This document shows, in pieces, positions 1 through 64,000 of a stretch of DNA of 64,000 bases (position 1 is the first letter of the stretch; every line of letters starts with the position of its first letter). The position numbers were made by a program, and so were the translations under genes. The notes under the pieces were generated by a model that worked only from the letters and a program-made list of their open reading frames with translations, was not told the DNA's origin and did no database searches. The stretch is taken from NCBI GenBank assembly GCA_902384795.1, contig CABMDC010000012.1, forward strand, positions 135,970 through 199,969. The letters run 5' to 3'. This DNA is from Candidatus Gugararchaeum adminiculabundum. Its GTDB lineage: Archaea > Micrarchaeota > Micrarchaeia > Burarchaeales > Gugararchaeaceae.

Positions 1-244
1 GGGAAAGCCGCTGTTGCTTGCCTGCATTTGCGGAGCCCGCTCAATTGTCCCGGTGATTTCGAGGGAGATGGAGCACGGAAGCTTCAGCTCCTTGGGAGTC
101 GCAGGCGGGAACCGGATCTGCGGAAACTTTTGCAAGGAAGAAAGTGAGAATCGCTGCTGCAATTATTAGGGGCCGCGTAAGCTGGCGCGTGGGCGGATTT
201 GCCGTGAATTTCTGGGAATTCGTTGATTGACCAGCTTTTATCAC
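1..244 (-). pseudogene. Possible secreted protein, partial at left edge and apparently frameshifted
   Basis: On the minus strand a GTG at 244 opens a frame with a good signal peptide: a hydrophobic stretch LIIAAAILTFFLA followed by a cleavage-like VSA-DP site. That frame stops at 41-43. A second minus frame is open from 162 to the window edge (54 codons) and reads like a mature domain (ELKLPCSISLEITGTIER). Joining them needs one frame shift near 115-130. A TATA-like AT stretch at 270-277 lies about 26 bp upstream of the GTG, which would suit a leaderless transcript divergent from polB. It could be a frameshifted gene, a sequencing error, or two chance frames. The product is not recognised. 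Confidence 0.3.
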
Positions 245-299
245 AGGGAAAGATTTGTAGCCCGAACCATAATAAAATGTACGCCACTTAACCTATTTT

Positions 300-398
300 A
301 TGAATGGCGAAAAACCACGTCGACAGGGGGAGGGTCAGGAGGAACCTCAAACTGGGGAGGGGCGCTCCCCTCCGCGGTTCGGAATGAATGGCGAAAAA
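300..398 (+). repeat. 15-bp direct repeat and GC hairpin upstream of polB
   Basis: The 15-mer ATGAATGGCGAAAAA occurs at 300-314 and again at 384-398. Between them lies a perfect 7-bp hairpin, GGAGGGG (356-362) and CCCCTCC (367-373), with loop CGCT. The frame opened by the first copy joins the polB frame, but the encoded residues do not resemble PolB. I read this as a duplicated leader rather than coding sequence. Confidence 0.45.
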
Positions 399-404
399 GG
401 AACA

Positions 405-2165
405 ATGAAAGGAGTGCTCATTGACATCGACTATATTACCAAGGACCAGCGCGCCATTATCAGGATGTTCCTTAAGGGAAAGGAGAAACTTTTCAAGCTC
501 TATGACGACAGGTTCGAGCCGTACATTTACATTGAGGGAGACGAGAAGCTAATTCCGAAAATAATGGCGATTACTGCCAAGGGAAAAATGGGCGAGCCGA
601 TAAAGTTCACCAAGGCAGAGAAAACCTCCAAGTGGATTGGTGGCGTGAAAAAGGATGTGCTGAAAGTTTATTGCATTCATCCTGGGCACGTGCCGATCCT
701 AAGGGATTATCTGGCTGATTTCAAAATTTACGAGCATAATATTCCGTTCGCCTTGCGCTATATTATTGACAAGCAGCTGCCGCCTTTGCAGGAAATCGAA
801 TTTGAATATGTGAAAATTGGAAAGCGGAAGCGGGTGACCAAATATTTGGGAACAAAGGATACCGGCTTCAAGCTAAAAACAATGGCATTTGACATTGAAA
901 CCTATAATCCCCATGGCGCACCAAGGCCGAAAATTGACCCGATTGTCATGCTGAGCTACGCGACCGAGGAGAAGAGCGGAGTGCTGAGTTTCAAGAAAGT
1001 GAAGGACAAGGGATTTGTGCAGATCATGAATGACGAGGGGGAAGTGCTCAAGAGATTCGGGGAAGTGCTGAATGAGAATGATGTGGAGATGCTGGTGGGC
1101 TACAATTCCGCGATGTTTGATTTGCCGTATATGCAGGAGAGATCCAATGCGCTGAAAGTTCCGCTCAAGCTTGGAAGGGACGGGTCTTCGTTCAGGGTTA
1201 AAAAAGCAGGCATGCGGGACGTGGCGCGCATCATGGGAAGGCTGCACATTGACCTTTACCCGATCATCTGGTTCCTTTCCTATATTGGGGCTATGAAAGT
1301 GAGTTCTCTTACGCTGAAAAATGCCTACCGGGAACTGATGGGAAAAGGCACGATGGAAGTTGAAAGGCTGGACATTTGGAAAATGTGGGACGACGAGAAC
1401 GAGAGAAAAATGCTTGCTGATTATTCGCTTGCCGATGCCAAGGCCACGCTGGAACTGGCGGAAAAGGTGTTGCCTGCCGAAGTGGAGCTTTCAAAAATTT
1501 CGCACATGCCTTTGCTGGACGTGTGCAATGCGAGTTCAGGGCAGATGGTGGAAGCGCTTCTTATGTCCAGGAGCTTTTTGCGGGATGAAATAATTCCCAA
1601 CAAGCCAACCGGGGATGAGGCAAAAACAAGGAGCGAGAATCCCATTGAAGGGGCTTATGTGAAATTGCCCATTCCTGGGTTGTATGACAATATTGCGGTG
1701 TTCGATTTTAGGGGGCTGTACCCGAGCATTATAATTTCCCACAATATAGACGGAGGAACACTCAACTGCAAAGATTGCGAGGATGCGTTTGTTTCTCCCC
1801 AGGGACATAGGTTCTGCAAGAAAAAACAGGGTCTGATTCCCCAGGTGCTGGATGAACTGATCACCGTGCGCGGGAAGCTCAAGGATGCGGTCAAGAAACT
1901 GAAGCCAGGGACTGATGAATACCAAAGGATGTTCGCAAGGCAATGGGCGCTGAAAATTCTTGCCAATTCATTCTATGGCTACATGGCCTACCCGCGCTCG
2001 CGCTGGTATTCGCGCGCTTCCGCGGAATCAGTGACCGGCTGGGGAAGGTACTACATCCAGGACACGATTAAGCAGGCCGAGGATGCAGGGTTTGAAGTTT
2101 TGTACGGGGATACGGATTCGATCTTTTTGTTGATGAAGGGGAAGAAAAAGGAGGAAGTGCTGTAG
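405..2165 (+). CDS. polB: B-family DNA polymerase, exonuclease/palm/fingers portion (ends at in-frame TAG)
   Basis: This 586-codon segment is the large part of an archaeal replicative B-family DNA polymerase. Visible motifs are Exo I DIETYNP (about residue 163), Exo II NSAMFDLPY (233), Exo III DYSLADAKAT (339), motif A DFRGLYPSII (434), motif B KILANSFYGY (516) and motif C YGDTDS (567). All catalytic aspartates are present. The ATG at 405 gives the expected family start MKGVLIDIDYIT and has AAGGA just upstream; the earlier in-frame start at 300 is rejected. The frame ends at TAG (2163-2165), where relatives read LEFV: one G-to-T change in GAG would create it. The thumb continues in the same frame from 2169. 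The product may be a real split subunit, a readthrough protein, or the result of a nonsense mutation or sequencing error. Confidence 0.9.
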   Translation: MKGVLIDIDYITKDQRAIIRMFLKGKEKLFKLYDDRFEPYIYIEGDEKLIPKIMAITAKGKMGEPIKFTKAEKTSKWIGGVKKDVLKVYCIHPGHVPILRDYLADFKIYEHNIPFALRYIIDKQLPPLQEIEFEYVKIGKRKRVTKYLGTKDTGFKLKTMAFDIETYNPHGAPRPKIDPIVMLSYATEEKSGVLSFKKVKDKGFVQIMNDEGEVLKRFGEVLNENDVEMLVGYNSAMFDLPYMQERSNALKVPLKLGRDGSSFRVKKAGMRDVARIMGRLHIDLYPIIWFLSYIGAMKVSSLTLKNAYRELMGKGTMEVERLDIWKMWDDENERKMLADYSLADAKATLELAEKVLPAEVELSKISHMPLLDVCNASSGQMVEALLMSRSFLRDEIIPNKPTGDEAKTRSENPIEGAYVKLPIPGLYDNIAVFDFRGLYPSIIISHNIDGGTLNCKDCEDAFVSPQGHRFCKKKQGLIPQVLDELITVRGKLKDAVKKLKPGTDEYQRMFARQWALKILANSFYGYMAYPRSRWYSRASAESVTGWGRYYIQDTIKQAEDAGFEVLYGDTDSIFLLMKGKKKEEVL

Positions 2166-2168
2166 TTC

Positions 2169-2804
2169 GTGAAAAAAGTGAATGGCGCGCTTCCTGAGAA
2201 AATGGAGCTGGAATTCGAAGGGATCTATCCGCGCGGGGTGTTTGTGACAAAACAGCCGGGGCCAAAGGGGGCCAAAAAGAAATACGCGCTCATTGCCGAG
2301 GATGGGAGAATCAAAATCAGGGGATTTGAGCTGGTGAGAAGGGACTGGAGCGCCATGGCGAAAAATACACAGAAAAGCGTGCTGGAAGCGATTCTTAAGG
2401 AAGGCAGCAAGGAAAAGGCAGTGAAAATTGTGCGCGATGCCATTGAACAGCTGAAGGGCGGGAAAGTGCCGCTTGCCGAGCTCGCAATTGTGACGCAGAT
2501 CAAAAAGCCACTGGATAAATATGAGATAATTTCACCAGAAGTGGAAGCTGCCAAGAAGGCTGTAAAAAAAGGGAAGAAAGAGATTGGCATGGGCTCCATT
2601 GTCAGCTATGTGATTACCAAGAAGGGAAAGAGCATCAGCGACAAGGCCGAGCTCCTCGAATACGCCAGTGACTATGACGCGGCCTACTACATTGACCACC
2701 AAATTCTACCAGCAGTATTAAAAATACTAAAAGAGCTAGGATATGATGCAGAGGACCTGAAAACCAAGGGGACGCAGAAAAACATGTCAGAGTTCTTTGG
2801 GTGA
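2169..2804 (+). CDS. polB: B-family DNA polymerase, thumb/C-terminal portion with PIP box
   Basis: This frame continues PolB directly after the TAG. It covers the end of the palm and the thumb: EFEGIYPRGVFVTK, the conserved RGFELVRRDWS block, and a C-terminal QKNMSEFF that fits a PCNA-interacting peptide (Q-x-x-hydrophobic-x-x-FF). A GTG at 2169, three bases after the TAG, could restart translation, and GGAGG sits 14 bases upstream inside the first part. The two parts together make about 798 residues, a normal archaeal PolB length. Thumb motifs and PIP box look intact, so the segment does not appear to be decaying. Split PolB proteins are known from Methanothermobacter and Nanoarchaeum. Its stop overlaps the next gene's GTG by 4 nt. 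Confidence 0.85.
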   Translation: MKKVNGALPEKMELEFEGIYPRGVFVTKQPGPKGAKKKYALIAEDGRIKIRGFELVRRDWSAMAKNTQKSVLEAILKEGSKEKAVKIVRDAIEQLKGGKVPLAELAIVTQIKKPLDKYEIISPEVEAAKKAVKKGKKEIGMGSIVSYVITKKGKSISDKAELLEYASDYDAAYYIDHQILPAVLKILKELGYDAEDLKTKGTQKNMSEFFG

Positions 2805-3430
2805 GAATGATGATGGGCGGCTATGGCAGTACGGGAAAACCAGGAGGAATCGAGAGCACCTACAGGGGAGACGCGTTCATTGAGAACCGCCATGGAAAGT
2901 ATTTTGCCTCTGCATTCCTGCACACTGATGCTGATGAGGAAAAAGTGAGGCCAATGCTGTCCAGGCTGAAATTTGCTGCGCGCTATGCCGCGCCCCCGAA
3001 TCTGAAGGAAGTGATGTTCAGGAAGCACGCTATTTACGAGGAAATGGAACAGCTGAAAAGGGACATTGACAGGGAAAGGGCCTACGGAAGCAGGGAAAGG
3101 ATGTCCACGATGATTGGCGAGCTGGAAAGGCTGAAATTAAAAGGAGTGAAGGCCGACGGGATCGAGAAAATCGTAGGCTCTGCTGACGCATGCTTGCCGT
3201 ATATTGCGATTACCGCGCACGGAAAAAACAAGGGGGATGCGCTGCAGAACCTGCACAGGCAGGTGGCCGAGGCCGAATCGCTTTTGGGCGCCATGATCCT
3301 GAAAGAGAGCGAGATTATGGTCTGCCTGCAGTGGCAGCACCATGTGGAGGAGAATTACAAGTGGATACTCAAGAATTCGAATCCCGTGATTAGAAGCGTT
3401 AGGTTTGTGAAAGGGCTTTTCAGGAAGTAG
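2801..3430 (+). CDS. Unknown protein translationally coupled to polB
   Basis: This is a 209-aa protein I do not recognise. The GTG at 2801 overlaps the polB stop in a GTGA arrangement, typical of coupled translation; three consecutive ATGs follow at 2807-2815 as alternative starts. The sequence is soluble in character, with no signal peptide. Residues of about 65-115 are rich in E, K and R and probably form a coiled coil. A second part contains a histidine-bearing segment, LQWQHHVEENYKWILK. Coupling to polB hints at a replication or repair role, but nothing in the sequence shows one. Confidence 0.7.
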   Translation: MRMMMGGYGSTGKPGGIESTYRGDAFIENRHGKYFASAFLHTDADEEKVRPMLSRLKFAARYAAPPNLKEVMFRKHAIYEEMEQLKRDIDRERAYGSRERMSTMIGELERLKLKGVKADGIEKIVGSADACLPYIAITAHGKNKGDALQNLHRQVAEAESLLGAMILKESEIMVCLQWQHHVEENYKWILKNSNPVIRSVRFVKGLFRK

Positions 3431-3433
3431 GAT

Positions 3434-3793
3434 TTAGGCCTTGTATTTTTCGATTATGCTTGTCTCCTTAGTTGCACGTATATAAATGTCTGTTGCCGCC
3501 TGATTGCCGGAAGCCACCAGGGAAGCGAACTGTTTCGGCGCGTTTTCCATGAGTTTTATGAAAGCCTGGATGAAAAGCTTGTTGTCGTCGCAAGTGAGAT
3601 GGATTGCGTCCTCTTTTGTAAACCCTGCCTGATTTTTAAGAAACAGGAAAAATACAGTGGTTGGAAGGTTTAACGCGACAGGAATCCGGGACATTACTGG
3701 AACGAAATTTAGATGGGTGTCCTCGCGCGGCTTTGGCTGCGCCTCTTTAAATGGAATCTGCTGCTCTGGCATCTTTTGCGCGGATTCGCCCAT
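3434..3793 (-). CDS. Unknown 119-aa protein
   Basis: This minus-strand frame encodes a soluble protein of unknown function and converges with the polB-linked gene, leaving 3 bp between stops. The first 30 residues are polar and proline-rich (MPEQQIPFKEAQPKPRED), suggesting a disordered tail. The rest alternates hydrophobic and charged residues as a helical domain would (KLFIQAFIKLMENAPKQFASLV). It lies 7 bp downstream of the predicted metallopeptidase gene and is probably cotranscribed with it. The close spacing is the main support for its being real. Confidence 0.55.
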   Translation of the reverse strand: MGESAQKMPEQQIPFKEAQPKPREDTHLNFVPVMSRIPVALNLPTTVFFLFLKNQAGFTKEDAIHLTCDDNKLFIQAFIKLMENAPKQFASLVASGNQAATDIYIRATKETSIIEKYKA

Positions 3794-3800
3794 GAACTAG

Positions 3801-4247
3801 CTACTCTGCCGGAGTATAAATAGATTGAGTTCTTTCTGAGGAGGCGGGGGGCATTTCCCGTTCAGCTTTCTTGAATTTCTCGTAAAAAACGTTCACGCTC
3901 TTGTCATTGATGCGCTTGTTGAAGCACAGGTGAGGGACGAGTGCGCCGCTGAAAGTTTTCGGGATGTGCATCAGTTCGTGAATCAGCACCTTGAGCTTTT
4001 CCTCCTCGTTGAGAGGGTCGAAATGGTGCGCGAGAACTTCGATAATGTAATAGGTTTTCACGTCCAGCGCCTTTTGCCAGATGTCCGGGAAATTCCAAAT
4101 TCTGGCGTAGGCCCGTGCCTTGGAATCGTGCGAGCGCATGGCGATTATGCGCGCCGTGTTCACGTGCTGCATTTCTCCTGCAAACTCGAAGGCTGCGAGC
4201 AGCCGATCCAGGAGAATTTGTATGTCAGGCGCTTTTTCTACGTTCAT
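3801..4247 (-). CDS. Predicted zinc metallopeptidase with HELMH motif (COG4900-like)
   Basis: This 148-aa protein carries the zincin signature HELMHIP, preceded by VLI and followed by KTFSGALVPH, the pattern seen in the small archaeal/phage putative metallopeptidase family (COG4900-like). Two histidines and the glutamate of HExxH would bind zinc and activate water; a downstream histidine (PH of ALVPH) could be the third ligand. There is no signal peptide, so the enzyme is cytoplasmic. The substrate is unknown. The gene is followed 7 bp later by a small unknown gene in the same direction. The C-terminus is low-complexity (PPASSERTQS). Confidence 0.75.
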   Translation of the reverse strand: MNVEKAPDIQILLDRLLAAFEFAGEMQHVNTARIIAMRSHDSKARAYARIWNFPDIWQKALDVKTYYIIEVLAHHFDPLNEEEKLKVLIHELMHIPKTFSGALVPHLCFNKRINDKSVNVFYEKFKKAEREMPPASSERTQSIYTPAE

Positions 4248-4285
4248 GAGGAGATATTGCAGAGGGCTCTTTTTAGTTTTTACTT

Positions 4286-5005
4286 TTACCGATCAAACAT
4301 CGGGGCGTTCAGGCTTCCGTTCTGGCTATAGCCAAAAGTTTCCCAATAGCCCTTGTAGCTTGAATTGCTGGTGACCTCAATTCGGGTCACCCATTTCGCC
4401 CATTTGTATCCCCATTTGTCCTCGGCAACCACCATGAAAGGATAGCCCCGCTCCGGGGGCATGGTCACATTGTTCATGGCATAGGCGAGAAGGATTTGCC
4501 TGTTTTTGACGTAACCCAAAGGCAGGGAAGTGGAATAGCCGTCATAGGAGTAGAATATCACGGTGTTCGCGTCAGGAGCCGCGCCTGCCTCGTCAATCAG
4601 ATCGCTGAGCAAAACCCCCTGCCAGAGTACGGTCACGCTCCAGCCTTCCACGCAATTCAGGGTGACAACCTTGGAGTATTTTTGGCGGTTGAGGACCTCG
4701 TCATAGGTGTAATTTTTCGGGTTTTTCACAAGGCCGGAGATTTCGAGGTGATATTTGGTGATGTCGATGTACTGCGGACCGTGGATGGAATTTTCCACAA
4801 AATCATTCACTGAGGAGAGGTCTTTTCCCTGGTATTGACGCACTTCCACTGTGCCCAGACTTTTGGTGGAGTTGGCGATGGCAGTTATGTTCGCTTGCGC
4901 CTGTTCGCCTTTCGCTTGCTGCTGGCAACCCGATGCCAGTATTGCCATTAGGAGAAGGAAAATTGAATAAAACGCGATGCGCCTGGGCGCTAGGCAGGAA
5001 ATCAT
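4286..5005 (-). CDS. Molybdopterin-dependent oxidoreductase-like lipoprotein (sulfite oxidase fold)
   Basis: This 239-aa protein starts with a hydrophobic segment ending in LASGC, a lipobox that would anchor the mature protein to the outer face of the membrane. The rest matches the sulfite-oxidase-type molybdopterin domain: ITKYHLEISGLVKNP, then VTLNCVEGWSVTVLWQGV, whose Cys is in the position that ligates molybdenum in this family, and later GYSTSLPL and MPPERGYPFMVV. It most resembles the small MsrP/YedY-like or SorA-like proteins that lack a heme domain. No twin-arginine signal is clear, although folded Mo enzymes normally need Tat, so cofactor loading is an open question. No cofactor-synthesis or partner gene lies next to it. 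Confidence 0.8.
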   Translation of the reverse strand: MISCLAPRRIAFYSIFLLLMAILASGCQQQAKGEQAQANITAIANSTKSLGTVEVRQYQGKDLSSVNDFVENSIHGPQYIDITKYHLEISGLVKNPKNYTYDEVLNRQKYSKVVTLNCVEGWSVTVLWQGVLLSDLIDEAGAAPDANTVIFYSYDGYSTSLPLGYVKNRQILLAYAMNNVTMPPERGYPFMVVAEDKWGYKWAKWVTRIEVTSNSSYKGYWETFGYSQNGSLNAPMFDR

Positions 5006-5045
5006 TTCAATCCCATAAATAAAAGGGAGAACCGATTAATAATTC

Positions 5046-5378
5046 TTACCTGTATTCGGCGGCCTGGCCGTGCGGCTTGGGTTGCTTCCCACGCATTTTC
5101 TCAAACTGCTTTTCGTAAACATCCCAAATTTCCTTGGCCTGCTTTCCTCGGAGAATCCGGGTAATTAGGTGCTTGGGGACAGGCAGGTTGTCGCGGGGGT
5201 AATAGTCAACCAGGACAACGTCGCCTTCCTTCAGGTCCTTCTCGATTCCCTCGGCAACCTTGAAAGTGCAGATGTTCTCGTCCCACATGAAGCAGGTGGC
5301 AGTGACGCTTTTGTCAGCGCTCTTCACGTCCCCTTCATCGGAGTGGATTATTTTCAGAACTTTTCCTGGGTGGTACAT
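5046..5378 (-). CDS. Unknown 110-aa protein downstream of aEF-2
   Basis: This is a short soluble protein that I do not recognise. The first 60 residues look like a beta-barrel fold (GKVLKIIHSDEGDV...TATCFMWDENICTFKV...LKEGDVVLVDYYP), reminiscent of small OB-like or SH3-like domains. A charged helix and a KQPKPHGQ tail follow. It begins 9 bp after the aEF-2 stop on the same strand, so it probably sits at the 3' end of the translation operon. A nucleic-acid-binding role would fit both fold and context, but this is inference. Confidence 0.65.
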   Translation of the reverse strand: MYHPGKVLKIIHSDEGDVKSADKSVTATCFMWDENICTFKVAEGIEKDLKEGDVVLVDYYPRDNLPVPKHLITRILRGKQAKEIWDVYEKQFEKMRGKQPKPHGQAAEYR

Positions 5379-5387
5379 GTTTGTCCT

Positions 5388-7577
5388 CTAGTCCATGAAG
5401 AACTGCGCAGTCGGGGGATCCTTTGGCTCGCCCTTCCTCTCGCGGATCTGGCGCACAACCTTTTCCATCATGTCGCGGGGCAGTGGCTCGTAGCCCAGGT
5501 ATTCCTGGTACCAGATTGCCTTGCCCTGAGTGGCCGAGCGAATCTCATTTGAGAAACCGAACATTTCCGCAACCGGCATTTTGAAATTCACAGTGGCTGT
5601 TTCGCCTTCCTGGTTGATGTCGATCATTGTGCCCCTTCGTCCCTGCATCATGGTGATAACGTTTCCCATGTAATCCTGCGGAACCTGGACAAGCACTTTT
5701 TGCTTGGGCTCGAGCAGGGTTGTGCCTGCGAGCAGTGTTCCTGCGTAAATCGCGCGCTTGAAAGCAGGAATGATTTGAGCCGGGCCCCGGTGAACCGGGT
5801 CTTCGTGGATTGTCGCGTCCTCGATTGTTACTCTGATGCCCGTGACTTTTTCCTTTGCCAATGGGCCCTGGTTCACGGCCTCTTCGAATGCCTGGATCAA
5901 CAGTTCCATAATCTCGTTAAGGTACTGGACTCCCTTGGTGCCGTCAACCAGCATGTTGTTGTTTGAAATGTCAACGATTCCCTTGGCTTCCTTGCGGTCC
6001 ATTCCCGCCTTAACCAGATCCTCGATCATCTGCTTGCCCTTGGGCCTTCCGTTCGCAATCTTGCCGTCGATCAGGAGCTGGTAAATCTCTGGAGGAAGTT
6101 TCTCAACAATGCACTTGATTTTGGTGTGCTTGTTCGGGGATTTCCCTTCAACCGTGGGGCTCGTGCTGGTAATTGTTTCATGGTAAACGACAATCGGAGG
6201 CGAAGTGGTGATCGGGATTCCCTTTTCCTTGGTGATTTTGTATTCAATGATTTCCAGGTGAAGCTCTCCCATTCCTGAAATAAGGTGCTCGCCCGTGTTC
6301 TGGTCAAGCTGCACACGGAGTGTTGGGTCTTCCTTGGAAATTGCGCGCAATGCTGTGATCAGTTTTGCCAGGTCCTTGGTGTTCTTTGCCTCAATGGATT
6401 TGGTGACCACTGGCTCTGAGTAGTGCTTGATTTGCTCAAAGGGATCCATCTGGGTTTCGCTTATTGTTTCCCCGACATAGACGTCGCGCAAGCACACGAT
6501 GGCTGCGATGTTGCCTGCCGGAACTTCTTCAACCAGCACGCGGTCAGGGCCCATGAAAACTCCCACTTGCTGGACTTTTTCATAGGTGAACCTGCTAGCA
6601 ATGAACAGGTCGACTCCCTTCTTTGCAACTCCTGAGAAAATTCTTGCAACAGCGACTTCCCCTGCGTGCTCATCATTGACTACTCCGAAAATAACTCCGC
6701 AGACTTTTCCCGTGTGATCGCACGAGGTCATCCATTTGCTTTCCTGGGAAGCGGGGTCGCCTTTCCAGATGACCGGAATCCTGTATTTCTGGGCGATTGC
6801 AGGGTTGGGAACGTTTTTGATGCACATTTCCAGAATGACATCGTCGATGGGCGCCTTTTCAGTCAAAGTCTTGTGGTCGCCCTTTTCACAGTAATTGTAA
6901 ATGTCGCGGAAAGAGATGCCGAATTTCTTCATGGCGGTTACGCTGATCGCCCACTTGTTGTAGGCGCTTCCCATGGCCACGTTTCCCTTTTCAACCGAGA
7001 GCATCCAGGCATCGCGGAACTCGTCGGTTGCGGCGCTGGCGATTATTTTGTTAACCCCGTTGATTACCTTGATTAATCTCTCCTGCATTTCCTGCGGGGA
7101 AACTTTTAATTCATTGATCAGCCTGTCAATTTTGTTAATGAAAAGGGATGGCTTGGCTTTTTCCTTGAGAGCCTGCCTGAGAACGGTTTCAGTTTGGGGC
7201 ATGATTCCCTCAACCGCATCAACTACGAGAACTATGCCGTCAACTGCGCGCATGGCGCGGGTTACGTGGCCCCCGAAATCAACGTGCCCGGGAGTGTCGA
7301 TTAAATTGACCAGGTAGTCCTTGCCTTCCCAGGTGAAACCGAGCGAGATGTTGGCCGCCTTGATCGTGATGCCTCTTGCCTGCTCCTGTTCATCAAAGTC
7401 CATGCCCCTTTGTTCGCCTGCGAGCTCCGTGGAAATGAGTCCTGCGCGAGCCACTAGAGAATCAGTGAGGGTGGTTTTGCCGTGGTCAACGTGGGCAACG
7501 ATTGCGATGTTCCTGATGTGCTCAGGATCGAACATTAGTTTTACTACTTCATCTACAACGTATTCTTTCTTGACCAT
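5388..7577 (-). CDS. fusA: Translation elongation factor 2 (aEF-2)
   Basis: This 729-aa GTPase drives ribosomal translocation. The GTP-binding domain shows G1 AHVDHGKTT, the switch I region RGITIKAA, G3 DTPGH and G4 NKID. Near the C-terminus is the diphthamide loop IHEDPVHRGPAQIIP, whose histidine before RGP is the residue modified in archaea and eukaryotes. The length is normal for archaeal EF-2. GGTGG precedes the ATG. It is the last large gene of the rpo-ribosomal protein cluster, 19 bp after rps7. The usual neighbours EF-1alpha and S10 do not follow; an unknown gene does. Confidence 0.98.
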   Translation of the reverse strand: MVKKEYVVDEVVKLMFDPEHIRNIAIVAHVDHGKTTLTDSLVARAGLISTELAGEQRGMDFDEQEQARGITIKAANISLGFTWEGKDYLVNLIDTPGHVDFGGHVTRAMRAVDGIVLVVDAVEGIMPQTETVLRQALKEKAKPSLFINKIDRLINELKVSPQEMQERLIKVINGVNKIIASAATDEFRDAWMLSVEKGNVAMGSAYNKWAISVTAMKKFGISFRDIYNYCEKGDHKTLTEKAPIDDVILEMCIKNVPNPAIAQKYRIPVIWKGDPASQESKWMTSCDHTGKVCGVIFGVVNDEHAGEVAVARIFSGVAKKGVDLFIASRFTYEKVQQVGVFMGPDRVLVEEVPAGNIAAIVCLRDVYVGETISETQMDPFEQIKHYSEPVVTKSIEAKNTKDLAKLITALRAISKEDPTLRVQLDQNTGEHLISGMGELHLEIIEYKITKEKGIPITTSPPIVVYHETITSTSPTVEGKSPNKHTKIKCIVEKLPPEIYQLLIDGKIANGRPKGKQMIEDLVKAGMDRKEAKGIVDISNNNMLVDGTKGVQYLNEIMELLIQAFEEAVNQGPLAKEKVTGIRVTIEDATIHEDPVHRGPAQIIPAFKRAIYAGTLLAGTTLLEPKQKVLVQVPQDYMGNVITMMQGRRGTMIDINQEGETATVNFKMPVAEMFGFSNEIRSATQGKAIWYQEYLGYEPLPRDMMEKVVRQIRERKGEPKDPPTAQFFMD

Positions 7578-7596
7578 TCAACCCACCGCTTTTTGC

Positions 7597-8202
7597 TTAC
7601 CTCGCGCTTCTTGCAATGCGCTCTGTTTCATCGCGCTTCTTGATCGCGTAGCTGCTTATGTCGCCTTTTGAAGCAAGAACCAGCTCGCGCGCAAGCGCCT
7701 GTGCCAATGTTTCCTTGTTGTCAAATGAGTTCATGATTGCTGCGAGTGCGATATTTCTCAATGCCATGTCCAGCCTTCTGGAAGCCGAGACATCGACGGA
7801 AATCTGGTAGGAAACTCCTCCGTACTGCACCCGGGTGGTGTCTTCGCGCGGAGCAGTGTTCTGCACAGCGTCAACTAGAATTTGAATCGGATTTTTGTTG
7901 GTCTGCTTGTAGGCCGCGTCAAACGCCTCCTCAACTATTGCCATCGCCCTTGCTTTCTTTCCCTGCAATCTTCCGTGGGTGCGAATGACTTTGCCGCTGG
8001 TTTTTTCTCCTGTCCCTCCCCTCATCAATTTGTTTACCAGGCGCTCGACGATATTCACATGCCTCTTGGCAAACTGCCTCTTTGCCTGCCTTCCGTGCGT
8101 GTGCGGAAGCGCGACAGGCGTAAGGCTGATATAGGGCTTGAGCGAAATGTCTGTGACATTCACCGCGGAAATCTCATATTTTTCAAATAATTTTTGTTCC
8201 AT
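7597..8202 (-). CDS. rps7: 30S ribosomal protein S7
   Basis: This 201-aa protein is archaeal S7 (uS7), which binds the 3' major domain of 16S rRNA and lines the E site. The RNA-binding core is clear: KRQFAKRHVNIVERLVNKLMRGG, then GKKARAMAIVEEAFDAAYKQTNKNPIQILVDAVQNTAPREDTTRVQYGG, and RRLDMALRNIALAA. It ends in the usual RSAR. The ATG at 8202 has GGTGA seven bases upstream. It is placed between S12 and aEF-2, the standard archaeal order. Confidence 0.97.
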   Translation of the reverse strand: MEQKLFEKYEISAVNVTDISLKPYISLTPVALPHTHGRQAKRQFAKRHVNIVERLVNKLMRGGTGEKTSGKVIRTHGRLQGKKARAMAIVEEAFDAAYKQTNKNPIQILVDAVQNTAPREDTTRVQYGGVSYQISVDVSASRRLDMALRNIALAAIMNSFDNKETLAQALARELVLASKGDISSYAIKKRDETERIARSAR

Positions 8203-8254
8203 AAATTTTCACCGCTTATAAAGAATTCAATAATTCAAATCCAATTAATTCAGT

Positions 8255-8683
8255 TTACCTCTTTGGCTTCTCCTTCCTTCCCTTTCTGAGCATGTGAAGG
8301 TCGACTCCGTTGACTTTCGTGACGCGGAAAGTGACTCCTGGGATTGAGCCCATCTGCCCGCGCTGCGAGCCGCCCATTCCCTCGAAGGTGACCTCATCGT
8401 GCTCATCGATAAAGTTGATTGCCTTGTCGCGGGGCGCGAAAACCGTCACAACCTTTCCGTTCTTGATGATTTGGACCTTTACGCATTTAATCAGGCCCGA
8501 GTGCGGCTGCTTTTGTTCCAAGGTTTTCTTTTCCAGGACAATGCCGCGCGCCTGGGGCGAACCTTCAATCGGGTCGTACTTGTCCTTTAGGCGAAGCTTT
8601 TTCCTCTTCCATGTTTTCTTCAGCCATTTCAGCTTCTGCCTGCGCCTTCTCAAATCACGACCTGCAAATTCTCCTCGTCCCAT
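8255..8683 (-). CDS. rps12: 30S ribosomal protein S12
   Basis: This 142-aa protein is archaeal S12 (uS12), part of the decoding centre. It has the archaeal start with [20 protein letters not shown] and the core [36 protein letters not shown]. The family usually has KQPNSA at the decoding loop, so KQPHSG is slightly divergent. GGTGA six bases before the ATG supports the start. The gene sits between nusA and rps7. Confidence 0.96.
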
Positions 8684-8744
8684 TCATAATCACCGTTAAT
8701 ATCAATTTCAATTTTGCTTCCATTCATTTTTCGTTTTCTTTTTT

Positions 8745-9176
8745 TCATCGTTCTGATCTCGAAGCGAGTTTCAGCTCTGCGCCGAACCTGCGCTCCAGCA
8801 TTGCCCTTGCCATTTTCACTTTTTCCCCGTCCCTGCCGATCGCAGGGCCGCGGTCCTTTTCATTCACCACGACTGTGACGTGCTTTTTGCCGTCCTTTTC
8901 CTGAACTTTTACCTCGAAGACATTCACCGGCGCGAAAAGGTTGGCTGCAAACTTTTCGATCTCTTCCGCGTTTTCAACCACGCGGATGTTCTTGCCGAAC
9001 TGCTGCCGGACCCTTTGGATGGTCTGCCCGCCCTTTCCTATGGCTTTCCCCAGGTCACCTTTTCTTACAAGAAAAGTGAAGGAGTTCTCTTCGAGCATGC
9101 AGTCCTCGACCGCTGCGCCTGTGAGTTCTTCAAATGAAGCGATGCACTTGAGCTCATCGTTTCCGATCTTTACCAT
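8745..9176 (-). CDS. nusA: Transcription factor NusA-like KH-domain protein
   Basis: This 143-aa protein is the short archaeal NusA consisting only of two KH domains; bacterial NusA carries further domains. KH1 shows GKAIGKGGQTIQRVR and KH2 shows GPAIGRDGEKVKMARAML, both with the GxxG loop that contacts single-stranded RNA. It is predicted to act in transcription termination or elongation together with RNA polymerase. Its position between L30e and S12 is the conserved archaeal arrangement and supports the call. Confidence 0.95.
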   Translation of the reverse strand: MVKIGNDELKCIASFEELTGAAVEDCMLEENSFTFLVRKGDLGKAIGKGGQTIQRVRQQFGKNIRVVENAEEIEKFAANLFAPVNVFEVKVQEKDGKKHVTVVVNEKDRGPAIGRDGEKVKMARAMLERRFGAELKLASRSER

Positions 9177-9182
9177 AAAAAC

Positions 9183-9548
9183 CTACTTTTTTCCTATGAC
9201 TTTGAGAATGTCCGAATTGCCCTCGTCTAAAACGCTCAAAACCGCCACAAGAAAAGGCTTTCCGCAAAGCGAACCGAGCTCAACGGATGTGCCGGTGAAC
9301 TCAAAAAACGCGGTTTGCGACTTTTTACAATTATTCTCAACCGTTTCTTTTAAATCTTTCGGGCAGTTTGACGAGACTACGAGGAGCTTTGCCTTGCCTT
9401 CCTTCTCGGCGAAGTCGATTCCCTGGCGCGAGCCGAAAACTACCTTGCCGGTGTCCACTGCGCGCCTGATTTCCCTGGGAATTGTGGAAAGGGTTGATTT
9501 CTCAGGCCCTCCCCTTTTTCCTTTTTTCCTGCTTCTTGTTTTTACCAT
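9183..9548 (-). CDS. rpl30e: 50S ribosomal protein L30e
   Basis: This protein of about 121 aa belongs to the L7Ae/L30e family, which binds kink-turn RNA. The fold pattern is visible in IRRAVDTGKVVFGSRQGIDFAEKEGKAKLLVVSSNCPKD and the later VELGSLCGKPFLVAVLSVLDEG. The first 20 residues are a basic tail. I chose the ATG at 9548 over the upstream in-frame GTG at 9557 because the protein then begins MVKTRSRK. The position between rpoA'' and nusA is the archaeal standard for L30e. Confidence 0.93.
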   Translation of the reverse strand: MVKTRSRKKGKRGGPEKSTLSTIPREIRRAVDTGKVVFGSRQGIDFAEKEGKAKLLVVSSNCPKDLKETVENNCKKSQTAFFEFTGTSVELGSLCGKPFLVAVLSVLDEGNSDILKVIGKK

Positions 9549-9606
9549 TGAATCCACCTATGAATTTTATTTTTTATTTATTTTCATTTGTTTTATTTAT
9601 TCAGAA

Positions 9607-10650
<1,044 letters not shown>

Positions 10651-10659
10651 TCACCGAAT

Positions 10660-13287
10660 TTAATCGTCTGGCTCGAGCTCCTCGCCCACTTTTTCCAAAG
10701 CCTGGCGGGATGCGCCGACCTCCTTGGGGTCTGCGCCGTCGCCTCCGAAAGTGTATTGGATGAGAACGCCGCGCGAATCGCGCACGCTTCTGTCCGACTG
10801 CACGACCATGTCCTGCAGCGCGTTGATCAGTCTCCTCTGCATGTATCCTGACCTTGCAGTCCTGATGGCTGTGTTGACCAGTGATTCACGCCCACCCATG
10901 GAGTGGAAAAAGAATTCCTGCGGAGTCAATCCGATCTTGAAACAGGATGAAACGAATCCGTGCGCATCTGCGCCCAGGCTCTTTTTCTTGAAGTGGAGCA
11001 AGGGCCTGCTGCCATAGCCGCGGGTCAGCCTCTTTCCTCTTACCGCCTGCTGACCGACCATGGCGCTCATCTGGATAGCATTGAGGATGGAACCACGGGC
11101 CCCAATTTTTGCCATGATGATTGCATTGTTGTCCATACCCAGATCCTTCTCGATAATCTGGCCGCTCGCGTCACGTGCCCTGGAGAGAATCGCCATGATT
11201 TTTTCTTCCAAAGTTTCGCGCAGGCTTCTGCCGGGCAACCTTTCAAGCGTCTTGTTCTTGAACTGCATTACCAGCCCATCCACTTCCTTTCTTGCCTTGG
11301 ATGCGACCGCTTCCATCTTTTTCACCGATTCCTCGCCGATGGTGTAGTTGGAAACATCAACGCTGAATCCGTGCAGGGTGACTCCGAAAATGCACATGCG
11401 CGTGCTTGAGTCAAGGAATGTGCGCACTGCCTGATCGCCGTGCATGTGGAATATTTTTTCAATCAGTTCGTTTTCATAGGCGCGCGCTTCGAGCGAACCT
11501 TTCAAAAGCAAACCGTTTTTGATTTCAATCACTTCGCCCAGCTTGGACTTGATTTTTAAGTTCAAATCCTTGGGGAGCAATTCCGAAAAGAGCAGCCTTC
11601 CGGAGTATTTTTGCCCTCGGTCCGGCTCGGGCAGATTGGTAATGTTTGCAATTGCCAAAAGCTGGCAAGCCTGCTCGCGGGTGAATTCGGTCGCATCCCT
11701 TGTCATGAAATAGGCGCCGGAAACGAAGTCTTCCTGAGGCTTGATGATCGCGTGCCCGTGGCGAGGTGAAATTACCTGCCCCTCTACGCTCATGAGCAGT
11801 TCAGCCTCAACACGCGCCTCATCGGTCTGCGGAACGTGCAGGTTCATTTCATCCCCATCAAAGTCTGCGTTGTAGGGAGGAGTAACCACTAGGTTTAGCC
11901 TGAAACTCTTGCCCGGCATTACGCGCACCTTGTGGCGCATGATTGAAATCCTGTGAAGGGACGGCTGCCTGTTGAACAGGACGGTGTCTCCATCGCACAG
12001 CTGCCTCTCGATTATTGAGCCCGAGGTTAAGTTGTCGGAAATTTCCTGCTTGGTTTTTTCAGTTACCTTTGCCCTCTTTCCATCGGTCCTCAAAACGTAC
12101 AATGCCTTGGGGTAGTCTTCGGAAAGAATTAATTTCTTGCAGGCTTCGATGTTCCAGTCAGTTACATTAATCGGGATTGTCATTTCCTCGGCAACCATCA
12201 TGGGCACTCCGACCTCGTTGATTGAGATGTTCGGATCCGGCGAGATGACGGTTCTTGCTGAGAAGTTCACACGTTTTCCTGAAAGGTTGTATCTGAATCT
12301 TCCCTCTTTCCCTTTCAATCTTTGGGAAAGTGTTTTCAGCGGCCTGCCGGACCTGTGCCTTGCGGGCGGGATGTTCGCTGTCTCATTGTTGAAGTAAGTA
12401 GTGACGTGGTATTGGAGCAGTTCCCACAGGTCTTCTATAATTAGCTGCGGGGCGCCTGCATTGATGTTCGCTTCCAGTCTCTGGTTGATCCTCATGATGT
12501 CCACTAATTTGTGGGTGAGATCGTCTTCGGACCTGTCACCAGTTTCAAGAGTGATTGATGGGCGAACTGTCACTGGAGGTACGAGCAGAGCTGTAATGAT
12601 GGCCCATTCAGGGCGAGCGTAAACCGGGTCGAAACCGAGCTCCTGCAATTCCTCGTTCGGAATGTCTGCGAGCCAGTCGCGCACATCGCTTGGAAGCAGT
12701 TGCTTCTTTCCCAAATAGAATGCGGATGGCTTTACGAACGAAACAATCGCCTGGGGCTTGTCGCACTTGGCGCAGATTGCAACCTTCTTCACTTTCTCGG
12801 CGTCTTTTAGGGGAACTGATCCGAGGATGGGAGCTTCTGCTTCATCGGCACTTTCGAGCGCCTTTACTGCCTCTTCTTTTGAAGTGATAATTCCCAAATC
12901 AGCGGCCCCTGGAACTACCTCGCCTTTCTTGACCTTCTTTTTTACAACGCTCCTCTGCCTCTTTTTCACAAGAATGTGGTGGCAGTGCTGGCAGGTGCTT
13001 TTGAGCAGAACATAAATTACGCGTGAAAATTCCGGGTGAATTACTGGCCTCACTAATTCAATGTGGCCGAAGTGGCCAGGGCATGAGCGCATTCTTCCTC
13101 CGCAGGTTTTGCAGCGAAGTCCCGGGTCAATGACTCCCAATCTCTGGTCAACCAATCCGCCATCAATGGGATAGCCGTCCTCATTGTAGGTGTCCGGGAC
13201 CAGCAGCTTCTCAGCCGAGAGCTTTCTCACCATCTCCGGGGAGAAGAGCGAGAATTTTATGTGCGAAATCATTTTTTCAATTGCCAT
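10660..13287 (-). CDS. rpoA1: DNA-directed RNA polymerase subunit A'
   Basis: This 875-aa protein is the large N-terminal part of the biggest RNA polymerase subunit. The N-terminus has the zinc-binding cysteines CKTCGGRMRSCPGHFGH and a second CQHC/CAKC set. The catalytic magnesium loop NADFDGDEMNLHVPQ is intact, preceded by LFNRQPSLHRISIM. Lid, rudder and bridge-helix regions follow (FFHSMGGRESLVNTAIRTARSGYMQRRL). GGTGA lies four bases before the ATG. An insertion between the zinc motifs (about residues 115-165) is rich in lysine and acidic residues. Confidence 0.98.
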   Translation of the reverse strand: MAIEKMISHIKFSLFSPEMVRKLSAEKLLVPDTYNEDGYPIDGGLVDQRLGVIDPGLRCKTCGGRMRSCPGHFGHIELVRPVIHPEFSRVIYVLLKSTCQHCHHILVKKRQRSVVKKKVKKGEVVPGAADLGIITSKEEAVKALESADEAEAPILGSVPLKDAEKVKKVAICAKCDKPQAIVSFVKPSAFYLGKKQLLPSDVRDWLADIPNEELQELGFDPVYARPEWAIITALLVPPVTVRPSITLETGDRSEDDLTHKLVDIMRINQRLEANINAGAPQLIIEDLWELLQYHVTTYFNNETANIPPARHRSGRPLKTLSQRLKGKEGRFRYNLSGKRVNFSARTVISPDPNISINEVGVPMMVAEEMTIPINVTDWNIEACKKLILSEDYPKALYVLRTDGKRAKVTEKTKQEISDNLTSGSIIERQLCDGDTVLFNRQPSLHRISIMRHKVRVMPGKSFRLNLVVTPPYNADFDGDEMNLHVPQTDEARVEAELLMSVEGQVISPRHGHAIIKPQEDFVSGAYFMTRDATEFTREQACQLLAIANITNLPEPDRGQKYSGRLLFSELLPKDLNLKIKSKLGEVIEIKNGLLLKGSLEARAYENELIEKIFHMHGDQAVRTFLDSSTRMCIFGVTLHGFSVDVSNYTIGEESVKKMEAVASKARKEVDGLVMQFKNKTLERLPGRSLRETLEEKIMAILSRARDASGQIIEKDLGMDNNAIIMAKIGARGSILNAIQMSAMVGQQAVRGKRLTRGYGSRPLLHFKKKSLGADAHGFVSSCFKIGLTPQEFFFHSMGGRESLVNTAIRTARSGYMQRRLINALQDMVVQSDRSVRDSRGVLIQYTFGGDGADPKEVGASRQALEKVGEELEPDD

Positions 13288-13320
13288 TTTTTCACCATGA
13301 ATTTTTTGCCTGGCGTGAGC

Positions 13321-15183
13321 CTAAGCCTTGTCCTTCAACATCAGCCTCGGGAAAATCCCGATGGACTTTATTTCATCAAGCAGCAGCTTGAACGCATAGC
13401 TCAGCTCCACTTTTGAAAGGTTTGTTGAATCGCAAAGCGGGCAGTATTCCCGTTTCTTCAAGTGATCGTAGACCGCGATTGAGCCGCACTTCTCACAGAT
13501 TAATGCAGTGGTCTTGTCCGATTCTTCCAGCATTCTTTCCTTTAGCAGCATGGAAGCTCCATAGCCAATGAGGCAGTCACGTTCCATTTCACCAAACCTC
13601 AGCCCTCCTTCCCTTGCCCTTCCTTCAGTTGGCTGGTGGGTCAATAGTTGGACCGGGCCGCGTGAGCGCACGTGCATCTTGTTTGAAACCAAGTGGTGCA
13701 GCCTCTGGTAGTAGATTACTCCGAGGAAAATTTCAGTCTCGATTCTTTCCCCGGTTATTCCATCGTAAAGGATTTCTTTTCCGTGCCTCTGGAAACCGAA
13801 TTTTTCCAGTTGCTCCTTGAACTCGTGCTCCTTGTCTCCCTGGAAAGGAGTTGCGTCAACCAGGTTGCCGTTCATGCATGCCGCCTTGCCGCCAATCATT
13901 TCAAGCAAATGGCCGGCAGTCATACGGGATGGAATTGCGTGCGGGTTGATAATCAGGTCCGGAACTATTCCGCTCTCTGTGAATGGCATGTCTTCCTGCG
14001 GGGCGAGGAGCCCGACGACTCCTTTTTGCCCGTGCCTTGAGGCGAACTTGTCCCCTGGCTCAGGAACCTTGATTGAGCGGACTTTTACTTTTACCAGTTT
14101 GTTTCCGCTCAAACTCTCGGTTAGCATGACGCTGTCAACTATTCCCTCTTCGCCGTTCTTCACTGTCACGGAATTCTCGCGCTTCTTTTCCTCGGCGATT
14201 CCGAAAACGCTTACCTCTTCCAGGAATCTTGGGGGCGAAGTTTTTCCTACGAGCACATCACGCGCCTCGACTTTTGATTCAGGAACTATTACACCGTCCT
14301 CTCCCAGGTGCCTGTATTGCTTTTCATCCCTGTAACCGGAAACCACTGGCTGCGGAAGCTCGAATTTGTCCTTTTGCCCGCCGGGGTACCTGCGCTCTTC
14401 TGTCTCGTAAGTTTTGTAGAACGCGCTTCTCATCATGCAGCGGTCAACGGCATTTTTGTTCATTACCACTGCGTCTCCCATATTGTAGCCGCGGTAGCTG
14501 GTAATTGCAACGACCAAATTTTGCCCTGCGGGCTGCCTGCCAAACCTCAGTGTTTTGTAGGGCTGGGTTTGGGCGAGCGGCGCTTGCGGGTAGAAAAGAA
14601 TGTGTGCGCGCGAATCCATCCTGATATTATAATTGGTGGAATAGACTCCCAGCGATTGCTTGCTCATGGCGCATGCCATGGTAATTCTCGGGGAAGAATT
14701 GTATTCCACAAATGGAAGAGTCGATACGGTTACTCCTGCGATGGACACCGGGTCGATTTCAACATGTGAATGCTCCTCGGTGATTTCCTTGTCGGTCGGG
14801 GCAACGTAGGCGTGCTCCTCTTCCTCTTCGGAATCCAGGTATTCGACTACTCCGGTTTTTATCAGGTCGGTCCAGCTAACTTCGCCTTTCTTAACTTTTT
14901 CCTGAAGCTCCTTGGTGTACAGGGATTTTCCGTGCTTCACAACCACGTAGGGCCTGCGCGCCCTTCCACCGTCGGTGTTTATGAAAAGCTCGCGGGTTTT
15001 CCTGCTGAATGCAAAATTTGTCTGCGAAGAAAGAAGCCCGTCGCGCCTCTTGTCGCGCAGGTCATGGTAAAGCTTTGCTCCCTCTGCGTAGAAGCCGACC
15101 AGCCTTCCGTTAACGTAAACCGCGGTCTTGTCCGGCAGGCTTATCCTCACTCGTTTCCTTTTCTTAAGTTTCTTTTTTGCCAT
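13321..15183 (-). CDS. rpoB1: DNA-directed RNA polymerase subunit B'
   Basis: This protein of about 620 aa is the C-terminal half of the second-largest subunit, split from B'' as in several euryarchaeal and DPANN lineages. It contains GDKFASRHGQKGVVG, the hybrid-binding region that contacts the active site, the FGEMERDCLIGYGAS block and the C-terminal zinc motif CEKCGSIAVYD...CPLCD. The ATG at 15183 is preceded by GTGAT and gives MAKKKLKKRK; GTG and ATG at 15192/15189 are alternatives. It lies 24 bp downstream of rpoB''. Confidence 0.97.
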   Translation of the reverse strand: MAKKKLKKRKRVRISLPDKTAVYVNGRLVGFYAEGAKLYHDLRDKRRDGLLSSQTNFAFSRKTRELFINTDGGRARRPYVVVKHGKSLYTKELQEKVKKGEVSWTDLIKTGVVEYLDSEEEEEHAYVAPTDKEITEEHSHVEIDPVSIAGVTVSTLPFVEYNSSPRITMACAMSKQSLGVYSTNYNIRMDSRAHILFYPQAPLAQTQPYKTLRFGRQPAGQNLVVAITSYRGYNMGDAVVMNKNAVDRCMMRSAFYKTYETEERRYPGGQKDKFELPQPVVSGYRDEKQYRHLGEDGVIVPESKVEARDVLVGKTSPPRFLEEVSVFGIAEEKKRENSVTVKNGEEGIVDSVMLTESLSGNKLVKVKVRSIKVPEPGDKFASRHGQKGVVGLLAPQEDMPFTESGIVPDLIINPHAIPSRMTAGHLLEMIGGKAACMNGNLVDATPFQGDKEHEFKEQLEKFGFQRHGKEILYDGITGERIETEIFLGVIYYQRLHHLVSNKMHVRSRGPVQLLTHQPTEGRAREGGLRFGEMERDCLIGYGASMLLKERMLEESDKTTALICEKCGSIAVYDHLKKREYCPLCDSTNLSKVELSYAFKLLLDEIKSIGIFPRLMLKDKA

Positions 15184-15207
15184 GAGCATCACGTGTGTTT
15201 ATTTTTT

Positions 15208-16716
15208 CTATTTCTTTTTGCCGCCCTTGTCAACTTCAACAGTTGCCACTTCCATGGAAACTCCCAATCCCTGGAGAACTTCCTCGAGCGCCTTTTCGCT
15301 CTCTTCTCCAGTGGAGATGTCGCATAGGAGCGCCATGTTTTTTACCAGGGCGCAGCTCGGCCCTTCAGGAGACTCGTTAGGGCATAATTTGCCCCAGTGG
15401 GTTCCGTGCAGGTCCCTTGCCTTGAAGTGCGGGTGCTTTCTTGAAAGCGGAGAAATTACTCTTCGCAAGTGCGAAACAGATGAAAGATAGTTGGTCCTGT
15501 CGAGCAATTGGGAAACTCCGGTCTGCCCTGCAATCCAGTTTCCTGTTGCCATGGCGTACCTAATTCTGTCTGTGAGCGCGTCAGGCCTGACGAGAGTTGG
15601 AACCGCGAGCCTTCTTCCTCGGGCGCTTGCCCTTTCGGCCTGGTAGGCAATATCCTTCACTAAGAATTGGAATGCGTACCTGAACAGCTCTTCCATTAAA
15701 TTGCCTGTGAGCTTGATTCGCTTGTTCATGTAATGGTCCTTGTCGTCCTGCGGAAGCATCTTGTAGGCGACCATGATCGCCTTCTCGGTCATCTTCACTA
15801 TATAGAATGCCTTGGCCATGCGGGCCTCGGGCGAAACTCCGATGTGCGGAAGCAGATAGGTGTCAAGAAGGACTTCGCTTCTCCTTTTCCTGTATTCCAC
15901 TGCTTGCCCTGGTGCCGCTTTTTTTCCAATGTTTTCAAAAGCAGATTCCGCATTGGTTGAAGCATCAACTTCCATGTTAAGCAAAAGGTCCTGCTGTACC
16001 TGCGAGTCCTTGCTGAATGCGCCGAGCAGAATGTCATCGGATTCCAGGCCCAGTGCGCGGAGCACGCTGATTAAATTCAAATCTTTTGGAGCTGCCGGGA
16101 AAACGACTTTCAGGATTCCCTCGGTGTTTCTCTCAACTACACACCTCGCCCTGAAGCCGAAGTGGGTTGAGAAAACTTTTGCAGTTGTGAGCGTGTTGTC
16201 TTTTTCCCTTGTAACCATGATGCGGTTTGGCGCCAGGTCTTCAATGGAAACCAGAACTCTCTCGCTTCCGTTAATTATGAAATAACCGCCCGGGTCGTTC
16301 GGGTCTTCGTAGTGCTCCTGCAAATCTTCTTTTGTTGCGTTGTCAAGATGGCACAATTTGGAGCGGACCATGACCGGCAGTTCGCCGATGAAAACTTCTG
16401 AGAAAATTCTCCTCTCAACCCCGTTGATGACCGGAATCATTTCCAGGAAAACAGGCGCCGCGTAGGTGAGATTTCTGAGACGCGCTTCCATAGGGTATAT
16501 GGCCCTTCGGGAGCCGTCCGCCTCGATAATCATGGGCTTCTCGAGCCTTACCTTTCCGAACTTAAGAGCGTAACCTTCGATGTTGGGCTCGATCACTCCA
16601 ACGCGGTCAATGATGCGCTGGATGGAGAAATCCACAAACTTGTTGTAGGAATCCAAATGCTGTTTCACCAGACTATTTTCACGGAAATATGCTTCAAGCA
16701 AACCAGTAGTAGCCAT
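15208..16716 (-). CDS. rpoB2: DNA-directed RNA polymerase subunit B''
   Basis: This 502-aa protein is the N-terminal half of the second-largest RNA polymerase subunit. It starts with the family block YFRENSLVKQHLDSYNKFVDFSIQRIID, carries FIINGSERVLVSIEDLAPNRIMV of the lobe/protrusion region, and ends with HGTHWGKLCPNESPEGPSCALVKNMAL just before the natural split point. GGGGTG precedes the ATG. It is the second gene of the operon headed by rpoH. Confidence 0.97.
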   Translation of the reverse strand: MATTGLLEAYFRENSLVKQHLDSYNKFVDFSIQRIIDRVGVIEPNIEGYALKFGKVRLEKPMIIEADGSRRAIYPMEARLRNLTYAAPVFLEMIPVINGVERRIFSEVFIGELPVMVRSKLCHLDNATKEDLQEHYEDPNDPGGYFIINGSERVLVSIEDLAPNRIMVTREKDNTLTTAKVFSTHFGFRARCVVERNTEGILKVVFPAAPKDLNLISVLRALGLESDDILLGAFSKDSQVQQDLLLNMEVDASTNAESAFENIGKKAAPGQAVEYRKRRSEVLLDTYLLPHIGVSPEARMAKAFYIVKMTEKAIMVAYKMLPQDDKDHYMNKRIKLTGNLMEELFRYAFQFLVKDIAYQAERASARGRRLAVPTLVRPDALTDRIRYAMATGNWIAGQTGVSQLLDRTNYLSSVSHLRRVISPLSRKHPHFKARDLHGTHWGKLCPNESPEGPSCALVKNMALLCDISTGEESEKALEEVLQGLGVSMEVATVEVDKGGKKK

Positions 16717-16805
16717 GCAACACCCCTACAATACCCCACGAATTCTTCTAACTAAATTTTTTCTATTGATTTATTTGCGCTTTTTGCGCGCTGAAATTTT
16801 ACTCT

Positions 16806-17045
16806 TTATTTTTCATAGACTACGCGGTAGTAAACATTCTCGCACGTAGCGTCTTTACGAGTAATCTTGATCATGTCGCCAACCTGGGCGCCAATCTGTT
16901 TTACTATTGGATCCGAGTCATTGATTTTTGGAAATGCGGTTAAAGGCGATTTGTAAAAGACCATCACTTTTTCGGCTTCCTCTTTAGGGAGGATTTCGTG
17001 CAATGGAACTAGAAAGTGGTCAATATGCTTTTTTTCCCCCAACAA
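16806..17045 (-). CDS. rpoH: DNA-directed RNA polymerase subunit H
   Basis: This 79-aa protein is archaeal RNA polymerase subunit H, the counterpart of the C-terminal domain of eukaryotic Rpb5. It matches HFLVPLHEILPKEEAEKVMVFYK...LPKI-type residues (here AFPKINDSDPIVKQIGAQVGDMIKITR) and ends ENVYYRVV. The start is a TTG at 17045 (or 17042) with GGTGA immediately upstream; no ATG is available. It heads the RNA polymerase operon, about 60 bp downstream of a clear TATA box. Confidence 0.95.
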   Translation of the reverse strand: MLGEKKHIDHFLVPLHEILPKEEAEKVMVFYKSPLTAFPKINDSDPIVKQIGAQVGDMIKITRKDATCENVYYRVVYEK

Positions 17046-17106
17046 ATCACCGGCACTAAAGCTAAAGAATGTGTATTTCTGTATCCAGATATTTGAGAAA
17101 GAAAAG

Positions 17107-17114
17107 TATATAAA
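17107..17114 (-). promoter_or_regulatory. TATA box of the rpo operon
   Basis: The minus strand reads TTTATATA here. A start about 25 bases downstream would give a leader of roughly 35-40 nt before the rpoH TTG, which has its own GGTGA site. It is the only strong TATA element seen before rpoH and probably drives the long rpo and ribosomal protein transcript. Confidence 0.75.
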
Positions 17115-17138
17115 TCAATCTCAGTGATCTGGACCCCT

Positions 17139-17164
17139 AAAAAACGGCTCTCCGAGAGAACCGT
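17139..17164 (-). terminator. Hairpin terminator with T run for the 17204-18613 gene
   Basis: On the minus strand a 9-bp stem with one mismatch (ACGGTTCTC / GAGAGCCGT, loop TCG) is followed directly by a run of six Ts. It lies 40 bases after the stop of the membrane-protein gene and just before the rpo promoter. The layout equals a bacterial-type intrinsic terminator, which some archaea also use. Confidence 0.75.
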
Positions 17165-17203
17165 CTCTTTCGAACTGAAAAATTAAAAGAAAAAATGGAT
17201 CGC

Positions 17204-18613
17204 CTATTGCTTCTTCTGAGTTGGGATCCACACTGTCACTTCGTCCTTGCCTTTGACCTGGTAGGTGATTACATCCGCAGCGGACCTGAAGATGTTTTGT
17301 GATCCGTCTCCAAGCTCGGAAGCTGCGCCCATGCTGAAGGATGGCGAGTCACCTAGGTTCATGACATCGAGCTTCAAATCGCCTGCAACAAAACGCTTCA
17401 TTGTTCCGTTGTCGTCCAATTGGATGAGATCAGGCACGCTGAATTCGTTTCCCGGAACGGTATTGCCCCCGAACATGCTCCTAAACTGGAGTGGAAGCTG
17501 AGCGCCGTTTATGTCAGTCACAACTGCAGTGAACTTGGCGGAATCCGCGGTTTCGCTGTGGCCGGTGAATAGGAAACCAAGGTTTGCGAATGCGCTTGAG
17601 AACCAGGCGCCTGAAACAAGCCCCTGGGTCTGGAAATCGTCTCCAATCCCGAATAAATTGACTTGGGTAGTGCCCGCAGTGCTTCCCGGAGCAATTACGA
17701 TGGCAACCATTTTTCCGGTTGCAGTGTTGGTTGTGTAGATTACTGCTTTATCCGGAGCGATCATTTCGCCCTCTGAGAAGAACTGCTGCGCAGGCTGGCC
17801 GTCAGTGCCGATTACAAAAACAGCTTTTCCATCTTGGCCAACTGCCGGAGCCGCGTACGCCCAATGAGTTTTACCATCCTTGCTGTAGTTGATTATTACT
17901 CCCTGCCTTTCCAGAGGATTGGAGTTTTCATAAGCAACCAGTGTTCCTGCTTTGGCAGTTCCAGCCGGAGCTTGGATGTCTACTGTCAGCAACGGGTGGT
18001 ATGCATCAGGGTTGGCATAACTCTTCTGAATGATTTTGTATGATTTTTGCAGGACGTTTGAATCAGTTGGAGTCACTGAAGCAGGAGTAGATTTTCCTCC
18101 GCCTCCGCAGCCTGCGAGTATAATCAGAATTACCCCGGTTAATACCGCTCTTACGGGGCGAGGCAAGAAGGCAATGGCGCCAAGAGCCTTGTCTGCTACT
18201 TTGGCAACCGCGCCTAAAGTTAAGTTCAAAGTTTCCTGCGCAATGGAAGCAAAAGCTTTGGCAGCCTGGATTGAAACAGACCTGATCGAAGCGCTCAAAG
18301 ATTTTTCCGCTGGAGCAGTAGATTTTCTGGAAATTACAAATGATCCGAGGGGTACGAACTTCTGGCGAGTAACAAATTTTACGTCTGATTTGCGTGCGGC
18401 TTTAACGAGTTTTAAGGCTTCCTCCTGCGAGGCTGGTTTTCCGTTGATTTTGACCGTGACAAAACCCTGCTCGCCATTCAAGGCAGCACAAACCTGCGCT
18501 TTAGTAGAAGTATATTTTTCGGTAATTTTAGCAAGTAGGTCTGTTGGAAATCTTTTAGCTTTGTCAACTAGAACCGGACTGCGGTTGTATGCATTCAATG
18601 CGATAGTCGTCAT
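17204..18613 (-). CDS. Unknown membrane protein with an internal lipobox-like segment
   Basis: This protein of about 469 aa is not recognised. The ATG at 18613 is chosen because GGAGGGGTG lies just upstream. Residues 1-165 have no signal peptide and contain a possible small alpha/beta domain (QVCAALNGEQGFVTVKINGKPASQEEALKLVKAA) and an alanine-rich helical stretch. A hydrophobic segment then reads AVLTGVILIILAGCGGGG, which looks like a signal peptide with a lipobox placed about 165 residues into the protein. The remainder is Ser/Thr/Gly-rich and beta-like, as expected outside the cell. It has its own TATA box and terminator. It could be a single-pass protein with a cytoplasmic N-domain. Confidence 0.75.
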   Translation of the reverse strand: MTTIALNAYNRSPVLVDKAKRFPTDLLAKITEKYTSTKAQVCAALNGEQGFVTVKINGKPASQEEALKLVKAARKSDVKFVTRQKFVPLGSFVISRKSTAPAEKSLSASIRSVSIQAAKAFASIAQETLNLTLGAVAKVADKALGAIAFLPRPVRAVLTGVILIILAGCGGGGKSTPASVTPTDSNVLQKSYKIIQKSYANPDAYHPLLTVDIQAPAGTAKAGTLVAYENSNPLERQGVIINYSKDGKTHWAYAAPAVGQDGKAVFVIGTDGQPAQQFFSEGEMIAPDKAVIYTTNTATGKMVAIVIAPGSTAGTTQVNLFGIGDDFQTQGLVSGAWFSSAFANLGFLFTGHSETADSAKFTAVVTDINGAQLPLQFRSMFGGNTVPGNEFSVPDLIQLDDNGTMKRFVAGDLKLDVMNLGDSPSFSMGAASELGDGSQNIFRSAADVITYQVKGKDEVTVWIPTQKKQ

Positions 18614-18676
18614 AAAAATTACACCCCTCCACACGGGAAAGCCTGGGCTTTCCACCTGTTATTATGCCTGAACAGG

Positions 18677-18684
18677 TATATAAA
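18677..18684 (-). promoter_or_regulatory. TATA box of the 17204-18613 gene
   Basis: The minus strand reads TTTATATA, 64 bases before the chosen ATG. With a start site about 25 bases on, the leader would be near 38 nt and contain the strong GGAGGGGTG ribosome binding site. Confidence 0.7.
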
Positions 18685-18739
18685 TGTTGTGGTTTATGTT
18701 GTAAGAAAGTGGGTAGGAAAGATACCGTCGAAGAAATCC

Positions 18740-20233
18740 CTATTTGGCCCGCCATTTGGCGCCAGAAGCAGAGTCTTCCAGGATGATGCCTATTTCGGAG
18801 AGCTTCTTCCGGATCAGGTCGCTTTTGGCGAAATCCTTTGCCTTGCGCGCGCTTTCGCGCGCCTGGATTATTTTTGCCATTGCCTCGTCCGCTTTTTTGG
18901 CTGAAATTCCAAGCTCATGCGAAAATGTGAGAATTGCCGCCTCGATTTCTTTGCTTATTTTGCCGGTTGATTCTATCTGCAAGCCGAAAACCGAAACTAT
19001 CTGGTTTAATTTTTCCAGAGCGAGCGAGAGAGATTTTGCATCCGGCGCTGGCTGGGATGCTTCCTTGTTTATTGCGTGCACCAATTCAAAGAGTGCGGCG
19101 TAGGCGAGTGAAGTGGAAAAGTTGCTCTGCATCGCTTCGCTGAATTTTGCCATTATTGCCTCTACTTCTTTTGCGAGGGTGGAAGAGTGATTGCTTGATT
19201 TTTTATTTATCGCATCATTGGCGCTGGCGATGGCAATTTTGATTGAGTCAACTGCATTTGCCGAAGCTGCGATTGCTTTTTCAGAAAAATCAATTGGTGA
19301 GCCATAGTCTGTCTGGATGAAAAATAAGCGGATGGCATTGGCATCGTATTTCTTGAGCATGTCCTCGATGGTCACGAAATTGCCCATGGATTTGGCCATT
19401 TTCTCCCCGTTGACTGTGAGAAACCCAGTGTGCAGCCAGTAGCGCACAAACGGCTTTCCGCTAGCCGCCTCGCTCTGGGCTATTTCATTTTCATGGTGCG
19501 GGAAAATCAAATCACGGGCTCCTCCGTGAATGTCAACCGAGGGAATTCCGAATTTTTCACAGATGTGGCGCATGCTCATGGCTGAGCATTCGATGTGCCA
19601 GCCAGGCCTGCCCTTTCCCCAGGGGGAATTGAAAGTGACGCTTGCAGGCTCTCCGGGCTTTGCGAATTTCCAAAGCGCGAAATCCATGGCGCTCTTTTTT
19701 TCCTCGTCAACTTCAACTCGCGCGCCTTTCTTAATTAGCTCTAAATTTTGGTTGGATAATTTGCCATAGCCCTTGGGCGCGAATTTTTCCACATCGAAAT
19801 AGATGCCGCTGGAAGTTTTGTAGGCAAAGCCGTTCTTCTCAATTTTCTGGATGAGCGAAGTGATGTCTGAAATGCTCTCAGAAACTTTGGGGTAAACGTG
19901 CGCATCAAGCACATTCAGGCGCTTTAATTGGTCGCGGGAAAGCTTGTCGAATTTTTTGCTTAGCTCCAGCGGGTCCTGCTTCGCCTCTTTTGCGCGATTG
20001 ATAATTTTGTCATCAACATCGGTCACATTCTGCACGTGCCAGATTTTGTAGCCTGAGAATTCCAGATAGCGGCGGATCACATCGAACGCAACATAGGTGC
20101 GCGCGTGACCCAGATGAGTGTGGTCATAGGGAGTAATGCCGCAAACATACATGGTGAGCAAAGGCTTGCCTGAATCCTTTTTCTGCTCCTTCACAATTTC
20201 GAGCCTGCGCGTAAGAGTGTTTTGCACTTTCAT
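18740..20233 (-). CDS. cysS: Cysteinyl-tRNA synthetase
   Basis: This 497-aa class I aminoacyl-tRNA synthetase charges tRNA-Cys. The catalytic domain shows MYVCGITPYDHTHLGHARTYVAFD, with the HIGH-type motif, and GEKMAKSMGN, the KMSKS loop. The zinc ligands include CGITP and the later WHIECSAMS and HHENEIAQSEA. The DALR-type helical tail and the small C-terminal domain follow. The length is normal. It is a single gene with nothing close upstream, so direct charging rather than the SepRS/SepCysS route is expected. Confidence 0.98.
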   Translation of the reverse strand: MKVQNTLTRRLEIVKEQKKDSGKPLLTMYVCGITPYDHTHLGHARTYVAFDVIRRYLEFSGYKIWHVQNVTDVDDKIINRAKEAKQDPLELSKKFDKLSRDQLKRLNVLDAHVYPKVSESISDITSLIQKIEKNGFAYKTSSGIYFDVEKFAPKGYGKLSNQNLELIKKGARVEVDEEKKSAMDFALWKFAKPGEPASVTFNSPWGKGRPGWHIECSAMSMRHICEKFGIPSVDIHGGARDLIFPHHENEIAQSEAASGKPFVRYWLHTGFLTVNGEKMAKSMGNFVTIEDMLKKYDANAIRLFFIQTDYGSPIDFSEKAIAASANAVDSIKIAIASANDAINKKSSNHSSTLAKEVEAIMAKFSEAMQSNFSTSLAYAALFELVHAINKEASQPAPDAKSLSLALEKLNQIVSVFGLQIESTGKISKEIEAAILTFSHELGISAKKADEAMAKIIQARESARKAKDFAKSDLIRKKLSEIGIILEDSASGAKWRAK

Positions 20234-20296
20234 TTTGGATCAACTAAGGGGATATGGATAAAAGAAAGATAAAAAGCAGTAGGGAGGGCTTGACGG

Positions 20297-20551
20297 TTAT
20301 ATGATCTTCTTGTTCCCGGCTTTTTCAATGATGTGAATCACGTTCACAGGGCAGGAGTCTGCAGCCGACTTGTTTGTTGCATAGTCCTTGTCCTCAATGT
20401 CCTTGGTTTCCAGGTCCTTGGCGCCTTTCTTCCCGCCCTTGAGGTTGCTCTTGCCATCGTCGCCCATTTCCCAGAAATCAGGCGCAACCGCCGCGCATGC
20501 CGCGCATCCGATGCATCCCGGCCTGTCATGCTCTATTCTGTATTTGCCCAT
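20297..20551 (-). CDS. Ferredoxin with a single iron-sulfur cluster
   Basis: This protein of about 84 aa is a monocluster ferredoxin. Cysteines occur as GCIGCAACAAVAP and later DSCPVNVIHI, the four ligands of one [4Fe-4S] cluster. A lysine-rich loop (KGGKKGAKDLETKDIEDKDY) lies between, in place of the second cluster of bacterial-type 2[4Fe-4S] ferredoxins. The ATG at 20551 is preceded by AGGTGA. It is divergent from the DUF1858-IscA fusion gene across an 89-bp AT-rich gap, so the two Fe-S genes may share control. Confidence 0.93.
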   Translation of the reverse strand: MGKYRIEHDRPGCIGCAACAAVAPDFWEMGDDGKSNLKGGKKGAKDLETKDIEDKDYATNKSAADSCPVNVIHIIEKAGNKKII

Positions 20552-20599
20552 AAATTTCACCTTTGTCGAACTTCGAGTTGGGAGTAGTTTGCCTGAATT

Positions 20600-20614
20600 T
20601 ATTAATAAATATAG
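20600..20614. promoter_or_regulatory. Shared AT-rich promoter core between ferredoxin and IscA-fusion genes
   Basis: The stretch TATTAATAAATATAG offers a TATA element in both directions: plus-strand ATAAATATA about 30 bases before the ATG at 20641, suggesting a nearly leaderless transcript, and minus-strand TTTATTAATA about 45-50 bases before the ferredoxin start. Confidence 0.45.
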
Positions 20615-20640
20615 TGCATAAACTAAACTAGCTGGTTCCC

Positions 20641-21270
20641 ATGGCTAAAACTAAAAAAACGAAAACTAAGGCGAAAAAAGAAATCGCTGGCAAAGCGATA
20701 ACCAAGGAGTCGGTTATCGGAGAAGTGATTATGCGCTATCCGGAACTGAACGGGGTTTTCCTGGAACACGGGGTGCACTGCGTCAGCTGCTCGCTGAACC
20801 CCTATGATTCGATTGAAACCGGGGCAAAGGAGTTTGGAATCAAGGGGAAGAAACTGGATGCCATGATAAAAGAGCTGAACTTGGTTGCAAAAAAAGGAGC
20901 GAGCGCCGGGAAGAAAAAAGCGAATGGGAAAATTATTGATATCACTGAAAAGGCCGTTAAGAAACTAAAGGAACTGGCAAAGGCCGAGGGAAAAGAAAAG
21001 TATGGCCTGCGGGTCGGGATGGTTTCTGACGGGTGCCAGGGCTTTTCCTATGCCATGGATTTCGAGGAGAAAGAAAGGCCCGGAGATAATGTGATGAATA
21101 TTCACGGGCTGAAGGTATTTGTTTCTCCGCGTGCCGGCGAGTGGATGTGCGGTACCGTCATTGATTTCATGGAAACTGGGAAGGAATCCGGTTTCACCAT
21201 GGTCAATGCGCGAAAAAGAGATGGATGCGGAGGGGGCTGCGGCGGATGCGGGGGCGGCTGCGGGCATTAA
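20641..21270 (+). CDS. DUF1858 domain fused to IscA-type iron-sulfur carrier
   Basis: This 209-aa protein joins two domains. After a lysine-rich tail, residues of about 18-80 match DUF1858, the small domain found with hybrid-cluster and ScdA-like proteins (VIMRYPELNGVFLEHGVHCVSC...YDSIETGAKEFGI, with the CVSC pair). Residues from about 97 onward match the A-type Fe-S carrier fold (ITEKAVKKLKELAKAEG, GLRVGMVSDGCQGFSYAMDF, GTVIDFMETGKESGFTMVNA). The usual C-terminal CxC is replaced by a Gly/Cys-rich tail with four Cys and a final His. I infer a cluster or metal carrier with built-in redox Cys; the fusion is unusual. Confidence 0.85.
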   Translation: MAKTKKTKTKAKKEIAGKAITKESVIGEVIMRYPELNGVFLEHGVHCVSCSLNPYDSIETGAKEFGIKGKKLDAMIKELNLVAKKGASAGKKKANGKIIDITEKAVKKLKELAKAEGKEKYGLRVGMVSDGCQGFSYAMDFEEKERPGDNVMNIHGLKVFVSPRAGEWMCGTVIDFMETGKESGFTMVNARKRDGCGGGCGGCGGGCGH

Positions 21271-21280
21271 AGGTGATTGG

Positions 21281-21706
21281 ATGGCTGATGAAAAAGACTG
21301 CCTGTTCTGCAAAATTGTGCGTGGAGAAGTTCCTTCCTGCAAAGTCTACGAAGACGAGCATTTCATTGCATTCCTTGATTTGTACCCTGCGAACAAGGGG
21401 CACACTCTGGTGGCCCCGAAAAAGCATGCAACCGGGCTTTTGGAAATTCCGCCCAAAGAGGCCGAGAGGCTGGTGGACGTGGTGCAGAAAGTTGCCCGCT
21501 CGGTTAAAAATGCGACCAAGGCGGACGGGTTCAATGTGCTTATGAATGACGGGAAGGCGGCTGGCCAGATTATTTTTCATGTGCACTTCCATGTGATGCC
21601 GCGCTATGGGGATGACAAGATGAGAATCGGCTGGGAAAGGCAGATTTACAAGGAAGGGGAGATGGAGGAATATAGGCGAAAGATTGCTGGCGGGATTAAA
21701 AAGTGA
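21281..21706 (+). CDS. HIT family nucleotide hydrolase
   Basis: This protein of about 141 aa is a histidine-triad hydrolase of the Hint/FHIT branch. It has DCLFCKIVRGEVPS at the N-terminus with the two zinc-type Cys, LVAPKKHA in the middle and the catalytic triad FHVHFHVMPR near the end. Such enzymes remove AMP from phosphoramidates or dinucleotides. I chose the ATG at 21281, preceded by AAAGGTGAT, over the longer upstream frame. It follows the DUF1858-IscA gene by 10 bp and is probably cotranscribed. Confidence 0.95.
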   Translation: MADEKDCLFCKIVRGEVPSCKVYEDEHFIAFLDLYPANKGHTLVAPKKHATGLLEIPPKEAERLVDVVQKVARSVKNATKADGFNVLMNDGKAAGQIIFHVHFHVMPRYGDDKMRIGWERQIYKEGEMEEYRRKIAGGIKK

Positions 21707-21729
21707 AAAACAGTGAAACAAAACGGAGA

Positions 21730-22161
21730 TTAGAATTTCTTTTTGAACGGGATTTCATAGTGCTTGAATGACCGCTCCGGGTTTATGGGAAATGAATGCT
21801 CTAGGAGCAGCCCTGCCTCGCGCATAAGCTCGACTTCTTTTCTCTTTTCCTGGGTGCCCGGGAAATTCTGGGTGATTGAAAACTCATAATTTGTCTCGCG
21901 GTTGCGCTTGAGCGTTGGCCGGATTTTTATCTCCAGCAAAAGGCCTGGCTCGGTTTCGTCAATCATCTTCTGCAGGCGCTCGCGGATCTGCCTGCTTTCG
22001 CCTCCCTCGAATCTTTTCTCGCCTTCCTTGAAAGGCCCGTAATGCAGGAGCTCTGCCAAGCCCAGGAATGCCATGGACTTGTACTGGGGCATGACCTTGA
22101 TTTCCATATCCGCCAAATGGAATTCCTTGGATGCGAAAAGGGCCTGCATGAATTTGAGCAT
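21730..22161 (-). CDS. Unknown 143-aa protein
   Basis: This soluble protein is not recognised. It has an alternating alpha/beta pattern (ALFASKEFHLADMEIKVMPQYKSMAFLGLAELLH, LLLEIKIRPTLKRNRETNYEFSITQNFPG) and no cysteines, signal peptide or membrane segment. It stands alone on the minus strand, convergent with the HIT gene and divergent from thyX. ATGs at 22161 and 22149 are both possible starts. The coding evidence is frame length and even amino-acid use only. Confidence 0.6.
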   Translation of the reverse strand: MLKFMQALFASKEFHLADMEIKVMPQYKSMAFLGLAELLHYGPFKEGEKRFEGGESRQIRERLQKMIDETEPGLLLEIKIRPTLKRNRETNYEFSITQNFPGTQEKRKEVELMREAGLLLEHSFPINPERSFKHYEIPFKKKF

Positions 22162-22225
22162 AGGGTGATTTTGGCAGGGCTGAATAAAAACATATTATAT
22201 TAATGTTGCAATCGAAAAGCAAGCT

Positions 22226-23836
22226 GTGGGAGAGGGAGATTCCGGTTCACAGGCGGCTATTCCTGGCAAGCTTGAATACGAAGCGCCAAAAACGATTTTC
22301 TCAGGCGAGCCCATAGTCAAATTGCTGGCTTACACTGAAAATCCATATGCGCTTTCTGTTGCCAGCGCGCGCACCTGCTATTCGCCAAAGGTTATTTTTG
22401 CCAGCGAGGTGAACGAGGGGCAGAAGGACAGGATTGGAAAGGCGATTTTTGAGGCAGGCCATCACACGCCGTTCCAGCATCCTACGTTTGTTTTCGGGAT
22501 TGAAAATGTCTCGCGCCAGTTTGTGTGGAGCTTCCTGCACTCGCACCCCTATTATAATAGTGACCAGAGCTCGCAGAGGTATAATGTGCTGAACGAGGCG
22601 CGGGCGGTTGTGCCTGCGGGATTAAAGGGGGAGGCAAAAGGGGTTTATGAAAAGGCTGTGCTGGATGCCTGGGGCGCGTACAATAGGCTTTCGAAAATTC
22701 TGGTTGAGGACAATTTCAGGCTGATGGAGAATATTGGCAGGATGAAGAAACAGAATGAAAAGCAAATTCGGACCGATGCTGAGAAAAAGAGCATTGAAAA
22801 TGCGCGCTATGTCCTGCCGGTGGCTGCGTTCACTTCCCTGTATCACACTGTTTCAGGGATAGTTTTGCAAAGGTATGCAAGAATTGCCGGGACTGGCGAT
22901 TGCCCTAGCGAGACGCGCAAAGTTGTCTCAATGATGATTGAGGAAGTGAAAAAAATTGACCCTGATTTCTTTGGCAGGATTGGAAAGGGCGAAATTGCTG
23001 AAAATGAATTGCCTGAGAGCAAAATGAGCGCGAAAGTGAAAGCTGATGCTAATTTTGCCAAGAAATTTGATGCGGGCCTTGGCGGCTATGCCAATTCGAA
23101 ACTGATTTCGTTTGATGCGAAAGCCGAGGAGATTGTTGCTGAAAGCGTGCGCGAAGTTTTTGGAGTGGGCAGGGAGCAACTGAGCGAGGATGAAGCGATT
23201 GATGCTGTTGTGAACCCAAAGAAGAACCAGTATTTGCTGGACACGCTCAATGTGTGGCAGCATTCTCCGTTGATGAGGAGCCTGAATCATGTGAACTATA
23301 CTTTTAGGAAAAGGATTTCGCACACAGCCGATTCGCAGAACCAGAGGCACAGGGCTACACCTGGTTCGAGGCCGCTGCTTACGCGGGTGCACACGCGCGA
23401 GCCGGATTATGTGATGCCAGAAGTGATTGGCAAAAATAAAGAAGCAAAGGGGATTTACGAGGGAATGATGAAAGAATTGTGGGATGCGAAAAACAAGCTG
23501 ATTGGCATGGGAGTTGCTCCGGAATTTGCGTGCTACCTTTTGCCCAATGCAGTGAATGTCAGATTTACCGAGAGCGGGTCGCTCATTGGCTATATGCACA
23601 AATGGAGGATGCGGACCTGCTTTGTGGCGCAGAATGAAATTTGCGATGCGAGCATGCAGGAGCTGGAGCAGGCCGTGAAAGTGCATCCGCGCCTTACTAA
23701 ATATATAGGGCCGCCATGCACCTATAGGAATGGATTGGTGGAGAACAGGGAACTGGAAGGGCCTTGCCCCGAGGGACCACGCTGGTGTGGGATAAAAGTG
23801 TGGCTGGGATTCCCGAAAGTGAAAAGGCCGTTTTGA
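22226..23836 (+). CDS. thyX: Tandem ThyX-like flavin-dependent thymidylate synthase
   Basis: This 536-aa protein contains two ThyX-like halves. Half 1 (about 30-260) has HHTPFQHPTFVFGIENVSRQFVWSFLHSH...SSQRY and ARYVLPVAAFTSLYHTV; half 2 (about 310-530) has SPLMRSLNHVNYTFRKR...QNQRHRATPGSRP and ACYLLPNAVNVRFTESG. ThyX makes dTMP from dUMP using FAD and methylene-THF; its signature RHRxxS is degenerate in half 1 and kept as RHR in half 2, whereas SxRY is kept in half 1. Normal ThyX is about 220-250 aa and tetrameric. The start is a GTG at 22226 about 27 bp after a TATA-like stretch. It leads a small operon with a glycosyltransferase and RlmH. Confidence 0.85.
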   Translation: MGEGDSGSQAAIPGKLEYEAPKTIFSGEPIVKLLAYTENPYALSVASARTCYSPKVIFASEVNEGQKDRIGKAIFEAGHHTPFQHPTFVFGIENVSRQFVWSFLHSHPYYNSDQSSQRYNVLNEARAVVPAGLKGEAKGVYEKAVLDAWGAYNRLSKILVEDNFRLMENIGRMKKQNEKQIRTDAEKKSIENARYVLPVAAFTSLYHTVSGIVLQRYARIAGTGDCPSETRKVVSMMIEEVKKIDPDFFGRIGKGEIAENELPESKMSAKVKADANFAKKFDAGLGGYANSKLISFDAKAEEIVAESVREVFGVGREQLSEDEAIDAVVNPKKNQYLLDTLNVWQHSPLMRSLNHVNYTFRKRISHTADSQNQRHRATPGSRPLLTRVHTREPDYVMPEVIGKNKEAKGIYEGMMKELWDAKNKLIGMGVAPEFACYLLPNAVNVRFTESGSLIGYMHKWRMRTCFVAQNEICDASMQELEQAVKVHPRLTKYIGPPCTYRNGLVENRELEGPCPEGPRWCGIKVWLGFPKVKRPF

Positions 23837-23847
23837 TTGGTGAATTT

Positions 23848-24564
23848 ATGAAAACTAAAGTTTCCGTGATAGTGCCTGCTCTTAATGAGGAGAAATACCT
23901 CGCGCCCTGCCTTCGCTCCATAGTCGGCCAGCGGACTTCGCTGGAATACGAAATTATTGTGGTGGACAGCGGAAGTAAGGATAGGACGGAGGAGGTGGCG
24001 CGCAAATACGCGGACCTTTTCATTAATACCAAAAAGCGCGGCATTGCGCTTGCCAGGAACACCGGGGCGAACAATGCAAAGGGCCAGCTTTTTGTTTTTG
24101 TGGATGCGGACACCAAAATTCCGCCAAATTACATTGATGCCGTTCATGCGGTCATGGAGGAAAAGACCCTGGCCGGGCTTTCCTGCGCCTTCAAATTCGA
24201 CAAGGCCAGCCGCTCGCTGAACGCAGCCCAGGAGCTGTCCAACAAATACCTGCTGGTCAAGGGCTCGTTTGGAAAAGGCGAAATTCTCGGGTTCAATAAT
24301 GCGGTGAGAAGGGAAACGTTCTTTAGGGCGGGCGGATTCCCGGACGCGCCGCTTGAGGACGGGGCGTTCGCGAAAAAACTACGGGGCATTGGCAGGGTGA
24401 TTTACCTGCCCGAGCCCATGGTCACGACTTCGGCGCGCAGGCTTGAAAGCGGGGGGACGTTGAAGGCCGCGTTTTACTATGCGAACCTGATGCTGGCAAC
24501 GAATTTCCCGCACACTCCGCTCAAGTCATTGCTGCGTTACAAGAAATATCTGCCGATCAGGTGA
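23848..24564 (+). CDS. Family 2 glycosyltransferase
   Basis: This protein of about 238 aa is a GT-A fold glycosyltransferase. It starts VSVIVPALNEEKYLAPCLRSI, followed by YEIIVVDSGSKDRTEEVA and the metal-binding VDADTKIPP motif; a conserved acidic residue pair occurs at LEDGAFAKKL. It lacks membrane segments, so it probably works at the inner membrane face on a lipid or glycan acceptor. The ATG at 23848 is chosen because TTGGTGA precedes it. It begins 11 bp after thyX. Confidence 0.92.
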   Translation: MKTKVSVIVPALNEEKYLAPCLRSIVGQRTSLEYEIIVVDSGSKDRTEEVARKYADLFINTKKRGIALARNTGANNAKGQLFVFVDADTKIPPNYIDAVHAVMEEKTLAGLSCAFKFDKASRSLNAAQELSNKYLLVKGSFGKGEILGFNNAVRRETFFRAGGFPDAPLEDGAFAKKLRGIGRVIYLPEPMVTTSARRLESGGTLKAAFYYANLMLATNFPHTPLKSLLRYKKYLPIR

Positions 24565-24586
24565 AAAATGGGAAACGGGTTTCTGC

Positions 24587-25012
24587 ATGATTTCTAAATT
24601 GCGCATTGTGGCCGTGGGCAAAGTGAAAGAGGGCTATTTGCTGCAGGGGATAAACGAATATGTGAAAAGGCTTGGGGCTTTTTGCAGGCTTGAACTGATT
24701 GAACTGAAAGATGAGGGGCTGGTGAAGGAGGCAAAGAGGCTGGAGAAATATTTGGGAGCCGGCACTTTCATTCTTGATGTCAAGGGCAAGCAGTTTACCT
24801 CCGAGGAATTCGCGCAGCTTGTGAAAAAGCAGGAAGGGACGCTCACGCTAATAATAGGAGGGGCGGACGGAATTGACGAATCGCTGAAGAAAAGGGCGCC
24901 GGGGATTTCGCTTTCAAACATGACTTTCACGCACGAAATGTGCAGGCTGTTTCTGCTGGAGCAGGTCTATCGCGCGTACATGATAAACACGAACAGGCCG
25001 TATCACCGCTGA
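24587..25012 (+). CDS. rlmH: RlmH-type 23S rRNA pseudouridine methyltransferase
   Basis: This 141-aa SPOUT methyltransferase matches RlmH: LRIVAVGKVKEGYLLQGINEYVKRL at the start, the SAM-binding LTLIIGGADGID, and the C-terminal block LSNMTFTHEMCRLFLLEQVYRAYMINTNRPYHR. RlmH methylates N3 of the pseudouridine in helix 69 of 23S rRNA in bacteria; only some archaea have it. All catalytic-end residues (HE, EQ.YRA, YH) are present. It follows the glycosyltransferase by 22 bp. Confidence 0.95.
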   Translation: MISKLRIVAVGKVKEGYLLQGINEYVKRLGAFCRLELIELKDEGLVKEAKRLEKYLGAGTFILDVKGKQFTSEEFAQLVKKQEGTLTLIIGGADGIDESLKKRAPGISLSNMTFTHEMCRLFLLEQVYRAYMINTNRPYHR

Positions 25013-25063
25013 TTTGCTTGCCCTAGGCAACACCTAAAGCAATGCCTAAAAATGTTATCTGCA

Positions 25064-25070
25064 CATATAA
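25064..25070 (+). promoter_or_regulatory. TATA-like element before enolase
   Basis: CATATAA lies about 43 bases before the enolase ATG, allowing a short leader that contains the GGGGGG ribosome binding site. Confidence 0.5.
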
Positions 25071-25109
25071 GTTTTGATTTTAATTGAAAATGTTTTGGGG
25101 GGTTTTACT

Positions 25110-26438
25110 ATGGCACAGACAAATGGGACCGTAACAATCGTTTCAGTGAAAGGATACCAGATTTTTGATTCAAGGAACAATCCCACGGTAGCGGTGAAGA
25201 TGCAGCTTTCTGACGGCAAATCATCGTGGTTCAAAGTCCCGTCAGGCGCTTCCACGGGTGAAAAAGAAGCACTCGAGCTGCGCGATGGCGGCAGCAGGTT
25301 CAGGGGCAAGGGAGTTTCCAAGGCGGTGAACAATGTCAACGGCAAAATTGCGCCTGCGGTCAAGGGGCTCGCGGTCAAGGGAAAAACCCAGAAGGAATTC
25401 GACGAATTGCTGATCAGGCTGGATGGCACGGAAAACAAAAGCAACCTGGGGGCGAATGCGATTCTGGCGGTTTCCGGCGCATTTGCGCGGGCCCAGGCCC
25501 ATGCAGAGGGGGTTCCGCTCTGGAAGCATTTTGCTTCCCCTGGAAACCTGAAAATGCCGGTGCCGCAGTTCAATGTGCTAAATGCAGGAAACCATGCGGA
25601 CACCGGGTTCGAGGTCCAGGAAACGCTGATAATTCCGGCTGGCGCGAAAAGTTTTGCAGAAGCCATGGAGATGGGGACCAATGTTTGGTATGCCCTGAAA
25701 TCATCGCTGGCAAAAGCAGGGCACACAACTGGCAAGGGGGATGAGGGGGGATTTGTGAATCCGTTCAAGACCATTGAGCAGACATCCGAGGCAGTGCTTG
25801 CGGCGATTCAGGGCGCGGGCTATGCGCCAGGCAAGGACATATGGCTTGCATTTGACGGCGCGTTTTCAGAAATATTCGGCAAGGATTTGAAGGAGAAAAA
25901 GGGCAATGCAAATGACTTGACCTATCACCTAAATGGAAAGCGGCTGACATCCGAGGAAGTTGGCGATTTTTGGAAAGAGTGCGTTTCGAAATACCCGGTG
26001 ATTTCAATCGAGGACGGAATGAGCGAAAACGACAAACAGGGATGGCGCGCGCTTACAAAGATGCTGGGGAACAAAGTGCAGCTGGTGCTGGATGACTATA
26101 TTTGCACCAACCCGGTGATACTTAAGCAGGCAATCGCGGACGGGATTGGGAATTCCAGCCTGATAAAACTGAATCAGATAGGCACTGTCACTGAAACTCT
26201 CAACACCATGGAAATGACAAGAAGGGACGGAAGAAGCAATGCCATTTCGCATCGTTCCGGTGAAACGGAAGACGATTTCCTTGGGCATTTGGCGATGCAT
26301 GCGAACGCCGACCAGATAAAATGCGGCTCTTCGGGCTCGGAGCGGAATGCGAAATACAACGCGCTGCTGATTATCGAGGCGGAGACAGGGGCGGGATACC
26401 GCGGCCTGGGCGCGTTTCCCAAATCAGTGAAGAGATAA
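25110..26438 (+). CDS. eno: Enolase
   Basis: This protein of about 442 aa converts 2-phosphoglycerate to phosphoenolpyruvate. It shows VKGYQIFDSRNNPTVAV, VPSGASTGEKEALELRDG, NVLNAGNHADTGFEVQE, the metal ligands in WLAFDGAFSEIFG and ISIEDGMSENDKQGW and LDDYICTNP, and the catalytic SHRSGETEDDFLGHLA. One oddity: the common NGGxHA motif is NAGNHA. I chose the ATG at 25110 (GGGGGG upstream) over the earlier in-frame start. It suits a glycolytic or gluconeogenic metabolism together with the PEPCK-like gene at 40502. Confidence 0.97.
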   Translation: MAQTNGTVTIVSVKGYQIFDSRNNPTVAVKMQLSDGKSSWFKVPSGASTGEKEALELRDGGSRFRGKGVSKAVNNVNGKIAPAVKGLAVKGKTQKEFDELLIRLDGTENKSNLGANAILAVSGAFARAQAHAEGVPLWKHFASPGNLKMPVPQFNVLNAGNHADTGFEVQETLIIPAGAKSFAEAMEMGTNVWYALKSSLAKAGHTTGKGDEGGFVNPFKTIEQTSEAVLAAIQGAGYAPGKDIWLAFDGAFSEIFGKDLKEKKGNANDLTYHLNGKRLTSEEVGDFWKECVSKYPVISIEDGMSENDKQGWRALTKMLGNKVQLVLDDYICTNPVILKQAIADGIGNSSLIKLNQIGTVTETLNTMEMTRRDGRSNAISHRSGETEDDFLGHLAMHANADQIKCGSSGSERNAKYNALLIIEAETGAGYRGLGAFPKSVKR

Positions 26439-26451
26439 ACGATACAAATTA

Positions 26452-26459
26452 ATTTATAC
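26452..26459 (+). promoter_or_regulatory. TATA box of the P2-type ATPase gene
   Basis: TTTATACC ends about 21 bases before the ATG at 26480, so transcription would begin at or near the start codon and the mRNA would be leaderless. Confidence 0.6.
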
Positions 26460-26479
26460 CCTCAATCCAAATAGCCGTC

Positions 26480-29170
26480 ATGGCGATTTGGCATAGTTTG
26501 AGCGTTGAGGATGTCTGCGGAAAAATGGGCTCATGCCCAGCCGGCCTGACCGAGGCCGAAGCGGCCTATCGCCTTGAAAAATTCGGGCCGAATGAATTCG
26601 AGCGCAAGGGAAGGACTTCGGTGCTGGACGTTTTTTTGCGCCAATTCAAGTCCCTGATAATATTCCTGCTTTTTTGCGCTGCCGCGATTTCCCTGTACCT
26701 GAACGACATTGTTGAAGCGCAGATAATCTTCATCCTGCTCATAACCAACGCCCTTATCGGGACGTACCATGAGTACAATGCCGAGAGCGCGCTCAAGGCG
26801 CTGAAGAAGCTGCAGACCCAGGAAGTGAATGTCCTGCGCGGAGGACAGGAGGTCATAGTGCCGACAAAGGACGTGGTTGTCGGCGACATCATAATACTAA
26901 GGGCCGGCGATAAGATTCCGGCGGACGGGAGGGTGCTGGAGTCGGTTCTGCTCAAAACCAATGAATCCGCCCTGACCGGGGAGTCCACTCCGGTTTTGAA
27001 ATCCATGGATAAGCTGCCGGAAAAAAATGCGCTTGCGGACCGCACAAACATGGTGTACTCGGGCACCTTTGTTTCCAGCGGCAGGGGAGTCATGGTTGCC
27101 GTGGAAACTGGCAGCAGGACCGAGATAGGAAAAATTTACCACCAGATAATTTCAGAGCACGATTTCTTTCCCTTGCAGGTCAAGATAAATCGTTTCTCCA
27201 GGCAGCTTGCGAAATATGCCATTGCCGCCATAGCATTGTTCTTCGTGTTTTTTGGCTATCTGCTCGGGCCCAGCTGGGGATTCAATATGCGCCAGGTTTT
27301 CGAGCTGGGAGTCGCCCAGGCGGTTTCCTTTATTCCGGAAGGCCTGCCCATTGTTGTCACCATAACCCTTGCCATCGGGGTTTCAAGCATGGCAAAGAAG
27401 AACGCCCTGACGCGAAAGCTCCAGGCAATTGAAACCATTGGCGGAGTGGACGTGGTTTGCGTGGACAAGACCGGGACCCTGACCATAAACAAGATGTCCG
27501 TAATGTCCCTGTTCATTTCCAGAACCGAATATTCCGTTCCCGAGGACAGGGCCTTTTTGCTGCGGAATGGAAAAATCTGCGATCCGTTCGATGTCAAGGG
27601 ATTTATCCAGCTCATGGAAACCGGAATCCTTTGCAATGATTCTTCCGCTGACAAAAAATCAGGGAAGAGCATAGGCGAGCCGATAGAAATAGCGCTCGTG
27701 GATTATGCTGCGAATTTTTCCCTGGTCAAGGACAAGTACGCGGTTGCCCACCCGCGCAAAGGGGAGGTGCAGTTTGACCAGAGGGCCAAGCACATGATCA
27801 CCATGAATTCGGATGGAAACTCGCACCTGACTTTTCATTTGAAAGGCGCGCCGGAACAGGTTGTGGGGATGTGCTCCTGGATTATGGTTAATGGAGAGGA
27901 AGTGAGCCTCGGGGGGGCCGACCTGGAGCAGATAACTTCGGTGACCGACCGGATGGCGAGGCAGGGCTTGCGCGTTTTGGCTTTTGCGCAAAAAACAAAC
28001 CAGCCGAATTTTGACAACTTGTCCAAGGGGTACGCGCTGCTTGGCCTGATCGGATTCCAGGATCCCCTGAGGCACGATGTGCCCGATGCCCTGCGCCGCG
28101 CGAGGGCCGCTGGCATAAAAGTTGTGATGATCACCGGTGACCATAGGTTCACTGCGGAAGCGATTGCGCGCGAGGCCGGCATACTTACAGAGTCGTCCCA
28201 CCTGGTTATGACAGGTGAGGAAATAGACAGCCTTTCGGAAATAGAGCTTGACCGGAGGGTTCCCAATGTGCGCGTGTTCGCGCGCGTTACCAGCGAACAC
28301 AAGGCGAAGATTGTGACCCTGCTGAAGCGCCAGAAGCACATAGTCGCCATGACCGGGGACGGGGTGAACGATGCGGTGGCGCTGAATGATGCGCACGTGG
28401 GGGTGTCGCTGGGCTCGGGAACGGATGTGGCGAAAGAGGCCTCAGACATAGTCCTGACCGATGACAATTTCGCGAGCCTGGTGGATGCCATAGAAGAGGG
28501 CAGGCATTCTTCAACAAACATCCGCAAAGCCCTGAAATATCTTTTTGCAACCAATACAGCGGAAATATTTTTCCTGCTCGCCATAATGCTGTCCCCGTTC
28601 TGGGCGGGCTCGCTGCTGCCGCTTGCGCTTCTTCCCATACACGTCCTGTATGTGAACCTGGTGACCGACGGGGCCTGTGATGTCACGCTGGCGACCGAAA
28701 GAAAGGAAAATCATCTCATGACGCAGAAGCCTTCCAATTTCTCAGGGCCCCTGTTTTCCCAGGATGTGAAGCGCTTCGTGATTGTTTCAAGCATTTTCCT
28801 GTTCCTGGCGGTGTTTGCGGTTTACCTGTACTACCTGAACAGGAAGGTGAGCCTGGGGCTGGTCCGCACGGCAGTGTTCACCACGCTGGCATTCTTCCAG
28901 CTGTGGTCGGCGCAGAATGCGCGCACCCTGAAGGAGAGCGTGTTTTCCATAGGATTTTTCAGCAACAGGTACCTGACAGCGGGGATTGCGGTTTCCATAG
29001 CGCTCCAGCTGTGCGCAATTTATTCCCCGTACCTTAATGTCATACTGAAAACAGAGCCGCTCCAGCTTTTTGACTGGGCGATAGTGCTGGGGGCCTCGTC
29101 CTCGATTTTCATATTTTTCGAAATACTCAAGTTCTTTGAGCGGAGAGGCTCCAGGTTTCTGGCGGGTTAG
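26480..29170 (+). CDS. P2-type cation-transporting ATPase (calcium pump type)
   Basis: This 896-aa membrane protein is a P-type ATPase. It has the actuator motif ALTGES, the phosphorylation site CVDKTGTLT, the nucleotide-binding KGAPE, and GDGVNDAVALNDAHVGV of the hinge. The M4 ion site is PEGLP, M5 has NTAEIFF and M6 has NLVTDGACDVTL, the pattern of P2 (calcium or related cation) pumps. About ten membrane segments are present. It is probably a calcium or monovalent cation exporter; ion choice cannot be fixed from sequence alone. It is convergent with a P3-type pump gene. Confidence 0.94.
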   Translation: MAIWHSLSVEDVCGKMGSCPAGLTEAEAAYRLEKFGPNEFERKGRTSVLDVFLRQFKSLIIFLLFCAAAISLYLNDIVEAQIIFILLITNALIGTYHEYNAESALKALKKLQTQEVNVLRGGQEVIVPTKDVVVGDIIILRAGDKIPADGRVLESVLLKTNESALTGESTPVLKSMDKLPEKNALADRTNMVYSGTFVSSGRGVMVAVETGSRTEIGKIYHQIISEHDFFPLQVKINRFSRQLAKYAIAAIALFFVFFGYLLGPSWGFNMRQVFELGVAQAVSFIPEGLPIVVTITLAIGVSSMAKKNALTRKLQAIETIGGVDVVCVDKTGTLTINKMSVMSLFISRTEYSVPEDRAFLLRNGKICDPFDVKGFIQLMETGILCNDSSADKKSGKSIGEPIEIALVDYAANFSLVKDKYAVAHPRKGEVQFDQRAKHMITMNSDGNSHLTFHLKGAPEQVVGMCSWIMVNGEEVSLGGADLEQITSVTDRMARQGLRVLAFAQKTNQPNFDNLSKGYALLGLIGFQDPLRHDVPDALRRARAAGIKVVMITGDHRFTAEAIAREAGILTESSHLVMTGEEIDSLSEIELDRRVPNVRVFARVTSEHKAKIVTLLKRQKHIVAMTGDGVNDAVALNDAHVGVSLGSGTDVAKEASDIVLTDDNFASLVDAIEEGRHSSTNIRKALKYLFATNTAEIFFLLAIMLSPFWAGSLLPLALLPIHVLYVNLVTDGACDVTLATERKENHLMTQKPSNFSGPLFSQDVKRFVIVSSIFLFLAVFAVYLYYLNRKVSLGLVRTAVFTTLAFFQLWSAQNARTLKESVFSIGFFSNRYLTAGIAVSIALQLCAIYSPYLNVILKTEPLQLFDWAIVLGASSSIFIFFEILKFFERRGSRFLAG

Positions 29171-29239
29171 CGTACCGGATAAACTAGCACAAGGCCGTAT
29201 CGCCGGTGGATTTGCACAGGCGCTTACCGTCCCCTTTCC

Positions 29240-31711
29240 TTACCATCCCCTTTCATCTGCCATGCGGTGGGCATGGAGTTTCGCCCATTCAGTGACAAAA
29301 AAGAATAGGAAGGACCAGCCCCAGATAAGAAGGATATAATCAATGCCAACGGGCGTTACGAATATTCCAAAGAGGGCTATTCCAGTGGCGATGAGCTGCG
29401 TAGTTATAATTGCCGCGAGCAGCGCGTGGGATGGCGGAGTTCCCTTGAAAATCGGGCCCTCATTGCGCGCGTGGAAAAGCATCAGGTGGCCGGCAATTGA
29501 AAGCTTGAGGAAAAAAAGCGTTTGGATCACCATCACTGGAATCCTAAAGACAAAAACAAACAGGTAGAGCAGGATGCCGCTGTTGAAAAGCCCGGTAAAT
29601 CCCAATACAGATGAAATCCCGATCAGGCGCCTGACTCTCCATTTTTCTGGCTTGGGCGCATCCTCCACCCTGTCGGTGGCCATGGCGAGTATGGGCAGGT
29701 CATTGAGCACCGAAAGCACAACAAGCTGTATGGGAGTCAAGGGGAAGAAACCAACCGTGATTATTGCAAACGGCACAAGGAAAAGAATGCGGAATGTTTC
29801 CGCAAGCCTGTAGGTCATATAGTGGTGCATCCGTTCGTAGACTGCCCTGCCCTCCTGAATTCCATTCACTATCACTGCAAGGCCGGGACGGGTGAGCACC
29901 AGGTCTGCTGCAGAGCGGGCAACCTCGGTTGCACCTGTCACCGCGATGCCCACTGGCGCGCGCTTGAGAGCTGGCGCATCATTGACGCCGTCGCCTGTCA
30001 CGGCGACTATTTCTCCCTGCTCCTGTAGCGTTTTCACTATTTCATATTTCTGGGCCGGGAGAACTTCGCTGAAAATCATGGTGGTGCGTATCTTGGCAGC
30101 GCGCGCGGCTCTGGTGAGCTTTTCCAGCGCGGAAGATGTGATTTCACTTCCTTTGAGCCCGATGCGCCCGGCAATATAACGCGCAGCCGCTGCGTGGTCT
30201 CCTGAAACCATGCGCACCTGAACGCCCATGGCGCCCGCCTGCGTTATGGTTGCCGCGGCATCTTCGCGCGGCTGGTCTGCAAGCGTAATCAAACCGAGCA
30301 GCTCGGATCCTTGTTCATCAAGTTCCTTCAGCTGCGCATGCGGCCCATCTGCCTGCTCCGCGCTCATTGGTTTTGCTGCAACAGCAATGGTTCGGAATCC
30401 ATCGGTTGCAAAATTTTCAACTCTCGCGAGCGCGGCTTTGCTTTCTGCAGGGGAAAGTTTGCAGAGTGGGATTATTTTTTGCGGGGCGCCCTTGATGATT
30501 ATCTGGAACGCTCCTGTGCGGGCATTGTGAAGAAGCATGGTGGCGCGCTTGCGATCCCCGTCTGCGGGAGTGTACCGGAAACTTTTCCAGCCGTCCATTC
30601 CGCTGCCTGCCTTTTTTCCAGCGCGCCGGGCGATTGCCAAATCTATGGTGTCTGCGGAATCAAGGGGCATGCAGGATGCTGCCGAATCAAGCAGCACATT
30701 TTCAGCGCAATGGTTGGCCCAGACAGGCCCCACGCTCAGCTTGTTCTGGGTCAGCGTGCCGGTTTTGTCAGAGCATATGACAGTAACACCGGACAGTTCT
30801 TCCAGCGATGAAAGCTGGCGCACCACCACGCCGGAGTTTGCAAGCCTCAGGGCGCCCAGGGCTATTATGGTTGCGATCACCGCGGGCATTGCGGACGGCA
30901 CCGAGGCGACCAGCAGCGTGAGACCGAGAAGCATGGTTTCTGCAAGGGTGTAGCCGCGCAAAATGCCGACAGCGATGACCACTGCTATGCAGATAAGCAC
31001 CAGCAGCACCAGGTATTCCCCGATTTTGTATAACGATTTGTCCAGCTGGCCAGGGGGCCGCTGCAACTGGGCGAGCTGTGCCGTGCGCCCGAAAGTGGTG
31101 CGCGAACTGGTCAGCACGACAATGCCCTGCGCATGGCCGCGCTGCACAAGGGAAGAGGCATAGGCCATGTCCCCTATTCCGCAAACAACTGGCAGGCTTT
31201 CGCCGGTGAGCGTCGACTGGTCCAGCTCGACTTCTCCGCCAATGATTTTGCAGTCGCCGGGCACCACGTCCCCGCCGTCCAATTCGACCAGGTCGCCTGC
31301 AACCAAATCGACTGCTGGAAGGCGCTCCCACTTTCCATCGCGCTTCACGCGCGCGGTGACGTTTATTTTTTCAGAGAGCTTTGCCAGCGCGCCGTCTGCC
31401 TTGCGCTCCATGCGGATGCCGATAAATCCGTTGAGGAAGTAGAGAAAGAAGATTACCGCTGCATCCTCAAGGTGGTTTATCAGGAGCGCGAGCGAGCCTG
31501 CGGTGAAAATTACCAGTGCCATGGGAGCTGTGAAATGCGCCAACACTTTGCGCCATAGCGGGTTGCACTTTTCCGGAATGGCGTTCGGGCCGTCCCGCGC
31601 GAAACGCTTTTTGGCTTCGGACTCGGACAGCCCTTCGGCTGAGCAATCCAGGGCGGCCAGTACATCCTTGATTTTGGCAGTTTTGAAATCCGTGCCAGCT
31701 AATTCCCGCAT
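29240..31711 (-). CDS. P3-type (proton-pump-like) P-type ATPase
   Basis: This 823-aa protein is a P-type ATPase closest to plasma-membrane H+-ATPases. It shows STLTGES, CSDKTGTLTQN, GDGVNDAPALKRAPVGIAV and the M4 segment VASVPSAMPAVIATIIALGALRLA, where P3A pumps have SVPxALP. M6 has LNDLPILAMATD. Nucleotide-binding KGAPQ replaces the usual KGAP[EL]. It would pump protons outward or drive secondary transport. The ATG at 31711 lies about 25 bases after a TTTTAATT element on the minus strand, suggesting a leaderless mRNA. Confidence 0.93.
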   Translation of the reverse strand: MRELAGTDFKTAKIKDVLAALDCSAEGLSESEAKKRFARDGPNAIPEKCNPLWRKVLAHFTAPMALVIFTAGSLALLINHLEDAAVIFFLYFLNGFIGIRMERKADGALAKLSEKINVTARVKRDGKWERLPAVDLVAGDLVELDGGDVVPGDCKIIGGEVELDQSTLTGESLPVVCGIGDMAYASSLVQRGHAQGIVVLTSSRTTFGRTAQLAQLQRPPGQLDKSLYKIGEYLVLLVLICIAVVIAVGILRGYTLAETMLLGLTLLVASVPSAMPAVIATIIALGALRLANSGVVVRQLSSLEELSGVTVICSDKTGTLTQNKLSVGPVWANHCAENVLLDSAASCMPLDSADTIDLAIARRAGKKAGSGMDGWKSFRYTPADGDRKRATMLLHNARTGAFQIIIKGAPQKIIPLCKLSPAESKAALARVENFATDGFRTIAVAAKPMSAEQADGPHAQLKELDEQGSELLGLITLADQPREDAAATITQAGAMGVQVRMVSGDHAAAARYIAGRIGLKGSEITSSALEKLTRAARAAKIRTTMIFSEVLPAQKYEIVKTLQEQGEIVAVTGDGVNDAPALKRAPVGIAVTGATEVARSAADLVLTRPGLAVIVNGIQEGRAVYERMHHYMTYRLAETFRILFLVPFAIITVGFFPLTPIQLVVLSVLNDLPILAMATDRVEDAPKPEKWRVRRLIGISSVLGFTGLFNSGILLYLFVFVFRIPVMVIQTLFFLKLSIAGHLMLFHARNEGPIFKGTPPSHALLAAIITTQLIATGIALFGIFVTPVGIDYILLIWGWSFLFFFVTEWAKLHAHRMADERGW

Positions 31712-31803
31712 TGTAGGTTCAATTGGCGAATCGGAATTAAAACGCTTGTGCCGCCTGTTTTGAAAAAAATGATTCGCTAGCGCCCGCAGACCGAAGCCCT
31801 AGG

Positions 31804-31811
31804 TTATTTAA
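31804..31811 (+). promoter_or_regulatory. TATA-like element before tRNA-Trp
   Basis: TTATTTAA lies 32-39 bases before the first base of tRNA-Trp, the distance expected for an archaeal tRNA promoter with a very short leader. Confidence 0.5.
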
Positions 31812-31842
31812 TTTTGAGCCGGTCTATAATAGTGGAATACGC

Positions 31843-31953
31843 GGGGTCGTGGCGTAACCTGGCAGCGCGGCAGGCTCCAGTTTGGTCTTTTTCCTTCGGG
31901 AAAAAAACCTTAGAATAAACCTGCATGTGAGGGTCCAAATCCCTCCGATCCCA
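31843..31953 (+). tRNA. tRNA-Trp(CCA) with an intron in the anticodon loop
   Basis: The acceptor stem pairs GGGGTCG (31843-31849) with CGATCCC (31946-31952), discriminator A at 31953. The D arm is GCG/CGC with loop TAACCTGGCAG; the T arm is GAGGG/CCCTC with loop TCCAAAT. The anticodon stem GCAGG (31870-31874) pairs with CCTGC (31920-31924). The 5' loop half reads CTCCAG, giving anticodon CCA. An intron of about 38 nt (near 31881-31918) follows position 37; its core is a hairpin GGTCTTTTTCC / GGAAAAAAACC closed by TTCG. I cannot build a strict bulge-helix-bulge, so the splice sites may differ by one or two bases. No CCA is encoded. Confidence 0.9.
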
Positions 31954-31956
31954 TTA

Positions 31957-32173
31957 AGAGCGGACAAGGTGCGAACAAAACCGCTCTCCCGATTTTGCCC
32001 GCCCGATTTGGCTTGCGAGCCAAATGGGCGCATTTTTCCTCGTGGAAAAATCGCGCGGGCAAAATGGGCGCATTTGTGCCGCGCACAAATCGCGTATGAG
32101 TTTCAACATACAGACCAGAACAAGAACTGCTTCGGATGAAGAGCTCGCAAAACAAGTTTGCTCGCCCTCATCC
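31957..32173 (+). ncRNA. Structured intergenic element, copy A (interrupted by nested hairpins)
   Basis: Directly after tRNA-Trp lies a hairpin AGAGCGG (31957-31963) / CCGCTCT (31981-31987). Then, beyond the nested hairpin repeat, comes a core (32100-32173) beginning GTTTCAACATACAGA and ending in a stem GGATGA / TCATCC with inner GAGC, a TC/TC internal loop and GCAAA / TTTGC. The same layout recurs at 51316-51419 with the innermost helix changed but still paired. It could be a small RNA, part of a tRNA-linked transcript, or a DNA-level repeat. The function is unknown. Confidence 0.5.
31990..32094 (+). repeat. Nested two-hairpin repeat units downstream of tRNA-Trp
   Basis: Two copies of a two-hairpin unit are nested. 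Each unit runs CGATTT-stem-AAATGGGCGCATTT-stem-AAATCGCG. The outer unit pairs 31992-32001 with 32056-32065 (10 bp) and 32072-32079 with 32083-32090 (8 bp). The loop of its first hairpin holds a whole inner unit (32004-32055) with stems 32006-32013/32018-32025 and 32032-32039/32044-32051. The stem sequences all differ (GGCT, TTCC, TGCCCG, GTGC cores) yet pair perfectly, while the skeleton is constant. A third unit lies in the tRNA-Arg intron (56605-56658, opposite strand). Confidence 0.85.
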
Positions 32174-32216
32174 TAAACGCCAAAATCGAATCAAACTCAC
32201 TTTCTTGTTTTTGCGA

Positions 32217-32226
32217 AACTTATTTA
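32217..32226 (+). promoter_or_regulatory. TATA-like element before M23 lipoprotein
   Basis: ACTTATTTAA ends about 20 bases before the ATG at 32244/32250, consistent with a leaderless or nearly leaderless mRNA. Confidence 0.5.
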
Positions 32227-32249
32227 AGAGACGAAAAAATAAGATGTGC

Positions 32250-33404
32250 ATGAGAAAACTACTTTTTTCCCTGTTGCTTGCGTTTGTGCTTTTGCTGGGC
32301 TGCGCTTCCAGTTCCGAAAACAAGGAATTGCAGCAGAAGCAGGGAAATGGGGTGAGAATCTGGGTCGACGGGCCTGCGCGCGTTGCGCACCTTACCAGCG
32401 GGCCAACGATTGCCTATGAGCTTTATTTGAATGATTACCGGGCGCAGGGGCTGGAGCTGCAGCGCATTGATGTGATTGACAATGAAACCGGCCAACTTTT
32501 GAAAAGTTATAACGGAACTGAGCTTGAAATTTCAATGCTAACACCGAAAAATGGGACAGGCAATTCCGCATTGTATGCGTGGATACAGGTTAATGGATCG
32601 CAAAAATCAATTTCCCACAGGGCTTATTTTAGTGGCGGGGATTCTGGCAATGAGATTGAGATTGATGGGGCGCCTCTTGCGGTGAAAGATATACCTGTGA
32701 TTATTGCCCCTCCGCTCAGGGGAAAGAACTGGATTTCCATTGCAGGGCCGTCTAATTCAGCGATCACCGGAATTCACAGGCGCGCGATTTTCAAGCGCAA
32801 GGACATGCACTATGTTTCCCAGCGCTATGCCATTGACTGGTCGCAGGAAGGGGAGAGCGGGATGATTTACAATTATAGCTACGCTAGAAATGAGGATTTC
32901 TACGCCTATGGCCAGGATGTGCTGGCAGTGGCGGATGGGACCGTGGCGGATGTGAAGGACGGGGCGCCGGACAATATTCCTTTGCAAAAACCGGCGCTGC
33001 AGGAGCAGGATTTAGGTGGCAACACCATTATGCTGGATATTGGAGGAGGAAATTACGCGTTCTACGCGCACCTGATGCCCGGGAGCATTCACGTGAAACA
33101 GGGGGATAGGGTGAAGCGCGGGGATGTGATTGGAAAAATAGGGAATTCGGGAAACACACTGGGCCCGCACCTGCATTTCCAGATTGACAGCGGCAGTGAT
33201 TTCATTTACTCGGATGGGATTCCCTATGAGTTTGAATCGTTCGGGCTGCAGGACCATGCCTTTAATTGGATGGATGCGGCTGTTCGGAATTATTCCTGGA
33301 AATGGGATGGCTCGGATGAAATGCGCACAATGCAAATGCCTGCTGACGGGGATGTGGTGGATTTTGATTTGACTGCGCCCGGGAAGGGAAATGTTACTGA
33401 TTAA
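32250..33404 (+). CDS. M23-family peptidase-like lipoprotein
   Basis: This protein of about 384 aa starts with a lipoprotein signal (LLFSLLLAFVLLLGC), so it is probably anchored outside the cytoplasmic membrane. Residues of about 40-180 are an unrecognised beta-rich region. The C-terminal half has the LytM/M23 fold: QRYAIDW, YGQDVLAVADGTVADVKDG, NTIMLDIGGGNYAFYAHLMPGSI, GDRVKRGDVIGKIGNSGNTLGPHLHFQI. The HLHF zinc motif is intact, while the first ligand position reads RYAID in place of HxxxD. With no murein in archaea, the substrate may be a pseudomurein-like or partner-cell polymer, or the fold may only bind. The longer frame back to 32136 overlaps the structured element and is rejected. Confidence 0.85.
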   Translation: MRKLLFSLLLAFVLLLGCASSSENKELQQKQGNGVRIWVDGPARVAHLTSGPTIAYELYLNDYRAQGLELQRIDVIDNETGQLLKSYNGTELEISMLTPKNGTGNSALYAWIQVNGSQKSISHRAYFSGGDSGNEIEIDGAPLAVKDIPVIIAPPLRGKNWISIAGPSNSAITGIHRRAIFKRKDMHYVSQRYAIDWSQEGESGMIYNYSYARNEDFYAYGQDVLAVADGTVADVKDGAPDNIPLQKPALQEQDLGGNTIMLDIGGGNYAFYAHLMPGSIHVKQGDRVKRGDVIGKIGNSGNTLGPHLHFQIDSGSDFIYSDGIPYEFESFGLQDHAFNWMDAAVRNYSWKWDGSDEMRTMQMPADGDVVDFDLTAPGKGNVTD

Positions 33405-33440
33405 AAGTTTAGCAGTGTAAACGAGATGGGAGTGGTGTTT

Positions 33441-33599
33441 ATGGGAATGAGCAAAAAGGACATCGGCAGGAGAAGGGGGAATATCAAATCCAGGATAGAT
33501 GAGCTGGAGCCCAAGGCACGGATGGACCCGCTCAAGAAACATCCGGAGATACATGAGGAGCTTGCCAAATTGAAAAAAGAGCTTGCAGAAACCGGCTAG
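33441..33599 (+). CDS. Small charged helical protein, 52 aa
   Basis: This short frame (MGMSKKDIGRRRGNIKSRI...) has an ATG at 33441 with AGTGGTG upstream. It is very rich in K, R and E. The second half (HPEIHEELAKLKKELAETG) should form an amphipathic or coiled-coil helix. It lies 37 bp after the M23 gene and 25 bp before the arrestin-like gene, in the same direction, so it is probably cotranscribed. No family is recognised. Confidence 0.55.
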   Translation: MGMSKKDIGRRRGNIKSRIDELEPKARMDPLKKHPEIHEELAKLKKELAETG

Positions 33600-33624
33600 G
33601 CAACTGGCTTGCGAGGTGAATCTT

Positions 33625-34089
33625 ATGTGGATTAGCTGTGATAAGGAAAAATACGGCGCAGGAGACGAGGTCAAGGTGGAAATCGGCATGGGCCTGGGAA
33701 AGCAGGTCAAGGCGCGGGGATTGTACGCGACCCTGGTGTGCATGGAAAGGGAGCGCATCAGCAATTCCCGGGTTATGGACCAGTATGACTATGACAGGCA
33801 GAAGGAAATGGGAATTGTAAAATCAACCAATGTCTACACCGAGACAAGGGAAGAAACGCGCGAACGCTTCAAGCAGGAGAAGAAGGTTTCAGGCCCGGGT
33901 TTTTACAGCGAGGAAACATTCAAAGTGGCGTTTACACTTCCCGCTGATGCTCCACCGACCAGCCATGAATTCGGCCATGATAGTAAGATAACGGAATGGA
34001 AAATCTTGTTGAAATTGGATATTCCCATGGCCCCGGACAAGAATGACGAAGTGGAAGTTTTTGTTACCGGGCTTGGCGGCTATGACTAA
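33625..34089 (+). CDS. Arrestin/Spo0M-like beta-sandwich protein
   Basis: This protein of about 154 aa resembles half of an arrestin fold, as in Spo0M/Vps26-type proteins. It starts ISCDKEKYGAGDEVKVEIGMGLGKQVKARGLYATLVCMER, a ligand-free sandwich edge, and ends with ETFKVAFTLPADAPPTS...TEWKILLKLDIPMAPDKNDEVEVFV, the typical arrestin C-domain pattern. A charged loop (RVMDQYDYDRQKEMG) lies between. There is no signal peptide. GAGGTGA precedes the ATG at 33625; the upstream extension is not used. The fold call is by pattern only. Confidence 0.65.
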   Translation: MWISCDKEKYGAGDEVKVEIGMGLGKQVKARGLYATLVCMERERISNSRVMDQYDYDRQKEMGIVKSTNVYTETREETRERFKQEKKVSGPGFYSEETFKVAFTLPADAPPTSHEFGHDSKITEWKILLKLDIPMAPDKNDEVEVFVTGLGGYD

Positions 34090-34097
34090 TTAATAGA

Positions 34098-34355
34098 TCA
34101 GCCATAGCGGAGCTTTAGAGAAACAAGGGCGAACACCAGCAGCAGGCTGGCCGCGTTTGCCGCTATTATGGGGATGCTGTTTACCCAAATCCCGTGAATG
34201 AGCCAGAGCATGTCCCCGAGCACTATGATCGCCAGCATGGCTATGGAGAGATCGGTTGTCTTTTTTGTTTTGAGGCTGTGCAGGACCTGGGGGATGAATG
34301 CCGCGGTTGTGCAGCAGCCGGCAGCCAGGCCGGTTATTGTGACTAAATCAATCAT
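34098..34355 (-). CDS. SemiSWEET-type PQ-loop transporter
   Basis: This 85-aa membrane protein has three hydrophobic segments and the PQ-loop motif FIPQVLHSLKTKKTTDLSIAML, with LWLIHGIWVNSIPIIAANAASLLL in the last two. Length and topology match SemiSWEET, a half-transporter that dimerises to pass sugars or other small solutes. It overlaps the cyclase gene stop by 4 nt and is probably cotranscribed with it. Confidence 0.92.
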   Translation of the reverse strand: MIDLVTITGLAAGCCTTAAFIPQVLHSLKTKKTTDLSIAMLAIIVLGDMLWLIHGIWVNSIPIIAANAASLLLVFALVSLKLRYG

Positions 34356-34945
34356 TGCAAAACACCAATCGCCCTGCAGGGGGCGCCGTCTGAATTTTCC
34401 AGCTTTAAGGGGAGAATGCAGCAGAAGAACCTTTTATCAATTAGCTTTTCTAAATTCGTGAGGTTTTCAACTATTGGAATGTTGTTTTGAAAGAAAAGGT
34501 GATGGATTTCGTAGGGGGAAGAATCTGGAGAAGGGGAATCAATGCCGAATAATTTGATTTTCTTTTTTATTAGCTCGCGGGCTGTTTGCGTGCCGATTTG
34601 CGCCTTTGCATTTGCACCTGTGCAGAAAAGAACAATGTCGCCTGGTTTTACTTGCGCGAGATTTGGCGGAATTGATTTTTTGCTTTCGCTTGTTTCTCCC
34701 CTTGCATCAATCACCACTGCCTCTCCGCACAAATTTTCCAGCGGAATTTCATGCAATTTTTTCCCGCTTGCCAGCATGTGAAACGGGGCATCGATGTGAG
34801 TGCCGATTTGCGTTGTGATGGTGAATTTCTGCTCGTTCCAGCCGTCTTTCTCAATGGATGCCAATTGTTCGAATTTTGGCTTGGGGGTGCCGGGGAAAAC
34901 AGGAGTCCGTTCGTTCAGGGGAAGGGCGAGGTCTATGATTTTCAT
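34352..34945 (-). CDS. Cyclase/kynurenine-formamidase-like metal hydrolase
   Basis: This 197-aa protein belongs to the cyclase family of metal-dependent hydrolases. It starts IDLALPLNERTPVFPGTPKPKF and contains TQIGTHIDAPFHMLASGKKLHEIPL, where HxDxxxH binds the metal, and later GIDSPSPDSSPYEIHHLFFQNNIPIVENLTNLEKL. Members open formyl-kynurenine or similar amides, but the archaeal ones mostly have unknown substrates. It is linked by a 4-nt overlap to the SemiSWEET gene. Confidence 0.9.
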   Translation of the reverse strand: MKIIDLALPLNERTPVFPGTPKPKFEQLASIEKDGWNEQKFTITTQIGTHIDAPFHMLASGKKLHEIPLENLCGEAVVIDARGETSESKKSIPPNLAQVKPGDIVLFCTGANAKAQIGTQTARELIKKKIKLFGIDSPSPDSSPYEIHHLFFQNNIPIVENLTNLEKLIDKRFFCCILPLKLENSDGAPCRAIGVLQ

Positions 34946-35104
34946 GGAAAGAGTTCTGAAGGAAAAGCTAAATAGCCGGATGCCTAAAAGAGAATCAAGA
35001 TGATGTGATTAGTTTTGTTGAGCTCCCTCCGCGAGGCGGGGGCGATGATGAGAAACTGGAGCACTGATTAGCTATTTCAAGTTTTTCTTCGGAGATATAG
35101 GCTA

Positions 35105-36262
35105 ATGATAAGGAAAATTTACGCAGTCAACATGCTGGATGCGTTCATAAACGGCTTCGTCTATGTAGGCTTGCCACTGCTTTTGAGCGAAAGGGGAGTC
35201 GACATCGCGGCCATAGGGCTGGTGCTTGCGCTCGGCCCGCTGGTAAAAAATATTGCCCGGGTCCTCTCCGCGTCCCTTGCGGACCAGGTGGGATTCACGA
35301 AATTCTACATCATGAATTCAGCTTCGCTCGGGCTGGGGCTCCTGATGTACAACCTTGCCTGGTGCGTTCCCGCCTACGGGGTGGGAAAGATTTTTGACGG
35401 GCTGAAGGATGCGTCCATGTGGGCGGTGAACAGGGCGAGCGTGATCAGGGCGGTCGGGGAGAAAAACGCGAAAGCTCATTTGACAAAACTGGCCTCGTAC
35501 AGGACCCTTGCCATGAGCGCTGGAATGCTGATGCTCGGGTTGCTCTCGCACTTTTTCGGGATAATAACCGCGTTCAAGATAGTTTTGGTTGCGGCGCTTG
35601 CATCGCTGGTGGTTTCATTTTCCATGAAGCCCAAGGCCCTGGGGCACATGAAAGCCTCGGCTTCCAAAACTTTGGCAAACCTGGAAGTGCGGGGAAGAAG
35701 CAGGCTGTTCTACTGGACCGCGGTGATAATGGCAGGAGGAACGGCGGGCTACTGGGTTTTGCATTACCTCGCCTTTCCGCTTTACCTGAAGAATTCGCTT
35801 GGCTATGGCAATGAAACAATCGGGGCACTCTATGCCGCGTATTTCCTTTTGCTGGGCGCCACCGCATACCTGATGGCAAGATTCAAATCGTCCTATAGGG
35901 TTGCTGCTGTCATAGTGCTGCTGTTCTACTCGGTTTCGGTTGCGGGGATACCGCTTCTGGGAAAGGAGTATACGCCGTTGCTATTCCTGCTCGCGGCGAT
36001 TGGCGATGGAGCCGGCCTGATTTTCTGGGAAAGCGTGGTCTTCAATGTGGCCAGGAAGAGCAGGAATGTTTCCAGTGATATCGCGGTCCTGCACATACCC
36101 AGCGAAGCCAGCATTTTCGGAGCATTCATACTCGGAGGGGTGGCGATAGAGCGGTTCGGGTTTGTGAATATTTTCTTTATCCAGGCAGCGCTCATGGCGT
36201 TGTATGCGCTCGCCAGCGTGATTGAACTGGAAAAATCAGGTTGCTTTACTGCGGATAACTAG
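35105..36262 (+). CDS. Major facilitator superfamily transporter
   Basis: This 385-aa protein has about 12 hydrophobic segments and the MFS loop pattern SLADQVGFTKFYIMNSASLG after segment 2. Charged and conserved residues typical of drug or metabolite exporters occur in GVGKIFDGLKDASMWAVNRASVIRA. There is no substrate clue. The gene is isolated between divergent and convergent neighbours. The second half is less conserved, with a longer loop (YRVAAVIVLLFYSV). Confidence 0.85.
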   Translation: MIRKIYAVNMLDAFINGFVYVGLPLLLSERGVDIAAIGLVLALGPLVKNIARVLSASLADQVGFTKFYIMNSASLGLGLLMYNLAWCVPAYGVGKIFDGLKDASMWAVNRASVIRAVGEKNAKAHLTKLASYRTLAMSAGMLMLGLLSHFFGIITAFKIVLVAALASLVVSFSMKPKALGHMKASASKTLANLEVRGRSRLFYWTAVIMAGGTAGYWVLHYLAFPLYLKNSLGYGNETIGALYAAYFLLLGATAYLMARFKSSYRVAAVIVLLFYSVSVAGIPLLGKEYTPLLFLLAAIGDGAGLIFWESVVFNVARKSRNVSSDIAVLHIPSEASIFGAFILGGVAIERFGFVNIFFIQAALMALYALASVIELEKSGCFTADN

Positions 36263-36309
36263 GATGAGAGATTAGGAGATAGCGAGATTATTGGTAAACG
36301 AGCAGTAGA

Positions 36310-37410
36310 TTATTTCAGCATTTTCTCGAGCTGTTTTTCTATTTCAGCAAGCACTATCTTGCCATGGTCTTTGCGGACCTTGATGCTTGCCGCAACATCA
36401 TGGCCTCCGCCTGATTCAATCGCTTCCGGCATTTCCTCTTTTAGCGCTGTGATTAATTTGTTTGCTGAAAAGCCTGCCTGCTGCGCTTCGGTGTTTGCGC
36501 GCACTGAAATGGTTTTTCCACCATAGCCAAAGGTGACTATTGGCTCTCCTGGCTTTTGCGATTTGAGATGGTCATGGATTACTCCACAGGCTTTTCCTGA
36601 GCTGGGAAAGCCACCCCTCTTGGACCAGCTGGAGATGTTCGCGAAATTCACGTTCACTTTTCCGATTTTTACTTTTCTTGCCTTTTCGCTCCCAATCTTC
36701 CCGATTTCTTCCAAAAGCCCGTTCACTTGTGAATATATTGTGAGCAGCAGCTTGCTGTCTTCCAGCACCTGCTCGTAGAATTCCAAATTGTTTGGGGCGT
36801 TCATGTAAGTGCAGGCGTAGTCCAGGACAAGGGCTTTTCGCTTGGCATCGTCATTGGGTGTGACCGCATGGCTTTTGTCACCTGCGCACGAGACCATTTC
36901 AAGCTCGCTGATTTGCTTTGCATCCACTTTGCCGCTTAGGCGCGCAACCTGGCATGCGAGATAGCCTGCGGGAATTTCGCTGCTGCCGCCGAATTCGAAT
37001 GGGGCGCAATAGCAATGGGCAAGATCTTTCATGTTCACTTTTGTAGGGTGATGGTCAATAACTAGAATTTTGTTGCCAGCTGCCTTGGCTATCTTCAATC
37101 CTTCAACGCTTTCCGCGTTTGCTCCGCAGTCAACTATTATTACCAGGCCACGCGAGCCTCGCAGGAAATTCAAATCGCGCAAAGCGCTCCCTGCCTCGTA
37201 GAACGCGGAATTATTCTGCGAGGCATAAATCTTGTTGCAATCGAATGCGTAGAGGGTTTTTTCAATCGCCAGGCCGCCGGAAATCCCGTCCGCGTCATTG
37301 TTGTAGCGCAAAATCACCGTCTGATGCTGGTCGCAGGCCTGCCGGATCAGCCCTAGGGCTTCCTTGAAAACAGGCTGCATTGCCTCAAGCACTTTGCGCG
37401 TCTCTGCCAT
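36310..37410 (-). CDS. DHH-family phosphoesterase (RecJ/GAN-like)
   Basis: This 366-aa protein is a DHH/DHHA1 phosphoesterase. The N-domain shows LRYNNDADGISGGLAIEK, VIIVDCGANAES and VIDHHPTKVN, the metal-binding motifs, and the C-terminal DHHA1 has ESGGGHDVAASIKV. It resembles the archaeal single-strand-specific nucleases related to RecJ, including the CMG-associated GAN protein, more than the nanoRNases, but which one is uncertain. It is divergent from the MTHFR gene, with 39 bp between starts. Confidence 0.85.
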   Translation of the reverse strand: MAETRKVLEAMQPVFKEALGLIRQACDQHQTVILRYNNDADGISGGLAIEKTLYAFDCNKIYASQNNSAFYEAGSALRDLNFLRGSRGLVIIVDCGANAESVEGLKIAKAAGNKILVIDHHPTKVNMKDLAHCYCAPFEFGGSSEIPAGYLACQVARLSGKVDAKQISELEMVSCAGDKSHAVTPNDDAKRKALVLDYACTYMNAPNNLEFYEQVLEDSKLLLTIYSQVNGLLEEIGKIGSEKARKVKIGKVNVNFANISSWSKRGGFPSSGKACGVIHDHLKSQKPGEPIVTFGYGGKTISVRANTEAQQAGFSANKLITALKEEMPEAIESGGGHDVAASIKVRKDHGKIVLAEIEKQLEKMLK

Positions 37411-37449
37411 GTAAAGACTTTTTAATGAGGTAATTATAAAACAGTGATT

Positions 37450-38340
37450 ATGTCGAAACTACGCGAAAAATTGCAGTCGTCAAAGTTCATTTTGACAAGC
37501 GAAATATCGCCGCCCAGGAGCGCAAGCCTGGAGAAGTTCCGCGCTGAGGCGCGCCAGTGCACTGCCGATGCGATTAATGTGACTGATTATTCAGGCGCTT
37601 TGCAGACCATGAGCGGGCTTGGCGCTTCGATTGCGCTCATGCAGGAGAAGAAAGAGCCAATATATCAAGTGACTGTAAGGGACAGGAACACGCTTGGCTT
37701 GCAGGGGGATCTGATTGCTGCAGGTGCGTTTGGCATTGAAAATATTCTCGCGCTTACTGGAGATTCTCCACGAATTGGGGATCAGAAGCAGGCAAAGCCG
37801 GTCTATGAAATTACCAGCGTGGATTTGGTGAAGCTGTGCTTGCTTTTGAATAAGGGGGAAACGCTTGGTGGAGTGAAACTGAAAGTGCCGACTAAATTCT
37901 GCGTTGGGTCTGCGCTTACTCCTGGGCACCGGGATTTGAAAAATGAAGTTTCTAAGATGCAGAAAAAAATTGATGCTGGAACGCAGTTTTTCCAATCGCA
38001 GCCGCTGTTTTCCAGGGGCGAGATTGAACGCTTTGTTTCTGAGTATGAGAAGCATTCGGGCGAGAGCGCGAAAAAGATGCTGAAGCTTAGCATTATTGGG
38101 GTTTTGCCGCTCCATGACTTGAGTGTGATGCCGATTCTGAAATCTTTGCCATGCTTGTTTATTCCGAAGGAGCTTGAGGAAAGGATGAGTGTAGCGCAGA
38201 AGAAGGGGAAACTACGAGAGGAAGCCAAGGCGCATGCCATTGAACTGGTGGACGCGATAAAGGAGATTGGATTTGCCGGAGCGCATGTTTTGCCCATGGG
38301 AGATGTCAGGCTGTTTGAGGAAATTAAGAAGGAAGTCTAG
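37450..38340 (+). CDS. metF: Methylenetetrahydrofolate reductase (MetF-like)
   Basis: This protein of about 296 aa is a TIM-barrel flavoprotein that reduces methylene-THF (or the archaeal pterin analogue) to the methyl form. It has LTSEISPPRSASLEKF, with the catalytic glutamate region, IYQVTVRDRNTLGLQGDL, NILALTGDSPR and DAGTQFFQSQPLF. Length is normal for MetF without a regulatory domain. The ATG at 37450 is preceded by CAGTGAT. ThyX in this window would use the same one-carbon pool. Confidence 0.92.
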   Translation: MSKLREKLQSSKFILTSEISPPRSASLEKFRAEARQCTADAINVTDYSGALQTMSGLGASIALMQEKKEPIYQVTVRDRNTLGLQGDLIAAGAFGIENILALTGDSPRIGDQKQAKPVYEITSVDLVKLCLLLNKGETLGGVKLKVPTKFCVGSALTPGHRDLKNEVSKMQKKIDAGTQFFQSQPLFSRGEIERFVSEYEKHSGESAKKMLKLSIIGVLPLHDLSVMPILKSLPCLFIPKELEERMSVAQKKGKLREEAKAHAIELVDAIKEIGFAGAHVLPMGDVRLFEEIKKEV

Positions 38341-38347
38341 CGCTTCT

Positions 38348-38884
38348 TCAGTGTCTCTGCGGCTGCCGCATGGGCCTTTGCGGTTGTCCAAAACCTTTCT
38401 GCGGCTTGATGTGTTTTTGAATCCGGGATGGATGTGTCCGCTTCAATTGTTCTAGGAGCTCAAGTGAAATTAACCTCTTAGCTTCAATGCGTCGTTGATT
38501 CCTCAGCCATAGCTCTCCGTCCAATGCCGTGAGCTTTATGCAATCCTTGTCAGGCCTGAAAAATGGATTATGCCTGAACATGAATTCGTTCCGCTTGTTT
38601 TTGCGCATGCTCGCTGTAACCCATATTTCTTTAGACCCGCTCTCATAGATGTCCGCAGAATAGCAATCCTTGGTGCTGGGAGCCAGGCGGGCCAATTCCT
38701 GCTTTAGTTCCTTTTCAGTGAGGTTGTCGATCTCTGTGCGGATTGCGCGCGCTGCCCTTGACTGCTTTCCGATATTGCGCCCGGTTATGAGTGAATCCAA
38801 ACTAGGCAAACGGGATGCTACTGCTATGATAATTACTGCAATCGCACCGAAGAAAAAAATATCGCCTATGTTTTTGACTTTCAT
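38348..38884 (-). CDS. Unknown membrane-anchored protein
   Basis: This protein of about 178 aa starts with one N-terminal hydrophobic segment (DIFFFGAIAVIIIAVAS), followed by a soluble basic domain ending in a proline, glutamine and arginine-rich tail (KGFGQPQRPMRQPQRH). I chose the ATG at 38884 because GTGATC lies upstream. The domain contains DIYESGSKEIWVTASMRKNKRNEF and LTALDGELWLRNQRRIEAKRLI. It is not recognised. It converges with the MTHFR gene. Confidence 0.6.
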   Translation of the reverse strand: MKVKNIGDIFFFGAIAVIIIAVASRLPSLDSLITGRNIGKQSRAARAIRTEIDNLTEKELKQELARLAPSTKDCYSADIYESGSKEIWVTASMRKNKRNEFMFRHNPFFRPDKDCIKLTALDGELWLRNQRRIEAKRLISLELLEQLKRTHPSRIQKHIKPQKGFGQPQRPMRQPQRH

Positions 38885-39041
38885 TAGATCACATTTAATT
38901 GCTGTGCTTAGGGCCATGTCTAGCAAGCGTGTTGTGTATCTTCTTGGCTTTTAGTGCTTATAAGGATTTTGCGCCTGAGAGGCATAAACCGCTTAAATAA
39001 CTTTAGGGGGTAAATGGGAATTAAAAAGAAAGTAACGTAAA

Positions 39042-39644
39042 ATGATTTTGGGTTTTTGGATGGGATTTGCGGTTGACACTTCGTTTGTGGCCTGGGCCAT
39101 TTCCTTTTTCACATTGCTCGGGGATATTTTCCTTGCCCTTCTGCTGGCGCATTTTATCTGGATATCTATTCTGAAAAAGAAATCTCCGGAGTTCGTTGCT
39201 CCTGTAAAAAAAGTTATTCTGGCTAATTCGCTGGCATTCGCATTCCTGGTTGCGCTTGCAGCAACCCTCGGAAGCCTTTTCATGTCAGAGGTGGCGCACT
39301 ACCCTGTCTGTTCCCTGTGCTGGGTGCAGAGGGTGTTCATGTATCCGCAGGCTTTGCTGCTTGGTGCGGCGCTTTTTGCCAACTACAGGAAACTCGCTGC
39401 GCTTTCGATTCCCATGAGCGTTCTCGGGGGAATGATTTCGGTTTACCAATATTCTGAGCAAAGATTTGCTGAAACAGGGCAGCAGCTTGGCTCGTTAAGC
39501 GTATGCTCGGCCACTGGCCCTTCATGCGCTTCCACTCCGTTTCTTTATTTTGGGTACATAACGATTCCGCTCATGGCAGTGACTGCCTTTGCTCTTATAA
39601 TTTGTTTTGTCCTAATCTCTAGGGGATACGATGGAAAAAACTGA
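39042..39644 (+). CDS. dsbB: DsbB-like disulfide bond formation protein
   Basis: This 200-aa membrane protein has the DsbB core: a hydrophobic segment, MSEVAHYPVCSLCWVQRVFMYPQALLLG with the quinone-linked CSLC pair, later helices, and a second loop with CSATGPSC, the pair that oxidises DsbA-like partners. Two additional membrane helices (residues 1-45) precede the core, making it longer than many DsbBs. It indicates disulfide formation in exported proteins. Its end overlaps the archease start by 14 nt. Confidence 0.92.
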   Translation: MILGFWMGFAVDTSFVAWAISFFTLLGDIFLALLLAHFIWISILKKKSPEFVAPVKKVILANSLAFAFLVALAATLGSLFMSEVAHYPVCSLCWVQRVFMYPQALLLGAALFANYRKLAALSIPMSVLGGMISVYQYSEQRFAETGQQLGSLSVCSATGPSCASTPFLYFGYITIPLMAVTAFALIICFVLISRGYDGKN

Positions 39645-40041
39645 AAAATACAAGCACTTCGACCACAAGGCGGACGTCCTTTACGAGGCCTATGGCAAGA
39701 ACCTTAGCGAAGCGATTGAGAACGCGGCCCAGGCGATGTTTGATGTGATTGGAGAAGGTGGAGTGAAAGAGAAAATGGAGATTAGGGAGAAAACGAAATC
39801 AATTGATGAATTGGTTGTGGCGACCCTTTCCGCGTGTTTAACGGAATCAGAGATTGGCGAATTCATTCCGCGCAAATTTGAAGTGAAAAAACTGGATGAG
39901 AAGAACTGTGAAATTTCAGGAACTTTGTATGGGGATAAAAAGGGGAAAATGAAAATGAGCGTGAAAGCTGTCACTTTCCATGAGTTTCAAATCAGAAAGG
40001 AGAAAGGGAAAGTGAGCATACGGGTTTTGCTGGACATATAA
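39631..40041 (+). CDS. Archease (RtcB RNA ligase activator)
   Basis: This 136-aa protein is archease, which promotes guanylation of the tRNA ligase RtcB and so supports tRNA splicing. It has YKHFDHKADV at the start, SACLTESEIGEFIPRKFEV in the middle and VKAVTFHEFQIRKEKGKVSIRVLLDI at the end, including the conserved metal-binding Asp residues. It fits the presence of intron-bearing tRNA genes in the window. It overlaps dsbB by 14 nt, so the pair is one transcript. Confidence 0.95.
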   Translation: MEKTEKYKHFDHKADVLYEAYGKNLSEAIENAAQAMFDVIGEGGVKEKMEIREKTKSIDELVVATLSACLTESEIGEFIPRKFEVKKLDEKNCEISGTLYGDKKGKMKMSVKAVTFHEFQIRKEKGKVSIRVLLDI

Positions 40042-40043
40042 CG

Positions 40044-40397
40044 CTAAAGCAACTTTAGTTTGGAAGTAAATTTGTCTATTATTGCATCCTCAGCAGGGCC
40101 GATTCCGAGTGCGATTATTGTTCCTGGCTCAACCTGTGTGTGGCCTGCATCTTTTATGAGCGCGGCTGGCGCCTGTTTTTTTGCCATTTCAAACAGTTCG
40201 ACTATTTCCCTTTCGCTCTCGACTTTTACGACTATTTTCTTCTGCCCGCCCTCTTCCCATTGCTCGACCAGTTCGGGGTTTTCGCGCTTTGCTTTTTTGT
40301 AAGCTTCCAGGGAAGCGTGTGCTACATGGGCCGCAATTTTCCCCTTGCCGATGTTCAGGTCATTCCTGACGACTATTACCTGCTTGACTTCTGCCAT
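40044..40397 (-). CDS. pth2: Peptidyl-tRNA hydrolase Pth2
   Basis: This 117-aa protein is the archaeal/eukaryotic peptidyl-tRNA hydrolase, which recycles stalled peptidyl-tRNA. The motifs KQVIVVRNDLNIGKGKIAAHVAHAS, KIVVKVESEREI, LIKDAGHTQVEPGTIIALGIGP are complete. It converges with archease, with only 2 bp between stops. Confidence 0.97.
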   Translation of the reverse strand: MAEVKQVIVVRNDLNIGKGKIAAHVAHASLEAYKKAKRENPELVEQWEEGGQKKIVVKVESEREIVELFEMAKKQAPAALIKDAGHTQVEPGTIIALGIGPAEDAIIDKFTSKLKLL

Positions 40398-40501
40398 AGG
40401 GGAGATTTGGCAGGGGGATTAAATAATAATTAGCCTGTCTGCTGGCGCTTGCTTGCTGCGCTAGGGGTTGAGAAAAAGAAAAGAAGAAGGAAAAATTGGT
40501 G

Positions 40502-42568
40502 CTAGGGAGTAGGAGCGGACGAGGTGAAATCTTTTGCTGCGGCAAACGCAGTGTCCAAATCCGAGTAGCACACAAGAATCTTTTCCAAGCTGGCAATCCC
40601 GATTGCTTGGCTAACCCTGTTATTTACGCCCACCAATCCAAAGAATTTGCCGTCCTTCTTGGCTTGGGTTGCGTAGCCGACTAGCCTTCCAATTCCAGGG
40701 CTTCTAATTTCCGGATTTAAGGAGAAATCCACGATTAAGCCGTGACCCACCAAAGGCAAAAGCTGCTCGTCCAACTTATCTGGCCACCCCACAGTGCTCT
40801 CGATTTTTGGCAACTTCGCCACAACAACCATGCCCTGGTCGGAAATCTCCAAAGTCTTTCCGAGTTCCAGTGGTATGTTGAATACTTTTGGCGCTGAAGT
40901 TTCGTCAAAAAGCTTTTTTGTGTGTTTGAGAAGCTCGGCGTCTTGAGGCGATTTCAGAACTTCTTCCTGGTACCTGACCGCCCTGCCCAATTTCTCCTTG
41001 ACACTTGCCGCAGTCTTGACCGGGTTCACCCCAAATGGATCCAGATTATGCACTTTATAGTCTACATCAGGCACTTGTTGCACATAACCTACGCCAGGTA
41101 AAAGCGGATGGGGAGTGATGCCTTCCCCTCCCAGCGCAACACGAATTGCGGAAAGAGTATACTTTACCTTTATGTCCGTAGGCCCGACATTTCCAGTATT
41201 AACTGCAAGAACCAAAAGCTTCTGGCCTTTGGTGGAGCCGAGCAGGTCTAGGAGCTTCGGCAGATCCTGGCCGCCCACGTCTGGCCTGAAATCAGTGGTG
41301 GAGCCCGCGTCCATTCCTTTTAATGTGGTGGTGGCGCCGGTTCCCTTAAGCGATTCTATCCATGCATAGGCGAGTGCCCCGTTAAGAGGATTTCTGTATT
41401 TGGAGGCGCTCCTTCTGCCGTCATACATGACCATTACAGGAGGGTCAAAATGGTTCCTGTTGATGGTGATGATTACATTAAGCTCGGCCCAGGCTCGGGG
41501 ATCATAATTTTTAAAAGCGTCCCAGGGAATCGCAGCTCTTCCGTTTGTACAGAAAGTTTCGTCCATGGTGTCTGGAACCAATAGGTCTACGCCGTTCTTA
41601 TTTATGATTTTCCATGCAACGCTTTCCATAACCACCCGCGGGTCGCCCAACTCCCGCATTTCAGGGCCGCCGGTCTTGGCAAATGAACCGCCTCGCTCCC
41701 AGGCGTAAGCGCCCCCGGAGGATTCGGAATAGTCTGCCCTGTCGTCGCCCATCAATATCTTGAACAGATTAAAGGCGATAGTGCTTTTTCCGCAGCCGCT
41801 TGGGCCCAGTACAACTGCACCGAATAACTGGTTGTTTTCTTCAATTATGCCCTGGGCGGCGTGCAATGGGAGGTACTCCAGAAAATATGCCGCGTCCCAG
41901 GATAGCATGAAGTTGGATTTTTTGAAATAGCCGGTATAGGTTTGGTTTTCAAGGTTGACTATCCTGTCCTCTGTGAGGATTCTTATTCCTCCGTCCGTAT
42001 CGGTTGGGTTTGATAGGATGATAAAGTCGGGCTCTCGGGCCATCTGCTCCGGGGTATCCGCGACTTTCAGAGTTTTTGCAACCATTAAAATATTCGCAAG
42101 AAGTGATTTTGGGCCCACAAACCTGGTCTTTGTTTCAAGAGGAGTCCCTTCCCCCCCAATCAGATCGACAACTGCGTACGCATCTGGCTTAAAATTGAAA
42201 AGCTGCATGGTCTTGGCGAATTTGCCGTAGTCTACTTTTTCATCGATTGGCCGGTCGTAGGGGGTCATTATCCGCCCGGCGCCTCCGCCCCTGCCAGTAT
42301 GCGCCTGGTGGAACATTCTCCTGCCATCCGCAAGCTTGATGATTCTGGAATCATGGGCATCGGTGAGGGCGTCGAGCTCGGCCATGCTTTTCGGGTTGGC
42401 AGCTCCCTTTGAAATCAGCGCTTCGGAGAAATTTAAGAGTTCGTAAAACTTTGCAAAAGAAGCGTCAGGGAGCCTGGCTTTTATGAATCGGTCTATCATT
42501 TCGCTCCGATTATGTGGAACAACACCTGATGGATAAACTCCGTTCCTAAGAAGGTTTTGTTGAATCAT
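40502..42568 (-). CDS. ATP-type PEP carboxykinase-like protein fused to a STAS domain
   Basis: This 688-aa protein has two parts. Residues of about 90-515 match ATP-dependent PEP carboxykinase: KK at 216-217, His236 in the manganese-ligand position, P-loop GPSGCGKST (255-263), GDD (274-276), GGSFAKT (293-299), and the VNTGNVGPTDIKVKYTLSAI block (457-474). Residues of about 570-680 match a STAS domain of the anti-sigma-antagonist type: LIVDFS (611-616), the Ser of RSPGIGRL (622-629), and GLVGVNNRVSQAIGIASLEKIL. STAS domains sense nucleotides or phosphorylation, so I infer regulation of gluconeogenic flux. GAGGTGG precedes the ATG and a TATA box lies 45 bases upstream. I know of no standard family with this architecture. 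Confidence 0.85.
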   Translation of the reverse strand: MIQQNLLRNGVYPSGVVPHNRSEMIDRFIKARLPDASFAKFYELLNFSEALISKGAANPKSMAELDALTDAHDSRIIKLADGRRMFHQAHTGRGGGAGRIMTPYDRPIDEKVDYGKFAKTMQLFNFKPDAYAVVDLIGGEGTPLETKTRFVGPKSLLANILMVAKTLKVADTPEQMAREPDFIILSNPTDTDGGIRILTEDRIVNLENQTYTGYFKKSNFMLSWDAAYFLEYLPLHAAQGIIEENNQLFGAVVLGPSGCGKSTIAFNLFKILMGDDRADYSESSGGAYAWERGGSFAKTGGPEMRELGDPRVVMESVAWKIINKNGVDLLVPDTMDETFCTNGRAAIPWDAFKNYDPRAWAELNVIITINRNHFDPPVMVMYDGRRSASKYRNPLNGALAYAWIESLKGTGATTTLKGMDAGSTTDFRPDVGGQDLPKLLDLLGSTKGQKLLVLAVNTGNVGPTDIKVKYTLSAIRVALGGEGITPHPLLPGVGYVQQVPDVDYKVHNLDPFGVNPVKTAASVKEKLGRAVRYQEEVLKSPQDAELLKHTKKLFDETSAPKVFNIPLELGKTLEISDQGMVVVAKLPKIESTVGWPDKLDEQLLPLVGHGLIVDFSLNPEIRSPGIGRLVGYATQAKKDGKFFGLVGVNNRVSQAIGIASLEKILVCYSDLDTAFAAAKDFTSSAPTP

Positions 42569-42607
42569 CTAAATCCACCTCACCAATTTACAATTGCGAT
42601 GTGGTAG

Positions 42608-42620
42608 TTTAAATATATTT
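42608..42620 (-). promoter_or_regulatory. TATA box of the PEPCK-STAS gene
   Basis: The minus strand reads AATATATTTAAA about 45-50 bases before the ATG. A start 25 bases on would leave a leader of about 20 nt holding the GAGGTGG site. Confidence 0.65.
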
Positions 42621-42716
42621 GTACTATAGGATTTTTACCTAGGGATTTTTCATAGGCAAGTGATTTTTAGTGCGAAAAATTTGTGAGTGTTCACCAGCAC
42701 CAAACCCTGGGCTCTT

Positions 42717-42724
42717 TTTTATAT
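42717..42724 (+). promoter_or_regulatory. TATA box of nurA
   Basis: TTTTATAT lies 22-29 bases before the GTG at 42746, so the nurA mRNA is predicted to be leaderless. No ribosome binding site precedes the GTG. Confidence 0.6.
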
Positions 42725-42745
42725 TACCTGGGCAAATAGTCCTTT

Positions 42746-43789
42746 GTGTACGAAAGATTGGCGGAGATTGTGAAGGGAATCGAGGAGCTGGAAAGGCAGA
42801 GGGGCGAGCTTTCGGAGAGATTGAGGAGCAAGAGCGAGCTTTTCCCAGAAGCGCTGGAAAAGGAGCTAACCAAGAAGATTGAGCCCAAGAAACTTAATTT
42901 GAAAGTGGCTGCGGTTGACGGGGGATTGCTCGCGCAGGAATTCCATGGGTTTGACCTGGTTGTGGCAAGGGCTGTTGCTGTTTTGTTTGAGTACCAGGAT
43001 TCGTTGCTGGCAGGGCACAAATACCACCCAAGGGCTTTTGCTGAAGTTGAAATTGACGTGATGTCCGCCCTAGAATCGCATGACTATAATTGGCACAAGG
43101 GACTGTTTAGGCTGAAAAAAGAATTGGAAATCGCCTGCGAAGGGGTGGAAAAATTCGAGCCCGAGTTCATGCTGCTTGACGGGTCGATTGTGCCGCTGGT
43201 TTCGGACAAGCCTGCGGATGATTCGCCTGTGCACGGAAGCTATGTGCAGGTTATTTCGCTTTACAAGAAATTGTACGAGACCTGCGAGAAAAAAGGATGC
43301 ACGCTTGCAGGGGTGATAAAGGACTCGCGCGGAAAGAGGTTTGTTGAAATCCTGCAGAAGAAATTCCGCGATGAGAGAATTTTAGAGAAAAGCAGTGATA
43401 CTAGTTTGATTCATTTTCTTTTGAAAACTGGGGAAAGGACTTTTGCATTCAACTATTCAGCCGACCCTGCGAAAAACCAGGTTCTCAGGGATTTGTCAGA
43501 GTGGGGGAGAAAAATCAACGCGTTTTACATCAAGCCCGTGGAAAAGGACAGGCCGCTGAGGGTTGAATTTTTGGATGGAAAACATTCGTTTGATGAAATC
43601 GCTTCGGTGATTTACTCGCTTTCAAGAATCAACAAGAATTACGGCTATCCGGCTGTGCTGATTGAAGCGGATATGAGGGCCGCGCTGGACAAGGTGGAAT
43701 TGGAAAGGGCGTACCGTGAACTTTTTATGAAATTGGGGATGCGGTCGTCGATTATGCCGCTGAGACGGGATTCGCGGCCGTTCCGGTAA
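42746..43789 (+). CDS. nurA: NurA 5'-3' nuclease
   Basis: This 347-aa protein is NurA, the nuclease that works with HerA in DNA-end resection beside Mre11-Rad50. It shows KVAAVDGGLLAQE and FMLLDGSIVPLV, the two Asp motifs that bind manganese, and a C-terminal block AVLIEADMRAALDKVELERAY. The N-terminus is a helical coiled-coil region. The start is a GTG after a TATA box. HerA follows, separated by a FecR-like surface protein gene, an unusual interruption. Confidence 0.92.
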   Translation: MYERLAEIVKGIEELERQRGELSERLRSKSELFPEALEKELTKKIEPKKLNLKVAAVDGGLLAQEFHGFDLVVARAVAVLFEYQDSLLAGHKYHPRAFAEVEIDVMSALESHDYNWHKGLFRLKKELEIACEGVEKFEPEFMLLDGSIVPLVSDKPADDSPVHGSYVQVISLYKKLYETCEKKGCTLAGVIKDSRGKRFVEILQKKFRDERILEKSSDTSLIHFLLKTGERTFAFNYSADPAKNQVLRDLSEWGRKINAFYIKPVEKDRPLRVEFLDGKHSFDEIASVIYSLSRINKNYGYPAVLIEADMRAALDKVELERAYRELFMKLGMRSSIMPLRRDSRPFR

Positions 43790-43870
43790 AAAGGCGCGAG
43801 GCGGGAGAAGGGCGGGCAAGCGGAGATAACTAATATAAAGCGAGTGAGAAATAGGTGCAAGGTGGTTTTG

Positions 43871-44821
43871 ATGCGTTTCGCAGCAGCAATATTCTTCGTA
43901 TCTATTTTGGCAATTTTTATTTACGCTGAAGTGCCCGAGCATGCGCCAAGCTTGGATTCCAAATGCGGAGCAGGCTGGCAGTGGTCGCGCGGCATTGCCG
44001 GCTGCGCCCAGGCCGACTGCCCTGCGGATGTGGGAAGGACTTATACTTATGGCTGCAAATGCCCGGAAGGGAAAAAGTGCTGCTATGAAAACCAGCTCAT
44101 GAAATCCGTGATTGATTCGACTGGCTATTGCCCAGGTGAAACTCCGCCGGTTGCGGAAATGACAGGAGTAATCAGCGCAGTGCAAGGGGACGTGGAGTGC
44201 AGCACCGATGGCGGGAAAACTTTCGCGCCCTGCGGGGTTGGCACGAAAATAAAGAAAGGAGATTATGTGTCAACTGGATTCGGGTCAAGCGCAACGGTAA
44301 ATTTCAGCTATGGAAGCGTTCAGACTTATTCGACCACCCAGTTCAGAATAGATGAATACTCGAACGCGAGCAATATTGAAAGAACGCAGATGTTCCTGCG
44401 CGTTGGCTCGGTTGCCGCAAGAATCGAACGCCACACCAATGCGATAAGAAGCGATTTCTCAGTGGTTACTCCGACCGCGAGCTCGAGCATACGCGGGAGC
44501 GCGATGGATGTGAGCTATGACAATGAGACCAATGTGACAACCGTGACTGTAACCGAGGATGTGGCATTTGTAAAAGGGGTCAATGATGGCGCTGAAGTGC
44601 AGGTTTCGCAGGGAGAAACCTACCAGGCAGCTTCTGATGGGAATGCGGTGAAAAGCGAAACTCCGAACGGAACAGGCAGAACGGACACGGGAACTGGAAG
44701 CGGAACTGCTAATGGGAATGGAAGCAATGAAGGAACAACTGGCGCCAAAGGCAAGATGTGCGGAATCATTTTCGTGCCGCTCGCGCTGCTGGCGGGAATT
44801 TTAATTGCGAGAAGGAATTAG
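43871..44821 (+). CDS. Secreted FecR-domain-like protein with C-terminal anchor
   Basis: This protein of about 316 aa has an N-terminal signal (FAAAIFFVSILAIFIYA). A Cys-rich segment (about 30-75: CGAGWQW...GCAQADCPADVG...CKCPEGKKCCYEN) follows. The middle resembles FecR: VISAVQGDVECSTDGGKTFAPCGVGTKIKKGDYVSTG, SSATVNFSYGS, and PTASSSIRGSAMDVSYDNETNVTTVTVTEDVAFV. The end is a Thr/Gly/Asn-rich linker and a hydrophobic segment with a basic tail (IIFVPLALLAGILIARRN), a surface anchor. I chose the ATG at 43871 with GGTGG upstream. Its place between nurA and herA is not explained by known function. Confidence 0.8.
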   Translation: MRFAAAIFFVSILAIFIYAEVPEHAPSLDSKCGAGWQWSRGIAGCAQADCPADVGRTYTYGCKCPEGKKCCYENQLMKSVIDSTGYCPGETPPVAEMTGVISAVQGDVECSTDGGKTFAPCGVGTKIKKGDYVSTGFGSSATVNFSYGSVQTYSTTQFRIDEYSNASNIERTQMFLRVGSVAARIERHTNAIRSDFSVVTPTASSSIRGSAMDVSYDNETNVTTVTVTEDVAFVKGVNDGAEVQVSQGETYQAASDGNAVKSETPNGTGRTDTGTGSGTANGNGSNEGTTGAKGKMCGIIFVPLALLAGILIARRN

Positions 44822-44874
44822 GGGGGCCATTGGCACTTTTCTTCCCTTCACCAGCAACAACCCCTGCTCATTCT

Positions 44875-44882
44875 TTTAAATA
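44875..44882 (+). promoter_or_regulatory. TATA box of herA
   Basis: TTTAAATA lies 24-31 bases before the ATG at 44906. HerA thus has its own promoter and probably a leaderless mRNA. Confidence 0.6.
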
Positions 44883-44905
44883 GCCTTTTGCCCTAATTTC
44901 TGCCT

Positions 44906-46414
44906 ATGGCGAACAGCGAGCTAGGAACCGTAATTTCCACTTTCGAGGGGCCCACTACTGCGAACTTTGCGTTTGTGATTTCCAATACCAAGGTGAGAAA
45001 GGGGCAATTCGTGCAGACGCAAACTGAGGATGGACTGCTAATTGGAATGGTGCTCGAGATTACGCGCGCGAACAGGTATTTTGAAAGGGCCGAGTCTGTT
45101 GCTGAGTATGAGAAGAATTCCAGCATGGTTGCCAGTTTTCCAACCCAGGATTGGGAGTATGTGATTGCGAACACCAAGGCGCTGGGGCTGTTCAAGGACA
45201 GGAATTTGATAAGGTCTACTTTCCCGGCTGCGCCTGGAGCAAAAGTGCATGAAACCGATATTGACATGCTCAGGGAATTTTTGGGATTTGTGGAGAACGG
45301 GCTGAATATTGGAAAACTGCAGAACCATGATGTGGAAGTGAAACTTCCGCTGAATAATCTGTTTCAAAAGCACTTGGCAATGCTCGCAATGAGCGGTGCC
45401 GGGAAATCTTACCTGGCTTCGGTGATATTGGAAGAATTATTGGACAGGAAGCCAGAGTACGGAAGGCTGTCCGTAGTTGTGGTGGATGTGCACGGAGAAT
45501 ACCTAGGCTTTAAGCAGGGGGCCTATGCTGATAGGACGAGCGTGTTTGACGGGAGAAAAATCAGGGTTGGATTGCACAAGGTTTCTCCGCAGATGCTGTG
45601 CGAATTTTTGCCTGAATTGAATTCTGTGCAAAGAAGGGAGATTTCAAAAATAATGGGCGAGCTGCGGGCAGAAAGAAAGGAGATGGGGACCGCCTATGGA
45701 ATGCCGGATTTGATTGCAAGGATTGAGCAGGCGGACATGAACAAGGCGGTGAAATCCTCGCTCGTGGGCTGGCTGCTTGAATTGGATACTTACAAATTGT
45801 TTGGAAAAGGGGATTACCCGATAATGGATGAGCTGTGCAGGCCCGGGAGATTGTCGGTTCTTGATTTGAGCGATCTGGACAGCCAGAAGAAAAAGCAATT
45901 GATTGTCGCTTATTTTGCAAAGAAACTTTTCAGGCAGAGGAAAAAGGGGAAGATTCCACCATTTGCGCTGCTGGTTGAGGAGGCGCACAACTTTTGCAGG
46001 GAAAAGGCAAAGGCGAGCATGTCAATTTCAAAGCCGATTATTGAGACCATTGCGCGCGAGGGAAGAAAATTCGGAGCGAGCCTGATTTTGGTTTCCCAAA
46101 GGCCGGTCCAGTTGTCCACTACTGCGCTGAGCCAATGTAATACTAACATTTTCCTGAGGGTGACAAATCCCTATGACATCAAGCACATTGCTGAAAGCTG
46201 CGAGGGGATTGATTTCAGCATGCAGAATTCCATTACTTCTTTGAGAGTGGGAGAGGCGCTGATTGTGGGTGAGGCGGTTTCGCACCCTATTTTTGTGAAA
46301 GTGAGAAAACGAAAGAGCGTGAAATCGTCCAAGGGAGAGAGTTTGGAAACCCTGGCAAAGAAGTTTGAGGAAATGGAAGTAAAGAAAAAAGAAGACGTAG
46401 AGGCGTTCATATAG
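44906..46414 (+). CDS. herA: HerA bipolar DNA helicase/translocase
   Basis: This 502-aa protein is HerA, a hexameric FtsK-like ATPase that drives NurA nuclease during end resection. The N-terminal HAS barrel is LGTVISTFEGPTTANFAFVI...KGQFVQTQTEDGLLIGMV. The ATPase has Walker A MLAMSGAGKSYLAS, Walker B-like VVVVDVHGEYLG and PPFALLVEEAHNFC, then TIAREGRKFGASLILVSQRPVQL and the arginine-finger region TNIFLRVTNPYDIKHI. The C-terminal tail is Lys/Glu-rich. Length is normal. Confidence 0.96.
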   Translation: MANSELGTVISTFEGPTTANFAFVISNTKVRKGQFVQTQTEDGLLIGMVLEITRANRYFERAESVAEYEKNSSMVASFPTQDWEYVIANTKALGLFKDRNLIRSTFPAAPGAKVHETDIDMLREFLGFVENGLNIGKLQNHDVEVKLPLNNLFQKHLAMLAMSGAGKSYLASVILEELLDRKPEYGRLSVVVVDVHGEYLGFKQGAYADRTSVFDGRKIRVGLHKVSPQMLCEFLPELNSVQRREISKIMGELRAERKEMGTAYGMPDLIARIEQADMNKAVKSSLVGWLLELDTYKLFGKGDYPIMDELCRPGRLSVLDLSDLDSQKKKQLIVAYFAKKLFRQRKKGKIPPFALLVEEAHNFCREKAKASMSISKPIIETIAREGRKFGASLILVSQRPVQLSTTALSQCNTNIFLRVTNPYDIKHIAESCEGIDFSMQNSITSLRVGEALIVGEAVSHPIFVKVRKRKSVKSSKGESLETLAKKFEEMEVKKKEDVEAFI

Positions 46415-46432
46415 AATTTAGAGAGTGAAAAA

Positions 46433-47062
46433 ATGAAAGTCTGCAAAATCTGCGGTGGAAAATATAAAGCAAAAGGGCTGTGCGAAAAACATTACAATCA
46501 AACCCCGGAAGCGAAAGCAAAACACAGAGAGTATATGAGAAAATATTACCATAAACCAGACATAAAGGAGAAATGGAGCTTACGTGCCAGGAGATATTAT
46601 CAAACTCATAAACAAGAGATACTTGAACAAGTGCATAGGTACGGCAAAAGTCAAAGATGCAAAGAAAAAAGACGTTTGTTAAGGAAAAAATGGAATGAAA
46701 ACCCAAAAAAAGTAGAGCAAATAAAAAACGGACGATTTAAACACCGACACACAGAAAAATATCGTTTAACAAGAAAATTAAATGTCCAAAAACGGAGAGT
46801 TAAACTAAAAACTTTGAACCCGATAAAAGCAAAAGATTGGCTGGCAATTCGCAACTTTTCACCATTATGCTCCATGTGTGGGCGTTTTGTCGAGTGCAAA
46901 AACCTAACACTTGATCACATTATTCCGATCAGCAAAGGCGGCACTAATGACAAAGAGAATATCCAAGCATTGTGTAGTTTGTGTAATCGTCGCAAACATA
47001 ATTTTGTGAATGAAGAATTAGAAGCAACAAAACTCATTATGCAAATTTGCGCCTCAAAATAG
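46433..47062 (+). CDS. HNH endonuclease, AT-rich, probably mobile
   Basis: This 209-aa protein has an N-terminal zinc-finger-like [18 protein letters not shown], a long basic helical region with many K, R, Y and H, and a C-terminal HNH nuclease: [45 protein letters not shown]. The overall form is that of a homing or intron-type endonuclease with repeat-like DNA-binding helices. The gene is visibly richer in A and T, with AAA/ATA codons, than its neighbours, suggesting recent transfer. It starts 18 bp after herA without its own TATA box. The element it might move is not evident. Confidence 0.9.
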
Positions 47063-47078
47063 AACACCGACAGAAGCT

Positions 47079-47087
47079 TTTATATAA
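47079..47087 (+). promoter_or_regulatory. TATA box of galT
   Basis: TTTATATAA lies 31-39 bases before the ATG at 47118, overlapping the region just after the HNH gene stop. Confidence 0.65.
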
Positions 47088-47117
47088 ACCAAAGCAAAAA
47101 TTTGCTTGGTGCTTCAC

Positions 47118-48035
47118 ATGGGAGTAAACGAAATTCGCACTGATTTTATAGGAAGAAAAGTGATCATAGCCGACAACAGGGGAAAAAGGCCGCAGGATTT
47201 CACAAAAAAGGAAACCGTTACCATGGTGAGCACCCCTGAAAACTGTTTTTTCTGCCCTGGGAATGAGCACATGACCCCTCCGGAAATTGACAGGATTGAG
47301 GAAAACGGGAGATGGACAGTGCGGAGCTTTCCGAACAAGTTCAATGCCGTTGGCAAGGAATTCCCCAATGCCTACGGCGTCCATGAAGTGATTGTGGAAA
47401 CAGAAAGCCATTGGACGAGATTTTCCGAGCTTCCGGTTGGGAAGATTGCGCTTACGCTGGAGATGTACAGGAGAAGGATTGCAGCACTGAGCGAGATGGA
47501 CCGGATTGCGAATATCCAAATTTTCAAGAATTCGGGGATAAGCGCAGGCGCGTCCCTGGCGCACGAGCATTCGCAGCTGATTGCCACGGAGATTATTCCG
47601 GAGATCGTTGAAAGGGAGCTGAAAGTGATTACGCACAGGGACGAATGCCCGCTGTGCGAGATGGTGCGCAATGAGAAAGAAAATGCGGTTTACGAGGATG
47701 CGGACTGCATTGTGATTGCGCCCCAGGCCTCGCGCTTCCCCTTTGAATTCTGGCTTATTCCGAAAAAGCACATGAAAAGCCTGGCTGGCGCGAGCAACGG
47801 GCAGCGGGGAAGCCTGGCAAAGGGGCTGAAAGACCTGCTGGAAAAGGCGGATTTGGTGCTGGGAAAGCCGGACTACAACTTCTGGCTCCACGACGGGCCG
47901 GTGCATGCCGAGGACTTCCATTATCACCTGGAATTCGCGCCCAGGGTGTCCATGTGGGCCGGCTGGGAATACGCCTCGGACATACCCATAAACAGGATGC
48001 CGCCGGAGCTGGCTGCCAAATTCTTCCAGAGCTAG
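47118..48035 (+). CDS. galT: Galactose-1-phosphate uridylyltransferase-like protein
   Basis: This protein of about 305 aa belongs to the GalT branch of the HIT superfamily. It has VNEIRTDFIGRKVIIA, the zinc-type CFFCPGNE, SFPNKFNAV, the active-site SLAHEHSQL and a second half with CPLCEMV and FWLIPKKH. It would transfer UMP between sugar phosphates; the true substrate in archaea may not be galactose. The ATG at 47118 is chosen over an upstream GTG because the protein then starts at the family block. Confidence 0.92.
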   Translation: MGVNEIRTDFIGRKVIIADNRGKRPQDFTKKETVTMVSTPENCFFCPGNEHMTPPEIDRIEENGRWTVRSFPNKFNAVGKEFPNAYGVHEVIVETESHWTRFSELPVGKIALTLEMYRRRIAALSEMDRIANIQIFKNSGISAGASLAHEHSQLIATEIIPEIVERELKVITHRDECPLCEMVRNEKENAVYEDADCIVIAPQASRFPFEFWLIPKKHMKSLAGASNGQRGSLAKGLKDLLEKADLVLGKPDYNFWLHDGPVHAEDFHYHLEFAPRVSMWAGWEYASDIPINRMPPELAAKFFQS

Positions 48036-48064
48036 TTCTATCGGCGATAAACACAGCTACGACA

Positions 48065-48230
48065 CGGGCTCTGCAGAAAACATCTGCGGCAGCAATGCGC
48101 CCAGCGCTGCCGCCAACTACGCGGCGACTTTCTCGAGAAAGTCGGTCGCCCTCGGGGGCGACTGCCCCAGGAACCGCGGGCGCAGCGCTGTTTTTGGCGG
48201 CATTGCTGCCAACGATTTCTACAGAGCCTT
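48065..48230. repeat. Long imperfect palindrome with internal hairpins, flanked by CGACA repeats
   Basis: This non-coding stretch folds almost end to end. The outer arms GGCTCTG and CAGAGCC pair, followed by AGAAA/TTTCT, GGCAGCAATGC/GCATTGCTGCC (11 bp) and CAGCGCTG/CAGCGCTG. Inside lie the hairpins CGACTTTC-TCGA-GAAAGTCG and GTCGCCC-TCG-GGGGCGAC. The 5-mer CGACA flanks both sides (48060-48064 and 48231-48235), resembling a target-site duplication. No transposase frame is present. It could be a structured RNA or a MITE-like element. Confidence 0.65.
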
Positions 48231-48254
48231 CGACAGGTGCCGAAATACTAACCT

Positions 48255-48263
48255 TTTATATAC
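48255..48263 (+). promoter_or_regulatory. TATA box of the 48302 gene
   Basis: TTTATATAC lies about 39-47 bases before the ATG at 48302. The leader would contain GGTGGGG as ribosome binding site. The inverted repeat CCAC-N9-GTGG (48271-48287) lies near the predicted start site. Confidence 0.65.
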
Positions 48264-48301
48264 TTGTTCGACCACAATATATACGTGGTGGGGTTAGCAT
48301 T

Positions 48302-49348
48302 ATGACTAGTCCAAAAGTTCAGAAAATTCAAGCTTCACCCGAAGGGCTGGACAGCCAGAAGGCGATAGCCAAAAGGCAGATTGTTCCCATTGAAGGAACA
48401 TTTGAAGCCGCGAAGAGCGTTGCCACTATTTATGAATTCAAGTCTGAAATGCACCGGAAGCAGCAGATGGAAGCCGAGGAAAGGCACTCGCTCAGGGAAA
48501 AGGTTTCCAAGAGGATTAGGACCGAGAAACAGGGCGAGTTTGTTATTGAAACAAGAAAACCAAGCAAAAGCTCGGGCCTGATTTACAATCAAATTGTCAA
48601 ATTTGTGCTTTTGAACAGGAGCGAACTGAAGGGAGTTTCGGATATTGAAAACTGGCAGCTCAGGATGGTTGTCGGAAACAACATAATTTTCAGCACCGGG
48701 AAAGGGATGGTAATCGGGCTGGTTGAGTTCGGGAAAATGGACGAATTCACCCTAAGGGGACGAATGGAGCAACTGCGCGCGCTCAGGGACAATGGCGCAC
48801 CGATGCTCGAGCCCATTGGCTATGCAAAGACTTCCGATGGGAAACTTTTCATGATTCACAGTCTGGATTTTGATAACCTGACCACCATAAGCGACCCGCA
48901 CCTGTTCACTGAAGAGCAGGGGGTGGGGCTTGCTAAGAAAATCATTGGCGCGATTATGCACCTGAAGACATTCGAAACAATGCACGGGGCGCCGAGGCTT
49001 TCGAACACCTTCGTGATTGAGGAGGAAAAGGAATTGAGGGTTATGTTTATTGGAACCCCGTACACGCAGAAAGTCCAGGAGGGACAGAACCAGCTAAAGG
49101 ATTTCGAGCCTGAGATTTTCTTTGCATTGGCAGGCATGCTTAATGCTGGTGTTCTCCAGGGGATGTACCTGGTCCCGGAAATTCTTCAGGACTGTTACGG
49201 TTCAAAGAAATCTATTCCAATTGATGCGATTAGGAAAATCCAGGGGTACAGAAAATTTGTGCGCGACAATGCAAAGCCCGGAAGGCTGGTTCCTGTGATC
49301 GAGTACAAGGAAGCGCGGACCGATGGAAGGGAAGAGCGCGTGGCGTAA
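48302..49348 (+). CDS. Unknown protein with kinase-like (pseudokinase?) features
   Basis: This protein of about 348 aa has a polar helical N-terminus (residues 1-95, many E/K/R) and a C-terminal domain whose order of elements recalls small-molecule kinases: a beta-rich part (LRMVVGNNIIFSTGKGMVIGLVEFG), LEPIGYAKTSDGKLFMIHSLDF in hinge-like position, and MHGAPRLSNTFVIEEEKELRVMFIGTPY where kinases have HGDxxxxN and a DFG-like strand. The catalytic Asp of that loop is absent (HGAP), so it may be inactive or unrelated. The ATG at 48302 has GGTGGGG upstream; the longer frame to 47954 crosses galT and the palindrome and is rejected. Confidence 0.7.
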   Translation: MTSPKVQKIQASPEGLDSQKAIAKRQIVPIEGTFEAAKSVATIYEFKSEMHRKQQMEAEERHSLREKVSKRIRTEKQGEFVIETRKPSKSSGLIYNQIVKFVLLNRSELKGVSDIENWQLRMVVGNNIIFSTGKGMVIGLVEFGKMDEFTLRGRMEQLRALRDNGAPMLEPIGYAKTSDGKLFMIHSLDFDNLTTISDPHLFTEEQGVGLAKKIIGAIMHLKTFETMHGAPRLSNTFVIEEEKELRVMFIGTPYTQKVQEGQNQLKDFEPEIFFALAGMLNAGVLQGMYLVPEILQDCYGSKKSIPIDAIRKIQGYRKFVRDNAKPGRLVPVIEYKEARTDGREERVA

Positions 49349-49360
49349 TTAGTCTGGCGT

Positions 49361-51259
49361 TTATTCTGCGTCAGTTGATTTCTTCTCTGCTTGTTTTTGC
49401 TTTTCCGTTTCTTTTGCTTCGGATTTTTGCCAGAATTTTTTTGCCAACAGCTCCGGCTGGGCTGAGATTATGTAGTCGAAATCCTTGGGAAAGCATTTGG
49501 AATAGTTCTGCCAGGCGAACCTTTCATCCAGGAAAACTATGAGCCCTTTGTCGTTCTCGCTCCGGACGCATCTTCCCGCCGCCTGGAGGCCTTTGATTAT
49601 TGCAGGGAAAAGATAGCCGTATTCCCAGCCTTTTCCGAATTTCTTTTCGCAATAGTCAATCACTGCCTGCACTTCAATGGACATTTCTTCCAGGGCAATG
49701 CCGACTATTACCGCGCATTTGAGCGAATTGTTTGCGTAATCAAGCCCTTCGCTGAGGCTGCCGCCCTGGACCGCGAAGATGACGGAATTGTCAGCGGAAT
49801 TGAATTTGTGGAGAAGCTCGCGCATTTCGTGCGGAGTCATTTTCTCGTTCTGGGTCAGGATTTGCTTGCTGGTGATTATGAGTGGCGCAACGCAGCGTAG
49901 AACTTTGTAGGAAGGGAAAAAGACTGCCGCATTGCCAGGGGTTTCATTAACCACTTTGCCCGCGACCCCTGCGAGCTTGGAGTATTCTTCCGCTCCGCGC
50001 TTTCTATATTGGGTGCTGGCAGTGGTGGTGATTATGTTCAGGCGGTTCAGGCGCGGAAACGGGGATTTGTATTCCTTGAGAATTGCGCGCTCAACTCCTA
50101 AAATGTCACGGTGCATTTCTAATGGAACAAGCGTTCCGCTCATGAGAATGCTGGAGTAGCATTGGTTTAGAACAGGGGCAGTGGCAACGCGGGCATCCAG
50201 GCAATTTTTTGAAAGTGCAAAATTCCGTGAGCGGAGAACGCGGATGTGCGTGTCGCTTTCCTCGTCCCAGGAAGCCAGGAAGCGCGCAAACTTTATGCAC
50301 CCGCTCCGGTGGTTTGTTTTTTCAATGAATTCCTTGCCCGCATCCTCAAGCATTGATGCCATGGACTGCTTTTCCATGAAATTGCCGAATAGCTCGATGA
50401 ACTCCTGGCGCGAGACCAGTTTCTCCTTATTGGCGCCCAAATTTTCTACGCAATGATGCACATAGGCGCGTTCCATCCTCTGGAAAAGAAGGGATTCTGC
50501 GTTTAGACCGAGCATTTTCAATTCGCGCGAGCAGCGCTCAATCACTTTTGAATTTATGGTGGTGCTCATTTGCTCCCGCACCCGGTGGGCTAAATTATGG
50601 GCTTCATCGACTATTACTATGCAGTTGGAGAGTTTCTTTCCGCTGCGCGCAAGCAGAATTTTGCGGATGTCTGCACGGAAAAGCTGGAAATAATCAGCAA
50701 CTATCACGCTTGCCCCTGAAGCGTGCTTCATGGAAAATTCATAGGGGCAGGCTTCGGCTTCGCAGGCGCGCTCGAAAACTTCATTATGAAACATGACTTC
50801 CTTGTTCATGATTTTTTTGAAAAGAGCGTCCGCTTTCTGCTGCTGGGGAAGGGTGTAGCCGCGCGCATTGGCGAAAAAATCGCAGGTTTCGTTCTGGCGC
50901 TTTCTTTCGCAGGAGGGGTAGAAGCTGTCGCTGTCCAGCTCCTGCAGGATTGGATGACCGCACATGTACCGCCTGCCAACCACGTCTGCGCAGGTGATTT
51001 TCAGATTGTTCTTTTTGTTTATCCCGTCAATCACTTCAACCGCTATTTTGTGCTGGGAAATTTTTGGAGTGAGAAAGAAAACTGTTAAATTGTGCTCCAG
51101 GGCGAAAGTGAGCGCGGCGGAGAGCGATGCGTCTGTTTTGCCTAATCCTAGGGGAGCGTGGCACATTAGATTCTGCTTGTTTTCCAGGGCGCTTGCTATG
51201 TCGGAAATCATTTCCTTTTGGAAATCCCTTTGCTTTGCGTGCCTGAAAAGCAGTGGCAT
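49361..51259 (-). CDS. XPD/Rad3-family DNA helicase with iron-sulfur cysteines
   Basis: This 632-aa SF2 helicase resembles XPD/DinG. It has Walker A CHAPLGLGKTDAS, four candidate Fe-S ligands (MCGHP, YPSCERKRQNETC, EAEACPYE), DEAH box VIVDEAHNLAH, and C-terminal motifs SILMSGTLVP, VIFAVQGGSLSEGLDY and GLQAAGRCVRSENDKG. XPD-type enzymes unwind DNA 5' to 3'. The C-terminus is Lys/Glu-rich. It is downstream of rad50 on the same strand, within a repair neighbourhood with nurA and herA. Confidence 0.92.
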   Translation of the reverse strand: MPLLFRHAKQRDFQKEMISDIASALENKQNLMCHAPLGLGKTDASLSAALTFALEHNLTVFFLTPKISQHKIAVEVIDGINKKNNLKITCADVVGRRYMCGHPILQELDSDSFYPSCERKRQNETCDFFANARGYTLPQQQKADALFKKIMNKEVMFHNEVFERACEAEACPYEFSMKHASGASVIVADYFQLFRADIRKILLARSGKKLSNCIVIVDEAHNLAHRVREQMSTTINSKVIERCSRELKMLGLNAESLLFQRMERAYVHHCVENLGANKEKLVSRQEFIELFGNFMEKQSMASMLEDAGKEFIEKTNHRSGCIKFARFLASWDEESDTHIRVLRSRNFALSKNCLDARVATAPVLNQCYSSILMSGTLVPLEMHRDILGVERAILKEYKSPFPRLNRLNIITTTASTQYRKRGAEEYSKLAGVAGKVVNETPGNAAVFFPSYKVLRCVAPLIITSKQILTQNEKMTPHEMRELLHKFNSADNSVIFAVQGGSLSEGLDYANNSLKCAVIVGIALEEMSIEVQAVIDYCEKKFGKGWEYGYLFPAIIKGLQAAGRCVRSENDKGLIVFLDERFAWQNYSKCFPKDFDYIISAQPELLAKKFWQKSEAKETEKQKQAEKKSTDAE

Positions 51260-51315
51260 AGGTAGAATTTGGGGTGCGAGAATTTAAAACGAAATTCAGC
51301 TTGTTGCCGGTAAAA

Positions 51316-51419
51316 GTAGAGCGCACATTGCTATAACAGAGCCGCTCTACGCGTTCAACATCCAGAGCGAAACAGGCTGCCCAGATGAAGAGCTCGCGAT
51401 TACTCGCTCGCTCTCATCC
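51316..51419 (+). ncRNA. Structured intergenic element, copy B
   Basis: Between the helicase and rad50 genes lies a hairpin GTAGAGCG (51316-51323) / CGCTCTAC (51343-51350), then a core starting GTTCAACATCCAGAG and a final stem-loop GATGA-A-GAGC-TC-GCGA / TCGC-TC-GCTC-TCATC. The final part overlaps the rad50 stop. Copy A at 31957-32173 has the same order of parts, the same TC/TC internal loop and different but paired inner helices. On the minus strand the first hairpin is followed by TTTT, so it may also help end the rad50 transcript. Confidence 0.5.
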
Positions 51420-53720
51420 TCCGCTCTCGTCCAAAACAGAGGTTGCCTCATTTTTCGCCTTGTCCCTGGTGAACCGGTAGAGTTTTCCGCTTGCCGCATC
51501 CTTTAGCGAATCGTCATGGGTGATCACAATTGTCTGCTCCACGATTTTTGGAATGTGCTCGTGCAAAACTGTGGAGAGTGTGCGCACTGCCTCGGAATCC
51601 AGATTGTGAGTGGGCTCATCTAAAATCAGCCAGCTCAAATTAGGTGTAAGAACTACCGAGAGAGCTATGCGCATTGCCAAACAGGCGCAGGCCCTTTCGC
51701 CTCCGCTGGCAATCCCCTCAACAGCGACCCAATCATCGTTTCTCTTTGATTCCAAAATGTAGTCGTCATCATAGGCCTGAAGCCGGACATCAGTGAAATC
51801 TTCGTAGGGGTAAAGGGTTTTCCAAATGCTTGTCATGGAGTAGTTGATTGCCTCTATTAATTGAGTGCGGAGAATTGTCTGGGTTTCAACAACACTGGAT
51901 TTGAAAACTAGGAGCTGCTGGGCTGTTTCCTCTATTTTCCTTATTTTTCCCTCGAGCGCCTCGGCATTTTTCACTTCTGTTTCCAGGGTGGAGGCAAGCT
52001 GGGAAAGCTGCTCTGCCTGCACGTGCAGGCCGGTGATTCTTTCTCCGGATTTGGCCTGAAGCACGCGCAAGTCCTCGAGCGCCTTTCTCACCTTTTCATA
52101 GTCGAATTCATTGAAAGTGTTTTTTGTAAATTCTTCCTTTGCTTGAATTAACAGGAGTTCCAGATTCTCTTTCTTTACGGTTAGCTCTTTTATCATTCCC
52201 AGTTCGCGCAGCTCCTGCTCGGTCAGGCGCAACTTGTCCTCGAAGGATTCCAGCTCATCCATTTGCTTTCTGAGTTCAGAGGATGCCTTCTGCTCAAGCT
52301 GCTGCACCTCTGCCAGGGGCAAGGATGCTTCGGTAACCACTTTCTGCTCTTCTTCCAAAAGCGAAAGCTGGCTTGAAATCTGCTTTGCCTTTTGCAATTG
52401 CTGCGAAACCTGCACCAGGTCTTTCTTTAGCTTTGATGAATCTGAGGAGTGAGAATGGAGCTCGTTTTCTTTTTTCTGGAGTATTTCTTTTTTTGCGCTG
52501 ACCAACCCTGCCTTCTTTTGCTCGCTGAGCTCAGTGTCGCATACCGGGCATTTGGGAGATGGACGTTCCAGTTCTCCGAGAGCTTTTTTGGTTTCCTTGG
52601 CAACTGTTTCAGCTGCTGAAAAACGCATTGCCAAATCCTCAATCTTCTCCCTTAGCTCTTTCTCCTGCTTTTCCAGGGAATCTGCTGAGCCGAAAGTTTT
52701 GGCCAGTTCCACTAGTTCTGAAATTTTCTTTTTCCTGGCTGCGGAATCCTCTGATGCCTTTTTTGCGAGCGCGAATTTTGAAGAGGCCTCCCTGCTGGCA
52801 ACTTCCTTTGCGCGCAGGTTCTTTTTTCCCTCGGAAATTTGAGTCTTCAATTCTTCCAGCAATTTTTCCTTTTGCTCAATGGCTCCTGGGATTTGGTGGG
52901 GCCGTTTTGTTGCCAGGTCTTTTTTCACTGATTCCAGGCCATAGGAATAGTTGTTCATCCTGTCCCTAAGTTCGATGTGCTTATCCTGCTCCTGCTTCTG
53001 CTTTTTCACCTGCTCTGATTTTTCCACAATCTGCTTTTGCAAATTAGCCGAGTCTAATTCAACAGCTGCGATTTCCTGCTCAAGCCTGGTGCGCAGCTGC
53101 TTTGTCTGCTCCAGTTTCCTTTTTGTTTCCTCTGGCTTCAATGATGAGAACTGCACACCTAGGTCTTTTTTTCTCTCTAGGAATTGGTTGGCAATGGAAG
53201 TGGAATTAGCCCTTGCTGTTTCAAACCGGTCAATTCCAAGGAGCTGGTCAAACCTGCGCTTTCTTTCGCCCTTGCCTAAATTCAGGAAATAGTCAATGTT
53301 GTTCTGCTCGGAATAGATTGCGCGGTTGAACAGGTCATAGTCAACTTTCAGGATGCGTTCGACATAGTCGGTGACCCTGCGGGTCTGGGGGCCTTCGACC
53401 ATTTTTCCATTGAGCCGCAATTCCGCGGTTGTTGCGCCATTCTCAATTCTCCGCTTTACCTGGTATTCCCCCTCTTTTGATTCGAATGAGACGGAGACTT
53501 CTGAGAATTCGTCGGTTGAAAGCTGGCTCACCACATCCTCGAGTTTTGCGTTTCGTGCAGTGTTTACAGGGAGCTCGCCAAACAGGCCGAAGCAGATTGC
53601 CTGGAGAACTGAGCTTTTTCCTGAGCCCATTATCCCCACGAGCAGATTGGTTCCCCTGGCAAAGTGGACAGTGGTTTCATTGTGCGATTTCCAGTTGCGC
53701 AGAGAAACAGAGGTTATCAT
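51414..53720 (-). CDS. rad50: Rad50 SMC-like ATPase
   Basis: This 768-aa protein is Rad50, which with Mre11 processes DNA breaks. It has Walker A VGIMGSGKSSVLQ near residue 30, long coiled coils, a zinc hook CPVCDTEL, the signature SGGERACACLAMRIALS and Walker B LSWLILDEPTHNLD. It is shorter than many Rad50 proteins (about 880 aa), the coils being reduced. Mre11 is not beside it: upstream lie aEF-1beta and a zinc-ribbon gene. NurA and HerA are encoded 6-10 kb away. Confidence 0.96.
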   Translation of the reverse strand: MITSVSLRNWKSHNETTVHFARGTNLLVGIMGSGKSSVLQAICFGLFGELPVNTARNAKLEDVVSQLSTDEFSEVSVSFESKEGEYQVKRRIENGATTAELRLNGKMVEGPQTRRVTDYVERILKVDYDLFNRAIYSEQNNIDYFLNLGKGERKRRFDQLLGIDRFETARANSTSIANQFLERKKDLGVQFSSLKPEETKRKLEQTKQLRTRLEQEIAAVELDSANLQKQIVEKSEQVKKQKQEQDKHIELRDRMNNYSYGLESVKKDLATKRPHQIPGAIEQKEKLLEELKTQISEGKKNLRAKEVASREASSKFALAKKASEDSAARKKKISELVELAKTFGSADSLEKQEKELREKIEDLAMRFSAAETVAKETKKALGELERPSPKCPVCDTELSEQKKAGLVSAKKEILQKKENELHSHSSDSSKLKKDLVQVSQQLQKAKQISSQLSLLEEEQKVVTEASLPLAEVQQLEQKASSELRKQMDELESFEDKLRLTEQELRELGMIKELTVKKENLELLLIQAKEEFTKNTFNEFDYEKVRKALEDLRVLQAKSGERITGLHVQAEQLSQLASTLETEVKNAEALEGKIRKIEETAQQLLVFKSSVVETQTILRTQLIEAINYSMTSIWKTLYPYEDFTDVRLQAYDDDYILESKRNDDWVAVEGIASGGERACACLAMRIALSVVLTPNLSWLILDEPTHNLDSEAVRTLSTVLHEHIPKIVEQTIVITHDDSLKDAASGKLYRFTRDKAKNEATSVLDESGG

Positions 53721-53787
53721 ATAGCAAGAAGTTTGGCGACAAATGAATTAATTGGTTTTGGCTGGCTTGTTTCCGCTGAAACCGGAA

Positions 53788-54036
53788 TTAGAGCCTGTCG
53801 ACCGAGTCGATTTGCGCCTGGGAAACTCCCTTAAAAGTCGCGATTTCATGCTCGATTTTCTCCGAGCCGTCGTCCTCGTTCAGAATGAGCGTGAGAATTA
53901 TTGCCTTCATGCCAAAGGCCATTTCCTCCTCGCCTATTTTCAAGGGCTTGAAATGCTTCTGGAGCCTTTGCTTGAGGTCCTCGAAATGGTCCATGCTCTC
54001 TGGGAACACTTTCACTATGGTAGCGACCTGGGCCAT
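53788..54036 (-). CDS. Translation elongation factor 1-beta (aEF-1beta)
   Basis: This 82-aa protein is the archaeal guanine-nucleotide exchange factor for EF-1alpha. It matches QVATIVKVFPESMDHFEDLKQRL, IGEEEMAFGMKAIILTLILNEDDG and the end ATFKGVSQAQIDSVDRL, where the family has VSxVQVxxVxRL. Its length is typical. It follows a zinc-ribbon gene with 12 bp between, the conserved archaeal pair. Confidence 0.96.
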   Translation of the reverse strand: MAQVATIVKVFPESMDHFEDLKQRLQKHFKPLKIGEEEMAFGMKAIILTLILNEDDGSEKIEHEIATFKGVSQAQIDSVDRL

Positions 54037-54048
54037 GGGAACACCTAG

Positions 54049-54204
54049 TTAAGGGCCGTCGCGGCCGCACTTCTTGCACTTGTACGGGTTGGACGACTGC
54101 CTGCATCTCTTGCAGCGAATCATCTTTTCCCCGCAGTTCGCGCACGGTATCTCCGCGAACTCGGTTGCGAGCTTGCCGCAGGATACACAGTTTTTCAATG
54201 CCAT
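54049..54204 (-). CDS. Small zinc-ribbon protein paired with aEF-1beta
   Basis: This 51-aa protein has four CxxC pairs: CVSC, CANC, CKRC and CKKC, in the order MALKNCVSCGKLATEF...IPCANCGEKMIRCKRCRQSSNPYKCKKCGRDGP. This matches the archaeal two-zinc-ribbon family (HVO_2753-like) usually encoded directly before aEF-1beta, as here. Its role is unknown; a translation or RNA-binding link is inferred from gene order. The ATG at 54204 is preceded by AAGTGATTTT. Confidence 0.92.
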   Translation of the reverse strand: MALKNCVSCGKLATEFAEIPCANCGEKMIRCKRCRQSSNPYKCKKCGRDGP

Positions 54205-54318
54205 AAAATCACTTTAACAAAACAGATTTTGTACTACTTTGCACGAATAAACTTTTAATACAGACGCCTGTAGGGGAAAGAGGAAAAATACAAAAAAGAA
54301 AGGAAAAAAGAAGGACGG

Positions 54319-55209
54319 TTATGCCGGCACTGCGCAGAGGATGGACCTGTTTTCCAGGTCTATTGTTACTGAGCCCATGCCAGAATAGTCGAGCTGCCTT
54401 GGATCATAGTGGGCATCGCCTTCCTTGAATGCAGAGAACGAAACCGTAATCGTCTTGCCGTTGAAGTGTATGCTCTCCAGATTCCCGAACTCGCCACAGG
54501 CGCGGGCGAGGCCTTCCAAGGAAGATGTTGAATCGGTGTTTAGCTGGTAGGTTTCGCCGTTTCCGAGCTGGAAGTCGAGGATACCGGTTTCGCTTTTTAC
54601 TTCTGTCCATCCGTCCTTCCTGAACTGATCCGCGTCCTTGGCATCTACAGTGATTAAAATGGTGTAGCCGCAGTGCGGGCACTCGATTGCATCACTTTTG
54701 ATTTCCCTGATTTCAATGCCATAAGTTTCCCGGTAATATTCTTTCACGCCTTCTTCCGGCATGCGCAGGCCCATGCAATAGGTCTGGCCGCTCTCGGTAG
54801 TGTGGCATGGCTTGTAATGCTCTTTCTCATATGCTCCCCAGGGATAGCTGTCCCAAAGGGTCATGTTCTCAGCTGCCGGGTAGGTAAAAGAAACGTTTCC
54901 GCTTTTGTTCGGGGGAGATATCTTGCAGTCATTGGCAGCGGCCGGTTTCCCGTCCTTTGGAGCCACCCATGCCGCGCTTCTGGTTCCTTCTGCGACGTGA
55001 ACCCATCCTGCGGGGGTTCCGGGTTTCTTTTGGTCAAGACTGCCGTAATACATGCCGTTTGCAGCATCGGTTTCGCTGAAGTTGCCTGCATTTGGCGAAC
55101 TTGAGATGCTGTCGCATGCCGAGTTTGTATTTGTAGTCTGCGCACACCCGCTCAGGAGCACCAGTCCCAGGAGCGCGATTGCGAAAATTGCCAAAATTTT
55201 GTTTTCCAT
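54319..55209 (-). CDS. Unknown lipoprotein with cysteine pairs
   Basis: This 296-aa protein has a lipoprotein signal ending LLSGC. Residues 28-80 are Ser/Asn-rich. Cys occur as NDCKIS, PCHTT, TYCMG, IECPHCGY and RACGEF; the CPHC pair looks like a zinc knuckle or redox pair. A beta-rich C-terminal part (LDFQLGNGETYQLNTDS...) follows. It is not recognised. GGTGAT lies before the ATG and a TATA box near 55245-55255 drives it. The inverted repeat at 55267-55284 lies just upstream of that box. Confidence 0.75.
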   Translation of the reverse strand: MENKILAIFAIALLGLVLLSGCAQTTNTNSACDSISSSPNAGNFSETDAANGMYYGSLDQKKPGTPAGWVHVAEGTRSAAWVAPKDGKPAAANDCKISPPNKSGNVSFTYPAAENMTLWDSYPWGAYEKEHYKPCHTTESGQTYCMGLRMPEEGVKEYYRETYGIEIREIKSDAIECPHCGYTILITVDAKDADQFRKDGWTEVKSETGILDFQLGNGETYQLNTDSTSSLEGLARACGEFGNLESIHFNGKTITVSFSAFKEGDAHYDPRQLDYSGMGSVTIDLENRSILCAVPA

Positions 55210-55244
55210 GTTTAATCACCTTGTGTAATAACGTGGATTTTGAG

Positions 55245-55255
55245 CTATTTATAAA
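55245..55255 (-). promoter_or_regulatory. TATA box of the 54319-55209 lipoprotein gene
   Basis: The minus strand reads TTTATAAATAG, 36-46 bases before the ATG. The predicted leader is short and holds AAGGTGAT. Confidence 0.65.
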
Positions 55256-55266
55256 GGGAGGATTTT

Positions 55267-55284
55267 GTTCGGTTTGCACCGAAC
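55267..55284. promoter_or_regulatory. Inverted repeat upstream of lipoprotein promoter
   Basis: GTTCGGT and ACCGAAC pair perfectly around TTGC, 12 bp upstream of the TATA box on the minus strand. The position is that of an activator or repressor site; it could equally be the remains of a terminator. Confidence 0.4.
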
Positions 55285-55347
55285 GATGTGGCAATTTTAC
55301 GGGAGAAAAATAAGCAGAAAAAAGAAGAATAGCTGATTTTTGGCTGC

Positions 55348-55572
55348 CTAGCCCATCGCGGACTCCGTTGCCTCGGACCAGGTGAAACCGTTCCTCAACA
55401 GGCGGGAAACTTTCTCTGGGGCCGCGCGCTTGGCCGCGAGTAATTTCTCGGCTCCGCCTATTCTGGTCGCTTCAAAGAATTCAATCGCCCCTTGCTGGCC
55501 CAAACCGCTATTATTAAGGCGCTTGAGCGTTGCATCGTTCGAAATATTCGGTTTGAGTAATTTCTGTTTCAT
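55348..55572 (-). CDS. Unknown 74-aa basic protein
   Basis: This short soluble protein is rich in Lys, Ala and Leu (MKQKLLKPNISNDATLKRLNNSGLGQQGAIEFFEATRIGG...). The second half (KLLAAKRAAPEKVSRLLRNGFTWSEATESAMG) may form a helix pair like a small DNA- or protein-binding domain. I chose the ATG at 55572 with GAGGTG upstream; a GTG at 55578 is possible. It is not recognised and the family is unknown. Confidence 0.55.
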   Translation of the reverse strand: MKQKLLKPNISNDATLKRLNNSGLGQQGAIEFFEATRIGGAEKLLAAKRAAPEKVSRLLRNGFTWSEATESAMG

Positions 55573-55698
55573 TTTCACACCTCGTATTAATCCATAGTTT
55601 CACACTTGTATCAATTTAATGGTTTCCTTCCTTGCTGGGCGCTAATGTTGAAGATATATGCCCCGCTGGGTATATGGATTGAACCTGAACATCTTAGA

Positions 55699-56427
55699 TT
55701 ACTTTGGCACACCAGTATTTGGACTGGAATTGGGTTGGTCTTTAACCAGTATATCCGAATAAGCCTCGAAAATAGGGCGTATGCGTTCCAGTAAAGCATC
55801 ATAGGATCCCCTGTACTGGGCAGGTTTGTTTATCTGACCTATGAGGATGGCTGCGATTCTATCACGTTCGGCCGGATCCATTTCAATGAATTCCATAAGA
55901 GTGCCCAGGGTAATCTCATCGCGCCACTTGAGGGCAGCCCCAATGCTGTCAATCAGTTCGTGTTCTCCTTCTATGTATTCCTTGCCCTTATAAACGACAA
56001 TTTGGTCAAGGCTGATTTCTGGAAAGACTTTGTTAAATCTCGCACAGCCAACTACGAACGTGCGCATCTGGCGGTTTTCTGGTTTTTGTAGTTCGATAAG
56101 AAGGTTGGTAACGACATGCTCGTAATCTTCTCGCCTGTATCTGAGTATTAACTCGTTTAATCCGAGTTCGTTGCCGGCCTGTATGTCTGGCGGGATATCC
56201 GCCACAGAACCCTGCGCCCCGTATTTCTCTTTTAACGAGGCAAATATTTTGACAGCCTCGGATGCTTTTTCAGGAGGAACGTTAGTGTCAAAACCGCAGT
56301 GATAGCCTGCGCCTGCAAGCCTATAGTGGTACACGCTCCCAAAAAAATGAGCCGGAACCGCACGCTTGATCTGCTCTGCTCGCAGGTTTGCATCATCTCT
56401 TTTTGGTGAGTTTGTCAAAAAAGCCAT
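55699..56427 (-). CDS. Unknown 242-aa protein
   Basis: This soluble protein is not recognised. It contains AHFFGSVYHYRLAGAGYHCGFDTNVPPEKASEAVKIFASLKEKYG, an alpha/beta part MRTFVVGCARFNKVFPEISLDQIVVYKG, and helical parts around LGTLMEFIEMDPAERDRIAAILIG. The ATG at 56427 is chosen because the frame further upstream (to 56694) crosses the tRNA-Arg gene. A TATA-like AAATATAC at 56459-56468 lies 32-41 bases before it, giving a very short leader. The gene stands downstream of tRNA-Arg on the same strand. Confidence 0.65.
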   Translation of the reverse strand: MAFLTNSPKRDDANLRAEQIKRAVPAHFFGSVYHYRLAGAGYHCGFDTNVPPEKASEAVKIFASLKEKYGAQGSVADIPPDIQAGNELGLNELILRYRREDYEHVVTNLLIELQKPENRQMRTFVVGCARFNKVFPEISLDQIVVYKGKEYIEGEHELIDSIGAALKWRDEITLGTLMEFIEMDPAERDRIAAILIGQINKPAQYRGSYDALLERIRPIFEAYSDILVKDQPNSSPNTGVPK

Positions 56428-56458
56428 AGAGATCGCCAGATTCGCATTGTGGTTAGTA

Positions 56459-56468
56459 GTATATTTAT
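56459..56468 (-). promoter_or_regulatory. TATA box of the 55699-56427 gene
   Basis: The minus strand reads CATAAATATAC here, about 32-41 bases before the chosen ATG. Confidence 0.55.
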
Positions 56469-56516
56469 GTGTTTTCTTATTAATAAAGCTATGGATGCCG
56501 CATCGAAGAAAAAGAA

Positions 56517-56732
56517 CGCCCCCGACGGGATTCGGACCCATGCTCCAAGCTTTTTGCACGGGGTATGATGCCCGTTTCCCCAGGTTTTCTTTTGGGGTAG
56601 ACAGCGCGATTTGTCCGGCTGGACAAATGCGCCCATTTTTGCCTTCGGGCAAAAATCGGGACCTTTTCTTTTGGAAAAAGAAAAGGGATATCACCGCAAG
56701 CTCGTGTGCTATCCAGGCTATACTACGGGGGC
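56517..56732 (-). tRNA. tRNA-Arg(GCG) with a 142-nt intron
   Basis: On the minus strand the acceptor stem pairs GCCCCCG (56732-56726) with CGGGGGC (56524-56518), discriminator G at 56517. The T arm is ATGGG/CCCGT with loop TCCGAAT. The anticodon stem CGAGC pairs with GCTTG; the 5' loop half reads TTGCGG, giving anticodon GCG. The intron (about 56552-56693) follows position 37. The splice region forms a bulge-helix-bulge: TTGC (32-35) pairs with GCAA at the intron end, with 3-nt bulges GGT and AAA cut after the second base. The D stem has one A-C mismatch. The intron contains several strong hairpins, two of them a repeat unit shared with 31990-32094. A TATA element lies at 56758-56767. Confidence 0.88.
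56605..56658 (-). repeat. Two-hairpin repeat unit inside the tRNA-Arg intron
   Basis: Read on the minus strand this is CGATTTTTGCC-CGAA-GGCAAAAATGGGCGCATTTGTCC-AGCC-GGACAAATCGCG in outline: the same skeleton as at 31990-32094 (CGATTT, AAATGGGCGCATTT, AAATCGCG) with other stem cores. The stems pair 56635-56643 with 56648-56656 and 56609-56616 with 56621-56628. It lies in the same sense as its tRNA, as does the copy after tRNA-Trp. Confidence 0.85.
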
Positions 56733-56757
56733 CGGATTAGGAGTTTATGCACGCTCG

Positions 56758-56767
56758 CTATTTTATC
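56758..56767 (-). promoter_or_regulatory. TATA-like element before tRNA-Arg
   Basis: The minus strand reads GATAAAATAG about 26-35 bases before the first base of tRNA-Arg, the usual distance for an archaeal tRNA promoter. Confidence 0.5.
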
Positions 56768-56851
56768 CCTTTCTGGGAGTTTTGGGCTTCGAGGGAAGGG
56801 CGCGGGACGTATTCCTTCCTGACTATTTTTAACCATATAATACCACAATGC

Positions 56852-56859
56852 TTATATAC
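56852..56859 (+). promoter_or_regulatory. TATA box of the 54-aa protein gene
   Basis: TTATATAC lies 43-50 bases before the GTG at 56902. The leader would hold the strong GGAGGTGA site. Confidence 0.6.
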
Positions 56860-56901
56860 CTGAAAAGCCATAAATAATAACATCAAATGGAGGTGAGGCA
56901 T

Positions 56902-57066
56902 GTGAAGATAGAATTCGAGGAATCGGACACACAAAAAGAAAACGGAAAGCGCTGGACTATTTACGTGGAGCGCAAAACCAGGGGCCTCACCGTAAAACCG
57001 GTCAGCGGCGAAACCCCGTACATCTCGGTCAGGGGCAAAAAGGTCGCTGTCGAGGACATCTACTAA
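56902..57066 (+). CDS. Small 54-aa protein before the arg/lys cluster
   Basis: A GTG at 56902 with GGAGGTGA five bases upstream opens a 54-codon frame (MKIEFEESDTQKENGKRWTI...). It is charged and beta-like (RWTIYVERKTRGLTVKPVSG, YISVRGKKVAVEDIY) with no cysteine. It is not LysW, which has a zinc ribbon and an EDWG-type tail, although it sits where a carrier protein might be expected, 163 bp before argC. It has its own TATA box. An ATG at 56887 is in frame but overlaps the ribosome binding site. The function is unknown. Confidence 0.65.
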   Translation: MKIEFEESDTQKENGKRWTIYVERKTRGLTVKPVSGETPYISVRGKKVAVEDIY

Positions 57067-57163
57067 CTTTTTCTTTTTTAGGTGTTTTTGATGATGCTTG
57101 ATTTCGTTCAGCCCAGGCGGGATGCTTTTTCTGTAGCTAGGGCTAAAGGAAAACGAGAATAAG

Positions 57164-57202
57164 CTTTTTAAGTTCCTTCGAGAAATTGACTGTTATTTCT
57201 CG
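57164..57202 (+). promoter_or_regulatory. Promoter and inverted repeat of the arg/lys operon
   Basis: A TATA-like CTTTTTAAG lies at 57164-57172. A perfect 8-bp inverted repeat, CGAGAAAT (57179-57186) and ATTTCTCG (57195-57202) with 8 bp between, covers the predicted start site, 28 bases before the first ATG. It is placed as an operator would be, or it forms a 5' leader hairpin. It is a candidate for amino-acid-responsive control. Confidence 0.55.
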
Positions 57203-57229
57203 TGCGGGAGCGAGTTTGAAGTGACATTT

Positions 57230-58279
57230 ATGACAATCTCAGCAAACATTATCGGAGCATCGGGTTACACCGGCGGCGATCTGCTCAGGATTTTAGTGAC
57301 GCATCCTGAAGTGGAGGTAAAGGCCGCAACCAGCGAACGCTTTGCAGGAGAGCCGGTGAAGAAGATTCACCCGAACCTCCGGAGTTTTGTGGATTACAAT
57401 TTCGTGAGCGTGAAGGAAATCAAGGAAGCGGACGTGGTTTTCCTGTGCGTTCCCCATGGCATGGCGGCGCCCTATGTGGAGCAGTATATGGATTCGGGAA
57501 CCAAGATTGTTGATTTGTCTGCTGACTTCAGGTTGCACAACCCGGCGGATTATCCGAAGTGGTATGGCCACGAGCACCCGAAGCCTGAGCTTTTGAAGAA
57601 GTTCGTCTATGGATTGCCGGAATTGCACCGCGAGCAGATTAAGAAGAGCAACTATGTCGCATGCCCGGGATGCCTTTCAACTACCAGTATTCTTTCGCTT
57701 GCGCCCTTGGCAAAGGAAAAGCTCCTTGACCCGAATGGGATTGTGATTGATGCCAAGATTGGCTCATCTGGCGGAGGAGCGGCATTTGACATTTCAACCC
57801 ATCATCCAGAAAGAGTGGGAGTGGTGCGCTCATACAAGCCGACCGGGCATAGGCATACCGGGGAGATTGAGCAGGAGCTTGGCGAATTGCAGGGGGCGAA
57901 GTTCGGAGTGGCGTTTTCGCCCCATGCAGTGGAACTGGTGAGAGGAATTCTTGCAACCTGCCATGTGAGATTGAACAAGCAGGTAAAGGAAGTTGACATT
58001 TGGAAAATTTACCGGAGCTTTTACAAGGACTCGCCATTTGTTCGCATTGTCAAGGAAAAGGAAGGGCACTACAGATATCCTGAGCCAAAGCTTTTGGCTG
58101 GCACGAATTTCTTTGATGTTGGTTTTGAGCTTGATTCGCACGTCAACCGCCTGGTGGTAATGGGAGCGATTGACAACCTGGTAAAGGGAAGCGGCGGGCA
58201 GGCCGTGCAAAACATGAATCTGATGTTCGGGCTGGATGAGAAAACAGGAATGTGGCGCCCTGGCCTGCATCCGATTTAA
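57230..58279 (+). CDS. lysY: LysW-type N-acyl-phosphate reductase (LysY/ArgC)
   Basis: This protein of about 349 aa is an ArgC/LysY-family semialdehyde dehydrogenase that reduces an acyl-phosphate on a blocked glutamate or aminoadipate with NADPH. It has IIGASGYTGGDLLRIL, catalytic Cys in VACPGCLSTTSIL, and the LysY-like GSSGGGAAFDISTHHPERVGVVRSYKPTGHRHTGEIEQELG. The second ArgC at 61415 has NPGCYPT and a different middle part. The match to the LysW-dependent branch is by those blocks plus the neighbour LysZ. The ATG at 57230 is used; a GTG at 57221 is possible. Confidence 0.88.
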   Translation: MTISANIIGASGYTGGDLLRILVTHPEVEVKAATSERFAGEPVKKIHPNLRSFVDYNFVSVKEIKEADVVFLCVPHGMAAPYVEQYMDSGTKIVDLSADFRLHNPADYPKWYGHEHPKPELLKKFVYGLPELHREQIKKSNYVACPGCLSTTSILSLAPLAKEKLLDPNGIVIDAKIGSSGGGAAFDISTHHPERVGVVRSYKPTGHRHTGEIEQELGELQGAKFGVAFSPHAVELVRGILATCHVRLNKQVKEVDIWKIYRSFYKDSPFVRIVKEKEGHYRYPEPKLLAGTNFFDVGFELDSHVNRLVVMGAIDNLVKGSGGQAVQNMNLMFGLDEKTGMWRPGLHPI

Positions 58280-58299
58280 ACTGGATTGGTGTTGGGAAA

Positions 58300-59097
58300 A
58301 TGCTCGTTTTGAAGATTGGCGGAAGCCTGTCGGAGAATTTGACAAATGTTGTTGCAGATTTGGCTAGTCTGGCGCAAAATGAGCAGATTATAATTGTGCA
58401 CGGAGGAGCCGCAAGGACTACTGCCGTTGCCGAGAAGATGGGAATTCCGCAAAAGTTCGTGACCAGTGCGAGCGGAGTGCAGTCGCGCTTTACCTCCAAG
58501 GAGACAATGGGAATTTTCGTAATGGTGCTTTCGCAAATCAACAAGGAAATCGTTGCGCTCTTGCAGAAGAATGGGGTGAACGCTGTCGGGTTGACAGGAA
58601 TAGATGCCGGAATTGTGCGCGCCAAGAGAAAGGATGTGCTCAAGATTGTGGAGAACGGCAAGGAGAAGCTTTTGCGCGGGGATTATTCCGGAAAGATTGA
58701 GAGCGTGAATGGCCAGGCGATTTCATTGCTTTTGCAGGTCGGGGTTACGCCGGTTGTTGCACCCATTGCGCTTAGCGAGGAATTCGAGCCAGTGAATGTT
58801 GATGGCGATAGGCTGGCCGGGGCGATTGCAGCCGAGCTTGGCGCTTCGCTGATAATTTTCACAGATGTGAACGGGTTGTATGAAAAGTTCCCGGACGAGA
58901 ATTCACTGGTAAAGCAAATTAGCGCTGGCGAACTGAAGAAGTTCAAGAATTTGAAGGGCGGGATGGGAAAGAAGCTCATAGCTGCAAAGGAAGCGCTGGA
59001 AGGCGGAGCCGTGCAGGTGGTGATCTGCAATGGAAAGATTGCGAACCCGTTCCAGAATGCGATTAATGGGGAAAAGAGAACGATTATTACACGCTAG
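58300..59097 (+). CDS. lysZ: LysW-type amino-acid kinase (LysZ)
   Basis: This protein of about 265 aa is an amino-acid kinase of the LysZ type, which phosphorylates the side chain of glutamate or aminoadipate carried on LysW. It has LVLKIGGSLSENL, IIIVHGGAARTTAVAEKMG, FVTSASGVQSRFTSKE, GVTPVVAPIALSEE and NVDGDRLAGAIAAELGA. This differs from canonical ArgB at 62448 in the VTSxxGxxSRxTxKE block, which is a LysZ hallmark. It begins 20 bp after lysY, with GGTG upstream of the ATG. Confidence 0.88.
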   Translation: MLVLKIGGSLSENLTNVVADLASLAQNEQIIIVHGGAARTTAVAEKMGIPQKFVTSASGVQSRFTSKETMGIFVMVLSQINKEIVALLQKNGVNAVGLTGIDAGIVRAKRKDVLKIVENGKEKLLRGDYSGKIESVNGQAISLLLQVGVTPVVAPIALSEEFEPVNVDGDRLAGAIAAELGASLIIFTDVNGLYEKFPDENSLVKQISAGELKKFKNLKGGMGKKLIAAKEALEGGAVQVVICNGKIANPFQNAINGEKRTIITR

Positions 59098-59127
59098 ATG
59101 ATGAATGACATTTACGAGATGATTTGA

Positions 59128-60294
59128 ATGAACACACAGGAAATTATTGATGCGGAGAATTCAACTGAAATGCAGGTGTATTCCAAGAGAGGAATCGCCC
59201 TGGTGCGCGGCAAGGGCGCCAAGGTCTGGGATTCCGAGGGAAAGGAATACATTGACTGCGTTGCAGGAGTGGCTGTTAGCGCGCTGGGCCATGCGCACCC
59301 GGCAATCGTTAATGCGATCAAGAGCCAGGCTGAAAAGATCATTACTGTGAGCGAAGTTTTCCATTCCGAACCGCGGGCGCAATTGTACAAGGAGCTGGCT
59401 GCAATTTCACCACTCGGGGACTGCCGAGTTTTCCTGTGCAATTCAGGAACAGAGGCGGTTGAAGGGGCGATAAAGCTGTCGCGCGTTGCCACAAAGAGAA
59501 CCGGGCTGGTGGCGGCAATGAACTGCTTCCATGGAAGAACCTGCGGGGCTGTTTCATTGACCTGGAACAAGAAGTACCGCGAACCGTTTTTCCCCCTGTT
59601 GCCTAATGTTTCCCATGTGCGCTACAATGATGCCGAGAGTTTGCGCAAGGCGGTTACTGAAGAGACAGGTGCAGTTTTCCTTGAGGCGATTCAGGGGGAG
59701 GGAGGAGTGCGGCCAGCGAATCCAGAATATTTGAAGGAAGCGCGCGAAATCTGCGATGACAAGGGAGCGCTTTTGGTGATTGATGAAATCCAGACAGGAA
59801 TTGGAAGAACCGGAAAGATGTTCGCCTGCCAGCACTATGGAATTGAGCCGGATATTGTATGTTTAGCAAAGGGGCTCGGAGGAGGAGTGCCCATTGGCGC
59901 GCTAATGGCAAAACAGGAATTTTGCGCTTTCAAGGCCTCGGACCATGGCTCGACCTTTGGTGGAAATCCATTGGCAAGCGCTGTTGCGGTTGCAACGCTG
60001 CAGACGATTAGGAAGGAGAATGTGGTTGAAAAGGCCGCAAAGACAGGCGAGCATTTCATGAAGAGATTGAACGAGTTGAATTCAAAGAAGACTTTCTCGG
60101 AAGTGCGCGGAAAGGGGCTGCTGATTGGGCTTGAATTACGAGTCGAGGTAAAGGACCATATAAAGAAGCTCCAGGAAAATGGATTGCTTATGCAGATTGC
60201 GGGGCCCACGGTGCTCCGCGCGATTCCGCCGCTAATAATAGATGAGAAGCTGGTGGATTCCGTAGTGGCTAAGATTGCAGAGGTAGTTGAATAG
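59128..60294 (+). CDS. lysJ: Class III aminotransferase (LysJ/ArgD)
   Basis: This 388-aa PLP enzyme converts the acyl semialdehyde to the amine in lysine and ornithine synthesis. It shows [78 protein letters not shown] and the PLP lysine in [16 protein letters not shown], then [15 protein letters not shown]. It is typical of the LysJ/ArgD group and may serve both pathways, since only one such gene is present. It ends 31 bp before the lysK start. Confidence 0.95.
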
Positions 60295-60325
60295 AGAATG
60301 GATGGAAAAGAGAAAAGATGATAAA

Positions 60326-61405
60326 ATGAGCGCACTAAAGCCAGCCGAATTCCTTTACGAAATCGTAAAGGTGTACACGCCTTCGGGGAGCGAAAGCGCT
60401 GTCGCTGATTTGATTGTCAGCCAGGTTGAGGAGGAGAAGGGAGTTGAGTGCGAGGTTGACGAGGCGGGAGATGTGGTTGTGATTATCAACCCAGATTACA
60501 AGGGGAGCAGGGAGCTGCTGCTTTTCTCGCACATGGATACGGTGCATGGTGAAAGGGAAGCTGAAAAGGGAAAGGAAACTATTAGCGGCCGGGGGGCAGT
60601 GGATGCCAAGGGGCCGCTGGCCTCGCTTTTGTTCGCGAGTTTATGCTTCACTGGCAAGAAGCTTCCGTTCAGATTGGTGTTTGCAGGGGTTGTGGAAGAG
60701 GAGATTTCGTCCTCCAAGGGAGCCTGGCAATTGCTCAAGAGCAGGAAGCCGACCCTTGCAATTAATGGGGAGCCGAGCAACACCAATTGCGTTGTGATTG
60801 GCTATAAGGGAAGAATTTTGGTCAGTGGGACTGCGAGAACAGAGGGAGGGCATGCAAGCAACCCGAACCAGAATTCCATAAATCAGGTTGTGAATTTCTA
60901 CAATGCAATGGTTGCTGAATTCCCGGTTGTGAAGAATTCGTTTGAGGCCGTGACTGCATCCATTACCAAGTTGACCTCTGATTCCCAGAGCCCGAATGCG
61001 AATTCCGCTGTTTCGGAATTTGTTTTTGATGTGCGGCTTCCGCCAAGCGTGAAGTGCGCAAAGGCGAGTGTTGCAATTTCAGCCCTGGCAAAGAAGTTCG
61101 CTGGAATTGAAATCAAGCTGGAGGAGAGAATTGATGCGTGCGAGACTGATTTGAATTCGCCCGTAGTGCGCGCCTATACCCAGGCGATGAGGGAAAACGG
61201 GCTGGAGCCGAAGTATGTGCGCAAGAGCGGCTCGAGCGACATGAATTTATTCTGCCAAGCTGGCATTCCTACTGTTGCTTATGGGCCAGGGGACAGCGCG
61301 CTGGATCACACTGACAAGGAGAAAATCTTGATAAAGGATCTGTTCAAATCAATAGAAGTGACAAAGGCAGTGATAAGGAATCTTGCCGAATCAAACAAAT
61401 GGTGA
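60326..61405 (+). CDS. lysK: LysW-amino acid carboxypeptidase/deacylase (LysK/ArgE)
   Basis: This protein of about 359 aa is an M20-family metallopeptidase that releases lysine or ornithine from its carrier. It has LLFSHMDTVHGE, RGAVDAKGPLASLLFA, AGVVEEEISSSKGA and the C-terminal KSGSSDMNLF and YGPGDSALDHTDKE, the metal-binding and substrate residues of LysK. Three in-frame starts exist (TTG 60287, ATG 60302, ATG 60326); the last is chosen because the protein then begins at the family block. It follows lysJ closely in the operon. Confidence 0.93.
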   Translation: MSALKPAEFLYEIVKVYTPSGSESAVADLIVSQVEEEKGVECEVDEAGDVVVIINPDYKGSRELLLFSHMDTVHGEREAEKGKETISGRGAVDAKGPLASLLFASLCFTGKKLPFRLVFAGVVEEEISSSKGAWQLLKSRKPTLAINGEPSNTNCVVIGYKGRILVSGTARTEGGHASNPNQNSINQVVNFYNAMVAEFPVVKNSFEAVTASITKLTSDSQSPNANSAVSEFVFDVRLPPSVKCAKASVAISALAKKFAGIEIKLEERIDACETDLNSPVVRAYTQAMRENGLEPKYVRKSGSSDMNLFCQAGIPTVAYGPGDSALDHTDKEKILIKDLFKSIEVTKAVIRNLAESNKW

Positions 61406-61414
61406 AAAAAGAAA

Positions 61415-62437
61415 ATGGCTTCTTCGCAAATCTCGGCAACCATAATAGGCGCAAGCGGATACGCAGGAGCTGAATTGCTGCGCATCCTTTCACAGCATGG
61501 GAAAGTTGGCGAAATAATTGCAACTTCTCGCAGCCAAGCGGGGAAACCCTATTTCAAAGTCCACCCTAATTTAAGGAATGTCGAGGGAAGTTTTGCAAAA
61601 GAGACCGGTGAAGAGTTGAAAGCGGATGTTGTTTTCACAGCCACTCCGCACGGGGTGGCAATGAATTTGGCCCCGCACTTGGGAGCCAAAACCAAACTGA
61701 TTGACATTAGCGCTGACTTCAGGTTGGATCAGGCTGAATTTGAGCAGACCTATGGAATGCCGCACGCCTGCCCTAATCTGCTTAAGCAGGCGGTCTATGG
61801 ATTGCCTGAAATCAACAGGGACAAAATCAGGAAGGCAAAAATTGTTGCAAACCCGGGCTGCTATCCAACGAGCGCGATTCTGGCTCTTTACCCGATTGTG
61901 AAGGCAGGAATTCCGAACGGGTTTATTGCAGTTGATTCCAAAAGCGGAAGCAGCGGGGCAGGAGATGACCCTTCGCAATTTTTGCACCACCCTGAAGTGC
62001 ATGCGAATTTGAAGCACTATAAATTAGTCTCGCATAGGCACAGGCCGGAAATTGAGAGGCACCTTTCGCTTGCAAGCGGAAAGGACGTGACCCTGAGCTT
62101 CACCCCCATGCTTGTGCCCATTGCTCGCGGAATTGTTTCCACCTGCCATGTGGGCTATTCAAAACTGAATGATGATTTGTTCGAGTTGTATTTGAGGAAT
62201 TACAAGGATGCCCCGTTTGTGCGAGTGCTGGACGAAATTCCGACGATTGCGCCGGTGATCGGGACCAATTATTGCGATGTTTTCGCAGCCATTGACGAGC
62301 ATGCGAAACAAATAATTGCGATTGGCGCAATTGATAACTTAATTAAGGGGGCAAGCGGACAAGCTGTACAAAATATGAATTTGATGTTTGGTTTCAAGGA
62401 AACAGAAGGATTGAACTTTATAGCCGGAAGAGTTTGA
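61415..62437 (+). CDS. argC: N-acetyl-gamma-glutamyl-phosphate reductase, second ArgC
   Basis: This 340-aa protein is a second ArgC-type reductase. It has SATIIGASGYAGAELLRILSQH, GLPEINRDKIRKAKIVANPGCYPTSAILAL with the catalytic Cys, DSKSGSSGAGDDPS and GQAVQNMNLMFGF. The NPGCYPT block and the SGAG loop are those of the canonical acetyl-glutamate pathway, unlike the LysY-like copy at 57230. It begins 9 bp after lysK and is followed by canonical argB, so the two form a separate pair inside the same operon. Confidence 0.93.
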   Translation: MASSQISATIIGASGYAGAELLRILSQHGKVGEIIATSRSQAGKPYFKVHPNLRNVEGSFAKETGEELKADVVFTATPHGVAMNLAPHLGAKTKLIDISADFRLDQAEFEQTYGMPHACPNLLKQAVYGLPEINRDKIRKAKIVANPGCYPTSAILALYPIVKAGIPNGFIAVDSKSGSSGAGDDPSQFLHHPEVHANLKHYKLVSHRHRPEIERHLSLASGKDVTLSFTPMLVPIARGIVSTCHVGYSKLNDDLFELYLRNYKDAPFVRVLDEIPTIAPVIGTNYCDVFAAIDEHAKQIIAIGAIDNLIKGASGQAVQNMNLMFGFKETEGLNFIAGRV

Positions 62438-62447
62438 GTGATGAAAA

Positions 62448-63293
62448 ATGGAAGATTTAATCAAAAAAGCAGACGTAATCATCGAGGCTCTTCCTTACAT
62501 TCAGAAATATGAGAATAAGGTAATTGTTGTGAAATACGGCGGGAATATTCCTGCTGACAAATTGGAAAGTGTTGCGCGCGATATTGCCGCTTTGAAGGGA
62601 ATGGGCCTGCGGCCGCTTGTTGTCCATGGGGCAGGGCCGCAGATTTCCGAGGAAATGCGCAAGGCGAAATTGGAGCCTAAATTCGTGAATGGCCTGCGCG
62701 TGACGGATAAAGAGACTGTGAAAATCGTTGAGAAGGTTTTTGCTGAAATGAGTTCTGATATTATTACCCTGATTAAGAAATATGGGGAAAAGGGGAAGGC
62801 TGTTTCCGGCTCCAATGATGGAGTGATACTGGCGCGCATGAAAGACCCTGCGCTGGGCTTTGTTGGGGAGATACGCAAAATTAATCCGCTCTATTTGAAA
62901 AAATTGCTTAGGTATGATTATGTGCCCGTGGTTTCCCCTCTGGGAATTGACACCAAGGGAAGAATTTACAACATTAATGCTGACACAGCTGCAGCTGCGA
63001 TTGCCGGAGCTTTGAAGGCTGAGAAATTGACAGTTATTACCAATGTGGATGGGGTGATGGAAAACGGGAAGCTCCATCCAACGCTCACCATACGGCAGGC
63101 GAACAAGAAAATCAAGAGCGGAGTGATCAGCGGCGGGATGATTCCAAAAGTCGAAGCCTGTATTCATGCGGTGAAAGCAGGCATTCCCAAGGCCCACTTA
63201 ATCAACGGGTCGGTTGACCATGCACTGCTGATTGAGCTGTTTACCCAGAAAGGAATTGGCACTGAGTTTGTGAAGAAAATCGAGAGAAAATAA
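62448..63293 (+). CDS. argB: Acetylglutamate kinase (ArgB)
   Basis: This 281-aa protein is canonical ArgB. It has ALPYIQKYENKVIVVKYGGN, LVVHGAGPQISEEM, VNGLRVTDKETVKIV, SGSNDGVILARM, YVPVVSPLGIDTKGRIYNINADTAAAAIAGAL and SGGMIPKVEACIHAVKAGIPKAHLING. It differs from the LysZ-type kinase at 58300 in each of these blocks. Acetylglutamate kinase is often arginine-inhibited, but the long N-terminal helix of the regulated forms is short here. The gene ends the plus-strand cluster and is followed by an inverted repeat. Confidence 0.96.
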   Translation: MEDLIKKADVIIEALPYIQKYENKVIVVKYGGNIPADKLESVARDIAALKGMGLRPLVVHGAGPQISEEMRKAKLEPKFVNGLRVTDKETVKIVEKVFAEMSSDIITLIKKYGEKGKAVSGSNDGVILARMKDPALGFVGEIRKINPLYLKKLLRYDYVPVVSPLGIDTKGRIYNINADTAAAAIAGALKAEKLTVITNVDGVMENGKLHPTLTIRQANKKIKSGVISGGMIPKVEACIHAVKAGIPKAHLINGSVDHALLIELFTQKGIGTEFVKKIERK

Positions 63294-63298
63294 AGGGA

Positions 63299-63320
63299 TT
63301 GTTGGGGAGTTCCCCAACAA
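63299..63320 (+). terminator. Strong stem-loop after argB
   Basis: TTGTTGGGGA and TCCCCAACAA pair around a GT loop, beginning 5 bases after the argB stop. No T run follows on the plus strand (AAAAAGAAAA instead), so it may act as a 3' end or processing structure, not as a typical intrinsic terminator. Confidence 0.5.
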
Positions 63321-63333
63321 AAAGAAAACCGCC

Positions 63334-63342
63334 TTATATTTA
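63334..63342 (+). promoter_or_regulatory. TATA box of the right-edge secreted-protein gene
   Basis: TTATATTTA lies 32-40 bases before the ATG at 63374; a second candidate, CATATACTT, lies closer at 63349-63357. The leader would hold AAGGTGG. Confidence 0.5.
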
Positions 63343-63373
63343 AAAGTCCATATACTTACCTAAGGTGGTTTGA

Positions 63374-64000
63374 ATGAAATTTGCGATATTTACTTTGATT
63401 GGATTGGTGCTGTTGGCAGGGATTAATTTCGCCTGCGGCAGCGATGATATAGTGGCCTATGCCTCGGTGAGAGGCTCCACTTATACTGTATCAAATGGTT
63501 CCTTGGATGTTGCAAAACTTGAAAGCGCGCTAAGGGAAGTCGGCTATGACCCGGTGACCGTGAAAGTTGAATATGCTAGGGACTATCCGGTTTATTTCGG
63601 GAAAGAAAGTGAGTGGGATACGAAGGAGACCTATTATGTAAATGAGTCTCGGGACAGTGAATATAAGACAGTGAAATTGGATGAACCTATTTTTAAAACG
63701 ACTTTTGCCTATGGAAAAATGGAGATAAAAAATTCCCGTGGAGAACTTGTCAATCAGGACATGAATGTTACTATTTGGAGCATGAAGGACAGGCCGACGG
63801 TATTTTCAATCAGGGGAAGCCCGGGCGTAGTTGAAAGACCCAAAGCTGAAAACACGATAAACTGGACAGACTCGGATTGGGAAGCATATAACAAAAAACA
63901 GGAAGAGTATGTTTTGAAGCTTGCGGAGAAGCAGAACGAAACCAAGAAAGAGCTTAGCGGACAGCTGAAAACATACATCCAGCTTGCTGTTGAAGGGGGG
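63374..64000 (+). CDS. Secreted protein of unknown function, cut by right edge
   Basis: The frame is open for 209 codons from the ATG at 63374 (AAGGTGG upstream) to the window end. It starts with a signal peptide (MKFAIFTLIGLVLLAGINFACGS); the Cys after it could be a weak lipobox. The visible part is rich in acidic and aromatic residues, with VKVEYARDYPVYFG and several Asn-x-Ser/Thr sites, and ends in a helical segment (NKKQEEYVLKLAEKQNETKKELSGQLK). It is not recognised. Confidence 0.8.
   Translation, partial: MKFAIFTLIGLVLLAGINFACGSDDIVAYASVRGSTYTVSNGSLDVAKLESALREVGYDPVTVKVEYARDYPVYFGKESEWDTKETYYVNESRDSEYKTVKLDEPIFKTTFAYGKMEIKNSRGELVNQDMNVTIWSMKDRPTVFSIRGSPGVVERPKAENTINWTDSDWEAYNKKQEEYVLKLAEKQNETKKELSGQLKTYIQLAVEGG

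Follow-up and report, generated by a model that had tools for sequence, protein, structure and literature searches.

A nested two-hairpin repeat in archaeal genomes, probably a small mobile DNA element

Background

Small palindromic repeats have mostly been described from bacteria and organelles. Those of the CGTC REP type consist of a 4-nt tag, a stem of 8-9 bp starting with A-T, a loop of 4-5 nt and a 3-nt tail; they form head-to-head pairs, include intragenic copies, are sometimes found inside palindromes and have no known transposase (PMC3733652). The fungal mitochondrial double-hairpin elements (Paquin 2000, cited in PMC10085805 and PMC2800124) are presented there as short mobile sequences of two adjacent hairpins which lack flanking duplications and also occur inside genes, and it is from the missing duplications that transfer through an RNA copy and reverse transcription has been proposed for them (PMC2800124). 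Judged by likeness of form, head-to-head CGTC-type REP dimers and fungal double-hairpin elements appear to be the closest known kinds to the element analysed here, which is present in three copies of about 54 letters, each with two hairpins, in a 64,000-nt stretch of archaeal DNA (hereafter the window, meaning the whole stretch analysed). We know of no enzyme that mobilises either of the two.

Results

Units of the window

The initial annotation had reported two-hairpin units with a fixed skeleton, and all three were recovered with their shared blocks exact; the units it placed are real but its edges were about 2 nt off, the exact ones being 31988-32094, 32002-32055 and 56605-56660. The outer unit (31988..32094, plus strand) is 107 nt long, or 53 nt minus its nested insert, and has bulges at G31991 and C32091. 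Its first arm, ATTTTGCCCG and CGGGCAAAAT, is interrupted by the inner unit, as had been claimed; its second arm is ATTTGTGCCGCGCACAAAT. The inner unit (32002..32055, plus strand) measures 54 nt, with bulges at G32005 and C32052, and its insertion point is GCCCG/CGGGC (the slash marks the junction, here and below), which is the tip of the first hairpin in the outer unit; deletion of 32002-32055 turns the outer unit into a canonical one, similar to the unit at locus L036. The nested pair lies about 35 nt downstream of a tRNA gene (31843..31953, plus strand; Trp-CCA with an intron according to ARAGORN). The third unit (56605..56660, minus strand, 56 nt) sits within the intron of another tRNA gene (56517..56732, minus strand; assigned by ARAGORN to Ala-TGC, an isotype that is not certain, with a 131-nt intron) and adjoins a CCTTTTC hairpin repeat, CCTTTTCTTTT..AAAAGAAAAGG (56662..56686, no strand assigned), which has seven copies in the genome and serves as an insertion target.

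The blocks CCCGATTT, AAATGGGCGCATTT and AAATCGCG are invariant across the three units; the arms differ and each is fully paired, which bears out the earlier description of differing but perfectly matched stem cores. The architecture is that of a 3-bp foot, a 1-nt bulge, a variable hairpin and the complementary foot, abutting a foot, a variable hairpin, a 1-nt bulge and its complementary foot, in 51-58 bp altogether. Window units thus spell CCC-G-arm-GGG followed by CGC-arm-C-GCG, a mirror arrangement, and the ends of the element are the outer edges of both feet. Across units these ends are mostly CCC plus the bulge and the bulge plus GCG, three quarters of these bases being paired. The three window units fold better than their shuffles (z = -5.7, -4.4 and -5.0; 0 of 200 shuffles as good), and a scan for the architecture alone gave two matches in the window, both simple units, against none in five shuffled windows; the remaining copy, the outer unit, has another inside its first hairpin and is hence not simple. 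Kink-turn and bulge-helix-bulge motifs were judged by eye and dropped, the unit's bulges being of one base only.

Copies in this genome and in other archaea

The genome has 10 occurrences of the unit's 14-mer core and none of the reversed control, and a covariance model search places the unit at about 16 loci. Of 301 genomes from the phylum Micrarchaeota, 34 gave a match to the first model, built from nine copies, and 48 to a later one, built from a wider set; an uncultured Ca. Micrarchaeota MAG is among the named relatives carrying it. Related units were found in four of the 87 genomes of a second phylum, which includes a MAG labelled Diapherotrites. A fold scan yielded 70 distinct units and confirmed the architecture in both phyla, among whose genomes the occurrence is sporadic. 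The search with a covariance model that had been recommended did return further copies, both here and in relatives, and the proposal of a family of small structured repeats is supported.

Rfam, searched at gathering thresholds, returned tRNA only and no known structured RNA family, and titles and abstracts on Micrarchaeota palindromes or tRNA introns, subscription papers apart, contain nothing of this kind. In this genome the matches to a half-unit pattern were either paired or adjoined a degenerate partner, with no lone hairpins, and the same search gave no parent transposon with a gene between two hairpins. Carriage by viruses was likewise dropped, with no exact match to the unit in viral contigs.

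Insertion at previously empty sites

Unit-containing blocks of 90-155 bp are near-identical at unrelated loci of one genome, with similarity that stops at abrupt edges, and in genome G368 (L207) an identical unit is present twice, in opposite orientation, about 1.3-1.4 kb apart. When the flanks of each unit were joined and matched to available DNA, exact insertion without target-site duplication was found for about nine pairs of repeat copies and one orthologous locus. Unoccupied copies include one in G073, with 65 identical bases across the junction, and one in the genus of G098 and G101, 96% identical over 78 bp. For the third window unit the empty counterpart is L139, GACAG/ACCTTTTC, and for L009 it is L134. 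The window itself holds two unoccupied repeat copies: one of 42 bp, TTGTTT/TGCGAG (32133..32174, minus strand), which is occupied at C13:4343-4397 of this genome, G000 (L008), and AGCGCTG/CCGCCAAC (48088..48149, plus strand), occupied at C12:211490-211546 (L007). At L036 a CCTTTTC hairpin has a unit in its loop, and the unoccupied form of this hairpin is spelled exactly at L134. In these repeat-copy pairs the direction of insertion is inferred.

The strongest test of clean insertion is the orthologous locus, where G099 carries a unit, G100 has the hairpin AAAATTCTG/CGGAATTTT only, and three sister genomes have neither. The five genomes show stepwise growth, in which the hairpin came first and the unit later entered its loop; the nested pair of the window is the same stepwise process on the element's own arm. 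An old copy removed exactly, by slippage across the hairpins, would leave the same appearance at any single site; against this stand the pattern over five genomes and the existence of the nested copy. Mobility, which had been raised as a possibility, is thus upheld by the near-identical blocks at unrelated loci and by the empty sites, both in repeat copies and at the orthologous locus, and an empty site in a close relative, of the sort that was to be sought, exists, G100 being empty where G099 is occupied.

Target preference and tRNA genes

Targets favour CND/YGG: G makes up 1% of bases at position +1, where T or C account for 86%, with 59% G at +3 and 51% C at -3, in counts from which repeated flanks were removed first and in which some paralogous sites remain. 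This bias by itself is no proof of a dedicated enzyme. The joined flanks fold at -10.8 kcal/mol, compared with -5.4 for random sites in the same loci, and 14 of the 70 units are found within a stem 6 bp long or longer, where 1.2 would be expected; other units lie beside or within hairpin stems. The earlier suggestion of insertion into itself or into loops agrees with the empty sites in G099/G100 and in repeat copies, but the placement (14 of 70) amounts to a preference and not a rule.

In this genome about six of the 16 loci fall inside a tRNA gene or no more than about 100 bp from one; over all genomes, 11 of the 70 units fall inside such a gene or no more than 300 bp away. The share in this genome is far above the approximately 1% of it that lies in tRNA genes ± about 100 bp, an estimate which assumes about 46 such genes. 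A tie to tRNA transcripts, as initially annotated, is therefore visible in part, but units also occupy intergenic DNA and protein genes. Since the hairpin repeats used as targets are also present in tRNA regions, we read the association as reflecting tolerance plus target availability.

As for that dispersed target repeat, with the layout TTTTCTTTTGGGTTCGACCAG-CCTTTTC hairpin-ATGGGC, it was observed at 56662-56686 of the window and at L134, L136, L139, L009 and L031, in many cases a short way downstream of a tRNA gene. Its loop varies, but its arms stay perfectly matched; another family has a related form (G006, L115/L085).

Variation of the stems

Every one of the 22 pairs shows double changes, which fill 613 cells where shuffles give 157, and 97% of alignment cells are paired, against about 50% when slid. 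The alignment, of 142 distinct sequences, includes both strands of many units and was fitted to the structure by a model whose training set consisted of fully paired units. One-sided G:T changes account for 0.8% of cells. RNA families normally tolerate wobble pairs. Because double changes are of the Watson-Crick type and G:T remains under 1%, we read the structural constraint as acting on DNA, not RNA. The compensatory variation noticed at the outset does keep the structure, at all 22 pairs, but being of this DNA type it is no sign of a function in RNA.

Arm types of this genome are freely combined, one arm class having several partners and standing in either position, and in two copies with common flanks one arm has opposite orientations. 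Such a pattern is suggestive of arms being exchanged, or hairpins inverted, in the DNA itself. The paralogous L002 and L007 (G000 C4:62412 and C12:211490) have identical first arms and exactly inverted second arms (GTCCTCGCGGGAC and GTCCCGCGAGGAC). The arm loop of L096 and L098, from two genera (G104 and G111), contains a related CCCAGAAAAAGAGG or CCTCTTTTTCTTGG stretch.

Copies in protein genes

Units of 51-58 bp are apparently read through in frame in several ORFs: a papain-like protease (L054), a DNA-methylase-like ORF (L086), a DUF460 ORF (L050) and the putative pilin-like N-termini of L053 and L058; in the DUF460 ORF the Pfam match has about 17 extra residues at the unit. Rickettsia palindromic elements are similarly palindromes in frame inside protein genes; we know of no documentation of a two-hairpin bulged architecture among them. 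At L053, L058 and L063, in several genera, units were also observed at the N-terminus of ORFs resembling class III signal-peptide (pilin-like) proteins.

Discussion

How the unit might move, and what else might explain it

The unit is, in our judgement, probably a mobile non-coding DNA element of 51-58 bp, and we extend this confidence to the account as a whole, with its folded strand and its shape-reading enzyme. The moving form would be one folded DNA strand. Joining its ends would close it into a dumbbell in which two hairpins extend from a 6-bp core (GGGCGC : GCG^CCC), each side of the joint has a single bulged base three bases away, and symmetry makes the two ends equivalent. An enzyme encoded by the host or in trans would read the bulges and feet, not the arm sequence, and would cut and join at the dumbbell joint and at the target. 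Such a model would account for the clean insertions, for junction bases that stay fixed beside arms that vary freely, for the arrival of units in exposed loops and for the near-equivalence of the ends. More tentatively, and with appreciable doubt, these units may represent a new class of minimal transposable element, a folded single-strand dumbbell recognised by shape (two bulges and a 6-bp core), with arms free to vary and exchange, inserted in hairpin loops by a candidate archaeal recombinase so as to build branched nested palindromes. The conserved junction could, however, be kept for some other reason.

Among other routes, movement as a REP or IS200-type element, with a Y1 (HUH) or RAYT transposase that uses single-stranded DNA, is the sort of enzymology that bulged hairpins, hairpin recognition and absent target duplications would fit (PMC6006769), and Y1_Tnp is present in 105 of 296 genomes of the class, this one included; it is nonetheless unlikely, since the domain has no match in the unit-rich G004, G001 and G006 and occurs in nine of the 34 unit-bearing genomes, which is not above the remaining ones. 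Six Y1 neighbourhoods, that of this genome among them, are devoid of units and in most cases have a hairpin of another kind, with TTTA or TGAA in its loop, and the units have no GTAG or CGTC tag. Y1 transposase was accordingly rejected as the agent, as it does not co-occur with units and its genes are not flanked by them. Spread by reverse-transcribed RNA copies, as for the fungal elements, would suit clean insertion and the units in tRNA introns and flanks (PMC2800124), but no PF00078 match exists in this genome, G004, G001 or G006, wobble pairs are almost absent and units take either strand relative to genes. We give this route little credence, and the lack of an RT match in several unit-rich genomes led to its rejection; both the Y1 and the RT absences are limited by incomplete assemblies, that of G004, listed as 100% complete, the least.

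Template switching at hairpins during replication, by inverted-repeat correction and loop duplication and without any mobile element, would be expected to produce perfect arms, arm inversion between copies and nesting, and it may well maintain the arms; as a full explanation it has a slim chance, given that it offers no account of a junction fixed across families and phyla, of exact edges at unrelated sites or of the target bias. Selection for a structured RNA, or a processing signal for tRNA and other transcripts, would agree with the strong folding, the covariation and the tRNA association, but G:T changes under 1%, strands that fold alike, insertion polymorphism, intragenic copies and sporadic occurrence make it very improbable.

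Apart from the units, Y1/RAYT-sized transposase genes were seen to adjoin a hairpin with a TTTA, TGAA or TAAG loop (L239-L244; G000 C1:140020, G005, G073, G111 and G070). CTGAAG hairpins similar to these recur near units in G006 and G073. The Y1-linked hairpins may be an archaeal REP-RAYT system; a 2018 survey reported IS200-type members alone from archaea.

Comparison with known elements

The mechanism is directly testable, because empty and occupied sites, orthologous polymorphism and target preference all come together in one family. If recognition by shape is true, it would be a simple route for mobile DNA out of sequence constraint, and it would explain some of the hairpins carried by the tRNA introns and intergenic regions of these archaea.

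The target-site duplication expected of a MITE is absent from the junctions of the repeat-copy and orthologous empty sites. With REPs the unit shares a stem within 5-13 bp, a short loop and head-to-head dimers; neither of its ends bears GTAG or CGTC as an unpaired tetranucleotide, and the half-unit search gave no single units in this genome. The likeness to the CGTC type extends to module sizes, A-T stem starts, head-to-head pairs, copies inside genes and palindromes, and the lack of a known transposase, whereas in the unit the tag is paired to the tail except for one bulged base, and the halves abut; the unit is, moreover, archaeal and has hypervariable arms, exact insertion is demonstrated for it, and this genome has no lone hairpins. 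Bulged hairpins, inverted pairs and dispersal are common to the RAYT-associated GTAG REP-BIME elements (PMC6006769), but the unit has no GTAG tag and neither requires a Y1 gene nor flanks one. A derivative of RAYT-REP or IS200-IS605, with Y1 present and flanked by the repeat, is at odds with G004, G001 and G006 and with the six Y1 flanks. The fungal double-hairpin elements are matched in having two adjacent hairpins, mobility and no flanking duplication; the likeness considered is one of form, and the unit differs in residing on a prokaryotic chromosome and in combining a fixed architecture of bulges and feet with variable stems.
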